Of a DNA stretch of 64,000 nucleotides, positions 1-64,000 are shown in pieces. Both the position numbers and the translations under genes were made by a program. Position 1 is the stretch's first letter. Each line of letters starts with the position of its first letter. Location: assembly GCA_012295275.1 (NCBI GenBank), contig CM022671.1, positions 25,344,822 to 25,408,821 of the forward strand. The letters run 5' to 3'. Below the pieces are notes generated by a model that saw nothing but the letters and a program-made list of their open reading frames with translations, did not search any database and was not told the DNA's origin. Source of the stretch: Chrysomallon squamiferum (lineage: Eukaryota > Mollusca > Gastropoda > Neomphalida > Peltospiridae).

Positions 1-2600
1 CTTTTTAAAAACCTATAAAATCAAAAGATAATATTACTTTGTTATGTATCAGAAGATGAATAACGTTAATGTGTTACTTTGCTTATTTTCATTATCTTTT
101 TAAAATATTTATATCTGATCATGGAATTGTCAAATAAATTCCACGTCTGCACTATATATGATGATTTTGTTGAATGGATATTAAGAAGAAAATTAATGGC
201 TGGTGTTTAATGTGATCATGAAATAAACAAATCTGTGGTTGATTTTGTATTGGTGAAAATCTGTTTTACAAACAAAATCCATATCTACATTGATTACTAA
301 TTATATATACATATATTTTATTGTTAAAAATAACCTTGTATTAAGCCATGGTGATTTTCTTTTTTTTTTTCTTTAAACTGGTTATCAGTATAGTAGATCC
401 AGCTGAATTAATTGGATTGGTTATGTTAGCCTCAAAAACCTGCTCTAACAAAATATAACAGCAAAATGGAAAAGTATATATATATGTATGAATAAGAACC
501 TGAGGGGTAAATTTGGCTATGACATATAAACACAAGTTCAGGAAGACACCTAACCCCTCAAGTGTACAAATTTGCATCTGCAAGTTAAAGATAAAAAATA
601 GGTTTTGAAAGATTGATTTTAATGAAATTAAGAATTTTGAGGTTAATTCTTTTAATCACCATTACTGATTTGGGTATTCTACAATTATGTCATCATTTAT
701 TATTATTACTGCATAGTTTTTGTTATTTGAATATGATTTTTATAGAATAAAATTACTAACTTTTTGTACACTATTTTTCCAGTTAAAAAGTGACTGAAAA
801 GAAAATGTAGTTAATACAGATCTATAAAAAGCATCTTCAGATAAAATGGATACTGTTTATTTCCTATTCATAAATTTATATCAATTGATTTTATAATTTA
901 AAATGTTTTAATTTTTATAACTTATTTAGGAAAGTATTTAATAAAGACTACTTTAATTAAAAGACTATTCTTATTTCATACTGTTCTTTGTTCATGTTTC
1001 CTTCAAATTGTTATTTATTCTCTTGTACAATAAACTGACTATTTCCTAGTAATTTGTAAATGTAACACATAATAAATTGGGGTTTTGTATTATTATTATA
1101 AGAAAAACTGAAATCAATTTAACTTATGCATTTTTATAGATGAATTTTAATTCTTATATAAGACTATTTTACTCCTTTATTCTCCAGTATTCATTTTTTG
1201 TGTTTTTTGTTTTGCAAATCATGTGGTTATATATTTTAAATATTCATGAATGTTCATTTTAAAATGTTTAATTTTGTAATCAAGAAAATTAAATATTATA
1301 TGCTTGAATAATCATGTCTGAGAAATATCTGATAAAAAATATACAAGACCAGATATATTATATTATGATCAGTTAAATTCTTAAATGAAGATTGTTAAAA
1401 ACAGTTGTAATTTACATTGTGGAATTTATACAGTCACCTACAAAAAATAGATATTATAATGTACTTTAAATTTTATGTATTTTACATTTTAAAATTTTTT
1501 CATTTAATTAAATATTTGAATTTTATCAAATTTTAGATTTCAGTGAAATCTAAAAATTAAAAGTTGCTTTCAGTTGCATGAAAATTTGTTTTAATGAAAT
1601 TGAATTTTTTTTTTTTTTTTTATTTCATTTCACAAATATGTCAGTGTTCTTAAAGGTAAAAAAATATATGTATTTAAATGAATTTTAAACTTCAGTATGT
1701 AACTCTGGTAATACAGTTGCGTGCAGTGTAAAATACTGAAGAGAATGAAATTACATAAAATCTTGTGATTTTGCTTTGCTGAATCTGTAATCTGTGATAA
1801 AGTGGTAGACTTGATATCAGGGATGGTTGTCAAAAGACATTGCCATTTCAGTGATGTTAAATAGTTGCTGCCTCTTTTGGCAAGAAATGTTAATGTAAAG
1901 CAGCAACAAACTATACAGTTTATTCTATATTACCTGATTAAAAGAAAAGAAACTTGCTGGAGGGAGTTTGAATAAATCCTCATACATTTTGTTGTCTTCT
2001 TTTATTTATTCAAGTACAAATTCATCAAATGTTGAAAGTGTATGACCAAAGTGCATGACCAAGAAATAAAAGCACAATGTAAAAAATCATATTTAACAAA
2101 AATTATAATACAGAAAATATATCACAAAATAGGAAGCAGCATTCAAGATAGCAATAGCAACAGCTGTGTTGTCTTGTAAACTAACTAAACTTCCACACAA
2201 ACAGGATTAAGCACTGTTAAAGCACAGCTCAAGTAATACATAACCTTTGACAACAACTGAAAATAAATACGAAGCTGTGAGTGAAAAGGAACTGTTATAA
2301 TTTCTATTTAGATGTGTTTTTACAACTCTTAATAGCTTTTCTTTAATTTTTGTAACTTCCCTGATGACTGAAAATGTATTTAATTTTAAAATGATTACCA
2401 CTTTTAAGTGTCCATTCAAACTGAATGGTATTTCCTAGAAGTTAATCAGACCAGGAAGTTCTAAAAAAACTATTACTAAGTAAACTGAAAATAATGGTAT
2501 ATGAGTGAGGAAAAAGATTTGATTTATCACATTTAGATTAACACTGAAATATTTAATTTCTTAAGAATTTGAAATAGTACAAATATATTTTTGATGTTGT
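1..2600. other. AT-rich stretch with no supportable gene
   Basis: This is AT-rich, largely non-repetitive sequence with short homopolymers. There is no ORF above about 80 codons and none resembles a known family. AATAAA occurs around 1028, so part of this could be the 3' UTR of a gene to the left, but nothing coding is visible to support that. I see no RNA gene or clear repeat. Confidence 0.5.
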
Positions 2601-3172
2601 AGGTACGCAGGTGTTTTTTTTTACACAAATCTTTACTACTAATAACCTTTTTATTATCTTAATTATTCTTTTGTTTCTTCTCTATTTTTTTTTTTTGGGG
2701 GGGGGTCTTTATTTTTTGTTTTGTTTAACTCGCCAGCAAACGGATAAATGTACGTATGAGCTATGACTACTAAATAATTTTGTCTGGTCTACTTCCAACG
2801 AGTTTTTTTTTTTTTTTTTTTTTTTTTTCCCCTATGACACATACACACATACAATGACAGTCTAATAATTATGCGTGTCGATTCATAACTTTTTGTAACG
2901 AACACTGAACTAAGCTTGAATGATATGGAAAATTAAGCTAGTCAATGAGCTGTGCTAATAAAGCTATCCAGTCCACCTCACTACACTTGTTTTCCGCCCT
3001 ATGTTAAATGTTAAGCTTTGCACATGAATGTGTTATTATGTGTAAGTTCCGCTAATAAGTAGACCATGCTTCCTGGGCGATAAGAAGTACCCAGCGTTAG
3101 CGGTCTTCTTGAAGCTAATAAAACCAAGCCAGCGTGATTAGAGCCGCCATTTACAACCCGGTAACATTTTAT

Positions 3173-3349
3173 CCATTTGAATGCAGGGGACTTACTACTT
3201 ACTTGCATCGCGCAATAAGCGGTCATTTATCAGCATACGTACATATGAATTTGTTATCATATTTTCTCGTCTAAATCAGTGTCACTTGCATAAAGTAAGC
3301 CCTATTTCGAGATTGTATTAGCTACATGAAGACAGTTTTATTTATTTTA

Positions 3350-3350
<1 letters not shown>
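3173..3350. repeat. Dispersed repeat, copy A
   Basis: This stretch aligns by eye with 6465-6645 over about 170 bp at roughly 75-80% identity. Shared blocks include CTTACTTGCATCGC, CAATAAGCGGT, AAATCAGTGTCACTTGC, AAAGTAAGCC and GTATTAGCTACA. Both copies run into T-rich simple sequence on the right. No Pol III promoter boxes, tRNA head or coding sequence is evident, so the family is unassigned. Confidence 0.7.
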
Positions 3351-3380
<30 letters not shown>

Positions 3381-5609
3381 CACACGGAAAATATACGATC
3401 TTGTGGTTGAAAAAGAGAGCCGATACAAACAGAGAGGCACTGTCAGATTTTAACTGTAATACGACTCTGTTTTATAGTTGGGGCCCTATATTGTATGTCT
3501 CGTGTGTCCTGGTTTTAATTCACAGGAACATGTTAAATTAAAGAAAGGATCAGCTCATCCACATATAGTCTGTTTTTACCGTAAATTATAACCAATCAAA
3601 AATGAGATGTCGATAAGACAGGAGCTTTACATTAATGGAATATTCCGCGTGTTACGAGTTTATCATAGGACACCTGTATGTAATAGATCCTCTTTTTTTT
3701 CTTCTAACAAATAATACATGCATGCATACGTGTGAAACCTTTTTAGTTTTGGTAAAATAATTTTATTTTATTTTATTTTATTTTATTTTATTTTATTTTA
3801 TTTCATACAGTTAAAATTATAACGTGCACTGTATGCAATACGGTTAAGTACAGAAATTGTTTTACTGTCAACATAATCATTTAATGATTTCATCAGTACT
3901 AAAGTAATCTTAACAATCGATACAAATTTATTTCTATGAACTACTTCTGTTATAACCAGAATCCTGTGAAAGTAATAATAATCTTAAATAAATAATAATA
4001 ATAATATATTCAGACGGTACTGAAGATCGATAATGGTTAGCTATAGTGATTTAGGTTAATGTGACATACATAAGCTACTACAAAATAATAATAATAATAA
4101 TAATATAAAAAAATAATTGAAAAAAAAAAGAAAAACAGATTCGTTATACATATTTCTTAATAATGATAATAAATAGATGAATGAATGGATAAATAAATAA
4201 AAAATAAATATTTAAAATAAAATAAAATAAAATAAAACGGAGAAATGCAAATGATATTTTTAAAAACATATAAAATACTCAGTACAGAACTACAGAGTTT
4301 CGTAGTAGCTATAGTAGGTTGTTACAGGGAAAAAAAAAAAAAAAAAAAAAAAACAAAAAAAAAAAAACATCGGCTGTGTACTGGATCATAGAGAGTGCAC
4401 TGAATAGCTATTATTAGTTGATGATATTATTTCTGCAGTAACACACAAAGGCACTGACCAACCACATTTCACGTTGTTAGGCAACCCGTGTTCTATTTTC
4501 GCAGTTTTCATCCAAATTAAGCGCAGAATTTGCCTTCAGCTCTTTTGTTAATGCGATTCCATTGTGTTCAAACAAGTAATAAAGACATCTAACAGTTTCT
4601 CTTCTTGATTATATATTAAATCTTTTGAGTTAACGATTTTATGAACTTGAAAAACAGTTAGGAAGAATTACTGAGAATGATCGAAGAATTATTTTATTTG
4701 ACGACACCTACAGCATATTAAGATAAAATCATTTGCAACCGGGAATTAAATATATTGGTTCTTTACATTTTTATTTGTTGCATCATGGGATAACATATAT
4801 TTATTTAATTTAGATATCATAATTATGTATAGCTTTCAACTTCATTTTTAAAAGAAAGGACACTTGTTAATCATCTCAGGCTTCTGACAATTAACCTCAA
4901 AAGAGTTCTTAAATAAACGTTCCATCCTTGGATAAAGAGAAAAAAAAAATTAAAACACTGATTATTTTTACTATAGTATCCACAGAAATAATTATGTTAT
5001 TTTATTCATCATAACAGCGAATAATTAAAACATTTTAGACTGGTCTTGGGAAGTTTGTTGAAGTAAACTCCAATTCTAAAGTTTATTCATTTGAAATAAT
5101 ATATATATTAATTCTTAAAAAGATGGTGGAAAATCCTGGCGTGAAAAAAAGAAAGGTATTAGATTTACGTGTTACTCAAAACAGCTAACAAAAAACAGCA
5201 ACAGATTATAACTAAAATAAAGAAATAAAAATTACTAACCCCTCCCCCCAAAATAAAAAAAAAAAAAAAATATTAAATTAAAATAACAAAGAAAAAACCC
5301 AAATATAAACAAAAGAAAAAACAAACATAGCATTAAAAGCAAGAAAGAAAAGAGGGTGAAAAGAAACAAAAATTTGTAACGCTTATAATTAATGTCACGC
5401 AGTGTTAAAGCGTGCAGCGGTCAAGTGAGCGACAGAAGACATATTTATACGAGAAAGATCGATAAAGTGTAAATTCATTAACAACATCCACAATATCGTT
5501 GTTACCTAACTGAATACATTTACATAAATATGTTTCAAACATTTGTCTCTATTTCTGGCACTATTTTTCTCGGTAACTTAAGGTAACAAATCAACTTGTC
5601 AACCAGAAA

Positions 5610-5714
5610 TGACGTCACGTGAGAATGTCTACACACTCGAGGATTACCTCGAGGGAAAACTAAAACCTGTTTCTAACACGAGACCATAGGCACGTGATTA
5701 ATAAGTCACCGGTG
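5610..5714. promoter_or_regulatory. CRE / E-box motif cluster
   Basis: A perfect CRE, TGACGTCA (5610-5617), overlaps a perfect CLEAR/M-box-like TCACGTGA (5615-5622). Downstream lie two CTCGAG palindromes separated by GATTAC (5636-5653), a second CACGTG (5691-5696) and the palindrome CACCGGTG (5707-5714). Such motif and CpG density is conspicuous in this AT-rich region. CREs bind CREB/ATF factors and CACGTG binds bHLH factors of the Myc/MITF/USF type. No adjacent first exon can be identified, so the function is inferred. Confidence 0.4.
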
Positions 5715-6361
5715 GGAATAAAACCTCACAGGCAGTGGTGCATATCATGACTTACACGGATAGTAGGACGAGCTATGTTTGTCTATTGTATCAGCTAGTC
5801 AAAAGAAAAGGAGCGGTTAGGAATGTTTCAACTGAACCTCGGTTTTTTGCTTACGCTACTATGCTGAGAACGAGAACGCAGTAACGACAAACGAAAAATG
5901 GAAATAAATAAAAAGCTGTCAGTCATTTTACATGCTTGAATAAAAGTAATTTACTAATGCATAAAAGTGCACAGATAAAAATTGTACTATGTGTGTATGT
6001 GTATTATATATAATAATATGCAACCAACTGAACAAGATATTTCATGTACTAATTAAATCAACTGTTTTTAATCATTAACTGCAAATATTAAAGACTAATA
6101 GCATAATTGTTTTTCCGAAAACTAACAATAAAAATACTTTTGTATTAATCAGTTCTAAGGGTCAATCTGTAAAGCACGTACACCTAAAGAGCTGGGAGAT
6201 TCGTTTGGAAATTACATGCGTGCTGGGGCGGAAAGGGGATAGGGTGTTGTTGTCAGAGAACACTGGGTGCATTTGAAACACTGAAGTAGTGTTAGAAATT
6301 AACTTTACACATTAATCGTGTCACGTTTCTGTATTTAAAAGTGTCATATCATTTATTAATT

Positions 6362-6399
<38 letters not shown>

Positions 6400-6464
6400 G
6401 TCTTACACGTATTAGTATTTGTGTGTGTATACGTCAGCGTGTAATTCAAATGCTTAACTGCTAG

Positions 6465-6645
6465 CCATTTGAAATTTAAATGCAGGAGATTAATACTTAC
6501 TTGCATCGCACAATAAGCGGTTTATCTGCATATGTATGTATGAATCAGTTTTCAACATATTTTCGGTGTAAATCAGTGTCACTTGCTTAAAGTAAGCCTA
6601 CTTCAGGACTGTATTAGCTACACAGAGACTGCTTTATTTATTTTT
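6465..6645. repeat. Dispersed repeat, copy B
   Basis: Partner of the repeat at 3173-3350, in the same orientation and about 3.3 kb away. The left flank also shares a short CCATTTGAA start. The right end runs into a (TTA)n array. The copies differ by scattered substitutions and small indels, so the duplication is old. Confidence 0.7.
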
Positions 6646-6654
6646 TTATTTTAA

Positions 6655-6658
<4 letters not shown>

Positions 6659-6710
<52 letters not shown>
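6659..6710. repeat. (TTA)n microsatellite
   Basis: About 17 uninterrupted TTA/ATT units directly following dispersed repeat copy B. Confidence 0.95.
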
Positions 6711-6713
<3 letters not shown>

Positions 6714-7249
6714 GGTAGATCCACACCTAAGCAGGGGAGATATTATGTAATGATCAAATGCATAGATAACTTGTGTACTATTTTATATTTGTCTCATTCA
6801 TAAGGATAAACTATTTAATATATGGATTCTTTGATCAACTTACTCGTAAGATTGACGAAAGCCCATGGCAATGTTTTTTTTTTTTTTTTGTTCATTTTTC
6901 ATTTTTTATTTTTTTTTTTTTTTTTTTTTATAGATATAATATATTATAGATATAACCAATGCTCTAAAATAAATCTGAAGTGAATACTTAGAAAGGTTAA
7001 AAACTATGTAATCAGATCAAGTTTTTTCTTTTTCGGATGCTGTGTATAAATGTTGTCGTGCCTAGAGCAGTTTAATCTAACAGTAGGAAATGTTCAAGTA
7101 CTGAAAGAATTTCGGAGAATATAATTTTTTTCTTCTTTTTTATCCCTCTTTTTATATCTGTTTTATTATTTTATTGTTTTCTTGATGATATTATGATTTT
7201 ACCCAAACTGTAAAATGGCCTTAGTTCTATCTTCCTTATTGTTTTTCTT

Positions 7250-7251
<2 letters not shown>

Positions 7252-7306
<55 letters not shown>
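7252..7306. repeat. Poly-T tract of about 55 bases
   Basis: The longest homopolymer in the window. The apparent poly-Lys ORF on the minus strand across it is a simple-repeat artefact. Confidence 0.95.
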
Positions 7307-8124
7307 CTGTGTGTTTTTCTGAATTAAATACATATAGCTGTCTATATACAAACTCCTTGTCATAGTTGGGTTATGTTTACTGTAATGATTTGTAGGCTCC
7401 ACTTGTAAGTTCCCGACCTGGTACGCTTACTATTCTTTTTGTCGCTTCACGCCGGTAAAAGACACGCTATTTGTATAACTGTTAAGAAATCGCTCTAAGT
7501 GAATTCATTCAGGTGAACAACAGCTAATCAAGGTCGTTTTCTTTTCTTTCTTTCTTTCTGTTTTTATTTTTCTTACATTTTCTTTTATTTTATTTTATTT
7601 TTCTTACTTTTTCTTTTATTTTTTTATTTTATTTTATTTATTTATTTATTTATTTTTTTTTTTTTTTTGCTTGTTGCTTTTTTTTTTTTCACTTTACAGA
7701 AAGAATGTGTATTATTTATGTCATTAATTTTTTTTTTTGTACGTCCCTGACCTGGATTGTGGTTGTTGTATTAACAAACTGTTGAATATCAGGTACATAA
7801 TGCTGCTGATCCAAACTGTGGAAGATTTGTTACTTAAACTGTTAACTGAATTATTAGATTTTAGTCCCGATGGTGTTCTACTGTTACCAACTTTAAGTAG
7901 GATAAAATATAAACGTGTGTGTGTGTGAGTGTATTAATGCATGCATTTATGTGTTTGTATGTATGTACGTATATGTACGAATGTGTGTAATTATATATTT
8001 ATGCGTGCATATATGTGTAAGACGTATGCGTATTTATGTATGTATGTATGTACGTATATGTACGAATGTGTGTAATTATGTATTTATGTGTGCATATATA
8101 TGTGTAAGATGTAAATAAAAAAAA

Positions 8125-8182
<58 letters not shown>

Positions 8183-9827
8183 ACAAAAATAATTGTTTTG
8201 AATATCCATAACAAAGTTTCATAACTGCTTTTATCAGTTATGCTGCTGCGAAAGAAAGGCACACCCCCAGTCGTTCAAAAATCTGTGTCAATTACGTCCG
8301 CTATCAGAGCGAGGTCTAAAGCACACATCAACACGTCATAAACGATCTACTACCTCTTCACATTTGTAAAAATATGTGACCTATAAATGTAACCAACACC
8401 AACATGTCAGTATTAACTGTATTATCTTATTTACTTTGATTGCTTGTATGAAATGAAATTTGAACTTCTAAGTACTGTAAAAAAAAAAAAAAAAAAAAAA
8501 AAAAAGTATTTATTCTATTAATCTTCTCCCATCTGCTTCTTTTTTCTTTTTCACCCGAATTTATACTTTTTTCTTCTTTTTTTTTTAAACACTAGTTTTG
8601 TTCGTCCCCCATCACCATCACCACTATCACAGATTTTTATCGTTAAAAATCGAGGCTAGTGAGAAATATATACGGCAAATGGAATGTTCTCGAATTGTAA
8701 ACGAATAATAGTAACACGCAGCACAACACAGCAGTTAATTCTCTTGTCTCAAAGATTGATACACACGTCTCAGCCTAAGCTTTATCTCACCAGAGAAGAA
8801 TTTGTCGTACGAGTTCGTGAACTTGTGACGTATGCTAACGAAAATACTTTGTAGGCTATATGAGAGTGAACGAAATAACTGTGCGCCACCGGAAACAGGA
8901 AACGTGCTGATCATTTAACATGATTTTTACTGTGTTAAAGGGAGTCGGTTATGGCCATAGGCACCTAGATGGACTCAATGGACCACACAGATGATGCTCT
9001 AGAAGAAGCACATTCTTCGATCTATACATACTAGTCATTTTGTTTACATATAAAACGAGTGCTCCGATTTAAAAATAATATATCAAAACATCTAGAATAC
9101 TTAAAAATGAACATTATATACGAAATGTTTTCATTGACGTCACCGGTTTATTTGAAGTATCCCACTATGCAACACATTGTGTCTGCTTTACTTCCATATC
9201 CCATAGAATTTAATGCTATTATTACAGCAAAGAACATAGTCCTAGATATCTGGCTCCGTTTTGTCGAGTTCTTTCGCGTTAATACTTTGTCAATTAATAT
9301 CACTAAATGCAATCGAATTAACTATTTGCAGTTGAAAATTTTGTCTGATATATAATATTTATTTACATTTCTTTGCCATTTTTGAAAAGGATAATGGTTG
9401 ATTTAGTTATGGTGTGTGGAAAAGCAAAGCAACTAAGGTCATTTAAAACCAAACAATTATATTTAATATAAATGTTTTATAACATCTTTTTTATTTTGTT
9501 GTTGTTGTTGCTGTTTGTTTGTTTTCTTTGTGTGTTATTTATTATTTTTATTATATAAACTTTCTTTATTCTTTTACTAGCTGTCTGGCAGGTACGTGAC
9601 GGAGTCATTAACCTGGTCTACAGAGAATACTGTTCTGGCGCCGAAAGCTATCTAATGATTCAATTCCGTAATCAGTTAAACTACCTTCTGCAATTTGTTC
9701 TTCATGTGAAGTACATTCTTGATACATCACCATGGCTTACAAATTAATATATATATTACTTTTGTCTGAATAAAAGAAATAAACGAGGCCTCTATTTTTA
9801 AATGAAATCATTTAATTTTTTGAAATA

Positions 9828-9830
<3 letters not shown>

Positions 9831-9868
<38 letters not shown>

Positions 9869-9910
9869 AAATAAATAAATAAAATAGTAATAAAAAATGG
9901 ATGTTTAGGT

Positions 9911-9963
<53 letters not shown>
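9831..9963. repeat. (CA)n and (CT)n microsatellites
   Basis: A (CA)n array at 9831-9864 is followed, about 50 bp later, by a (CT)n array at 9912-9963. Both are uninterrupted and likely polymorphic. Confidence 0.95.
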
Positions 9964-9969
<6 letters not shown>

Positions 9970-10008
9970 GTGTACTTACGTCATTTTCACTATTGTTATT
10001 GTTGTTAT

Positions 10009-10045
<37 letters not shown>

Positions 10046-10108
10046 GTTTTATGTTATTTTATTTTATTTTATTTATTTATTTATTATTATTATTATTATT
10101 AGTAGTAG
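10009..10108. repeat. (ACT)n, (TTA)n and (TAG)n compound microsatellite
   Basis: A run of ACT units (10009-10045) is followed by TTTTA/TTTA units and then TTA units passing into AGT units. ORFs on both strands here encode only homopolymeric residues. Confidence 0.9.
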
Positions 10109-10383
10109 TAGTAGTAGTATTACTGAATAGCGAGAAAAGATCTATCAGGTGAAAGCGATTTTCGCAGACTTCGCCTCAAACACTGATACTTTTACAAAGA
10201 GGATTAACTGCTGTAGATAGAAATTCGGTCAAATAAAAAATCAATATAGATACCTTATAAATAATTGTATGTTATCTATACACGTATTTGTTACTGTTGT
10301 ATTTCTTGAAAATTTGATCTTATCGCCTTGTATACCCCTTAAGCGTATTCTTTCATTTCAATGAATCAGGTATGTACTCTGGG

Positions 10384-10395
10384 TGCGCATGCGCA
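10384..10395. promoter_or_regulatory. NRF-1-like site
   Basis: TGCGCATGCGCA is a perfect palindrome matching the NRF-1 consensus (YGCGCAYGCGCR). It is conspicuous in very AT-rich sequence, about 1.9 kb upstream of the YWHAE start codon. A distal promoter or enhancer role is inference only. Confidence 0.4.
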
Positions 10396-10444
10396 CATAC
10401 TGACGAACTTCAGTTAAAAGATTTCTGTGTATTAATCCACTAAA

Positions 10445-10475
<31 letters not shown>

Positions 10476-10986
10476 ACCCTGGCATTCAAGCGTCAAATAT
10501 AAAAATGAGAACGGAAATCAAAGAAAGAAAATTAGATGACTCTCATTTTTAAGTGAGAATGAATGAATTAAATCCTGTTTAGAAATTTTCGCATAAATAA
10601 ACCTTAATTACACGTTCATTTGCACGGATATAAATAACCTGTGACTAAAATTCTTTACCAGAAATATCTATTACTCTTAACTGGCAGAATATGTAACTAA
10701 TACATTTAAGGGACATTTTGGTTTTGACATAAAAGAGAGTAAAACAACTTAAAGAAAGCAGTTATTTACCAGTGGGCGTTCATGTTTTCGTGTACTTAGA
10801 AGTTGCATTCGAAAATTTCTGGAAGAGAGCAATTTTTCGATTGTATAGTAAGTCGTACTGGAAGTTCTGCTATGTAGATCATCCCATAAGTCTATATGTT
10901 GCCTCAAGAAAATGTAATTGCGTGATGTGTGTGAGGGGATTTTTTAAATATATATATATATTTTTTTTTATAACAACAACAACAGT

Positions 10987-10987
10987 A

Positions 10988-11023
<36 letters not shown>

Positions 11024-11045
11024 TATAACAATAATAATAATAATA
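10987..11045. repeat. (AAT)n microsatellite
   Basis: AAT units with a small interruption. A second AAT array lies at about 11184-11214. Confidence 0.95.
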
Positions 11046-11181
11046 CGATGATGATAATGATTATGATGCTGATAAAAATGAGAACAGTATATATATATAT
11101 TTTTTTTTTGAAATATATATATATAATCAATTTTAATAACGCTATCCATTTGTGAAACAATAAATAAATAAAAATAAATAA

Positions 11182-11214
<33 letters not shown>

Positions 11215-11820
11215 TAAGTGGCTCTATCCGCATCAAATTTACAAACGAAACAGATAAACAACAAACAATTTAAAAGAAAAAAAAAGTTAAAATAATGCAC
11301 TGAATTACAAGGTTTAATGTATGACTGATAATTATTATCATCACCATCATTTTCTTCTTCTTACATTTTCAACCTTAGGATCGAAAAGCAAATAATAGTA
11401 TAATTAAATTAAATATTTTGAAAAATGAAAATTTCATTGAAGATACAGATATCTCGATATATATTGGTTTCATATTTTTTTCTGATTTTTTGGTTTATTT
11501 TTGGCTTCGTGTTTATTCATTAGTTTTATACGTGTAAGCATATTAATAACAGTAAAATCAATAAAAATGCGATTCAAATTTTAAATTTTAATTATAGAAT
11601 ATTGTGCAGTGCTACTAACAAATTGAATTTTTTCATTTCAAACACAAATAAAATACATTTCTGAATGAAAAATATCCCATTGATTTTGTTCTTTTTATTC
11701 GCATATTAATAAGGTACAAACGAATAGCAACAATAATACAAAAACTAACCAACCAAACAAGAAGTATCGTAGCTTAGTTTGCTGAAATGAATACGTTAAT
11801 ATTTTAATGTGTGTTTGTGT

Positions 11821-11872
11821 GTATGTATGTATGTATGTATGTATGTATGTATGTATGCATGTATGTATGTAT
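11821..11872. repeat. (ATGT)n microsatellite
   Basis: Tandem GTAT/ATGT tetranucleotide units with a single interruption near 11858. Confidence 0.95.
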
Positions 11873-12109
11873 GAATATTGCAATATATAATATGTCCTTT
11901 AAGATCTAATATCTTTACAGGTAAAGATTTTTATTTATCTATTTTAGATTACCACCTTTACTGTTCAACTATTCTACACAACTATACCGATGGTTAAAAT
12001 AATGCAGCAATTATTGGTTTCTGATTGAAAAAAAATATATCTTTCACATTTATCTTTATATACATAATTTTTTTTTCACCTTGAAATTACTTTTAATATG
12101 CATTAAAAT

Positions 12110-12311
12110 ATTATTTTTTTCCCGCGAAGAAAATATGCGGTCAAAGGCTTGAATGGGCATGTCGGATTCCATACGCGGATGAATACAATTACCTTAGTGT
12201 GGACTATTTTCTGACATTGGCGGGCGCTAGTGGTTTGTTTGTTCCATTTGTGTATTGATGCAAAAATCGCCTTTAATCTTGTAATTATTGTAGTCATCTG
12301 TCACCTCCGTG
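12110..12311 (+). promoter_or_regulatory. YWHAE promoter / 5' UTR region
   Basis: The 200 bp before the YWHAE start codon are locally GC- and CpG-richer than their surroundings (CCCGCGAAG, ATACGCGGAT). They contain TTGGCGGGCGC near 12218, which resembles an E2F or SP1/KLF-type site. No TATA box at a convincing position is visible. The transcription start cannot be fixed from sequence alone. Confidence 0.5.
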
Positions 12312-15087
12312 ATGTCTGACAGGGAGGATCAAGTTTACTACGCCAAGCTTGCTGAGCAGGCTGAAAGATATGATGGTTAGTATTGTTTAAAACCCGTTTT
12401 AAAATGATGGTGTCGTTGCCTGGTTTCTCTCGATGTAAACTCGGATCGAGAAAATCGCTGAAATCGAAGACCTCGTTTAACGATGTCAAGGTCTCTGTAT
12501 GTGGGTTTCTTTTACATTTCATAATGCGAATAACGTTAAAATATTATTCATAAAAATGCCGAATGTGTTCAGTGTTTGAAAAACTTGTGTCCATGGTTAT
12601 TGCATAGAAATGGCCGCCATTTGCAATGACTCACTCCTCAAGGGCTTGTCGGAGTCTTGGCACAAATATTTTAAAATTTTCAACAATTTGTATCCCAAGC
12701 GATTAGATATGCTGTTAATAAAGTTTATTCCTGCGTTATGCTATTTTCAAATACATTATTTTCCAGTATAACGGTTATATTTTGAACAAGGAAGTGAAAA
12801 TTGCTATCATAAGTGTGCGTAGGCTTGTCAAAGTCGACTGCGATTGTTTGCATTCACGATATGTACCCTGATGATTCATAAGGGATCCACCCAAGCAGCT
12901 AGCTGCTGTGATACGTTTCTTTAACATCTTTTGTTTCTTATTATCAAAAATTTGTTCCGTCTATCATCACTTTTTTAATAACAAAAGTATCATAGAAATG
13001 TATTATTTGATAAATTACAATTTCCTGTACCTATTTTCTTATTGTTCAAGATGAAGAAAAACTATTAACATCTACCTAGACTGACTGAAGCAGACATAGA
13101 ATTTCAATCTACAATGTAAAATAAGCCAAACTGTAGAGTACAGTTTTGGAGCATTAAGTTGCTAAAGACTAGACCACTTCTTGTAATATTATCTGTTGAA
13201 AAGCAGAATTATCAGAAATAATCTAAAAGAAGTCATCCATTCACTTAAGGGAGTCAACTTGATACCTTTTTTTAAAAGAAAATGTACACATGATACTTGG
13301 GTATTGACAGCTAGATTACACTATTTTAGAAAAAAAAAAAAATACATACAAACATCTTGGGTGTATTGAGAAATAATCAGGTTATGTCAGAATTTACTTC
13401 ACTGTAACTTGGTAAAATGCATCTATTTCTCACAATAACCAGTTTTTGTGAATATTTTGGATGTCCTCTTTGCAGTTAATGTTTTATGTGATGGTCTGTT
13501 ATCTTTGTGCTTGGCCATTATGGATACACTTATTTTCCATAGAGTGAGGTTTGTGTGCTGGAGTTTTTTTTACATCAACAAAAACAATGCAGTGAATTCC
13601 CACTATTCGTAGCATAAGTGTTCCCCAATACTGATTTCAGAAATGGTGGCCTCCATGAAGAAAGTGGCAGAGCTCGATGTTGAACTGAGTGTGGAGGAGA
13701 GAAACTTGCTGTCCGTTGCCTATAAAAATGTAATAGGAGCTAGGCGTGCTTCTTGGAGAATTATTAGCAGCATGGAGCAGAAGGAAGACAGTAAATCAAG
13801 TGATAGTAAATTAGAAATGACAAAGAACTACAGGATGGAAGTAAGTATTGTTTGATCATATTTGAAATTGTTAAAGACTAACATGGTTCAGAATAGCAAA
13901 TCAAATGTGTAATTTGTTTTGATAAATACTCATTTTGGTTGTGATATACATCCTAAATTTAAAGCGAGAATATAAATTAATGAATTTAACTTTAAAAGAG
14001 TGTAGTGCACGCCAAAATTGGAGCATAAACATTAAGTGAAAACATACTTTATTCAGTTAAAATTGTTGGCATAATGATTTTATCGTTTGCTATTGCAGAT
14101 AGAATCTGAATTGAAAAATATATGCGGAGAAGTCCTGGATGTTTTGGATAAGCACCTGATCCCATCAGCTACAACGGGAGAATCAAAAGTTTTTTACTAT
14201 AAAATGTATGTTGACACTATGTAAATGACTTTAAATGAATGTAATATTTCAGTTTCGCAGGCTGAATTTGTATTAACTTTTGTGGACTGATCTGATTAAA
14301 AATTATTTATTTTTATTTTTGTAAATACATTGCATTATATTTGTTATTGGATTTGGTTTACAGTGAAGTCACTATTGGATTTTAGAATTTAATGTAATAT
14401 TTTTCTTTTACAGGAAGGGTGATTACCATCGATACCTGGCTGAATTTGCGACAGGAACTGACAGGAAGGAGGCTGCTGAAAACAGTTTAGTAGCTTATAA
14501 AGCTGCTAGTGACACGGCAATGCATGATTTAGCACCTCCACATCCCATTCGTCTTGGTTTAGCCCTTAATTTCTCAGTATTTTACTATGAGATCCTCAAC
14601 TCACCAGACAGGGCGTGTCGACTAGCAAAGGCAGCATTTGATGATGCTATTGCAGAACTCGATACGTTATCAGAAGAAAGTTACAAGGATTCTACATTGA
14701 TAATGCAGTTACTGAGAGACAATTTAACACTTTGGACATCTGACATGCAGGGTGAAGGTAAGTCCTTTTTTTACTTTTTTTTACTTTTTTTTATTATATA
14801 TATATATATATTACTGGATGTTACAATATGTTGATATGAAAAAATAAATAATAATTTAAAGTTAACTATTTTTCTAGTTAAATTTGTAATGTAAATTATT
14901 AAATTATTCCCATATCAAAACTTTAATATTTTGAAAATAAGTAGTATTGTTGCCTCTATGCCTTTTTTTTTTTTAAAAGGTCTATTTCATTTTCAATAAA
15001 TAAACCTTTTTGGATTTTTCAGAAGGAGATCAGCAAAAGGGAAGCGCTCTTCAGGATGTTGATGGGGAAGAAGATCAAGGGTCATAA
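12312..15087 (+). CDS. YWHAE: 14-3-3 protein epsilon, complete, 5 coding exons
   Basis: Phosphoserine/phosphothreonine-binding adaptor, a dimeric all-helical cytosolic protein that docks on signalling proteins such as RAF and CDC25. Coding exons: 12312-12375, 13641-13840, 14099-14205, 14414-14757, 15023-15087. All junctions are GT-AG and in phase, giving 259 residues (the vertebrate epsilon form is about 255). The start [19 protein letters not shown] is the family N terminus. The phosphopeptide-groove residues are present: Lys50, Arg57, Arg130 and Tyr131. [15 protein letters not shown] and the signature [18 protein letters not shown] are intact. The [21 protein letters not shown] region and overall match point to epsilon rather than zeta. 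The divergent acidic tail ([12 protein letters not shown]) is typical. It is convergent with FTSJ3. Confidence 0.97.
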
Positions 15088-17735
15088 AAGCCACATGTAC
15101 TTAGCACAACCTACATTAAAATATTTGTAATTTTCTTATCAAAATACTAAATGTTATGACCTGGCCCTGGAACTGCAGCTGTTTCTTGTCACTGACTGCG
15201 GCCACGATGGATATTGTAGTTGGACACTTGATATTTCTTCGTCTCTTGATTGCCGTCTCTTCCCACAGTTCTGTATAGTATACCATTATGGTAATTGTAT
15301 TTGCTGTATGTTATTTCTTATTTTGTAACATTGTCTTTGTATTTAACTTGTGTTCATGTATGTACGTAAGTATAGTAATTAATACTTTACAATTTTGTGT
15401 TTTTCTTTATCCAAATTTTATTTTCTTTGTTGGGAATGACTGTTGACAAGGATTCAAGTTGCTTTGTTGTGTCGTGGCCACTGCTGGTGACAAGGCAGAT
15501 TTTATATGTAAGTTGTCCAAAGCTCATGTGTTTGAATGTCATAATTATTGCAAACTCTTTACCACCAGAAATATATCCTGGATATTTATAGCAACTGTGG
15601 ACCAAGTGCTGAGTTCATCACAGTGTCCTACATCAAGACTATGAAAAGGATTTTTAACAGTAACAGGGAATAAAATTTGGAAATGAAAAAAAAAAAAAAT
15701 TTAAAATAATTTACATTTGGAAGAAGAAGAAAAAAAAAACATTAAATATTTTTAAAAATTCCAGAGTTTGAGAGATTGCAAATTCAAGTTTTGAAGCACT
15801 GAAGGGAAAATTCATCAATTGATGGAAGTGTGCCTACAGTGCTAGGCTATTTGTGAAATTATTTCGATTTTCCAGACATAATTGCTGTACCCTTATTCTG
15901 TCATCAGGAATTTGGCTGTGCTTGTACCAGTTGGATTTGAACTGTTGGGACTTTATTTAAGACTAGCAGACCCGATTTGGATACAAGTCATAGGATCATT
16001 TTTAAGTTATGTTTATTTTGCCCAAGTTAGAGCACTTGAAGTGTAGGTAGTTGTATTCAAATGTTGAACAAATGTTCTGTCAAATATGAAATATTATGGT
16101 ATATTTACTTTTTATTATATTGTGAATGTTGCTATTAGGACTTGCCTTCTGGTGAGTTGTCTGTCTGCATGTCTGTCTTCCTTTGGTCTTTTTATTATTA
16201 TTATTTTTTTTTTTCTGTCTTGACACCAATAAAGCCACTGTTTAAAATATTAAAATTCTTTAGGAAGCAAAATTTAATCTTTGTCATAAGAGCCAAAAAT
16301 CTTCTGTTTAACTTGATGGAAATAAACTTTTTTAAAAGAAATTTGTTTAATATTTTCATTGGTAAACCTAGGTCATTCATTTCCATTAATTTGGATGTAG
16401 GTTTATTGTTGTCAAATTTGCCATCCAAATTATGCATGTGATAGTGTCAATTTTTAAATAGTGGCCTGACATCAAGATGGTTGTGCTGTTGCCATGCCTA
16501 TGTTGCTGCGCAGCCTGCTGTCTGTTGTGTTGTGATTATCACAGTTTGTATTTGCTGTTACAATATCCATTGTCTAGTGGGCTAGAGATATTCTAGGAAA
16601 ATGTAACATCTTTATAAACTGATGTCATGCTTTTAACATCAATTAAAGTATATTCAAGTGCTGTCTGTCTTTTTCTTTCTTTCCCATTGATAATGTTGGA
16701 AAATGTTTACGTATATGTGTGATTCGCTTTTTTCATAATTTTCTAATGCATTGATAATTGAATAGATGTACTTTGGCCTGCACAAAACTGAACTGATTCT
16801 TAAATTAACAATGACAAGCACTTTTCAAAAAATAGTACGTTTGATTGTTTTTTGTGAGCATGACTTATGTTTTAGACTAAACCTCAAAGTAAAAAAAAAA
16901 AGCTTAAAGTGTTCATTATTTAATTAAGCAAATGATAGTCGAGCTTGCTAAAATTACTAGTATCTACTGAAATTAATGCATTGTCCCTAAATAAAGTGCA
17001 TCAAGTACTTAAATTTTAAAATTACTAATCTGCAGAGGTTGGATAATCAGAGCAGTTTTAGTTTTGGATTAGTTAAAATAACTGAAATTTTGTTGTTTAA
17101 AATATCAAGGGTGGGGGGGATCGTAAATGGACTATTCTGCATCCTAAAATCCAAAATGATCTCGACAGAACATAGACTGTCTACTTTGTGTATTTGTAAT
17201 GAAAACAGTCTACACAATTTGTAACGAGCACAATTTGAATGATACAAGTTCCAAAAGAGTTCACTTTTTCTTAACTTCTTAAACGTCTTTTGAGGGACAC
17301 CAAGAAAACTGGATATAAACAAAGAACTTGATTGCATCATAATTGTCATTATCTCCCTTGATTATAAGAAATAAATTTTGCAAAAATAGTGGGACATTTT
17401 GACTTAACAACACAAGGTATCTGTTAAAATAATCCCAAAAGCCAAGAAAATTTATAAAATTTCAAATCTTGAATCTTAATAATGTTCTTATGTGAGGGAA
17501 AGGCAGTGTTCTGAATTTCTGTAAATTTTAAACAAGATACCTACCACTTTGAATGGCTTTAAAATTAATACACAAATGAAAGCTAATTTATATTTTTCTT
17601 CTGGATTTTATTTTTCAAACTTAAAATTTCTTGTTTTTAGATGCAAATTATTTTATATTTAGATGTGAATAAATAGATTAATTTGGTAACTGATGCTGAA
17701 TACTAGTATTAATCTTTGTAGATTGGTTTGATTAT

Positions 17736-17769
<34 letters not shown>

Positions 17770-17960
17770 AATAAACCCCTAGATAATGGAATTACTCACT
17801 CTTGTAAAATACTGATCCCTGATCAGGCATGTGAAATTTACAGAATATCACATTTTGAAATTGCTTTTTGTGAATAAATTGCATTTTATTGGCTGTGTTC
17901 ATGTTCCATAAATTTTATTTCACCATTTTCAAGCAATTCTCAATAATTAAGTCTTGGTTT
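15088..17960. other. YWHAE 3' UTR and convergent intergenic space
   Basis: No coding gene is visible. The first part is probably the long 3' UTR of YWHAE. AATAAA hexamers occur at 16228-16233, near 16320 and near 16990, and I cannot tell which is used. A T run of about 30 bases lies at 17739-17768. Small ORFs on both strands (for example 16142-16441 and 17047-17349) show no family resemblance. Confidence 0.6.
16228..16233 (+). terminator. Candidate YWHAE polyA signal
   Basis: AATAAA about 1.1 kb after the stop codon, following a T-rich tract. It is one of several candidates; others lie near 16320 and 16990. Confidence 0.35.
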
Positions 17961-17977
17961 AATCAGCTTTTAAAAAA

Positions 17978-17983
17978 TTTATT
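17978..17983 (-). terminator. Candidate FTSJ3 polyA signal
   Basis: AATAAA on the minus strand, 14 nt after the TGA stop. Further minus-strand copies lie around 17885-17921. All imply a very short 3' UTR. Confidence 0.5.
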
Positions 17984-17996
17984 GAGTTGAATCAGA

Positions 17997-20900
17997 TCAT
18001 CTCTTTTTTCCAGAGCCCATTTTGTTGGTTTTCTTTTTGCCTTTGCTTTTGTCAATTTTTCTCATTTTGGCTCTGGTGTCTTTCTTCATTCGTCCATCAA
18101 CTACTTTAAAATGTCCAGACACTCCAGATGGACGATGTACCTTTCTACCAATTCCTCGTTTTGCAACAACATATGTCACTTCTTTTTTCTTCTGTTTTAA
18201 TAAGCCAGCTTTTTTATAAATTCTGTAAAATAAATTGGAAGTCAGTAACTCACTAATACAGAAATGCATGCTTGGAAACAGTAAATCAAATTTGAACAGG
18301 AAAATTAAGCTTCAAAATAATGCAAAACAATGTAAACAAATCAGAAGGAACAGATCCTTACTATCATATTTTAATTTATTTTAAAATAAAGTCTCATAGT
18401 GTTTCTGTTAAACAGTAATAATTAAAATTTTCTATCGATCTATCATTACACATATATAAACCTAAAATAAAATATGTATGTTTCATATGACTAAATTGAG
18501 CAGAATAAGTGTAACATGGACTATAACCAAGTAACACCTGTTGGTTTTATTCAATTGGTTATCTCAAAAGCCACACAACATGATGCAAGAAGTGGAAAAA
18601 TACTGATTTTCTTCTGTTAAACAATGAATTACCCTTGATGCACTAATCTTAACTGGTATCGGTCAAACATTTCATGAAAGTACAAGAGGAAACTGCTGTT
18701 GCTATTAAAATATGTATTTCATTATTTTTTTAAATCATTTTTAATAACCATCTGCTAACTGTTTCATCAACATTTCAATTATGATTCAATAAATCGCTAG
18801 TACTTACTGTTTAATCTGCTGCCATTTTTCTTTCTCTGAGACATCTATCGCATCAGACACCGACTCTGACTTCTTTCTGGCTTTTTCCATCCTCACCTTT
18901 TGCTAATAAATAAAAGAATTAAAGATAATTTATATGGATATACATTTTTTTTTCTTCTTTTGTTTTCTTCAAATTTCACAAAGATTGTGATTTTCAGCAC
19001 ATAAAATACATAAAATAAATTTCAATTTTCAATCACTGAAATAATACAAGAGATGTGTATCTTGCTCAGTATATGAAAAGCAGATCTTTCACAACAAAAT
19101 CACACAATATCGGTATAAACCAGATATTAACTAATAAATTGGTTAAATTTAAAATCTTTAAAATTGGAAAAACATCACTGTATTTTTCATTTGTATATTA
19201 AAACAAACATGCACGCACATGTTCAGAGTATTATAAACATTTTTTTGTAAAGTAATTAGAAACTTTGTCACAGAATCAATCTGCTTACATAAAATAGTGT
19301 GACATTTAAAATTATTAACAGTGTTATGTAGGATCAGTGAACATGAATATTTTTTTCAGAGCTAAACTTATATTAGAAGGCAAAATTTATACTTGGTAGA
19401 GAGGTGCAAAAGCCAATTTTGACTTTCATATCATGAGTCATTACATGGATATATAACTTTAATAAGTCATTATTAAACCTCTTTTGCTAACCACCTCTGC
19501 ATCTATCATTTAATAATTAGAAAAAGCAGCTCATTGGTATTTTTGTTTTGGCATTAAAAAGCATGCACTGGGATTTGTTTAAACTACAAGTATCATTAAA
19601 TATTAACCGATAAGCCATGTTGATAATCTGCAGCATTATTGATTAATACACAGTGCCGAAACAAAAGTCACTGAAGAGAACTGCAACAGCAGCAGCAGCA
19701 TCTACAAAGAACCTAATATGAACGATACAGGAGATATTCATGCAGCTTTCCAAGGCTAATTAGTCAAGAGAGCAAAATAATTAGTAGAAGGGAAAAATAA
19801 ATCAATAACTGTTGCTACCTTATTGAGAAGAAAAGATGGGGTCACCAGAGACATGCTATTAATGGAAACAATAGTTATATGGATTTTTTAATTTTTATTT
19901 TAAAGTGAGGCAAAAGTTCATGAAAGGTGTCAGAATTAATTAACAACTGATTTATACATAGAGAAGGGATGGATGAATGTTGAAAAAGATTATATATCAT
20001 TAATATCTGCTGCAATAAATCTATTTTGTACATTTTGGAAAATAAAGAGTTGTAATAATAAAAAGGATCCATTAATACTTTGCCAAATGAAACTGTAATA
20101 ACTAATTACCTACCGTTAGAAAATGTTAAAAAAATAAAATAAAATAAAATAAAATAAAAATTAATAATAAAAAATAATAAATAATAATAAAGAATGCTTA
20201 TCTGAAGATAATGGGAGCTAAATTAACTGATTAAAATAATTTCATTGTTTTGCTAATTATGTATGAACACTTTGAAATTATTCAAAATGATTAAGAGCAG
20301 TATTTGAGTAAGTCAGGATTACTGTGTGAGCCAGCATTAATGTCCTGATTTAATACGTTCTCTTGTTTGTTATTAAATCTCTGAAGTAAATAACATACAT
20401 GCACGTATACAACTAGCAGCATATTGATTCTAATGCTATTGTGTTCTGTGTTCCACTACTGTGGTGGGGAATCAATTGTACAGTCACAGTGTATATCCTA
20501 TCAGGTTGGAAGAAAGGAACATTGATTTTCTGTTCAGCTGCAAGAAATTAACAGATCTATTTTTCTAACAAAATAGGAGGCACCATTCTGTGCTTGGTTC
20601 AAAATACAATCATTATTAAAATCATTTTTTATTTCTAATCTTCGTGTTCTCATTGGGAAAAATGTGGTGAAAAATACATTAATCATATGACAAACACAAC
20701 TATCTGAACCACAAATCCAGTCTAGTTTGGAACCTTGACCTTGTTAATAAATAACATCAAAAAACAAAAACAAAAACAAATTCCTTTATTACTTTTATAA
20801 AAACAAATCAGAACAAATTATTATCATCCATGTTTATTATTCCCTCTTCATGCTACCAAATTATTAATATCCCTGCTTTACAAATACCATGTTACAAGCG

Positions 20901-23900
20901 TGTGCTGTTTCTGCATGTAGCTGTGGTCTAAAAACAGCCATCAATAATGTCTTGATTTGCTATTTTGCTGTGTATTGATTAAGATGATGTTGAACAATAG
21001 AAAATGTTATTTACACCTTTCACTACCACAGACAGATTTATTTCCCCACAGACTGTTTATATTTGTCAAGATACATGACAAGTGAGAACATCAGAATTAT
21101 GATAGCTGGCTTGGCACTAACGGGTTCAAGGAAATCGTGACAACAGAATATACATGACGTTGGTTTACACTGTTTTTTCAGTGAATGAAAGAATCTAGTT
21201 GTTTAATGTCCCTCAGCAGATTTTTGTTACAAATGGTTCTTCTACATAATGATGATAATAAGATATAAAAACCAACTGCACTACTTTTAATCTACTGGCA
21301 AAAAATAGTCGTGACAGTATGTAACATCATAATGCCTAATTAACCAGTAATGTGACACTTGATTAAACAGGAAATGGACGACTGACTGACATGCTCAGTG
21401 AGACTGATGCACAGGCTTACCAAGTATCAGGCCTTTATTAATAACTAATACAATATTATCTGCATGTGTCTGTTTATAATAAGCTAACTAATCATATTAG
21501 AAATGAAAACAATCCACTGAAAGGATTTAAAAGAAGATCAAATTGAGAGACAATTCAAACTGGAGTATAATGGAACAGAATTTTCTCTTTCTGAGATAGG
21601 GGGAGTAAAACAAGTTAAAATTAAAGAATTTATGATTCTCAAAATTTATTTTAAAAAACTGGGAAATTAGTATGAATGTTAATATAGATAAGAACCTTTG
21701 ATAGAACAGTCACGGACTACTAAAACAGCCAAGTAGGCCTGTTTAGCAAAACAATAAATAATAATAATAAATAAATAAATAAAGGTTAAATAGTGACTGA
21801 AGGGACTAACTTTCAAAATGGAAGCATAACATGTTTTATTTAATGACATATTCTTTAAACCAAATACAAGTTGATTACAAAACAAGAATCAAACAAAATG
21901 GTGTAACATTTTTATACACATTATAGACTTTAATCATATAAATGGACGCTGTATATTGTATTAACATTTGTTTACTATTAATATTTACAAAAAACTTATT
22001 ATGAGATTTATAATGTAATATAATTATGAAAAGGACAACCTCCGTGTTTACCAAGGAAAGTTTATTTTGTAAAATACATATTGTAAACTACTTCTGTTAA
22101 CATTTTGTACCATTCTTCCAATATGAAGCTCTAAAAAATTCAAATTAAGTACTTGCATAGATTAACTTCCTAAAATCCATCCTTCTCTAATAGTGGCACT
22201 TTGTAGTCAGAAATTAAACAAAACAGAAAGACAGACAGTTAAATCAAAGTCATTACTGATTATGCTATCTCATTAAAACAAGAAAAATATAGTAATCCCA
22301 TGATTTTTTTAATAATTATGTTTTCTTATTTAAATAATTCTTTGTTTTGTTTTCTAATTTCTGAAGAATCAATCAGCGGTTCTGTACTATAACTAACAAC
22401 ACAGACAGATATAGTAATATTTACCCTTTTATGTTTCCTCGCTTTAGCTTCTGCTATTTTCTTTATGGGTCTAGCATCTATACTTCTCTGCTTTAACTTG
22501 TATTCCTGAATGGCTTCCTGGTAAAAATAAAGAAACAAGAGATTGTATTTTTGTTTTCATGTATGAGAATCTTTTATATTGTCAGAAATATCTCAAACAT
22601 GCAAGAAACTGGACTGAAAAATAAAGAAATATTAAAAACTATAGACCATTACTTTTCTTTTGAAACTGATGTATAATGTTATTCCAGAGAAATCTCCAAT
22701 ATGTTTCTTATAGATCTTATTTATTGGCTAGCTTATATATGTGAAAACATTTTTTTGTTGGAAACATAAATCTCATTTTCAAAAATATAGGCATCACTGA
22801 TGAAGAGCAATGGTATTTGAGCATGTGATAGAAATATGTGAGTTATTTACATATTCTAAAAGGTGAACAGAATGGCACAATAAATCGATGTATAAATATT
22901 ATCTTCACTTACAAAATATTATAAACTTCAGTTCGAACTCAATAGAATCTGACTGTTAAATAGTATTATTTTTATCTGAAAGTGCAGAAAATATTTTTTA
23001 AAGTTTCATTAATATTTACTTTTGTGACTGGCAGCTGTATTCTCTTGTGTTTTTTTTCATCCTTCATAAACCAGTCAGGCAGACCATCATCATCAAACAT
23101 GTATCTGAAAATTCAAAACAGTTATTAATAAAACTGAAACAAAACTGAAAAAATAAATAATAATCACTATGGTAATTACTATAGGAATTATGAAGCGAAT
23201 ATCACTAATGTAATTTCGAGTATACAGGTATAAGGGTATTCTGGACCATGCATCTGGGTTTTTTCATTTTCATTTTTCATCTTGGAATTTATGAACAACA
23301 ATTATAGTGATGAAAATAAATTGAACAATGTAAATATAATGTTTTAAAAATACTAAAGAGAGTGAACAGAACTAAAGAAGGTTGGAAAGGAAATTTTTTG
23401 TTATAAAGACCACACCTATGATAAGCTCCATCTATAATGTCCCTCTTCCGTTTCCGAGATTCAATCATTGCTTCTCCAATAGCCAGACCAACTTCATCAA
23501 GTCTGCCAACTTTAAAACAACAATGTTTTGTTTTTAAATCTCGAAATTGTTAAAGCTAAATTTGAAATCAAACTGTCTACTATAAGCCAGATTTGCATCT
23601 TCATTTTAAACTCTTGAAATTAACATTTCCATAAACAAATAATTGTTTTTCATTTCATTACCTCTTGTCGGCATCATTACATTCTTTAAATAATTAATTC
23701 AGTTTGGGTGGAATGTCACAGCCCCATGAGCTAATGTTACTGAGTTCAGTACAAGAATTGTTAAATAAAAATTACAGTGTTTCATTCTGTTTTACAACAT
23801 TCATATGTTTACGTCTGTCAGTAAAACATTATTTAGATTCTTGTTTCATTTTTTACAAACAATCCATCAGGAAATATAAAAAATATAGCTAAAATTTTAA

Positions 23901-26900
23901 AAGAAATCTTAAGCAGATTACCTGGTTCCTGAGGTGGGACAATTTCAAATCCATCTTTTGCACTTGTGTCGTTTCTCAAAGCTTTAAGCTTTTTCTTCTT
24001 TGAACTCTGAAGTATGTGGCGCTCGTCATAATCACTGATTTCTGATTCCGAAGATGAGCTACTCGACTCTTCTTCATTTCCAGACTGTTCTGACAGGCTC
24101 GAATGTCCTGAATCAGAATTGTAACTGACTTGTTTCTTTTCCTTCGACTTTGACTTTTTATCTGAGGCAGATTCATCACCAGCAACATGGTTTTTTTCTT
24201 GAACAAGAAATAAATTATCTTAAGTTTTAATATTTCAAATTCTAATAATTAAAATAAAATATACAACTATTCAGAAAAATTAATGTTTAACTTGTTGGCA
24301 ACAGTATTAATATATTAGAAAGTAACACTGTTAATCAGGTTATGTTTCTTTTGTACCTAAAATTGTTCCTCCACGTCTTTCGTATTCTGCGGCCATTTTC
24401 GCAATCTCTAAATCTTCATTTTCATCTTCATTAAGATCAGCAAAAACATCCTGAAATAAATTAAAGATGACAAAATTACCAAGAAAATTAATTAATTTTT
24501 AACAACATTTCACTTTATGGCATTAATTATCATTAAGATTTTATAATGACAAAAAATACGGAATTTGAAACACATTAATGCAGATTGCATATGAAAATAT
24601 GTATCAGAGGGTTTTAACAAACATTATCATTTTGGTAAACATACATAAATATATATAAAAACAAACAATTTGTCGTTTCTTCTTCCACTTTAACAGAACA
24701 TAATTCAAAAAGGTTAATATTAAAAATATTTTGTTAACATATGCACAAGAATGATTTTAATTTTAAGATGTAACATATGTGAACAAACCTTGCTGAACCA
24801 AGCGTTCAGTTTGCGCTGTGTCTTCACGTCGGGAGTTTCCAAATCCACAACCAGTGGGTTCCTCTCTGTTTCATCTTCATCATCACTGCACAAGTAGGTA
24901 ATTAAAAAAATATAAAACTAGTTGTCAGTTTTTTAATTTCATTTAATTACAATTTATTACTAATTCTCTTTGATGGAAAAACATATAAAACATTTATCTC
25001 TTTTACTGATTTTCTTCTAGGTACAGATTAAATTAAACAGATAAAAATCACTTATAAAATAATAAATTTTTCTTGTAACAAAATGTTTAATTTAAAAAAA
25101 AATACATTTTAGAAATCTTCATTCAGAATAGTTTTCTGTGGCAGATCTGCAGAGCAAAATATATACACATGTATTACTAACTTACCTATCTTGAAACTGT
25201 CTTCTCCAAAATTTATGACATACAACGTAAGTGAGAAATGAAATTACACCTTAAAGATATACAGTATTCCCTCGCTATTCGCGGGGGTTACGTTCTTTAC
25301 GTAAGTACAGGAGGACAGTAACACCGCATAGCATAGTTACCCATACAGTATTACTGTACCGTAAAGTCATATGTATTAGAATTGACAGAAAGTGGAACAA
25401 ATTTAAAGGCAAACAGACAGATAAATATAGTACGCACAGTTCAGGTAATAATAATACAATTCAGTAATAATATGCAATTAAAAACATTATTAATACACAG
25501 TCACAAAAAATATGCACTGTACATACAGTGTATGCATTTATAAAAAAATACGTACTGTATTGCAATAATAATTGAAAAAATTTGATATTGTTTGTGCGGT
25601 TTACCGAGCATTTGTTTTTATGACGTTATGACGCTAGCCTGGTATACCAGCATACGATGCGATAGGGTTAAGAGCCTAACCCGCGAATATGTGGGGCCGC
25701 GAATGGGGTTCCGCGAACAGGTGAGGGTATACTGTAGGGTAGACAATAATGTTATTAGCAGTTTTAATGTGAATTAACTAACTTATCATTTTCCAAATAC
25801 TGGTCTGATTCTTGGTCAAATTCAGGATCAGAATCAAACTCAATATCTGAGACTTCATCAGGATCAAGATAGTCCTTTGTGTCTCGCTCATAACTAACAG
25901 TTGCCTTCTTCAGTCTGACTGGAGCATCTTTTTCCAGTTCCTCTTGTTGCTTAGCCAGATCTGTGTCTAATAATGACTGATCTCCTGTCTCTATGTTCTC
26001 AAGATCCTAACAACAGAGCAATATTAAAGATTATGAATGTGCAAAGTGTTGTACGTATGAGATTAAAGCTAGGTTCTAACAGCGGAATTTACTTTTCTCT
26101 TGAAAAAGAAACAATTATATGTATCATGTAAGTTGTATATAGCAGTTTTCAAATAGATTTTTAACACAGTAAAATATACATGTTTAATTAAAAAGAGAGA
26201 TTTGTGATATGTTTATTTTCCAATATGTTTGACACTGATGAAAATGATAAAAAAAATTATTTTAAAATATTAAATACATACATATAATTTCTGGCAGAAA
26301 TCAGTTAATTAAAGACTAGTGAATAAAGGCTGCAATTCCTTGCAGTTTTTTTCAAAGTATTCTTAAATAATGAATACAAAACAAATATTGAGGTTTTATT
26401 TAATCATGTAACAATAATTAATTGGTTTATGAATGAGATGCATAAATTTAAAAAATACAAATTAATAAACATACCGTCAACGTTCTGACTCTTTAATTAT
26501 TATTTGAAACATTTGATAATATGAGGAACTGAAGATAAATGAAGAAAGAAAAAATAACTATTACGATATTGTTACATTTTACCTTTTTGCTTTTAATTTT
26601 TGTCAGATTAAACAGGGAAATATCATCAACAAAATCATACTTGTCATCAGGTATGACAAATTTCATATCCATCTTATGTCGCAGTTTTGACTTTTCTTTG
26701 CGAGTCTTTCTAAGTTTTCTACAAACAATAAAATTAGTGATCATTAACACAGACTGGTAGCTTGAAAAAATTTAATAACACCTGCAGAACAATAAATTAT
26801 TTTGAATTTTGTTGTTTCTTATTTACAGTGACAGTTAATGTAAAAATCCAGTAATTTAAGAATTATGGATATTGATTTGATTTTTCTTTTAAAATCTCTA

Positions 26901-29900
26901 AGAGAAAAAAATCAAGCTCCATGTTTCAACTATAAAAGACAATATAAGTAATCAGTAATTCCATGGAGGATGCCAAAAAATTTGTTTAATTCTCCAAATT
27001 ATTTTTTTCCCATGTAAACTTTATTCAAGTATTTGGCAATATTATATAAAATTCTTACTTGGAAACCAATTGCCAATGTAATTAGACTGGAATAAACTAT
27101 CTTTTAGTTAAGCTTTTGCAATTGAAAATAAATCACCAGTGAAATTACAATGTGGACTTTTTCAATAGATGTTTTCACTGTTTTTAACTGAAGGAGTGTA
27201 GCAATATTACCTCCATTATTTGCAAATATGATGATGTAACATCACTTACCTTTTCAGTCGTCTTCTTTCCTCATCTTCCACTTTAGCTAAAGTTTCCTCT
27301 ATTTCTGCCTCTTCATCACTGCTTTCCTCTACTTCTTCAGCTCTGTGCACAATAAAAATAACTTTTTATCAGACATACAGAATTTTAATCAAATTTCCAT
27401 GATACATACAATAATAACAAGACAGATTTATGTATTTATCTGTACAACTTTTACATTTCACTCATACAACTATTACTACATGGTAAATGATGGTTGCACT
27501 TCATTTGTAAGAAAAAAGAAATTACAATTTTTCCAGTTCATCGTCTTCTTCACTGTATACATCCTTGATAATCTTTTTTCTCCAACTAAGGATGCTCCTG
27601 TAAAAAAAAAGAAAAAAAAGAAAAAAAAAAGAACATATTAATAAGAACAACATATTTATTTATTATCTTTAGAAATTAAAATATGAAAGGTTAACAAAAT
27701 ATTCCAGGTATCTGTTAAACTTTATTATTTAAACATTTCCTTCCCCATGCCAAAAAAACTAAAAAATGATTTAACCTAACAATGTTTTTTTTTATAATAA
27801 TATGCTAGGAAACAATGTTGCAAATAAACAGTTTTCTTTCATTAAACTTGACCAAGTATCTGTTCTGAACTAATGTTTTAATACAGATATTGTAATAATA
27901 CATTTTCATATAAATGGCTATTATAGCAAAACTACTTAAAATCCGATTTTCATTAAACTCTAAAATCAAATGATTTTCTTGGTTCTGTGATTTAACAAGC
28001 ATTATTACTTAGTCCTCTTTTCAAGAATTTTGTTGTTCTTTATCAGATTTCTTTCTTGTTGTTTTTTCCTGTTTTGTTTTTCAATGGATGAGCTATTATT
28101 TTCAAATAACAGGTAAATGATCTTTCCACTGACAGAGGAAAAAAATCAGTTGTGTAGTATTGGCTGGAACCAGAATACAGCCATTGAAAGCGATGAAAAG
28201 ATTTAATGCTTGATCCCATTATTATGCCTGTGCACCAACTTGAGTACAGCTCATTCATGCAGGAATACAACTGTTTTAATATAGTCGTCAATTCAATCAA
28301 TACAAACCTGATTTCCTTCTTTCCAAGAACTTTGATATCTTTGAGGCATTCCTTTAATTCCTGTGTTGTGGCAGGGTGTTCAACAACCTTAGGTTCATCT
28401 AGAACAATCTGTAGAAAATTGTAAATTGAGAGGAAAAACAAACATAATCTGGATAGCAGAGCCATCTTATATTTAAGGTATTAAAGTTGATAATGGCCTA
28501 AATCTATTCACGATCTTCATGTTTTGTCTCAAATGTGTGCAGATCTCTCTATATAATGAGAATACTTGTCTTTTATAGGATGACATCAAATTTTATTGGA
28601 TGACACACACATAAATATCTTTTTAAGCATTAGACAGTTATTCAAAACTTGAATTCAGTGCACAGTTTACCTTCACTCAGTTCAGTCAATGTTACAATTA
28701 TGACTACAAACTTCAAATATAAACAGCTTCACATTAACAATTATATGTTGGTGTTTTTTTTGGAGGGGATGTTAAATTAAAAAAATAATTAAAATTAAAA
28801 ATGTAATAACTAAAAGAAATAATTCAATTTATTTACTGGATTATTAATATTAACATTTTAGTTATATCAAGCAAATTTTATATGTTTTTTCTTTAATGCT
28901 GTCATTTAATAAAAAATGTTATTACAAACCTCTGAAGCATTAGCTAGTAGATCTATGAAATTTTCACTTTCCATAAACTTGGACACTTTGAGTGTATGAA
29001 ACAGAGTGTAATCTCCTTCAGGATAACCCTCTCTATGTCTGAAATAATAAATATTTAAGTTCTATGACAATAGCAAAGAGCTCATTTCCGAGAATTTTTT
29101 TTTCATCTTTTCCTTTTTGTTCCCTCTTTTTTCAGATGCAAAAATGTGATTCAGAAAAATAGATTATAATTTCATTATTAATTAGATATTTTTATTTCCG
29201 TAAACTCAGTTTTTATCAAGTTTTTTTTTTTTTCATGGACTGCTTATGGTAAAAATAATTAAGGTAAAACAAAAGAGGTAATCTGAACATCAATACATCA
29301 TTCCCTTTCTAATGAAACTGTTTTATTTTACTGCATCTGAAACTCTATTTTCTCCTCCAACTACACCACAAAACAAAGAATTTTTATGTGCAGTGCAATT
29401 GTCCATTAAATGAAAAACCAGAGGAACTGAAAACTGAATATGTTTATCATCACCTAAGCAATTCACATTTCCAACAAGAGATCATATTGCCAAATTATTA
29501 ATCACTGAAGTAGTAAAATGAACTAACCTTCTTTTTTTCTCAGGGTGAATAAGATCAATGCCCATATTGACTGGCTCATCTTCATTTACTTCTTTAAACA
29601 CAAATTTCGGGTTCAGAAATTTTGGATCGATTTTATCAGGTGCTGTGAAACCCTGGCACACGACAAATATTTCTGCCGATTCATTTCTCGACGCCTTGGG
29701 TTTTGTGGCATGAACATTTCGAAACAGCTGCTGGAAAACCCACAACAAGGCGAAATAGTCTTTGGAACGGAAAACCTTTGACACAAACCATCCTCCTTTT
29801 TTCAGGAAATCTGTCGCCAGGCGTAAGGCATGCAGTGTCAGTTCAACTAAAATAAAATAAAATATATAGAACATTAAAGAAACTGCTGCAGAAATTATAT

Positions 29901-32280
29901 CACGATTTCATTAAGGATATTTATCTCTCTAGGATAACTTTAATTCTTTTAAAAATGATATTTAGATAATCAACATTTTCACCATTTCTACAAAAATAAT
30001 TAAATTATGTTAACTTCAAGAAAATAATTTCATAATATAGTTACATTATATTCTTTGTCTATATTTTCTTTTTGTCAACATCCCCACCCCCCCAAAAAAG
30101 GATAATAATAATAATGAATAAAGAAATTAAAAAAATGAAAATTTAAAAATAAAAATAAGTTTATAAAACTGCAGTTGTGAAAATAACAGACTAAAGAAAA
30201 TTTAAAAAACAACAACAAAAAAAAAAAACATTTGTTTTATCCCATTTCTTTCTACAGAATTATTTGAAGGAAACAAAATCTAACAAGATTTTTAACAAAA
30301 TTACCCTGTTGATAAGCATCATGTAGCCAGTTCTTGCCAACATTGGGAGCTCCGTCATGAAGGAAACCATCAGCTTTCCATGTTTTCAACTCTTGTCGCA
30401 ATCTCTGATGAAACAAAAATTAAATACTGACTGGTGCTGATTCAATGGTGCCACAGTTGTACAAATAACAAGATTAATTTAATAGAAAAAGCTGAAAACC
30501 TCACTGATCTTGAACTCCCTCAAAACCAAACTATGTCTGTGATCTCATGAAATATCAAGCACCTAAATTTCAAACTTCATTAAACTGAACATGCACCCCA
30601 AAATTAACTTTTCATCTGTTCCAAACACTGTCCAGTTTTGAGAAGTTTCAATCAGGATAATCAGTGTAATGTAAGAAATTAAGTTATCTAATATGTCCTG
30701 GTATATTCATTTTCTTCATATCCAGTAATTAAAAGAATTTTTAAAAATGTATTTAATATTAGCATATACATTACAAATAATTTCTGTCCTTTAACATTAA
30801 ACTATATACTTGTAAATTCAAATACAACTTTAATACTTCCTGCTATTTAGTTTTTATGACTGATGTTCATTTGAGTAAATGAATTTAACATTAAATATTA
30901 CCTGTCGACATTTGTCTGTGGTAATATCTTCTTGGAGTGTGATACAATTATGGACTGGCCGAATACTGACCAAATCAACTCCTGAAAGTTAAAGTCAGTT
31001 AAAAAATACAGACAGATTGATGATAAACATTTTTGTTAATTAAACACTTGATGAAAGAAAACATAGCCGAAAAAAACAGTTTAAAAGAATTTAAATATAA
31101 AAAAGATATTTATACATATATAAATATGTATAAAAGTACATTTCAGTGTTCCTCTGAAGCAACAAGCATCTAACTAAGTTATTTTCTTGATGAAGAAAAA
31201 ATACTCTGATGTTCATTATGAAAAAAACGATGTTTTAAATCATGGTAATAGTTTAATTTTAGAGCTAGTGATTTCTCTGTACAAACCTATTATGAGACTG
31301 GACACTGGGGTGTTTTCTGCGACTACCTGAAGCCAGCCTCCTGGAGCAGCACACAGATCTACAACTACTCGAGACTTCTGAAGAAACTCAAACTTTCTGT
31401 TCAGCTGAATCAGCTTAAAAGCTGCTCGGGATCTATAACCTAAAGAATAACACAGCATGATAATTAGCTTGAAATAATACTGAGTTATTAAGCCTTTCTA
31501 AATGACATATTCTATTTTACTATTTAGTGCTTCTTGAACTTGTAGGTGGTTATAAAAATAAAAAATTTAAATTTAAAAAAAAATATTTTAAAAGAAAGAG
31601 GAGAATATAGCTGCAAGAAGAGTATGAGAACAAAACTTAGTCTTTGACCTTTGACTGATTCACATTCTGATTCCAATTGTCTTAATATTCTTATATTGTT
31701 AAAATTGTAAGGATCTGCAAATCTGTATATTTATGTTTGTACATTTATATTAATTATGCTACTTAATTTGTTACTAATTCCCATTTGACATTTAATTGAT
31801 ACGACAAGAAAAGCATCTGCTATGTCATTCATAATTAAAGATAATAATAATAATCTAAAAAAATCCTTAATAAGTAAGTTATTAATAAATATTAATATCA
31901 CATAATATGATAATGTTTCATAATTTTCTGATGATATGCATGCAATAAAATAGCTCAGTTGAATTCTTTGGGGATTTGGTGTTTTTAAAACATGTTTTAT
32001 TTATTATTAATATGAAATATATTTATTTCAATATCTTTGTAAGATGAATAATAATAATAAATATAATATATCCAAAATTCAAAGGCGCACGCTCTGACAC
32101 AAACACTTTTATAGAGGCAGAAATATTCGGTCTAACTATTAGTGTCAGTGTCGGCTGAGACGAATTTCAAACTGTTATGTCTTAGACGTAATCATTTCCA
32201 TAACTATTAACTCCATAAGTTACTTTAGAAGTTTAGTCAGTTTAGAATCTTATTTGGAGCCGAATTTGTTGCAATTTATC

Positions 32281-32315
<35 letters not shown>

Positions 32316-32386
32316 TTACCCGTTTCTTTTGCAAGTTGATAAAACTTGTCTTTTCGAGCTTTTCCAACTTTGGATTTTTTCCCCAT
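17997..32386 (-). CDS. FTSJ3: pre-rRNA 2'-O-ribose methyltransferase FTSJ3 (Spb1 family), complete, 19 coding exons
   Basis: Nucleolar FtsJ/RrmJ-type methyltransferase of ribosome biogenesis (yeast Spb1). Exons, 5' to 3' on the minus strand: 32386-32320, 31439-31287, 30981-30902, 30404-30305, 29846-29528, 29038-28930, 28408-28308, 27597-27526, 27342-27250, 26718-26583, 26006-25783, 24885-24789, 24450-24357, 24197-23922, 23509-23416, 23104-23020, 22517-22425, 18902-18808, 18222-17997. Phases agree throughout, giving 837 residues (human is about 847). The SAM loop [12 protein letters not shown] (residues 50-61) and the K-D-K-E tetrad (Lys31, Asp117 in DGAPN, Lys157 in KVFR, Glu192 in ESAEIF) are intact. 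A middle acidic and coiled-coil region is followed by the Spb1 C-terminal domain ([13 protein letters not shown], then [14 protein letters not shown] and [13 protein letters not shown]). The basic tail fits nucleolar targeting. The weakest junction is the donor at 25783 (GTTAGT). A polyA signal lies just after the stop. Confidence 0.96.
18903..22424 (-). other. Longest FTSJ3 intron
   Basis: This is the 3.5 kb penultimate intron. It is AT-rich, with an (AAAAT)n run near 20130-20159 and small AAT-type arrays near 20160-20190 and 21760-21783. I looked for C/D-box and H/ACA-box snoRNA signatures and coding exons and found none that I would defend. Confidence 0.5.
25262..25734. mobile_element. Tigger/pogo-like MITE, 473 bp
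   Basis: Terminal inverted repeats: the left end starts CAGTATTCCCTCGCTATTCG and the right end, reverse-complemented, starts CAGTATACCCTCACCTGTTC; both continue with a CGCGGG/CGCGGA block. The element is flanked by TA on both sides (25260-25261 and 25735-25736), the target-site duplication of Tc1/mariner-pogo elements. The CAGTATNCCCTC...CGCGG terminus is characteristic of pogo/Tigger families. The interior is AT-rich and has no transposase ORF, so it is non-autonomous. It sits in an FTSJ3 intron, and its CpG-rich termini stand out from the surroundings. Confidence 0.85.
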
Positions 32387-33501
32387 ATTAATTAAATAAG
32401 ATGTTTAACTCTAAATAATATTTATCATAACACAACACGTGTTGTTTTCATTTACTCCTTCTCGCGGAAAACGTCACAAAATTAGAATATCCGGTCTACG
32501 AGTTTACATAAATCGATGACGTAGAGCACGTGAAATGTCGAATTGCAGGTCCACATGGAAGAAGGCGCATTTGTTTCATTGAATACTCAATAATTTAGCA
32601 TTTAAGAAGATTGCTTTTTTATTTTGCAAATTGGATATATAACACAAGTCAGTTTTATTTTTATCTTTCTATTAATATGATAATTTTAGCTTTCCGATTC
32701 TGTTAAGTTTTGACCATATTGCCTAACATTGTTATGATTGTAACTTTAATTTTTATGTAACAAACTTTGAAACTAAAAAAGCCAAAAAAATTTTAAGAAT
32801 GAAAGTTTAATTAGAGTCTGAGCAGATTTTAGACTTCCCTAGTATTAAGTTTTTTGGATCAATTATTTCTGCGAGAAAACTTCCCCGAAAGATACTGTTC
32901 AAGCTTAGTTGAAAATACTTAATAGATAAGAGAACTGCCATATTGTATAGATGTATATGATTATTATTATTATTATTATTATTAGAAAGTATATAATGAT
33001 AGCCCGATACGGCAATGGTGTAGGTAGTACTAGTGTTAATAGTAGGTAGGCTGCACTAGCAGTATACTGATGTCCATAATCTAAATCTGTTAATAAGTGT
33101 ATATATTACTTATTAGCATCAGTTTTATCTGTATATTTTATTATTTAGTGATAAAGGAACAGAATATGTAATTTATCTAGGATTTGTGGGAAATTATGCT
33201 GTTTACAGTGATTTCAGCCAGCATTTAATTTTATCCACTTGCATCATCTTCATTTATTATTATGTGAATACATAATGAATTCATTACATGCATTTTCATG
33301 TAATTTCTTTGTTATAATGTACACCTACTCTGTGTTTCAGGTTTTGTAGAAATAAATGATAAATTATATACAGTAACTGTATTATTATTGTTAACACATC
33401 TGAAACAAAAAGTGAAAACGTATTCTTGATATTGCTATTTTCATTAATGCCCATATTTTTGGATGTCAAAATGATGAAGACTTTTTTTTTTTTTTTTTAA
33501 G
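32387..33501. promoter_or_regulatory. Bidirectional FTSJ3 / EIF3C promoter and EIF3C leader intron
   Basis: FTSJ3 (minus) and EIF3C (plus) start codons are 1.1 kb apart, head to head. Near FTSJ3 lie a 14-bp perfect palindrome ACAACACGTGTTGT with a central CACGTG E-box (32432-32445), TCTCGCGGAAAA around 32459, a CRE-like TGACGTA around 32517 and a second CACGTG (32527-32532). EIF3C's first coding exon begins after a 3' splice site (T tract then AAG at 33499-33501), so it must have an upstream untranslated exon, probably within 32,530-32,650. The rest is AT-rich intron with an (ATT)n run near 32959-32983. Confidence 0.6.
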
Positions 33502-33508
33502 ATAGAAA

Positions 33509-36422
33509 ATGTCTAGGTTCTTTCATGCAGGCTCTGATTCAGAGAGTGAAAGTGATTCCAGTGTTGAAGAACTGCAGCCTCATCGTCCAGCTGCAGCAAG
33601 GTATGTTTATCTGTTTTATTCTCATAACTTCATTAATTCTTATGCTATAGTTGTGTAACACTTCAGAAATAAAATTAATATAAGATTTTGCCTTTAAATA
33701 ATTTCTCATTTACATAGTTGAAATATTTATTTACTTTTATTATTAATTTGTTTTCCCCAGGGCATACACTTTCAGTGATGATGAAGAAGACACTAAAAGA
33801 ATTGTGAGAAGTGAAAAAGACAAAAGGTAAGAAGTATCCGTGTTTTTCTTTTTCAGTAAGAGGTTTAAGTAAGACAGATATTACATATTTTCTAGTTGTT
33901 GTTTTTTTTGTTTTGTTTTTTAAATTTAAATATGGAAATCACAGCATATAATTCATGTACAGATTAGTAAAAATTCTTGAATTTTCTAATTTCTGTCTTA
34001 AATTTTATTTGCTAACCTATAAAACATAGAAAATTTAAATTATTTCATTAAATTTTTTTTTTTAATTATTATTATTACATTTTGTTTTTGGAGATTTTCA
34101 TTATAAAAAAAAATTGTCCTATTATTTTTGATTACAGATATGATGACATTCGTACAATTATCAAACAGATGAAAAATCATAAGAACATCAAAGATATGCC
34201 AAAAGTTCTTACAGGTGATTTTTTATTTTACTGACTTTATAATAAGAATGGCTTTATATAAAGAACAAAAATGTGAAAGGATAAAACTTTCTTTTTAAAG
34301 TTTATCTTTTGTGAAGAAAGCATGTATATTTTATCCTTTGTACTCTTTCTTTAAATTAATTCCTGTGAATGCCTTTGCTGAAACATCCGTCATATTGCTT
34401 ATGGTTATGCTTCTTAAGGATACTTTTATTATAACCCTGTTATTTTGTTTTTCTTTAATGATTAGAAAAGATTAATATATTAACTGGTTACAGAATTTTA
34501 ATTTGTTATTTTCTATAATGTTCTGATTTATATTTTAGATTTTGAAGCATTAGGAAAAGCTTATGAAAAAGCTCGAAAAGTTGTTGACAAAGAAGGCATC
34601 CCTAGATTTTTTCTTCAGTGTCTTTGTGAATTAGAGTACTTTGTAAATGAGGTAAGTTTAATTTTTAATCAATTTGTTAACGTCATCTGTTGTATTAAGG
34701 TCATGTTAACAATTATAAGCTTTATATTTATCTAAAACTTTATAATGCTTATTTTACACAGACAGCTGAACATAATGATAATTGTGCAGGATAAAAATAT
34801 TTTTACAAAGTATCTATTTTTCTTAACTTAACCATTTCACAACTAAATGATAAAAAGATTTAACTATGAAAGAAGCGGGCAATACCTTAGATATCATGTT
34901 AGATCACTGAAAGTATAATGTGATACACTGAAGATTGTAGTTAACGTACTTCATACAGAAACTTGCCAAAAAACAACTGATTTCATATTAGTGCATTGTG
35001 TTTTATTTTTACAGTGCTGGGAGGACAGGGAATGGAGAAAACAAATCAGCAAAAACAACTCCAAAGGTCTGACATCTCTGAGACAGAAGCTGAAGAAGTA
35101 TAATCGTGAATTTGAAACGGAACTGGCAAATTATAGAGAGAACCCTGATGAAGAGGATGAGGAGAAAGAAACTGCTCCAGATGAAGAACATGTTGAGAAA
35201 CATGAAGCTGCTGATAAACCCGACGTGGTCATCAAGAAGGAAGTAAAAGCAGCCAAGGAAACTGCGGTAATATATGTTTTACAATAATGATGTTTATAAA
35301 TACCCTGGTCTCTTACTGTAACTTCATTTCTTTCAGTGACAGAATTTATCAAGATATATATTTAGGTTGTTAAAATGTTTTTCATAGGCATTTTCTCAGC
35401 ATCTTTTCTTCCTGACTGTAAAGGATTTCAAACTGAATCTTGAATAGCAGTTCAAAATAAAATTCTTGATTATCAGTATACCTGTATCTATGTATGTATG
35501 TATGTATGTGAATTTCTTTCAGTGAATTGTTTATAAATAGATATTCCTACTACTTCAGATTATTTCATACTGGATCCTGTAGCAGATAAACTGTTCTTTG
35601 ATAAGTACCAATTATGAATCAAGAATGAAAAATGAAAATTGTTTTTCAAAAGTATGTCCTGAATCAGTACGGGTATAACAGCAGTAACTTTCTTTTACAT
35701 ACTGATTGATAAATGTAACATCTGTTACTTCAGGGATCTGATAATGAAGGCGATGAGAGCGATGACAGTGAATTCTGGGGATCTTCATCATCAGAAACAG
35801 AATCTGAGTCTGAGGATGAGCATCCAGAGGGTGGCAGACTGACAGCAGAATATTTCTTGAAAAAGTAAGCCTTTCATTATATCAAAATACACCAGTGTTT
35901 TGAGAAATTGCTTTATTCAGTGACTCAGTGTATATGAAAATTAATATTAAGTGATCAAACTACTGGTATTGTACTTGAACTCATTTGGTTATATATAAAA
36001 GTTTTTCGTTTCTTAAATATTTATTTATTTATTTATTTATTTATCATTATTATTATTAAAATTATTATTATTTTAATGTTGCCTTTGAAATAAATGTTCT
36101 TCACATTTTTTTCATTTTCGCATAAGAAATTTAATAGTTAGAAATTTAATAATTTAAGAGTTAGCAATCATTTTCTTAATAACTAAGATAGTTTGAAAAT
36201 GAGGTAGAAAACTAATTTTAAAAATTATTTTAGAACAACAGAGGCTGAAAGTCAGAGGAGAGAGGAACGCAAGAAGGAGAGAAAGAGGGAGAAAGAAATG
36301 AAGAAGAAGGCAAAGGAGGAAGAAGAAGGAGAATGGGAGGAAGTCAAAGGAGGAGCTCCGCTTGTAGTGGTAAATCTTTCCTTAAATTCTTTAGGTTTTT
36401 TTTTGGGGGGGGGTTGGATTTA

Positions 36423-36458
<36 letters not shown>

Positions 36459-39234
36459 CACATTTTGAAAGGTAAAGAGGCTTAAACATTTCTTTTGTAA
36501 CTTCAGTTATCATTGTCTTTATTAGATTTATTAATCTTTACGTTCTGTTATTTCATTTTCAGGAGAAGCCCAAAATGTTCAGCAAGGAGCAGGAGATTAA
36601 CCACGAAGCTGTGATGAAGAAACTGTTTGAGATCATCTCTGCTCGTGGTAAGAAAGGAACAGACAGATCTGAGCAGATAGAATTGCTGAAGGAATTGAAA
36701 TCAGTAGCAGAAACGGCCAACCTTGGTCCTGCTATTGCTGTGAAAATCATGTTCAACATCATGGCTGCCATCTTTGATTACAACCCAAACATAGCAACTT
36801 GCATGAGGAATGAGATGTGGACTTAGTGAGTAAATTCAGTTGTTGATTCTGAAAATGTTTTTCTTAGGATGAACATAACATTTTGACTTTAATGAATGAC
36901 AACAAATTATAATTTCATTACTTAAAAAAAAAAAAAATTAACACTAATTTTTACATTTTCTCGTTTGCAAGTTTTTAGAGAAACAAGACATAAAGCATTG
37001 GATGCTTTGTATCTTATCAGACATATACGGTATCTGTAAAACAGATTTCTTAAACTTTTTTTTTTATCATTTTATTTTTTGATAAACATTTATAAATCTG
37101 GATTACATCTGTGTGAATTATTATTGGTAAAATAGTGTACAAATGTTGTGAAACTTTAATTAATTGTTAATCATGTCTTTGTTGTTTATTTTAGCTGTAT
37201 GAATGCGATGAAAGAACTGCTTGACTTGTTGATAAACAACCCAGACATCACTGTTGGAGAACACATTGCAGATGACAGTGAAAATGTTGAGGTATGTGTC
37301 AGATAAACTACTAATTTAGACTGGAGGTACATTTCATTAGCTGACATAGCTGTAATAGATTATGATAATATTTATATGTTTTTAGTTAACTGTTCTCAAA
37401 GTTGCAGTTAATGAATACATTTTTAGATGTTTCAGTAGCTTTATAAGAGTATTCTTTTCACAGTGATTTTTGAAATGTTTGACAAATATTTTCTTCATCA
37501 CATATTTAAACATCTATTTAAAGAGAATGATTTGATAACACAACACTTTAGATGTTAATGAACAAATTATTCTAGATCTCACCATTTGGTGATATATTTT
37601 TTTTTAATGAGAAAATTATCTTAGACGTCCCAATTTTGTGATTTTTTAAATGAGTGAATTAGTTAAGACTTTGCCATTTTGTGATACTTAATGAGTGTAT
37701 TATTTAAGGCTTTACCATTTTGTGATACTTAATAAATAAATTAACTTCAGACTTCACCTTACCGAGTGCGAGGCTGTGTTCTGACCACGCTGGAGAGAAT
37801 GGATGAAGAGTTTACAAAGATGCTGCAGGGCTGTGATGCACACAGCACCGAATATGTAGACAGGTAGCTGATTCAAAAACACTGACTAGTGAACTGAATC
37901 TGTAAACTGTAGGACAGATAAAATTCATTGAATATTGACAAAATTAATTAATTCTGAAAACTGTTTAATACAGAAAACAGATAATGTGGATTACTGTTAT
38001 AAAAGTAAAATGCTGCCCACTTATATGTTCTGCCGTGATGGTTGATAATTTTCACATATAAGAACAGAGTGCATCATAGACATACAGTGCCTACATGATA
38101 ATATGTAGAGAGTCAGGTAGCATACATTTATGATTATAATGATAAAAAACATGAATGAAAATCTGTTTTAACACTTAATCTGCAGAAAATTATAACTGAT
38201 AATCAAAAGTGACTTACATTTCCTCCTTTTGGAAAAAATAAAAGATGATGACGAAGAAAGATGTATTTGTTAAATTATGTGTTAATAACCATTCCTTTTT
38301 TATTGTAATGCTGTATCTGGTTATTTCATTGCTTCAGAGGTAGACAGTAACAGATTCAGAAAATCCCATTTTTATTTTCAGGTTACAAGATGAATATGAA
38401 ATAAATGACATGACCAAACGACTTCAGGTTTATCTTGAACAGAGAGGCACATCAGAAGAATTGTGTCGTATTTATCTGAGAAGAATTGAACACATATATT
38501 ACAAGGTAAATGTGATAACGTAATGGCTTGAAATACTTTTGTATGGTAATGCAGGTATGACCTTACATTAGATTAAAATAATGTTACCTGAATGAGTGTT
38601 ATAACCTGACAGACTAATTATTGTCAGGTGAAGTTCATTTGTGTTTATTTTTGTGATGGCTACTGAGAGTAAATTGTCTTTTGTGGAACAACTTTGTCTG
38701 TTCTGCATATTCATGATTAAACGTAACAGGTTTCTGAAATGTGTTGTTAGTGTTATTTCTCATCATGTATTTGTTATAATGTACAAGGTAAGGTATTTAA
38801 ATTTATTATTGTGTTCTGAGCCAGTTCCTTTTTTGATTTTACGTCACTTCATAAAACAATGTAATTGAGATTTTAAATCCTGAAGGCATTTTTTAAAAAT
38901 AATTGGCAAATATGTCAATTTTCTGTTATGTGCATTGTGAACATCATCTGTATTCAGTCATTTGCTCTCCGTAAAGATAAATAGATACTTCATTTTAATG
39001 CACAATTTATTCATTTGATGTTATGTTTACTTCAATATATTTTTAAATCTAAACAGTGATGTCTACAGCTATTAGTCATTTGATTATTATTAGTTAAAGT
39101 AGAATTTTATAATTGTTATTCCTAGTATCTTGAAGTATTTTATTTAATTGATAGTACAAAAGATTTCTTAAATTTCAGTTTGACCACAGATGCTTTGAAC
39201 CAGAAAAAGCGGTATGACTTAAAATTCATTTATT

Positions 39235-39279
<45 letters not shown>

Positions 39280-42200
39280 TTGTAACTATTAATTTAGTTT
39301 GGCTTTTACTGCAGTAAAATGTTTTAAGACTTCAGTTTTGTTTTAATTACAAATATTATATATAAAGAAGAATGACAAATAAAAATTCCTGTATTTTAAA
39401 CCTTTTGTTCTGATAAATAATTATTATTAACTGCTAATGTTTATATAATGAATCAGCTGATTCTGTAAAAAATTTTAATATAAAATTAATACACCATTCA
39501 CACTATTTTATTTAATTTTATTTTTTGATGATTATTTTAATTACAGTTTTTGATAATAAAAGAATCTTACAGAGAGGATAAGATATAATTTTTATATAGG
39601 TGTAAACATATTTTTTTGTTTTAAAAGAAAAAATTTCAACAAAAGTGATATATAATATTAATAATGTTTGTTAAAAGACTGATGGTGAACCATCATCTGA
39701 AGAAGACATGGACAAACTCTGCAAATATATTTATGCTAAGGACAGTACTGACCGACTGAGAACCCGTGCCATTCTGTGTCACATTTACCATCATGCACTG
39801 CACGATCGCTGGTTCCAGGCTCGGGACCTTATGTTGATGTCACATCTACAGGACTCAATTCAGCATTCAGACGTACCAACTCAGGTTGGTGTTTTGAATC
39901 ATAATCAATTTGTTTAATGTTTGTTTCATCTCTGTTTATATTATAAAATAAAAATCAGATATTTTTTTTTTTTAAATTTAAACTTTGTTGAAAATTAAAA
40001 TTACTAATTGTGGTTGAAAAAAAAATAAAATAAAATAAACATGAAAAAGTAAGTTTTTAGTCTTATTTGTTCTCAGTACTAAGACTCCAAAAATGTATAA
40101 ACTGTAATCTTCTGAACATATTTTCTAATTTGAATCTGCATGTAAAAAGTAAGACGACGGTAATCTGTATGTTAGAAATAAAATAAAGATATTCTATATG
40201 ATGTTCAAGTTTTTGTTACATTGACACTGTTTTCAGATAATGTACAACAGAACGCTGGTACAGTTGGGTTTGTGTGCGTTCCGCCAGGGAATGATTCGCG
40301 ACGCACACAATGCCCTCGTTGACATACAGAGCAGCAACAGAGCTAAGGAGCTGCTTGCTCAGGTAAAATTTTGTATTTTTATCATCCTCTTTATAAGAAA
40401 TGGTTTTAGAAAATCAGTCAAAAGTGCTTTTTACACTTTTTATTATTAAAAGAAGCTCTTATTGGCATTACACTTTTATTGCTCTTTTTTGTGTTTTTAA
40501 AAGAAACATTTTTTTAAAGGTATATTTAACAATTCTTGGCAGGATTATTTATCACAGAGGAATTAATTATCATCACAAAAATTATAATGAAACAAAATAA
40601 GTTTTTACCATCATGCCCTTATGATTACAAGATTACTTGTGATTTTTTTTCATAATCCAGTGACAACATTCAGATACATAAAGAATTTTTTTTCTCATGT
40701 TTATTTGCTTGTAGAACAATTTGATATTTAATATTAAAACTTGTAACAATTAAAAATTATTTTTTATATTACAATATATGAAACAAAATCTTATCTTTTT
40801 CATTCAGGGCCTACTGCCACAGAGACAACATGAAAGAACCCCAGAACAGGAAAAAATTGAAAAACGTAGACTATTTCCTTTCCACAAACACATAAACCTT
40901 GAACTGCTGGAGTGTGTGTATCTTGTCTCTGCAATGCTGCTCGAGATTCCATACATGGCAGGTAAAATCAGCTGTTAGACAACCCAAAATACTCATTGTA
41001 ACACATGTTTATAGTATCATACACTTCATTTAGCAACTTCATCTCTAATTTGTCTTTATTCTTTATGCATACCAGTAGACCCAATATGGTGACTTGTACC
41101 AAATCTGGGGGGAAAGTGTATGCAACATAGTTTTGATGCAGGTTGAATTTAATCTGTGTCTGCCAATATGTTATGGCAGATGTGTTTATTCACTGCTTAC
41201 ATAACTTTATTTAAACAAAAGCCTTTAGTCCATACCAGGAAATATATTTTTGTTGATCCAGTTAAACAAAAGATTTAATTACAACTCTTTGCATCCAGCA
41301 TTAAGACTGTAAGTATTCTAGGGACCAGTTTATTCAATTTCTGTCATTCAAGGCAGGTTTTAGGAAGGTAAGTACTCTGTATAATCTGAAATTTAATTAC
41401 TAAATGTAATATCTTTACAGATCTTTTTATCTTTTCTGAGTTTTTTTTTTATCTTTGCATAATATATTTCAATGTATGGTAATTAATCATATTTAGTTTT
41501 TACTTTGCATACCAGTAGACCCAAAATGGTATACTTCATTATATTTTGGAGGGAAAGTGTGTGCAATATCATAGATGCATTTGAATCAAATCTGTACAAA
41601 CTAATATATAGTTTATTACATTTGAATCACTGATGACAACTCTTGCTTATTTCTGAACCATAAGACGGCTATTTTTCTGATTTTATTAATTTCTGACTTT
41701 TAAACAGGTAAGTTCTATGTTTCACACATTTAACTACTTTTTTGCTTTAGTTCCAGTAAATGGAGCTAGTTTCAGGTAATTCATTAAATGATAATGTGGT
41801 TACAAATTACTATATCACTGAATTGTATCTGGTTCTTTGACACAGTTTGTAAAATCTTTCATATTCAGTTTGGTTTTCCTTAATGCATACTTGTAGACCC
41901 AGTATTGTATTCTCTATATACTACTTCTGGGGGGAAAGTGTATGCAATATAATCCATGCAGATGGTTGTAAATTGTATCTGTCTGTTTATCATGACAAAT
42001 ATATTGATTCACTGCTGACAGTTCTTTTCCTAAATTACATCATTTATTCATAACTCAGTTATTTTTAATTATTTCAATTTACTTTTGTTAAAATAAACTA
42101 ATATATTTTCTACAAATATCTGGCCTTTATTTAAATGAATTATTTAGTTATATTGTTAAATTGTGCACATCCAGAACTCATTTTGCTGATCTTGTTGCAG

Positions 42201-45200
42201 TAGTTATAACAGTACAGTAATGGCAACCTGACAGATTTACAAAAAATATTACTTAGATGTAAAAAAAATGTTTAGGGTTAACTTGGCTTTTATTCAGTTT
42301 TAATTCCTAATGACTGCATATCTGTAGACCCAGAATGGTTCATACTACCATATTTGGGGGGAAAGTATATGCAATATTATAAATGCTCTGAAATCAAAAT
42401 TGTATTTGCTTTTGCTGTAATGCTAATACAGTATCTAACAGCTAACAGATTATTTTCCTTATAAAGTAACATTTTATAAATCTATAGTTCCTTTGAGAAT
42501 CCAATTTATTTTTGTTTAATTATTCTGTTTTCAAATTGAAATGTTCAGATTCTTTAAAAGTGACTTTTCAATATCAGTGATTAATTATTATATATTTACA
42601 ATGGATTTTTTATTATTATTATTATTATTTTTTTATTATTACCATTGTTTTATTAATTTCTTACACCTAACATCATTAATGTTCATTTTATTGTTTATTT
42701 TAAAAAGATAGAGAGAAATACTGAAAGTGTTGTGATTGTCCATTTTAGCTCATGAACTTGACATTCGACGTCGAATGATCAGCAAGAACTTCCATCACGT
42801 GATGAAAATGAGTGACAGACAGACTCTGACAGGTCCCTCCAGAGAGCATGAGGGAGCACGTAGTTTCCGCTTCCAAGGCAATGAAGATGGGAGACTGGAA
42901 AGCCTGCAAAAACTTCATCATCAATGAAAAGATGAATGCAAAGGTGATTTTGTATTTTAGGGTGTCTACAGACAGTAATAAAAAATTCCTCTTGTTAAAC
43001 TTTGAAAAAAAAACTCTTATTAAACTTTGAAAAAACCCATACATTTATGTGTATAATTGTGAAAAAACAGACATTTTTAGATATCTTGATAGATTTTTTA
43101 ATAGGAAGTATTTTAACACTTGATATTCCATTCATATGTTTGGCTTGTGTTTGTGTGTCTATGTAGATCTGTAATCACAATTTTAAAGTTGTTTCCTTTC
43201 TCATAAGAAAAGACCCAAATGTACATTTCTGTCATCTTAATTTGACAGATTGTTTCCTGATGCAGTTGCAGTGATTTAGCATTTTCCTAACTATAGATCT
43301 TACTTTTGCAGGTATGGGATCTGTTTTACCAGAAGGACAAGGTGCGAGATATGATAGTAAACAAGATACAGGAGGAGAGTTTGAGGACATACCTGTTTAC
43401 ATACAGCAGTGTTTACGACTCACTCATCATGGATCACCTCGCTGAAATGTTTGAACTGGACAAGTCTGTCGTCCACTCCATCATCAGCAAGATGATCATC
43501 AATGAAGAGCTGATGGTAAAGTCTGAGAAATAATTCTGTCAAAATCTTGTCTCTGAATTTAATTTTAAAAATGTGACTGATGATCATAACCTGTATTATA
43601 GATCAGTATATGAATCGTGATGTCATTGAAGAGCTGATGGTAAAATGTAAGAAATAATCATCATGAAAACGCCTTTCTGAATTTAATTTTAAAAATGTGA
43701 TTTCATAAATAAACTATTTTGATATGATAGTTTAAATTTCAGTCTCAGGTAGGTAATTACATTTTATATAATCTCCAATTTTTATAAAACATTCAGAATG
43801 AATTATAATAATAATAAGAATAACAGCAGTAACAACAACCAAATTAAATTTCATCATCTACAGCAGATCAACTTTGTAATTATTTTACTTGATGTACTGA
43901 TTTAAAAGAGATTTTATTACAATTACATTATGTGAATGTACTGATTTAAAAGAGGTTTTATAACAATTACATTATGTCAATGTACTGATTTAACACGGAA
44001 TGAGATAGAATGAATGTGTGGATGATTGCAGGCCTCGCTAGACCAGCCTACCCAGACAGTGAACATGCACAGGACAGAGCCAAGTCGACTGCAGTCCCTG
44101 GCTCTGCAGTTAGCAGAGAAAGTGTCCACTCTGGTGGAGAATAATGAACGCATCATGGAGATAAAACAGGGAAACTATTATTTCCCAAAACAAGTAAGTC
44201 TTTCTTCTTGGTTTTTGTTCCATTTTTTTTTTTTTTTTAATTTTTTTAAATGATGTATGTAGCTTCTGCAGTTAAGAAAAAATTACTTTAAAAAAAGTTG
44301 TGGGAAAAAAAAAAAAAATAATTTTTGAAAAAAGTTGGATTGGAAAAAGATGTTTTGAAAAAAAGTTTTAAATAAAGTTTCAGTAGAATGAATAAAATTG
44401 ATAATATTGCTGATTATTTCAAACAACAGTTGCATGGGTTGATGTTTATTGTCTTTTTGTAGTTTACATGATTTCACCCCTTTGTTTAACAATCTTTTTT
44501 ATTTTTTAATAGTTTATCAACTTTTTTTTTTTTTTTTTAATGATTTTAAACAACTAACCTTTTTTGCTTTTAGAAGTTTTGTAGTGTGCTTTGTACTTAC
44601 ATTTTTAACTGTTTATTTTTTGTTCCCTTTGACAACATAATAACATAATAAAATTTCACTGGTGACCTTAGTAATGAAAAGCTTGTTATGCATTGTTTAG
44701 AATCTGCACTTCCATTACTGTCATATATAGATAATTTTAAAAAAATTAAAAATATATAACATTAAACAATAAAACATACAAAAGGAGACTTTATTACACC
44801 ATACAAATCAATCAACATTGATAATACAAATGTAATTCGCAATATTGTAAACTTTAAATTTCAAAGGTTTGATGGTTCTCTCTTTTAAAAAGCTTAATAC
44901 CTTACTGAATTTGAGGAATTTATTCACTAAAGAAATTTCTTTAATAAGTAAAATTCTTTTCTGGAAAGATTCTTAATAAAAATATTAATAAAGAATGTCA
45001 GGCTGTTTTAATTTTACTGGTTTTATTTGGCCAGACGTGATCAAATGCATCTGTCATAGAACTAATTAATGCAGAAAAATGCCAAAACCACAGTTAGTTT
45101 CTATTTGGAAACTATTGCTGTGAAAACACTGCAGAACTCACCAAACAGTTTTGAAAATAATGGAATGAAAATTTTCCAAATGTAAATACGTGGGGAAAAA

Positions 45201-47709
45201 CTCTTTACACCATTTCTGCAAACAATAATATAATTCAACAAATTTTATTCAGTTACTTTTTCAAACAAAGCTTAATTTTATTTGTTTTGCGTTACGTTAA
45301 AATAGTGTTACTGTTAGAGTTCGTTTTTCTTTTTACTAACTGCATGATGACAACTCTTTTCACAGAAGCTGTGTTGTGACTGGTAAGGCTTGACACAGAT
45401 CTATATGTGGTGACTGGAATGGTGGTGGCACCTTCACTGTAATCCACAGAAATAAGCTTTAAATATCTCAAACTGATAAAAGAAAAAGAGAAAATTTTAA
45501 TCAATGTTTTATAACATCATTTAATTTTAAAATATTTAAATATTTCAATTCCAGTACTTGTTTTAGGGAAGATAAATTATGGATTTGAATTTGAATTTGA
45601 ATTTTAATCATTTGTGTCAAGGAAATTACAGGCACATTTCATATTTTATAATATGTTAGTGTGACGATGAATTTATTTTATTTTAACATGTACTGAGTGA
45701 ATGTTAAAATAAAGCATTTCACTAACTTGTATCGTGAAAGTTATAGTTGTGTTTTGTTATGATTAGTACTGCACTTAAGTTTGTTTGTACACTGAATTTA
45801 TCTGTCCTGTCACAGTGTAAAACTGTATAGATTAATAGTGTTTGTGATTTGATCAATTGTCAGGTGTGTACTTAAAAATATCAACGTCCAAATTTATGAT
45901 AGATATATTAGGAACAGTTTAAAGAAATAATTTAAACATGTTTTCAAAAGGAAGCTATATTAATATTTTAAAATTTCTTGTTTTGTAAATTGTCAGTTTA
46001 ATGTTTTTGGTTTCTTTGTGGTGAATGTGTAATTTAAAAACAATTGATTTTCTCTCTCTAACTGTTCTTTTACTTTTCCCTAAATAATCTGAAAAAAAGT
46101 GATTTGGTAATAATACTACACACATACATTACTTTATTTGTCACCAATCAGTCCGATAAAAATATAATCTCAGAATTCATTACTACTAGCATTAAGATCT
46201 ATTACATGACCCATAGCATTTTTGTTCAAGATATTCAACCATAATAATAAATTCACAAGTACATGGCTGAAACTGCAACTACTCTATGTAGGGTAGAATT
46301 AAAACTTGGTATTCTTCATACGCTTTCTCAGTTCCTGCATGTTTCTCTGTAATTACTTTCTTCCAAAACTTTCACTCCTTTTCCCTGTTCTTCCTCTTTT
46401 ATAATCATCATGATATATGTCAAAATCCTTGCTGCCGAGGTTTGAATATTTACCTGTCGTATATGTGTCATCGATACATAATTTGGCCGTTTGCTCTTAT
46501 TTTAATCTGATTATGCAAAAAGTTGGGTAAAAGATATTAACCTTTATCTTGCATGTTAATGTATTTTTCTGAAATGAAATCTGTGCCTTCCTTACATTTA
46601 AAGTGGATCCATATGTCAATAAAGTTAACTGTCCATTTTATTAACAAAATTACCCAAATAAATCAATAAGATAAGATCAAATAAGGTCCTGTCTACCAAT
46701 GGAAATTCTTCTGCTGTTTTTATTACCATATCATTTTTAGATGGTAAATGTAAAAAAATTATTCCACTATTTAATTATCTTGCTTTCAGAGTTTGAACTT
46801 TTGTGACAGCTGTTTATAATAGTTTATATAAATATTTGTGAATCTTCCAGTTAACAAAATAAGTACAGCGATAAACACTTTTTATGTAACAGTAAACAAA
46901 ATGCAATTATTTATTGTTGATTTATTCACTAATTCACAGATAGACATTTTGAATATATAGATCTGTGAGTGTGTACATGTGTGTGTCTTAAGAAAAAAAT
47001 AATCTTATGTGTTTTATTAAATTGTATTATATATATATATATATTGTCTTAATTTATACTTTAGTTATTATTAGATAGGTTTGCACATTTATTGTATTTA
47101 CAACAGGAAGAAGAAGAATTTTTTTTCCTAAAAAACCTATAAAATCATAAGAAATCATTGTTAGAAAAGTATGTAGCAGTAGCAAGCTGTTAATTATTAT
47201 AATTTGTTTTTCACACTGTATGTTATTGGACCTTGTGTCTTTCAGATCAACCACAGTACTATCAACAAAATCAAAGCCAAAACTGGAGTAAGTATACCTT
47301 TAGTTTTATTGTTAACATATACCTGTATTAGAAACTTAAATTTTACACTTAAATGCATGAAGGTTTGGATGTTCCTGAACTGCTCAAACCATTGGAATAG
47401 AAAAACGGTGGTAAAGTATTACTGTAACAGTTAACAACTGAAATACTCTGATAATATGTCCTTAAAATAGATCTTAATTTTTGACAGTTTACAGCAAATA
47501 TTAAAGATAAAAAATTGTGAAACCTTAAATTTTCTTGTTTTCAGAGTAAAATAGTATTAGACCTGTTCATCAAAAAAAACAACCCAAAAACATGAATTTT
47601 AATAAACTGTTTTGGAAATACATTTAAAATGTATCACTGTAATAAGGTTATTGTGTTCAGTTTAATTTTTTAAAATTACTTTCTGCAATTTTAACCTTTT
47701 TTTCTTCTT

Positions 47710-47749
<40 letters not shown>

Positions 47750-50367
47750 GCCCCTCAGATCGTGGAGATCAAGGAAGACAAGGTGGTTGGAGTAAGTATC
47801 TAATAAATTCTGCCTTCGAAATGAACAGCAAACAATCTGCAAATCAAATTTTTAATATTAAAGTTGCAAAAAAGTCCACTTCAAAATAACAGTTTCTTAC
47901 CATAAGTTTCAGATTTCAATAAAAACCAAATCAGAGCAATAATTATGATAGCTAAAAACAACAGCAACCAAAAAAAAAAAAAAATGGTTGGGAATGTAAT
48001 TAAAAAAAAAAAAAAAAAAAAAAAAATCCCTAGCAAAAAAAAAAATTGCAATACAAAAAGATGGTTGAGATAGCTGGGGGAAAATGCTCACAGAATTTTA
48101 AATATGCAAATATTACATATCTAAAATATTGATTGAAAGCTGTGTTTGCTGCTTATTTTGAAAGCCATCATTGTATTATTCTTTAGTTATTATTTTATAA
48201 TTTTTTGTTTGTTTTGTTTAGTTTTCTTCTTGTTTTGTTTTTTTTGTGTTTTTTTGTGGTTTGTTTTGTTACTGTACAGAATTTGAACAGACTGGTCATT
48301 AAGATGTATTTTTTCTCTCCCTGTCTTCACCCTGTTTTTTTATTATTAAGAAGAAATTCTCCTGCACCATTATGGAAACAAACTTTCTCTTGATTGCACA
48401 TAAAATTTCTGGATTTGTCTATTCACTTGGCCCACTGGTGTTAATTTTAAACCATTTCTTTGTTTAGATCGAGGAGAGGGGAGACAAGGGGGCTGGAGTA
48501 AGTATCACAGAGGAGAACATGCATCTTTTATTTGGTGGATTTTTAGTAAATTCTGCTTATATATGTCAGTTTGACAAGACTTGAATTTTCTTTTCTGTGT
48601 TGTGACAGTTTTTGCATGATTATTGCAGGATAAATAATTGTACGCCTTGTAAGATACCTAATATCCAGTTTTATACATTTTCTATTGCAATGACTTTGTT
48701 TGATAAATGATATGTTGATCTCTGATTTTGCAATGCAAAAGTCCAGTTTACTTTCACATATATTTTATTTAAGTTGATCTTTCGGCATACTCATCTTCAT
48801 CATCTGATGGTGATCATGTTTTGTCTGTGTTCATGTTATTCACTAGAGTTTTGTATGTATTTTTATTGTGGCTGTTGTAACACAGTGGCAGTTAGTGTTG
48901 TATTCAGCTTTACGACAAAATAATGCTCAGGTAACCATAATGCTTTTGAAACTTGTCTTCATAAACTGGTGTCACAATTATGATGGCGGCTATGCTTTTT
49001 TTAATTTATTTTATTTTTCAGTGTTGCACCTTTCATATTTTGCAAACATTTTAAGATCATTTAAAGTGCCATTGGTAGGATGGGTCTTGCTGTCAATGAC
49101 CAAATCGTTTTTCCTTCGCCCACCATTTAGACATTTTACATCTGCAGATTAATTTATCCATATAGAAATGATTATATAATAACAAATCCTCTCCAGCATC
49201 AGCATAAGAGAAAAAAATGGACACATCCAAGAAATAAAGCTGCCATATTAGATTCATGTGCTAACTGTAGCTAAAACTTTGAAAGGAGTAATCACTGAAT
49301 AATGTTTAAAAATGTCCCAATATTAATATATTAATATTGAGGCATCATTAAACATTATTCAGTTGATTGCTCATTTCAAAGTTTTGGCTACAGTTAGTAC
49401 ATGAATCTAATATGGCAGCTATTTGGCATGTTAAATTATTGTGAATTTATTGATGGCATATAAGATTGACCAGGTTTCATTTAACAGTGTTTGCCCATTG
49501 GGTCCTAATTTTAAACCATTTCTTTTAGATCGTGGAGAGGGCAGACAAGGGGGATGGAGTAAGTATAAAGACAGTGAAATCTGTTTTATAACTGTTCATA
49601 AATAATAATGTTTGATTGTTTTGCAAGTTACATTTTCACCTATTTTTGTAAGATTTGTTAAAATGTCCTTTGTCCAGATAAGAAAATGAAGGCAGAATGG
49701 AAAGTATGTAGTTTTTTTTTTTTTTTGGTTCCCCATTTGTTGTTGTATGCATTTCCATGATCATTTGCATTGGTCATTGATTTTAGAAACTGGGTGGATA
49801 GACAGATGTTTCTTATTTTGCATAATAATAACTCTTTATTCTTCAGGTTTGATGTATTGTTTTGAAATTCAGTTTATTTGACTGACATGTTTATTTTCAG
49901 ATCGGGACAGAGATCAGGATAGATGGAGCCAGAATCAGGGTTGGGGTAGGTACCTTATCGAATTAACAGTGATAAGTCTTTTTATTATTCATTTGTAAAA
50001 TTTAAAGTGTTAAAATTTTTGTTTCTTTAATAAAATGAAGTAAAACTTAGTTTAAAATAAAATGCAAAGGCTCTCTGTGATGACTGTTAGTTCAGTTTAA
50101 AAGAAGTAAATAAATGATATATATAATGATATATATTATTTGTATTTGGAATAAATCGGCACAAATTTGGATATATCATGTTTTCACTGGTTCTTCATGG
50201 CACTGTTTGTTTCTATTAGTTTTTACCTTTACATGGTTTACTGCCATCTGTTAAAAATAACTGAAAAATATTGTCCTTTAATTATTAAAGAATATTCAAA
50301 TTTATTATTTTTATTTATGTTTACAGGGCGACGAGGAAACAGGGACAACAGACAGAGGAATTACTGA
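33509..50367 (+). CDS. EIF3C: Eukaryotic translation initiation factor 3 subunit C, 24 coding exons
   Basis: Core PCI-domain subunit of eIF3, which binds the 40S subunit and organises the 43S preinitiation complex in the cytosol. Exons: 33509-33600, 33761-33826, 34138-34214, 34539-34651, 35015-35266, 35734-35864, 36234-36369, 36563-36825, 37195-37291, 37751-37863, 38382-38505, 39179-39211, 39678-39884, 40237-40362, 40808-40961, 42749-42943, 43312-43515, 44032-44193, 47257-47287, 47759-47791, 48468-48497, 49529-49558, 49901-49945, 50327-50367. The start [20 protein letters not shown] matches the family. Acidic and Lys-rich linkers are followed by [46 protein letters not shown] and the PCI/winged-helix part ([30 protein letters not shown]). 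The total is 2755 nt, which is 917 codons plus stop plus one extra base in exon 16. The RG-rich C terminus is built of micro-exons. Confidence 0.97.
36424..36454. repeat. (AC)n microsatellite in an EIF3C intron
   Basis: About 15 uninterrupted AC units shortly after a G run in the intron following coding exon 7. Confidence 0.95.
39227..39281. repeat. (TTTA)n / (TTA)n microsatellite in an EIF3C intron
   Basis: TTTA units pass into TTA units 16 bp after the donor of the 33-nt coding exon 12. Confidence 0.9.
41064..41204 (+). ncRNA. Putative intronic H/ACA box snoRNA, copy 1
   Basis: First hairpin closed by TGCATAC (41066-41072) with GTATGCA (41118-41124), enclosing left pocket CAGTAGA, upper stem CCCA/TGGG and right pocket GGAAAGT. 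The hinge after it (ACATAG) is one base off the H-box consensus ANANNA. The second hairpin is closed by GCAG (near 41138) with CTGC (near 41193), continues TGAAT/ATTCA, and has an inner stem TCTGCCA/TGGCAGA (about 41159-41180). ACA is at 41199-41201, two bases after the stem. A length near 140 nt, two hairpins and intronic location in a translation gene fit H/ACA snoRNAs, which guide pseudouridylation with dyskerin. The target is not identified. Confidence 0.7.
41504..41641 (+). ncRNA. Putative intronic H/ACA box snoRNA, copy 2
   Basis: Closing stem TGCATAC (41506-41512) with GTGTGCA (41559-41565), where one A-U pair has become a G-U wobble, so pairing is kept. The left pocket CAGTAGA and right pocket GGGAAAGT are conserved. 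The H box ATATCA follows directly. The second hairpin contains an inner stem AAACTA/TAGTTT (about 41598-41614). A closing CAT (near 41577) with ATG (41633-41635) stands just before ACA (41636-41638). The second hairpin has diverged from the other copies more than the first. Confidence 0.68.
41882..42023 (+). ncRNA. Putative intronic H/ACA box snoRNA, copy 3
   Basis: Closing stem TGCATAC (41884-41890) with GTATGCA (41940-41946). The pocket strands TTGTAGA and GGAAAGT are conserved. The H box ATATAA follows directly. The second hairpin is closed by GCAG (near 41958) with CTGC (near 42012), followed by TG and ACA (42018-42020). The block ATTCACTGC before the ACA is shared with copy 1. Confidence 0.68.
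42313..42450 (+). ncRNA. Putative intronic H/ACA box snoRNA, copy 4
   Basis: Closing stem TGCATAT (42315-42321) with ATATGCA (42367-42373). Relative to the other copies both partners changed (C-G to T-A), a true compensatory substitution. The upper stem is the best formed of the four: CCCA/TGGG plus AATGGT against ACCAT with a TCATACT loop. The pocket strands CTGTAGA and GGAAAGT are conserved. The H box ATATTA follows. The second hairpin is closed by GCT (near 42383) with AGC (near 42440-42442), then TA and ACA (42445-42447). Confidence 0.7.
42749..42943 (+). CDS. EIF3C: EIF3C coding exon 16, carrying a one-base frameshift
   Basis: The exon enters in the frame reading [20 protein letters not shown] up to LTGPS, then continues in the next frame as [19 protein letters not shown] through NEKMNAK. 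The family reads L[11 protein letters not shown] across this point, so exactly one extra base lies in the stretch CCCTCCAGAG (about 42834-42844). Both flanking parts are strongly conserved, both splice sites are normal, and the rest of the gene is intact. An assembly or sequencing indel is the likeliest explanation. A real mutant allele cannot be excluded. Confidence 0.85.
43503..43700 (+). repeat. Partial duplication of the end of EIF3C exon 17 with its donor
   Basis: The segment at 43503-43576 (last codons of exon 17, donor GTAAAG and about 60 bp of intron) is repeated at 43627-43700 with roughly 80% identity, including GAAGAGCTGATGGTAAA and CTGAATTTAATTTTAAAAATGTGA. The repeated exon-like part extends upstream to about 43603 (ATCAG...), where an AG also sits, but reading on in the gene's frame meets TGA almost at once. 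It is therefore a degenerate pseudo-exon within the intron. Confidence 0.8.
43893..43993. repeat. 44-bp tandem repeat, 2.3 copies
   Basis: Units start TGTACTGATTTAA at 43893, 43937 and 43981 (partial). The first two are nearly identical. It is intronic, just upstream of EIF3C coding exon 18. Confidence 0.9.
44194..47256 (+). other. Large EIF3C intron before the RG-rich micro-exons
   Basis: A 3.1 kb intron, AT-rich, with T runs near 44226-44239 and 44522-44538 and an (AT)n run near 47029-47044. No exon is needed here for the reading frame if the acceptor at 47255-47256 is used. The short ORF at 45292-45504 (minus) has no recognisable similarity. I see no convincing RNA gene. Confidence 0.5.
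47257..49945 (+). repeat. Tandemly duplicated RG-rich micro-exons of EIF3C
   Basis: Exons 47759-47791, 48468-48497 and 49529-49558 are near-copies. Each starts ATCG(T/A)GGAGA, ends GG(A/C/T)TGGA|GTAAGTAT, has phase 1 at both ends and a length divisible by three, so any can be skipped or added without a frameshift. They encode [19 protein letters not shown] and RGEGRQGGW, joined by Asn. The intron ends before the second and third copies are also alike (TAATTTTAAACCATTTCTT...TTTAG), showing that exon plus flank was duplicated. The preceding exon (47257-47287, [10 protein letters not shown]) and the next (49901-49945, [15 protein letters not shown]) share the WN/WG joint and may be older relatives. 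Confidence 0.85.
49232..49424. mobile_element. Foldback element, near-perfect 190-bp palindrome
   Basis: The two halves are inverted copies about 90 bp long. The left arm starts AAATAaAGCTGCCATATTAG, the right arm ends CTAATATGGCAGCTATTT, and further matching blocks include ACTTTGAAA/TTTCAAAGT and CTGAATAATGTTTAA/TTAAACATTATTCAG. The centre, AATATTAATATATTAATATT (49319-49338), is itself palindromic. There is no coding capacity. A foldback MITE is the best label, but no clean target duplication is visible. It lies in the intron between two duplicated EIF3C micro-exons, and an RNA copy would form a long hairpin. Confidence 0.8.
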
Positions 50368-50585
50368 TCTCAGCAGAATTACCTTGACCTTCACATACAT
50401 GCTTGTTGTATTAGTACTACAATAACATTTTTGTTCTTTGTGAATCAGTCACAATCAAGTCTGACTTATTTTGGAAATGTTTGTAATTTAAATTATGGTG
50501 TACAGATAAAATAACAAACTTTTTTTTTTCCTGCATTAAATTTTGCTCTTTTGTCAAGTAATCTGGTTTTCAGTTGCTTACGTTT

Positions 50586-50591
50586 AATAAA
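50586..50591 (+). terminator. EIF3C polyA signal
   Basis: AATAAA about 220 nt after the stop, followed by T-rich sequence near 50637-50649. It is the first canonical hexamer after the stop codon. Confidence 0.65.
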
Positions 50592-50609
50592 AATTTAAAA
50601 GTTATTTTT

Positions 50610-51400
50610 AAAAGATAAATAATATTGAGTTTGTAAAGTTTTTTTTTTGAAATATGTACTGAAATATAAATAACTTCAAAGAATTTTTAAAATTGAATTT
50701 TTTTTTTTTTTTACTTCACTGTACATTTTGATGTTACCAAGATTATAAACTGGCATGACTTTCCTCATTCTTGTAATATCAAAACTTTGATTCAGATTAA
50801 AATAATTTTTGATCAGTTGGTCTTGTTCGAAGTTTTTTTTTTTTTCAGTGTTTAGTTTTGTACATACACTATTAAATATTGTTTTCATGTAGTTTCTTGT
50901 CCAGTATGATTCTGGATGCCATTTATTTTACCAATTTATAGCCAATACACTACCTGTAATTAGAATTCTTTTGAATCTGACTAAACTGTTAAATGGATGG
51001 GTAGAATATTACTAATTCCCAGTATTGGTAAAGGAGAATAGTTTTACTTTCCAAACTCATTCACTATAGGATAGAAGATCATCTTAATTTTATCTATAGA
51101 AAACATCTTTCTGTGTCTTATTTTATTGCTAACTGGCAGTACTGTGCATGCTGACAGTTATTTAAAATTGTGAAACAGACTTGCAAAAGGGTTATAAATA
51201 TTAACATGATTCTGTGAATGGCCCTTTGCCTATAAAAATGGATGCAATGAAGTTAAAATGCCATCTTTAAAAGTCAACTGAGAAGAGGAAAATTTATTCC
51301 AGTTGTTACTACACTAACAAAGAGACTTGTTTTCCAATTTAGTTGCAAAAAATAAAATAAAACGAGATTATTAAAAAGCACCAAAAAAGAAAAAATCCAG
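50610..51400. other. Convergent intergenic space between EIF3C and RPL6
   Basis: About 800 bp of AT-rich sequence with T runs (50699-50712, 50834-50845). The minus-strand ORF at 50676-50888 has no recognisable similarity. No gene or structured RNA is apparent. Confidence 0.6.
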
Positions 51401-51420
51401 TTTTCCCATTTCATTTTGTT

Positions 51421-51426
51421 TTTATT
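51421..51426 (-). terminator. RPL6 polyA signal
   Basis: AATAAA on the minus strand, about 25 nt after the RPL6 stop. The very short 3' UTR is typical of ribosomal protein genes. Confidence 0.7.
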
Positions 51427-51450
51427 ATTTTGAGTTCAGAAATTACACAT

Positions 51451-53951
51451 TCAGAAGATCATATTGTGAGGATACTGCCTATTTTTCAGTGAAAACATTG
51501 CTCCAAGGTATCCAAAAATTAATTTTTTCTCCGGATGTTGTCTGATAATATCTAGAATTTGTTTATCAACTGCAACTTGATCTTCTTTTCTTTCATCTGA
51601 TACAGTATACACCTGAAAACAATATAATTTGTTTTTTTGAAATAGGGTAACAAGCAGAATGACAATGGAACATAAAATTATCCCAAATCAGTATTTTATG
51701 ATGTTGATTTGGTTAATTTCATTTGTTAAGTTAGTCATGAATTCAAAATTAAATTAAGGATATAAATCCAATACTGTGTTGTTTTATTAAAAAAAAAAAA
51801 AAAAAAATACATATTAGTCTTTATGTGACATCATGCCCACAGGTTATTTTTCTTATATGCAGAGACATTCCATTAGTTCTGTTTTGAACTGCTGCTAATA
51901 AACCTATATATATATATATGCTCGACAGTTCTATTAATTTCCTGATTACATATGTGAAATGTATCCATTATGGAAGAAAATTCATGAATATGAAACAAAA
52001 AACTACTGTTTGCTGTGTTAATAGATACAAACTGTGGATGTAAAACTACTGTTGTGCACTGCAAATTTTAAGAGATAATACAAACTGATATACCTGTGAA
52101 AATAAGCAGCAGATCTAAACCACTACAAACAGAAGACATTAATATTTTGAAAGATGACACAGGGAAACAAGTCATCCATCTGAAATGCTCACCTCTTTCT
52201 TGGTGTCAAAGATTTCACCTTCTGTGTGTTTTGGTTTACGAAGTTTCTTTCTGCGGAAGTAATCGTCATTCAGCCTGTCTGGCATCTTTACACCTTTGAT
52301 ATCAAGACGTGTTTTAGTCGCAATCACATATCTCTGGTTGATTCTTCTCAGCGGGCATCCATTTAAGTGGAACGGACCTGTCAAAATAGAGTAAATTCAG
52401 ATAATTTAAATTATACCAAACACAACAAGCAAAATAGTTTCTCTGATGTCAGTATTTTTTTTTTTTTTTTTTTAAACAACCCTGATCTCTACAATGAATG
52501 ATTTTTCACAAAGTCAGTTTTGTATAAATTAACAGCATGAATAGTTTTGTAATGAGCTCATGTCTGAATACATTTTAATATTAATGGTTTATTTGTATAA
52601 TTGCAAAATCTGGGAAAACAAAATTGATGTCATATGCAAATCCTACTAGATGTAATGTCATTTTTTACTAGGATCATACCAAAATCTTGAACAAACAGCA
52701 GAGCACTTATGTGGCAGAACCCATTGCAAATACATAAAGTAATGAATGTATACTCCAACATGCAAAGATTTGGATGTCATTTGGTTGTGTGTGGGATAAT
52801 CATTATCTGTGAGGATATCAATGTGTTTTTTAAATACTGAAAGACATGATCAATGGTCTCCAAAACTTTTAATTTACTCTTATTTGTCATAGTAAATTAA
52901 CTTCAAATTTAATCAAAATCTTCTCTCAATCGAAGTATTAAAATCAATGTTCTTGGTTAATATTCATACAAATTAAAATATTCTTAAATTTTACTGTTAC
53001 AGTCTGTGAAGGCATGTCGCAACAAATCAAACTAACCTGTAACCAGCAGTAAGCCAGTCCCCAGCTGCTTCAGAAAAACAACCCTCTGAAAAAAAAAAAA
53101 ACTTTACTGCTTTATCAAACATTTTTGTTTTCTCAGCAAGAAGTCCAAACAATTATCAGTTTATAGTAAAAGAAGTATAATTTTAAACATACAAATAAAG
53201 GTACTGTCCATATCTGCACAGAAGGCCCATATTCACATTAAAACATTTACAAGATGAAACAACTTATTTTGTAACATCTTTTTATAGTTAGTTTTAAATT
53301 GACACAATGAAAATGAAAAAACAAGTTTATCCAAAGAAGACCATATGCATTTGTAGTTAAATTTGGGTTCCTATCTAAATTTACCTTTCCCTTATGTCTG
53401 CCAGCCACAATAATGAGAATGGTTCCAGAAGAGATGGTTGGTCTTAGCTTGTGTGTGTGTTTGCAGAAAGGCTTCTTACGTGGCTTCAACCTTCGAGGTT
53501 TATCTTCTGTTGGGTAAAACCGAGGCTGAAATATAAATCATTGCAACATCTATACTGTGGCCAAATGTATCAACAGTAAGGTAAATTATAAATTTTTATG
53601 TCACTAATAATATTTTATTGTTTATCAGATCTGTGCATTTTCAAGTTAGAAATATCAAAAAAGTGAAAATACATTTTTACAGTAAACCTCAATGCAAAAA
53701 ATCCATTAACTTACTGGTCTTGTAATTCGAACTAAACGTTTGCCTCCGTTTTTGTCACCTCCAATATCCTTTTCTATCATGCGTTTTGGGGCAACCGCCT
53801 TTTTAGGCAAAGTATGTTTTCGTCTCTTGCGTCTTTTTTCCATTTTACCTTTAGTGTCAGTCTTCGTTTTGGCTGAAGGCTTGGCTGAAGGCTTGGTTGA
53901 AGGCTTCGCCGAAGCCTTGGCTGCAGGTTTGGCTGCATTTTTTGGAGCCAT
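51451..53951 (-). CDS. RPL6: Large ribosomal subunit protein eL6 (L6), complete, 5 coding exons
   Basis: Structural protein of the 60S subunit, assembled in the nucleolus. Exons, 5' to 3' on the minus strand: 53951-53715, 53525-53385, 53085-53037, 52377-52193, 51612-51451. Phases agree, giving 257 residues, shorter than vertebrate L6 (about 288) mainly in the N-terminal tail. The N terminus is Ala/Lys-rich with degenerate KPSAK/KPSTK repeats. Then come [12 protein letters not shown], the KOW-type core [68 protein letters not shown] and a C terminus ending YPHNMIF. The ATG is the first codon of its exon, directly behind a 3' splice site (TTTTGCAG), so the 5' UTR lies in a separate upstream exon, as often in ribosomal protein genes. 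An upstream in-frame ATG two codons earlier would be intronic. Confidence 0.97.
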
Positions 53952-54636
53952 CTGCAAAATTAAAACATGCTAAATAACAAAGATGCTTGTTTGCTTATTG
54001 TAAATAATTATTTGGATATAATGATATGTCCCAAAGTTTTGTACTGGTCCTTGATTATGTGTTTTACAAATAAAAATGAATTTTAAAACATTTCTGTTAT
54101 CTTTAAAAGGCAGATACCTTTATGAAACAGACATTACTAAAATAAGAAAGTGGTATAATTTATCACAAGTAAACAGTGAGTCTTTAATAAACAACAAACT
54201 GAACTTTTAGATTTACTATTCTCTGGGAATGTTATTATTGTTAAGGTGCAACGAATGGTAATTTCTTCGTTATATTAATTATTATTTATACAATTTTTAC
54301 AACCATTACAGAATTACTGTTCATACAAAAATTTCAGTATTTAATTTATTCTATGAGAATTCCTTTTTTTTCCCCGCTATCTGACACTGTAAAACTAATT
54401 TTTTCAAATTTTGGTTGTACAGTAATATTATAACCAACATATCGAAAAACAAGTACTGCTATATTTTATTATGAGAATTATCCTAACTAAGAAAAATAAT
54501 TTGCTATTAATAAATTGGGTTTTAAATAAAGAAATACTTGTATCTGTATTTTTAAATCTAATATGAAAAGATGTCTTTACTGTTACAAGATATTTTCAGA
54601 TTAACATCAAGAGCTCTACAAAAAGCATTGACATAC

Positions 54637-54665
54637 ATTTGTCGGTCTGCAGTAAAAGGAAGAGG
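54637..54665 (-). promoter_or_regulatory. Probable RPL6 leader exon with TOP start
   Basis: On the minus strand CCTCTTCCTTTTACTGCAG begins a pyrimidine-rich tract, followed by ACCGACAAAT and a strong donor GTATGT (at 54636). A short untranslated exon starting with a 5' terminal oligopyrimidine tract is the hallmark of ribosomal protein mRNAs, which are translationally controlled by mTOR and LARP1. Splicing from here to 53951 would place the ATG at the start of exon 2. The exact transcription start is inferred. Confidence 0.6.
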
Positions 54666-54776
54666 AAATGACGATCTAGAACTACCAAAGGGAGATAACT
54701 GTGTATTTTATCTATATTATTGAAAAACATTTTTTGAAAACTTTCAGTATTTATTCTAAAATATTATTTGTAACGC
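54666..54776. promoter_or_regulatory. Probable shared RPL6 / INO80E promoter
   Basis: Only about 110 bp separate the putative RPL6 TOP start (minus) from the candidate INO80E first ATG (plus), so the genes appear divergent from one small promoter. The stretch contains ATGACGATC and GGGAGATAAC but no clear TATA box. Its role is inferred from gene orientation. Confidence 0.45.
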
Positions 54777-56393
54777 ATGATGATGCCAGTTGCCGGTAAA
54801 TATGATAATACTATGTAATTCTGTTTTCACTAACGAAAGACAATTTAAATCGTGGAAAATTACCTAGGGCCTTATAAGAAAATTTGACTAAGAAACAAAT
54901 ACTGTATTCTAATCACTAAATCAGTTTATATTTATTCATTATTGCATCTGCACTATGCTTAATCTATAAATATAATATAGAGGTGCATGCAAATGTTTTA
55001 GCAATTCATGAATAGAAACACAAAGTAATGAAGTAGTTTGACAAAAAGAAAGTAGTTGACAAAAGTCGTACAAAAAAAATTGAAACGATTTAAATTACAT
55101 ATAATACATTATATTTATATATATTTTACGAAGATAAAATGTACGCTCGCTGTATAAATTTGTGGGCCGCAGTTTTGCTTGTAAAGGGCCTACAACGTAT
55201 TATACAGTTTACTGTTAGACTAATTTGCTAAATCTTAAAAGGGTATAACTTTAAGTAAGTTTATTACTTATCAAGTTAACACTGACAACAGTGAAAAAGC
55301 AACCGTTGAATAATATTTGAAATTGCATTTTCGTTTCTTGAAATCAACAGCAATAAATATCTTTTGTGGAACAAGTTCCAGTAATTTTGAACATCACATA
55401 TCAAACATATAATAAGAATAAAATAGTAAGAAAAGGTGTTTTTTGAAGGTTTTTTTAATATATATACTTTCTTTATGGAAATTACAATTCTTATTTCTTT
55501 TCTATGATTTGATGCAAAATATAAAATATTCTTTTATAACTGTAACGAGATAATGAAAACAGAACAATAGATATTATCCCTTATTGATAATTGAAACATG
55601 TAGTCCATTTTCTCAGAAGACAATAAGTAAACCACATATGTCTGTCATGAAATAATAGTGATTTAAAAAAAATAATAATGATTGTTCTAATGGTGTTTTT
55701 AAAACAACACAAATGTTTACATAACTAATGTATTAACTCTCAGTGTAAAATGATTATATGTGTACAAATTTTAATATAATTCATATATTTGAAGGTTCTG
55801 TTTTACAACAGAGTATTTATTTATTGAAGTAATTAAATTGCTGTTCATTGAAATATTTCTAATACAAGCCTAAGAGGTACAACTTACTGTTTTAACCGTT
55901 AGAAAGTAAATGATTTATCCTTTTTTTTTTTTTTTTTTTTTTTTAATTTTTAATTTTTCTTTTTCTAAATTCATTACTGCAAAAGAAAATAGAAGGAAAA
56001 AATAATGACAAAAATTAATTAATTAATTAATTAATATATAATAATAATAAAATAAATTCATTACGATAGAATAACATGAGGATTAGCAGATATTAAATTT
56101 TATTTATATGGGATTTTTCACAGAAAGTTTTCAAGAACATCAGATTGACTACAAACAGAAATATAAAACTTTGAAGAAAAAACTCAGACTGCTTGTTTAT
56201 GTATGTATTTATAAACTCTTTGACACATACATTGCAAGAAAGATTCAATTAGTACTGAATGAATTTTTACATATATATTTTATTATTATTATTTGATGTG
56301 TTCCTTTTACATATTTAAAATTTTCATTAAATATAAAGAACATCTGTCTTAATATGTATAAATGAGAAAGAGGGAGAAAGAGAGAGAGGTTAA

Positions 56394-56426
<33 letters not shown>

Positions 56427-59400
56427 TTGACGCGCATGCAGTCAGTCATATGTTAATTACATCCTGAATAACTGGAAGAATCAGGAGAAAAATGCTTGTT
56501 AATTTATTTGAGATGTGCTGATCTGTTAACCTTAATTTGGTTCACGAATTATGAATCTCAGAAATGATTCCACTTTCAGGAACAGGAATGTTTCTTAGAA
56601 GAACTTAGAAAAGCTCAAAGAAAACTTCTCAAAGTTACCAGAGACCGAAGGTAATGTTTCACTCTAAACTGGATTTTAACCAGTTCTTGTCCAGAAGACC
56701 ATGTACTTACACTGCTATTAATGATGTAGAGTGTCTAATATTTAAGGTTTTAAATTGTTTTATGATACTACTTTGACTTCAAAAGGTGAAAACAGAATCA
56801 TGATCAAAAGTCCGTCTGTAAATAAAAATATTGCTTCCCATTGCAGATTTCAGATAACACATACACTGTTTACATTATTTATATTTAATATCACTTAATG
56901 TATGTGTTAATTATTTTGCAGAAATAATTTAATTTAATTTATTTATTCTACACTTTGTTTCCTAATTTATTGAAAGAGTAAATAAAATATAACTATTACT
57001 ATGCAATAAGACAAAGATGATTAGCACACTGGTACTAACAACTACAGCATTGCACTTCAAAACTGTAGTACTTTCTGTGTTTTGATACTTTATCACATTA
57101 GATTTAATAGATCATTTTATATGGAAGAAATAATATCAATTACACAAATGATTATTAAAGGCATACAGTGTCTGATTTTCTTATATTTAAACAGTTATCA
57201 ACATTGCAAAATTTTGTGGTTATTTATGTCCTGATTTAAGTAGTCTGATTTGTCTGAATTTGTGTTCTGTTTCAGTTTTCTGCTCGATCGTTTGTTGCAG
57301 TATGAGAAGGTGACTGATTCATCGGGTGACAGTGATGCCACTGCTTCCAGTGACAGTGATGCTGATGGACATAAAGATGGCATTGCTAGCAAAAAGTAAT
57401 TCTCTGGTTTAATTAATAAATAAATAGTAATAATAGTGTGATATGCTTATAAGGAAAGAAATATAAGGAATGAAGAATGTATTTAATATTAAAGAAAGTA
57501 AAAGTTATCTTGAAGGATTTTAAAATGGCACTATTAACAGTCATTTACATTTTAAAATTTTATTTTATAAATAATATAGAAAAGGTAATACAAAAAAAAT
57601 ATATAAATTAATAATAATAAATAAATAAATAAAATATAAGTAAACTAACAAACAAACCAACAAATAAATAATAATAATTTTTAAAAAGAGAGAGAAAATG
57701 ATATTTGTTAATGTTTAAAATAAACTCAAGATAACAAATTAATAATGTATGACCTCTGAAAATATTTAATATGAAATAAGTGTATAAATAAAATAAATGA
57801 CATAATATTTTAAATCTTTCTGATATTTGATTATTATAAGTGAAATAGAAAATGCCTAATAAATTATAATTTCAATTTGTATTAAATTGTATTAAAATTT
57901 TTTATTTTTCAGGAGAAAGTTGGGTGGTTCTTTGGCTGGAGACCTAGGACACACAACACCAGGTGCAGGGAGACTGGTGAGTTTAACATGTGACGTATCA
58001 GTGTTAGTCAGCATACTGCTGGCTGTTGAAGTCAGTGTATAGACTTATCATTTACTGATACTGTATTAGATTCTTCGTCAATATATTAATTAAGCAAATA
58101 TTGTTGAAATACAGGTCTTTGTTGCTGACCTGAAAATTTTAGGTAAATATCTAGACATGACAGTATTTAAAAATAATTTTCACATCATTGAAAATATAAT
58201 TCTGTATAATATTTTAAAATAATTTTCTTTAATGCATAAGACATTTCTTCCTTCCATCATTTTCTTGTTATCATTACTTTTCTTTTTTTTTCTTCTTTTT
58301 TTTAAGTCTTCAGGCAGCCATGATGGTGTAAAGAAGAAAAAATCTTCACTTAAGAAATCCAATAAAGGTAAAGAAAATATCACACAGTTTATGTAAATTA
58401 TTTTCCAGTGAATAAAATGAATTTGAAACAAAAGAACTGTGTTGAAAGTGATAGTTAGGTTAATGTTACAAAATAAAACAAATCTATTAATTAATATGTT
58501 TCATACAGTGCCAAGCTGATTTTAATTAAACTAGCTGGTAATATATTTAATTATATTTAAAATAATAATAATAATAATAAAATAAAAATTAATGTATTGA
58601 AATTAAGTATGTAATCCTAGGAAAAAGTTGCATGAAGCCTTTAAAAATATTATTACTCATTACCAAATCATTTTGAAAAAAAAAAATTAGAATTCCTATT
58701 ACCCATATGTAACAAAAATCACTTAAAACAATTTTTTTTTTTTTTTTTATATATATAAATATGTACAGCAGGTCACAAGACTGGGGGTGAAAGTAACAAT
58801 CCTGGGGGTCAGATGACTAGGGAGGAGCTGGAGAGACATCTTGAGTCCAGACAACATTCATTTGGTATTGAGAAGACCCCAACACTGCTGCCAATGGAAA
58901 TCTTCAGTAATGACAACTCCAATCCAGACAGGTTTGTGATGTGATTAACAGTCACAATGACTCTTTTATTTCATTTTTACTTTTACTTTTACTTTTACTT
59001 TAATTACTTTAGAAATAATCTCTGGACATTTTGGAATTTTGGAATTTATATTGAAATAAAAATCACCATTAGTGATGATAAAATTTTATTTATAAAATAC
59101 TGGCGGTGAAACATTTGGTACATCTGCATTGTTAAAATACACTTTGTAAGTTAGTTGCTGTTTTTCAGTATTAAAAATAGCAGTTTTGTGTCCAGTAACA
59201 AATAAGTATTTCAATTCTGGCTTTGACAGAAAGTAGATGCTGATGTTATTTTTCAGTTTCAATCTCTGATTAGATTCTGCTGAGATACAAGATTGCTTTG
59301 ACATACTATTTAACACAAAAGTCAATATATTAAAATTGTTTTTTTTTGTTGTTTTTTTTACAGTATGAGTGATGTTGTTGGTGCAGAAGAAGAAGACACA

Positions 59401-59427
59401 GACCTAGTCATTGATGTTCCACATTGA
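54777..59427 (+). CDS. INO80E: INO80 chromatin-remodelling complex subunit E, 8 coding exons (first one tentative)
   Basis: Metazoan-specific accessory subunit of the nuclear INO80 ATP-dependent remodeller. Exons: 54777-54795 (tentative), 56124-56200, 56580-56650, 57276-57395, 57913-57976, 58307-58367, 58769-58931, 59364-59427; 212 residues. Identification rests on the N-terminal coiled-coil block IDYKQKYKTLKKKLRLLVYE, then FLEELRKAQRKLLKVTRDRS, FLLDRLLQYEKV, the SSGDSDATASSDSDADG acidic stretch, and the conserved C-terminal end DLVIDVPH (human DLVIDIPE). The human protein is about 244 residues and Pro-rich in the middle; here the middle is shorter. The first exon (MMMPVA, donor G|GTAAAT) was chosen because its phase fits exon 2. 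An in-frame ATG at 56108 just before exon 2 is the alternative start if transcription began there. Confidence 0.88.
54796..56123 (+). other. First INO80E intron
   Basis: AT-rich sequence with no further coding signal. T run at 55920-55944. No snoRNA-like structure recognised. Confidence 0.5.
56394..56424. repeat. (TG)n microsatellite in an INO80E intron
   Basis: About 15 uninterrupted TG units. Confidence 0.95.
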
Positions 59428-62421
59428 TCATAATTATTAACCACAGAGCAAGAAAGTATTCAGAATTTTTTTTTTTTCTGTTCATAGAACTGTCAAATGT
59501 GGTGGACATTTAATAGATTTAATGAAAACAGAAATCAGAAAAAGTAGTTTGAAAAAAGAGTTGAGTTGAACTTGGTGGAATAAAATGTATCAGAACTGAG
59601 ACGCCCGATTAAATGTGTGGTTTATTCTTTTTTTATGGATTTGTTTTTAAATTGGGCATTTTATATCATTACTCAAAGATGTGAATGTAATTATGATTGA
59701 CAGTGAAAATCTCAAAATAAAGTGACAATCAAGTTTGGCGATTTTTGTTTCTCACCCAAAATACAACAGCCACTTTCATCTGTATTCATTTATTTAAAAT
59801 GTGTGATGAATCTGGTTAAAGTTGCTGCATAAACTACACATTTGATGTGCATGGTTATTTTCACATTTTCAGGCACACAACAGCACACAGGTCTATCAAA
59901 TATTGAATGTAATACCACAATGTTCAAATAACCCTTTGTACCACAAGTATATACATGTTAACAATTGTTTTTTTGTACCACATAGGTGAGGTTTCAAAGA
60001 TTTGCGTGATTACTTATTTGTTGCATACTTTTGTCAAAGAGAAAAATAACCTAAGTGTGAATGTTACTAAACCACAAGGGCAAAAATAACTTTTGAATCA
60101 TTTATCATCAATATTCATAATTATTTATACATTCTTTTAATCACAATTTCCATTTGCTATGTTTTGTTCACCAAACTGTAGAAAAAAAAATCAGATAAAT
60201 CAAAAAATATATACAAGTGAATAAGCATTGTTTCATATACATTGTGCACTGTGGTACAGTCACCAGTTCTCTGTATATTTAATATACATTGTGTAGAATT
60301 ACATGAAATTTTATATATATATAGATATAGATGTAGTTTACTTCAGATCTTTGCCTATGCTATTCTTAATTAATGTTACACAAATAGTATTAATTGAATA
60401 TTGTAAATTAACACCAATAAATTTCTGTCTTTTGTTACAGTGAAATTATTACTGAGTTTTTGTTTTTTCTTCATTGAAACTAACATTTGACACATATATA
60501 AACTTAATACTGGTTACAATTTTCTGTTAATTCCAGTTGGTTACCTGTCTTTTACAGCTGATGCAGTGAAGTTTTTTGTCCCCAATTTCAGGTTTTTTAA
60601 AAAGACAGTTTATTGCAGTTATAATGTTTATATTGGACTAAGAAAGTTCAAAACATTTAATTGGTTTCTGTGAAAGTTGATAATATTTTGCTAATAAGTT
60701 ATTTAAGCCACAATTTTACCATGTTTAACTGACAACAATAGCTGCTGCATTTTTCATGTTCTCTATCCAATTCCAAACATTTAAGAACAGGACATTTATG
60801 ATGTGTGCTGATTGCATTTATTTTTCTTGTATAACATCTGAACCCAAGAAATGTCATCAAATAGGTGAAACCTTTATAGACTGTGAAATATTTTAAAATT
60901 ACTTCTTTATTATATTGGCCTTGCCTTGTTCAGACATTGTTGGCCAACACATACCACTAATTCTTACCATATTTTGAAATCTTTAAACTCACAGAAAAAA
61001 AATGAGATGAGCTAGTGACAGTTCATTAAGAGAACTCCTTAAACATTTTAGATCAAAAATAATCAAAAACCAATTTATTAATATAATTTTAGCAAATTAC
61101 AGAGCAACAGTGAAATAGTAGCAGAGTCATGTAGCAAAATACTGTCAATTCCATTGTAAACATGACACAATTTTTTTTTTTTTTTAATATATTATATCTG
61201 AAGAAAAAACATTTTATGAAAAACTATATATCAATTCTGCACAGAAAAGAATTCAAGAACAGTTTAATGTAAGTTTGTTTATATAACAACTACTGCAAGA
61301 AAGATGTCAAGTTAATAAAGAAAGCAAAATTAAACATTTTTTTTTTACATCAAATCTGTAACAGGAAAATTAACTTTGATTTCAATTCAAAATTTTTCAT
61401 GGATTCAATTTCTTTTTTCCATTGAAAAATGTAATTAGCATACAAATGGATTTTTAAACAACCATTATTTTCACAGACTCTTAAAAAGGAATAAAACTGT
61501 TAAAAATGTTAATAATGAAATGGCACCATTCCACTTTATCTATCAAAAGTATTGTTTAAATTTCACGTTTTAAGAATAATAAAACAATTTGTCAATTATT
61601 GAGATAAAATTTTTATTTTTTAACCAACATCAAACAATGTTATGAGTCTTCAAGCAATAATCATTTCATTCGTGCACATTAAATAGTGTGTTAAATTAAT
61701 TTAAAATGCTGATCATGTAAGCACAGTTCTAGTATTAATGAAGTCTACAATTTTCAATGTTGCAATGTAACAATGTAACCATTTTAAAAGTTTTTTTTGT
61801 CCAATGACAATTTAACTTTATTAAATGTGCCAGTATTTTACAGTCTTGGTCACATATTATAAAAACTATAATATGAGAATGGAACTAAAATATTTATTTT
61901 CTTAGCTGATTCTACTTAAAAGAAATTTGTAAATTAAACTGAATACTTTAAAATGCTTCATATATATTAGTAATGATCATTTTCAAGTAAACTCTTTAAA
62001 TATTTACTGAGTCATTTCTCCAACATAATGTAAAAATTGTTAAACATGCATGGCACATATGGATAAAAAGATGTATTCATTTCACTTCAATTCACTTCAC
62101 TTTCAGGTGGGCTTCTTGGGGAAAAGTTTTTGTGGTAAAGAGTTAGGGTTGAATAAATATTTAATTCCAACATTTAATGTTTACATTTTCTACATATATT
62201 CTTCTTAACTCCTTTCTTCATTTTACCAAAAATGTAAAACAAAAGTAAAAAAAAATATTACTAGTCATTTCTGCAAAGCTTAAGTTAATTTCTTTTTTTA
62301 TTCTGAAATTTTTTTTTATTCCTGAATTGTGATCAGAGATGCTGAAAGTTGATTTCATTAACAAGCACTGTTTTCTGGATGTGGTGATGATTTGCATTAA
62401 CCTGAACAAAAATTGATTGTG
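59428..62421. other. INO80E 3' UTR, intergenic space, and probable 3' UTR of the minus-strand coiled-coil gene
   Basis: No coding gene is visible in 3 kb. The left part is INO80E 3' UTR: AATAAA at 59716-59721 is probable, with a second AATAAA near 60416. The right part may be the 3' UTR of the minus-strand gene ending at 62422; minus-strand AATAAA hexamers exist around 61612 among other places. No structured RNA or large repeat was recognised. Confidence 0.55.
59716..59721 (+). terminator. Probable INO80E polyA signal
   Basis: AATAAA about 290 nt after the stop, followed by GT/T-rich sequence (GGCGATTTTTGTTTCTC). Confidence 0.6.
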
Positions 62422-63600
62422 CTACCTTTTACATTTTTTTTTACTTTTTGGTTCACAAGATAACTGATCACTTTCATCCATTTCGACGGCAATGCCTAAA
62501 CCATTGTCATGAGAGTTACCCAGCTCACTGGTTTCAATTTTAATAGTATGAGAATGTACATTCACGTCTTCAGCACCACTGACCAGCGAAGAGGCCATCA
62601 CCATGGATACATTTATCTGATCATCTTGAGTTGACGTGGAAACCACCATTTCCTCCTCTGTCATTCCGTTGCTGCTACTGGAATTAGTGACCACTTCAAC
62701 ATTTTTTTCCATTACAACTCCTTCGACAATGTTATTTCTTACAACCTCCTCTTTTAGTTCTTGCTGTGTCTGCACCTCCCTGTTTGTGGCAATGCCTACT
62801 TGTAGGACTGTGGCGGAGTTTGGCCCACCCTTGGCCAGCTGAGTTATGTATGCTGTCCTCAGCTGACTGAGCTGAGCCTGAATTAGCTCCCTGTGTTGAG
62901 TTTCCAGTCTGGTCATCAGTCCTTGCAAGTTGATAGAGGAGTTTGCATTCAGCTGCTGCAACAGTTCCGTTTCTCGTTTCTTGTAACTGTTGATCTCAGT
63001 ACACAATATCTGTGACTGTTTTTAATTAAGAAGATAAAAAAAAAAGCTTTAAAGCATACAATAACAAATTTGCTGATTAACTGCCAAAACTATGTAATAT
63101 AATTTTATATATACACCCATACATACAAAAATATAAAGATAATGTTTTAACTGTTGAATGATTACATATATTGTTTATTTCAATGAAGTATATGTTATTT
63201 GAAATTAATGAAAAGTTGATTGTTAAAAGGATATATCACACAAGTGTAATAAACTCTGGAATCACAAGAGAAGTATTTACTCTTTTTTTACAGTTGAAAG
63301 TAAAAAATGAAACTAGTTATACACATTTATTATCTATGCAATCATTAAGTTGCCATAATATATAATAAAGAATTTGCTTTTATTATAATTTACATTGCCT
63401 TCTTTTTCCCCTCTTTTTATTATTTATGTATTTAATGCAAATTATTAGCTAAATTAAAAAAAAAAATTTGACAATGTATTTCTTACCTGCAGTTTTAATC
63501 TGTCTACTTCAGCTAACAAAAGTTCATTTTCCTTTTCAAGTTTACTGCAGTGAGTCTCAAGCATAGCACATTTTTTTCCACAGATCTTTTCAGTTTTCAG
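62422..63600 (-). CDS. 3' part of an unrecognised coiled-coil protein gene, runs off the right edge
   Basis: Two exons support each other: 63600-63487 and 63015-62422, both GT-AG and phase 0, with the stop TAG at 62422-62424. The visible 235 residues begin LKTEKICGKKCAMLETHC and go on through a long heptad-like coiled coil (KLEKENELLLAEVDRLKLQ, SYKKRETELLQQLN, LETQHRELIQAQLSQLRTAY). A low-complexity Ser/Thr/Val/Glu-rich region of about 110 residues follows, ending in the basic cluster KSKKKCKR, which could be a nuclear localisation signal. I do not recognise the family. The leucine-spaced segment recalls a bZIP or a centrosomal/nuclear coiled coil, but no basic DNA-binding region is in view. 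Upstream exons lie beyond 64,000. Confidence 0.65.
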
Positions 63601-64000
63601 CTGAAGATGAAACAACCCAATTCAATTTTTTTCAACAAGAAAAAGAAATTATAAAAATAAAAACTGATATTAAGACATTTATTTTCTCAAATTAAATTAA
63701 CACAGAATCTACCACAGTGGATGCATTATTATTATAATATTAATCAGCTTCCATTTTTGCAGAATTACAATTCTTCAGTAGTCTTAATCAATCAATCAAT
63801 CAATCAATAAATCAGAACCAAAGAGGACATTTTCTTGGTACTACACAAATGTTTTACACCAGTGCTTCATAAACACTAAAAAGTAAATGAACTAAAGGGA
63901 GAATAACACAAAACTAAAAAAAAAAAAAAAAGCAAGAAAAGAAATCTAATGTGAGAATTAAATTCTTTTGTAAAGACATTTAGGATCACTTAGATAAATT
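63601..64000 (-). other. Intron of the coiled-coil gene
   Basis: AT-rich sequence with an (AATC)n run near 63787-63810 and an A run near 63916-63931. No exon is apparent before the window edge. Confidence 0.5.

Follow-up and report, generated by a model that had tools for sequence, protein, structure and literature searches.

The question raised by this locus is what four similar elements are doing in a single intron of a gastropod gene, since one snoRNA per intron is the rule in animals. The window (the whole 64-kb stretch of Chrysomallon squamiferum DNA that was analysed) carries EIF3C, which encodes a translation factor. The original prediction placed the elements in one EIF3C intron, and the gene model agrees. 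A tblastn alignment of Gigantopelta EIF3C gives exon peptides ...EIPYMA and AHELDIRRR on the 5' and 3' sides of this intron, respectively. The Pfam domain eIF-3c_N corresponds to the exon preceding the intron and PCI to the second exon past it.

The four copies proved to be real. They are 136-140 nt long (about 140 had been claimed), lie on the same strand, direct and in register, and have start-to-start spacings of 440, 378 and 431 nt. All four retain the pocket strands GTAGA and GGAAAGT and the closing stem TGCATA(C/T)...(G/A)TATGCA, with the variant GTGTGCA in copy 2. An ANANNA hinge was predicted in three of the four and was read by eye in copies 2-4. In H/ACA RNAs the top of the pocket lies 14-16 nt ahead of each box. 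Here, the distance to the hinge is 15 nt in every copy (by eye) and that to the ACA is 14, 15, 14 and 14 nt in copies 1-4, taking the copy ends as inferred. Overall identity among these old, diverged paralogues is 59-68%. None of the six copy pairs differs in the 3' guide arm, and the 3' hairpins are 45-68% identical. As also predicted, the sequence between copies is not conserved: the best alignment between flanks of different copies covers 21 nt of the sequence that follows copies 3 and 4 (E 0.006).

Table 1. Features of the EIF3C intron and its four H/ACA-like copies (window coordinates; ends of the copies are inferred)
Feature	Coordinates	Strand	Length or score	Details
Host intron of EIF3C	40962..42748	+	1,787 nt	tblastn with Gigantopelta EIF3C; splice sites scored
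Copy 1, SNORA58-like H/ACA RNA	41066..41204	+	RF00418 39.6 bits	5' hairpin 41066-41124; hinge ACATAG, non-canonical; ACA 41199-41201
Strong 5' splice-site-like motif AGGTAAGT, copy 1/2 spacer	41366..41373	+	11.6 bits	
Copy 2, SNORA58-like H/ACA RNA	41506..41641	+	RF00418 35.5 bits	5' hairpin 41506-41565; hinge ATATCA; ACA 41636-41638
Strong 5' splice-site-like motif AGGTAAGT, copy 2/3 spacer	41706..41713	+	12.8 bits	
Copy 3, SNORA58-like H/ACA RNA	41884..42023	+	RF00418 41.2 bits	5' hairpin 41884-41946; hinge ATATAA; ACA 42018-42020
Copy 4, SNORA58-like H/ACA RNA	42315..42450	+	RF00418 31.1 bits	Match 42314-42402 only; 5' hairpin 42315-42373; hinge ATATTA; ACA 42445-42447

The Rfam model RF00418 (SNORA58) matches all four copies on the correct strand and in the correct register at 31-41 bits, with E-values of 8.7e-6 to 2.2e-3 in a 2.3-kb search and, when the whole 64 kb was scanned, of 2.4e-4 to 0.062. 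These scores are far below the gathering score of 75 bits, at which there is no match, and in copy 4 the match spans the 5' hairpin region only, leaving the 3' hairpin unmatched. No other snoRNA family was found across the whole window at E-values up to 1; the remaining eight Rfam matches are microRNA models below their gathering scores. The family, SNORA58/ACA58, had escaped the original prediction.

In PMC2653536, the chicken RNA GGgACA6, from a UBAP2L intron, is equated with yeast snR9 and human ACA58. Its 5' hairpin is a predicted guide for 28S-3333, and two more targets, 18S-120 and 28S-1612, are predicted for the same pocket. Like this class of RNA, the copies have an ACA box and a putative two-hairpin layout, are intronic in a protein gene, and share with SNORA58/ACA58 the 5' guide GTAGA ... 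GGGA-AGTG and the same predicted 28S uridine. They differ in their low scores, in one guide base changed in all copies, in their gastropod setting and in standing four to an intron; the SNORA58 range traced in PMC3511168 goes back to the amniote ancestor. The hosts given there are UBAP2L, MRPL3 and NDC1, not EIF3C. This mismatch is weak counter-evidence because, by the same text, the family shifts between hosts.

The 5' pockets of all four copies rank the SNORA58 site, 28S CACUGUCCC-U-N-UCUAC, first in each of three 28S contigs, which are contaminants in bacterial MAGs and come from other eukaryotes. Mononucleotide shuffles of one of these (L004) reach the four pocket scores in 1, 0, 0 and 6 of 200 cases; copy 2 was given the arms of copy 1 despite a bulged A at its pocket, leaving three distinct tests. 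An exact search for the snail's own 28S gave 0 matches, the target site being read in foreign 28S, and the 28S pattern gave 0 in viral contigs. Assuming a standard snail 28S, all four guides have an A-G mismatch (AAAGTG, or AAAGTA in copy 4, versus ACAGTG in SNORA58). Separate targets for the 3' hairpins were also considered and rejected. The candidate for copy 1, CATGAA[UG]GAUUAACG, is the same in the three contigs, yet 29 of 200 shuffles do as well. The best site for copy 3 in L004 is equalled by 2 of 200 shuffles and is missing from the other two contigs, and the scores for copies 2 and 4 are equalled by 138-182 of 200.

The Rfam E-values and the common rRNA site place the four-copy pattern beyond chance. 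Together with the box spacing, the Rfam and guide-target matches back the claim of four H/ACA-type paralogues. We think it likely that the intron carries a tandem four-copy ACA58/snR9-class H/ACA guide, all aimed at one 28S pseudouridine. The 3' hairpins have drifted around an unchanged 3' guide arm, which makes the copies look like spare versions of a guide to a single site, serving dosage or back-up, and not like guides to four sites. The site would then be expected in the species' own 28S, with selection acting on the guide.

The structural evidence is less uniform. Folded as isolated segments, the 5' hairpin with its pocket forms in all four copies, and the 3' hairpin is H/ACA-like in copies 2 and 3 but not in 1 and 4. 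In the predicted energy minima of whole copies, an H/ACA 3' hairpin appears in copy 2 only: copies 1 and 3 adopt an alternative 3' half and copy 4 folds differently throughout. The centroid fold of copy 3, unlike its minimum, is H/ACA-like. Folds steered to the H/ACA shape, with pairs allowed but not forced, are 4.3-9.8 kcal/mol less stable than the free minimum; even so, the lower 3' stem is unformed in copies 2 and 4. For this steering copy 2 was given GCAT/CTGA instead of CAT/ATG, the latter being a second closing stem of 3 bp. Free folding, proposed as a check, supports the 3' hairpins only in part. The claim of compensatory stem changes stands on thinner ground than was stated: both sides change in 3 of 21 pairs, and 58 of 500 shuffles equal that. 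In the covariation check, 54 of 500 shuffles reach the score of the copies; alignment A2 cuts copy 4 inside its ACA and shifts copy 2 by a single column close to the 3' guide. When strands were swapped between copies as a further test, native pairing tied for best with one other of the 24 arrangements. Covariation across the four copies is therefore weak.

We propose that one ACA58/snR9-class H/ACA guide RNA in the EIF3C intron gave rise to four copies by tandem duplication. Box H/ACA snoRNAs bind dyskerin, NHP2, NOP10 and GAR1. Either during transcription or once the intron has been spliced out, H/ACA proteins of the dyskerin type would bind each expressed copy, the flanks of each protein-bound copy would be trimmed away, and the 5' hairpin of each RNA would guide conversion of the same 28S uridine. 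Release of the two inner copies may involve an endonuclease cut or subdivision of the intron by the spliceosome.

The intron contains two strong 5' splice-site-like motifs. AGGTAAGT occurs four times in all on the + strand of the window, twice between copies (1/2 and 2/3), and only 2 of 4,000 intron shuffles contain two or more, for a motif picked after being seen. Scored with a table built from EIF3C's own donors, the best donor between copies 3 and 4 reaches 5.2 bits (42200). Of the used junctions, 21 of 22 score 7.4-16.5 and one 3.0; these were chosen by rule near tblastn ends and some are possibly misplaced. The idea that recursive splicing or micro-exons place every copy in a separate intron was considered and rejected: 3' splice sites closely before 41368 reach just 4.3-4.4 bits and those closely before 41708 are all below 4 bits. 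One 3' site of usual strength (8.5 bits) is found at 41421, 287 nt ahead of 41708, but the resulting exon would contain copy 2.

Other readings give the same four copies a different fate. It is conceivable, if rather improbable, that the intron acts as a precursor of several guides and gets past the limit of one snoRNA per intron in its own manner, with four H/ACA particles on one excised intron, the inter-copy 5' splice sites helping to cut or subdivide it, and the shared guide change mirroring a change in the 28S of this lineage. Some copies could be pseudogenes. That just one or two are working guides and the others decaying remnants of tandem duplication would fit the non-canonical hinge of copy 1, the 3-bp lower 3' stem of copy 2 and the unmatched 3' hairpin of copy 4. 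We consider it unlikely, however, because the guide should then have decayed too, and GGGAAAGT and GTAGA are kept in all four copies despite 59-68% overall identity, as is the 14-15 nt box spacing, although the flanks have diverged.

That copies 1 and 4 cap a long RNA (of sno-lncRNA type, with four H/ACA particles), either as the main or as an additional product, seems very improbable. PMC11028025 notes that two snoRNAs per intron can yield sno-lncRNAs via the same trimming, for example the H/ACA RNA SLERT; the rice and Drosophila intronic clusters are, however, described as snoRNA genes in PMC2780460. We give almost no credence to a dispersed or satellite repeat merely resembling an H/ACA RNA. 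Four same-strand copies within one intron might suggest it, but the spacers are non-repeated and the copies have an Rfam family and rRNA complementarity. In addition, a DNA search of the snail's own genome (404.6 Mb) gave three matches, every one inside the EIF3C intron, so the genome-wide dispersal named as grounds for refutation was not seen; this search is not exhaustive because it missed copy 4 itself, and distant copies are possible. Scanning the window with a model of the four copies (R1) gave no further match below E 0.55.

The type of RNA favoured here, a tandem SNORA58-like guide, is known, and four copies per intron are unusual but not unheard-of. In rice and Drosophila, clustered snoRNAs reportedly share one intron. 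Intronic snoRNA gene clusters of both are reported in PMC2780460, which cites Huang 2005 and Liang 2002, and PMC13228274 places fly clusters in lola, Arpc2 and dom. The claim that several snoRNAs per intron are unusual therefore holds for animals generally, but the arrangement is not new in kind. The EIF3C intron resembles these cases in the clustering of snoRNA genes and differs in holding four diverged paralogues of a single H/ACA guide, in a mollusc. In Drosophila mfl/Nop60b, duplication has likewise produced several isoforms of one snoRNA in one host gene (PMC1821038), but these are C/D box RNAs with one gene per intron. In Tribolium, a single intron holds two RNase P RNA genes in tandem, RNase P RNA not being a snoRNA. 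The sno-lncRNA SLERT likewise involves an intron with more than a single H/ACA snoRNA (PMC11028025); in the snail, a comparable transcript is hypothetical. No paper describing this locus was found in a literature search not aimed at EIF3C itself.

The locus would place a SNORA58-type guide in a mollusc, past the amniote range given in PMC3511168, and with a new host gene. It also offers a natural four-in-one-intron case for studying the release of inner H/ACA RNAs in animals. Finally, the snail's own 28S offers a check on the guide change common to the four paralogues: a reading of CACUUUCCC would mean that guide and target have changed together, and one of CACUGUCCC that the mismatch is tolerated.

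A repeat search recovered four in-register copies spaced 440, 378 and 431 nt apart. All four are same-strand units and, as originally predicted, lie within a single intron of EIF3C. This rests on Pfam eIF-3c_N and PCI matches on the exons and on a gene model built by tblastn with the Gigantopelta aegis EIF3C protein (25 aligned pieces listed). G. aegis also provides the closest protein relatives (88% identity over 82% of the query for EIF3C; 85% over 80% of the query for RPL6), and on this basis the organism is treated as a gastropod. The exon 3' of the snoRNA intron (42749-42943) shows a one-base frame change near 42836 compared with Gigantopelta EIF3C, most likely an assembly indel. At the C-terminus of EIF3C, RG(D/E)xGRQGGW repeats are encoded by separate, near-alike mini-exons (47758-47796, 48467-48502 and 49528-49578), each with the donor GGA/GTAAGTAT; the pattern suggests that a repetitive tail was duplicated one exon at a time.

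Features of the EIF3C intron carrying the H/ACA-type copies (ends of copies inferred; bit scores are those against SNORA58, RF00418)
Feature	Position	Strand	Bit score	Note
EIF3C intron	40962-42748	+		1,787 nt; tblastn, Pfam
Copy 1	41066-41204	+	39.6	
Strong 5' splice-site motif AGGTAAGT	41366-41373	+		Between copies 1 and 2
Copy 2	41506-41641	+	35.5	
Strong 5' splice-site motif AGGTAAGT	41706-41713	+		Between copies 2 and 3
Copy 3	41884-42023	+	41.2	
Copy 4	42315-42450	+	31.1	

At gathering scores, no Rfam model matches anywhere in the window. With a permissive threshold over 2.3 kb, SNORA58 matches all four copies in register (E-values 8.7e-6 to 2.2e-3), that of copy 4 being limited to the 5' hairpin region; the remaining five matches have E-values of at least 2.1. 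With a gathering score of 75 bits for SNORA58, all four copies fall short of formal membership and are therefore named 'SNORA58-like'. Extending the search to the whole window at E ≤ 1 gives 12 matches: the four copies and eight microRNA models (below gathering). Among the latter, mir-297 and mir-3149 (7909-8102 and 11819-11875) are probably artefacts because the repetitive reading frames there suggest simple-repeat DNA.

Every copy has the lower stem TGCATA(C/T)...(G/A)TATGCA (copy 2 carrying the variant GTGTGCA), a 5' guide arm with GTAGA at its end, an upper stem beginning with CCC and the 3' guide arm GGGAAAGT, followed by a hinge, a second hairpin and ACA. The hinge is ANANNA in three copies, as first described, the exception being copy 1 (ACATAG). 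By eye, every copy has 15 nt between pocket and hinge; the distance from pocket to ACA is 14, 15, 14 and 14 nt (copies 1-4). In H/ACA guides about 14-16 nt separate pocket and box. The box spacing and the SNORA58 matches support the H/ACA-type identity.

Excised alone, the 5' hairpin adopts the expected fold in all four copies and the 3' hairpin only in copies 2 and 3. When whole copies are folded, copy 2 is the only one whose energy minimum contains the H/ACA 3' hairpin, and the minimum of copy 4 differs throughout; the centroid fold of copy 3 is H/ACA-like. Steering the folds towards H/ACA costs 4.3 to 9.8 kcal/mol relative to the free minimum, and even so copies 2 and 4 fail to form their lower 3' stem. 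Folding z-scores (-1.92, -1.70, -0.85 and -3.09 for copies 1-4) are mostly not strong, and that of copy 4 belongs to a non-H/ACA fold. Covariation was assessed on the four-way alignment with a structure of 21 pairs. With this structure 91.6% of cells pair, against 18.5-67.9% with slid partners, a control that favours it because it was drawn from the same sequences. Three of the 21 pairs are changed on both sides (a number reached by 58/500 shuffles), the covariation score is reached by 54/500 shuffles, and when 3' strands are permuted among copies the native pairing ties for best (2/24 arrangements). The compensatory changes originally noted are present; with four sequences, covariation alone is insufficient.

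The copies are 59-68% identical overall (70-80% in the 5' hairpin, 45-68% in the 3' hairpin), and the 3' guide arm does not differ in any of the six pairs. Between flanks of different copies, the best alignment covers 21 nt in the sequence following copies 3 and 4 (E 0.006), with otherwise none of note, barring the same bases counted twice; the intervening sequence is unconserved, as had been claimed. The copies would appear to be old duplications whose 5' guide was kept by selection. When the snail's own assembly (404.6 Mb, 22 contigs) was searched at the DNA level with copy 1 as query, three loci matched, namely copies 1, 3 and 2, and as far as this search reaches the unit is not a dispersed repeat; copy 4 was missed, and equally distant copies may therefore exist elsewhere.

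Potential targets were sought by scoring every U in three bacterial MAG contigs (L004-L006) of the genome collection that contain eukaryotic 28S rRNA, that is, contamination; copies 1 and 2 were scored with identical guide arms. In every contig, each of the four 5' pockets scores highest at CCACTGTCCC[T-A/G]TCTAC (read directly in L004 and L005), and the SNORA58 consensus arms pick out the same site. With L004 shuffled, the 5'-pocket score is reached in 1, 0, 0 and 6 of 200 cases for copies 1-4 and in 0 for SNORA58. The predicted site corresponds to human 28S U3823 (yeast 2340). All four copies have an A in the 3' guide arm where SNORA58 has a C, which would give an A-G mismatch with 28S unless the snail 28S differs. 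An exact-match search did not find the 28S pattern in the snail assembly, and the 3' hairpins gave no target in L004-L006 that was both recurrent and better than shuffles. In PMC2653536, chicken GGgACA6 (UBAP2L intron 14), equated with yeast snR9 and human ACA58, is a predicted 28S-3333 guide through its 5' hairpin, with 18S-120 and 28S-1612 also predicted for this pocket.

Animal snoRNAs are as a rule released by splicing, debranching and trimming to the bound proteins, mostly one per intron (PMC11028025; PMC1821038). The inner copies 2 and 3 would therefore need an endonuclease or other subdivision of the intron for release or, alternatively, may be kept within a longer RNA; according to PMC11028025, an intron with two snoRNAs can give rise to sno-lncRNAs. 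Intronic snoRNA clusters were reported first in rice and later in Drosophila (PMC2780460).

The plus strand of the window contains four AGGTAAGT motifs, two of them between copies. One other is an EIF3C exon end (34652) and the remaining one apparently lies close to where a 14-3-3 exon ends. At least two occur in 2/4,000 shuffles of the intron, for a motif chosen after the fact. A third strong 5' splice-site motif in the snoRNA intron, at 41776, has no close matching 3' site. Splice-site scoring gave no 3' site of usual strength closely before either inter-copy motif; use of the 3' site at 41421 (8.5 bits) would place copy 2 within an exon, and the best donor between copies 3 and 4 scores 5.2. 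Recursive splicing is therefore not claimed.

This type of RNA is already known, as are its likely target and the clustering of snoRNA genes in introns. SNORA58 hosts given in PMC3511168 are UBAP2L, MRPL3 and NDC1, with the family traced to the amniote ancestor; here, in contrast, the host is EIF3C, the organism a gastropod and four copies share one intron. A SNORA58-like guide in four copies in a gastropod EIF3C intron would extend the range of both hosts and lineages.
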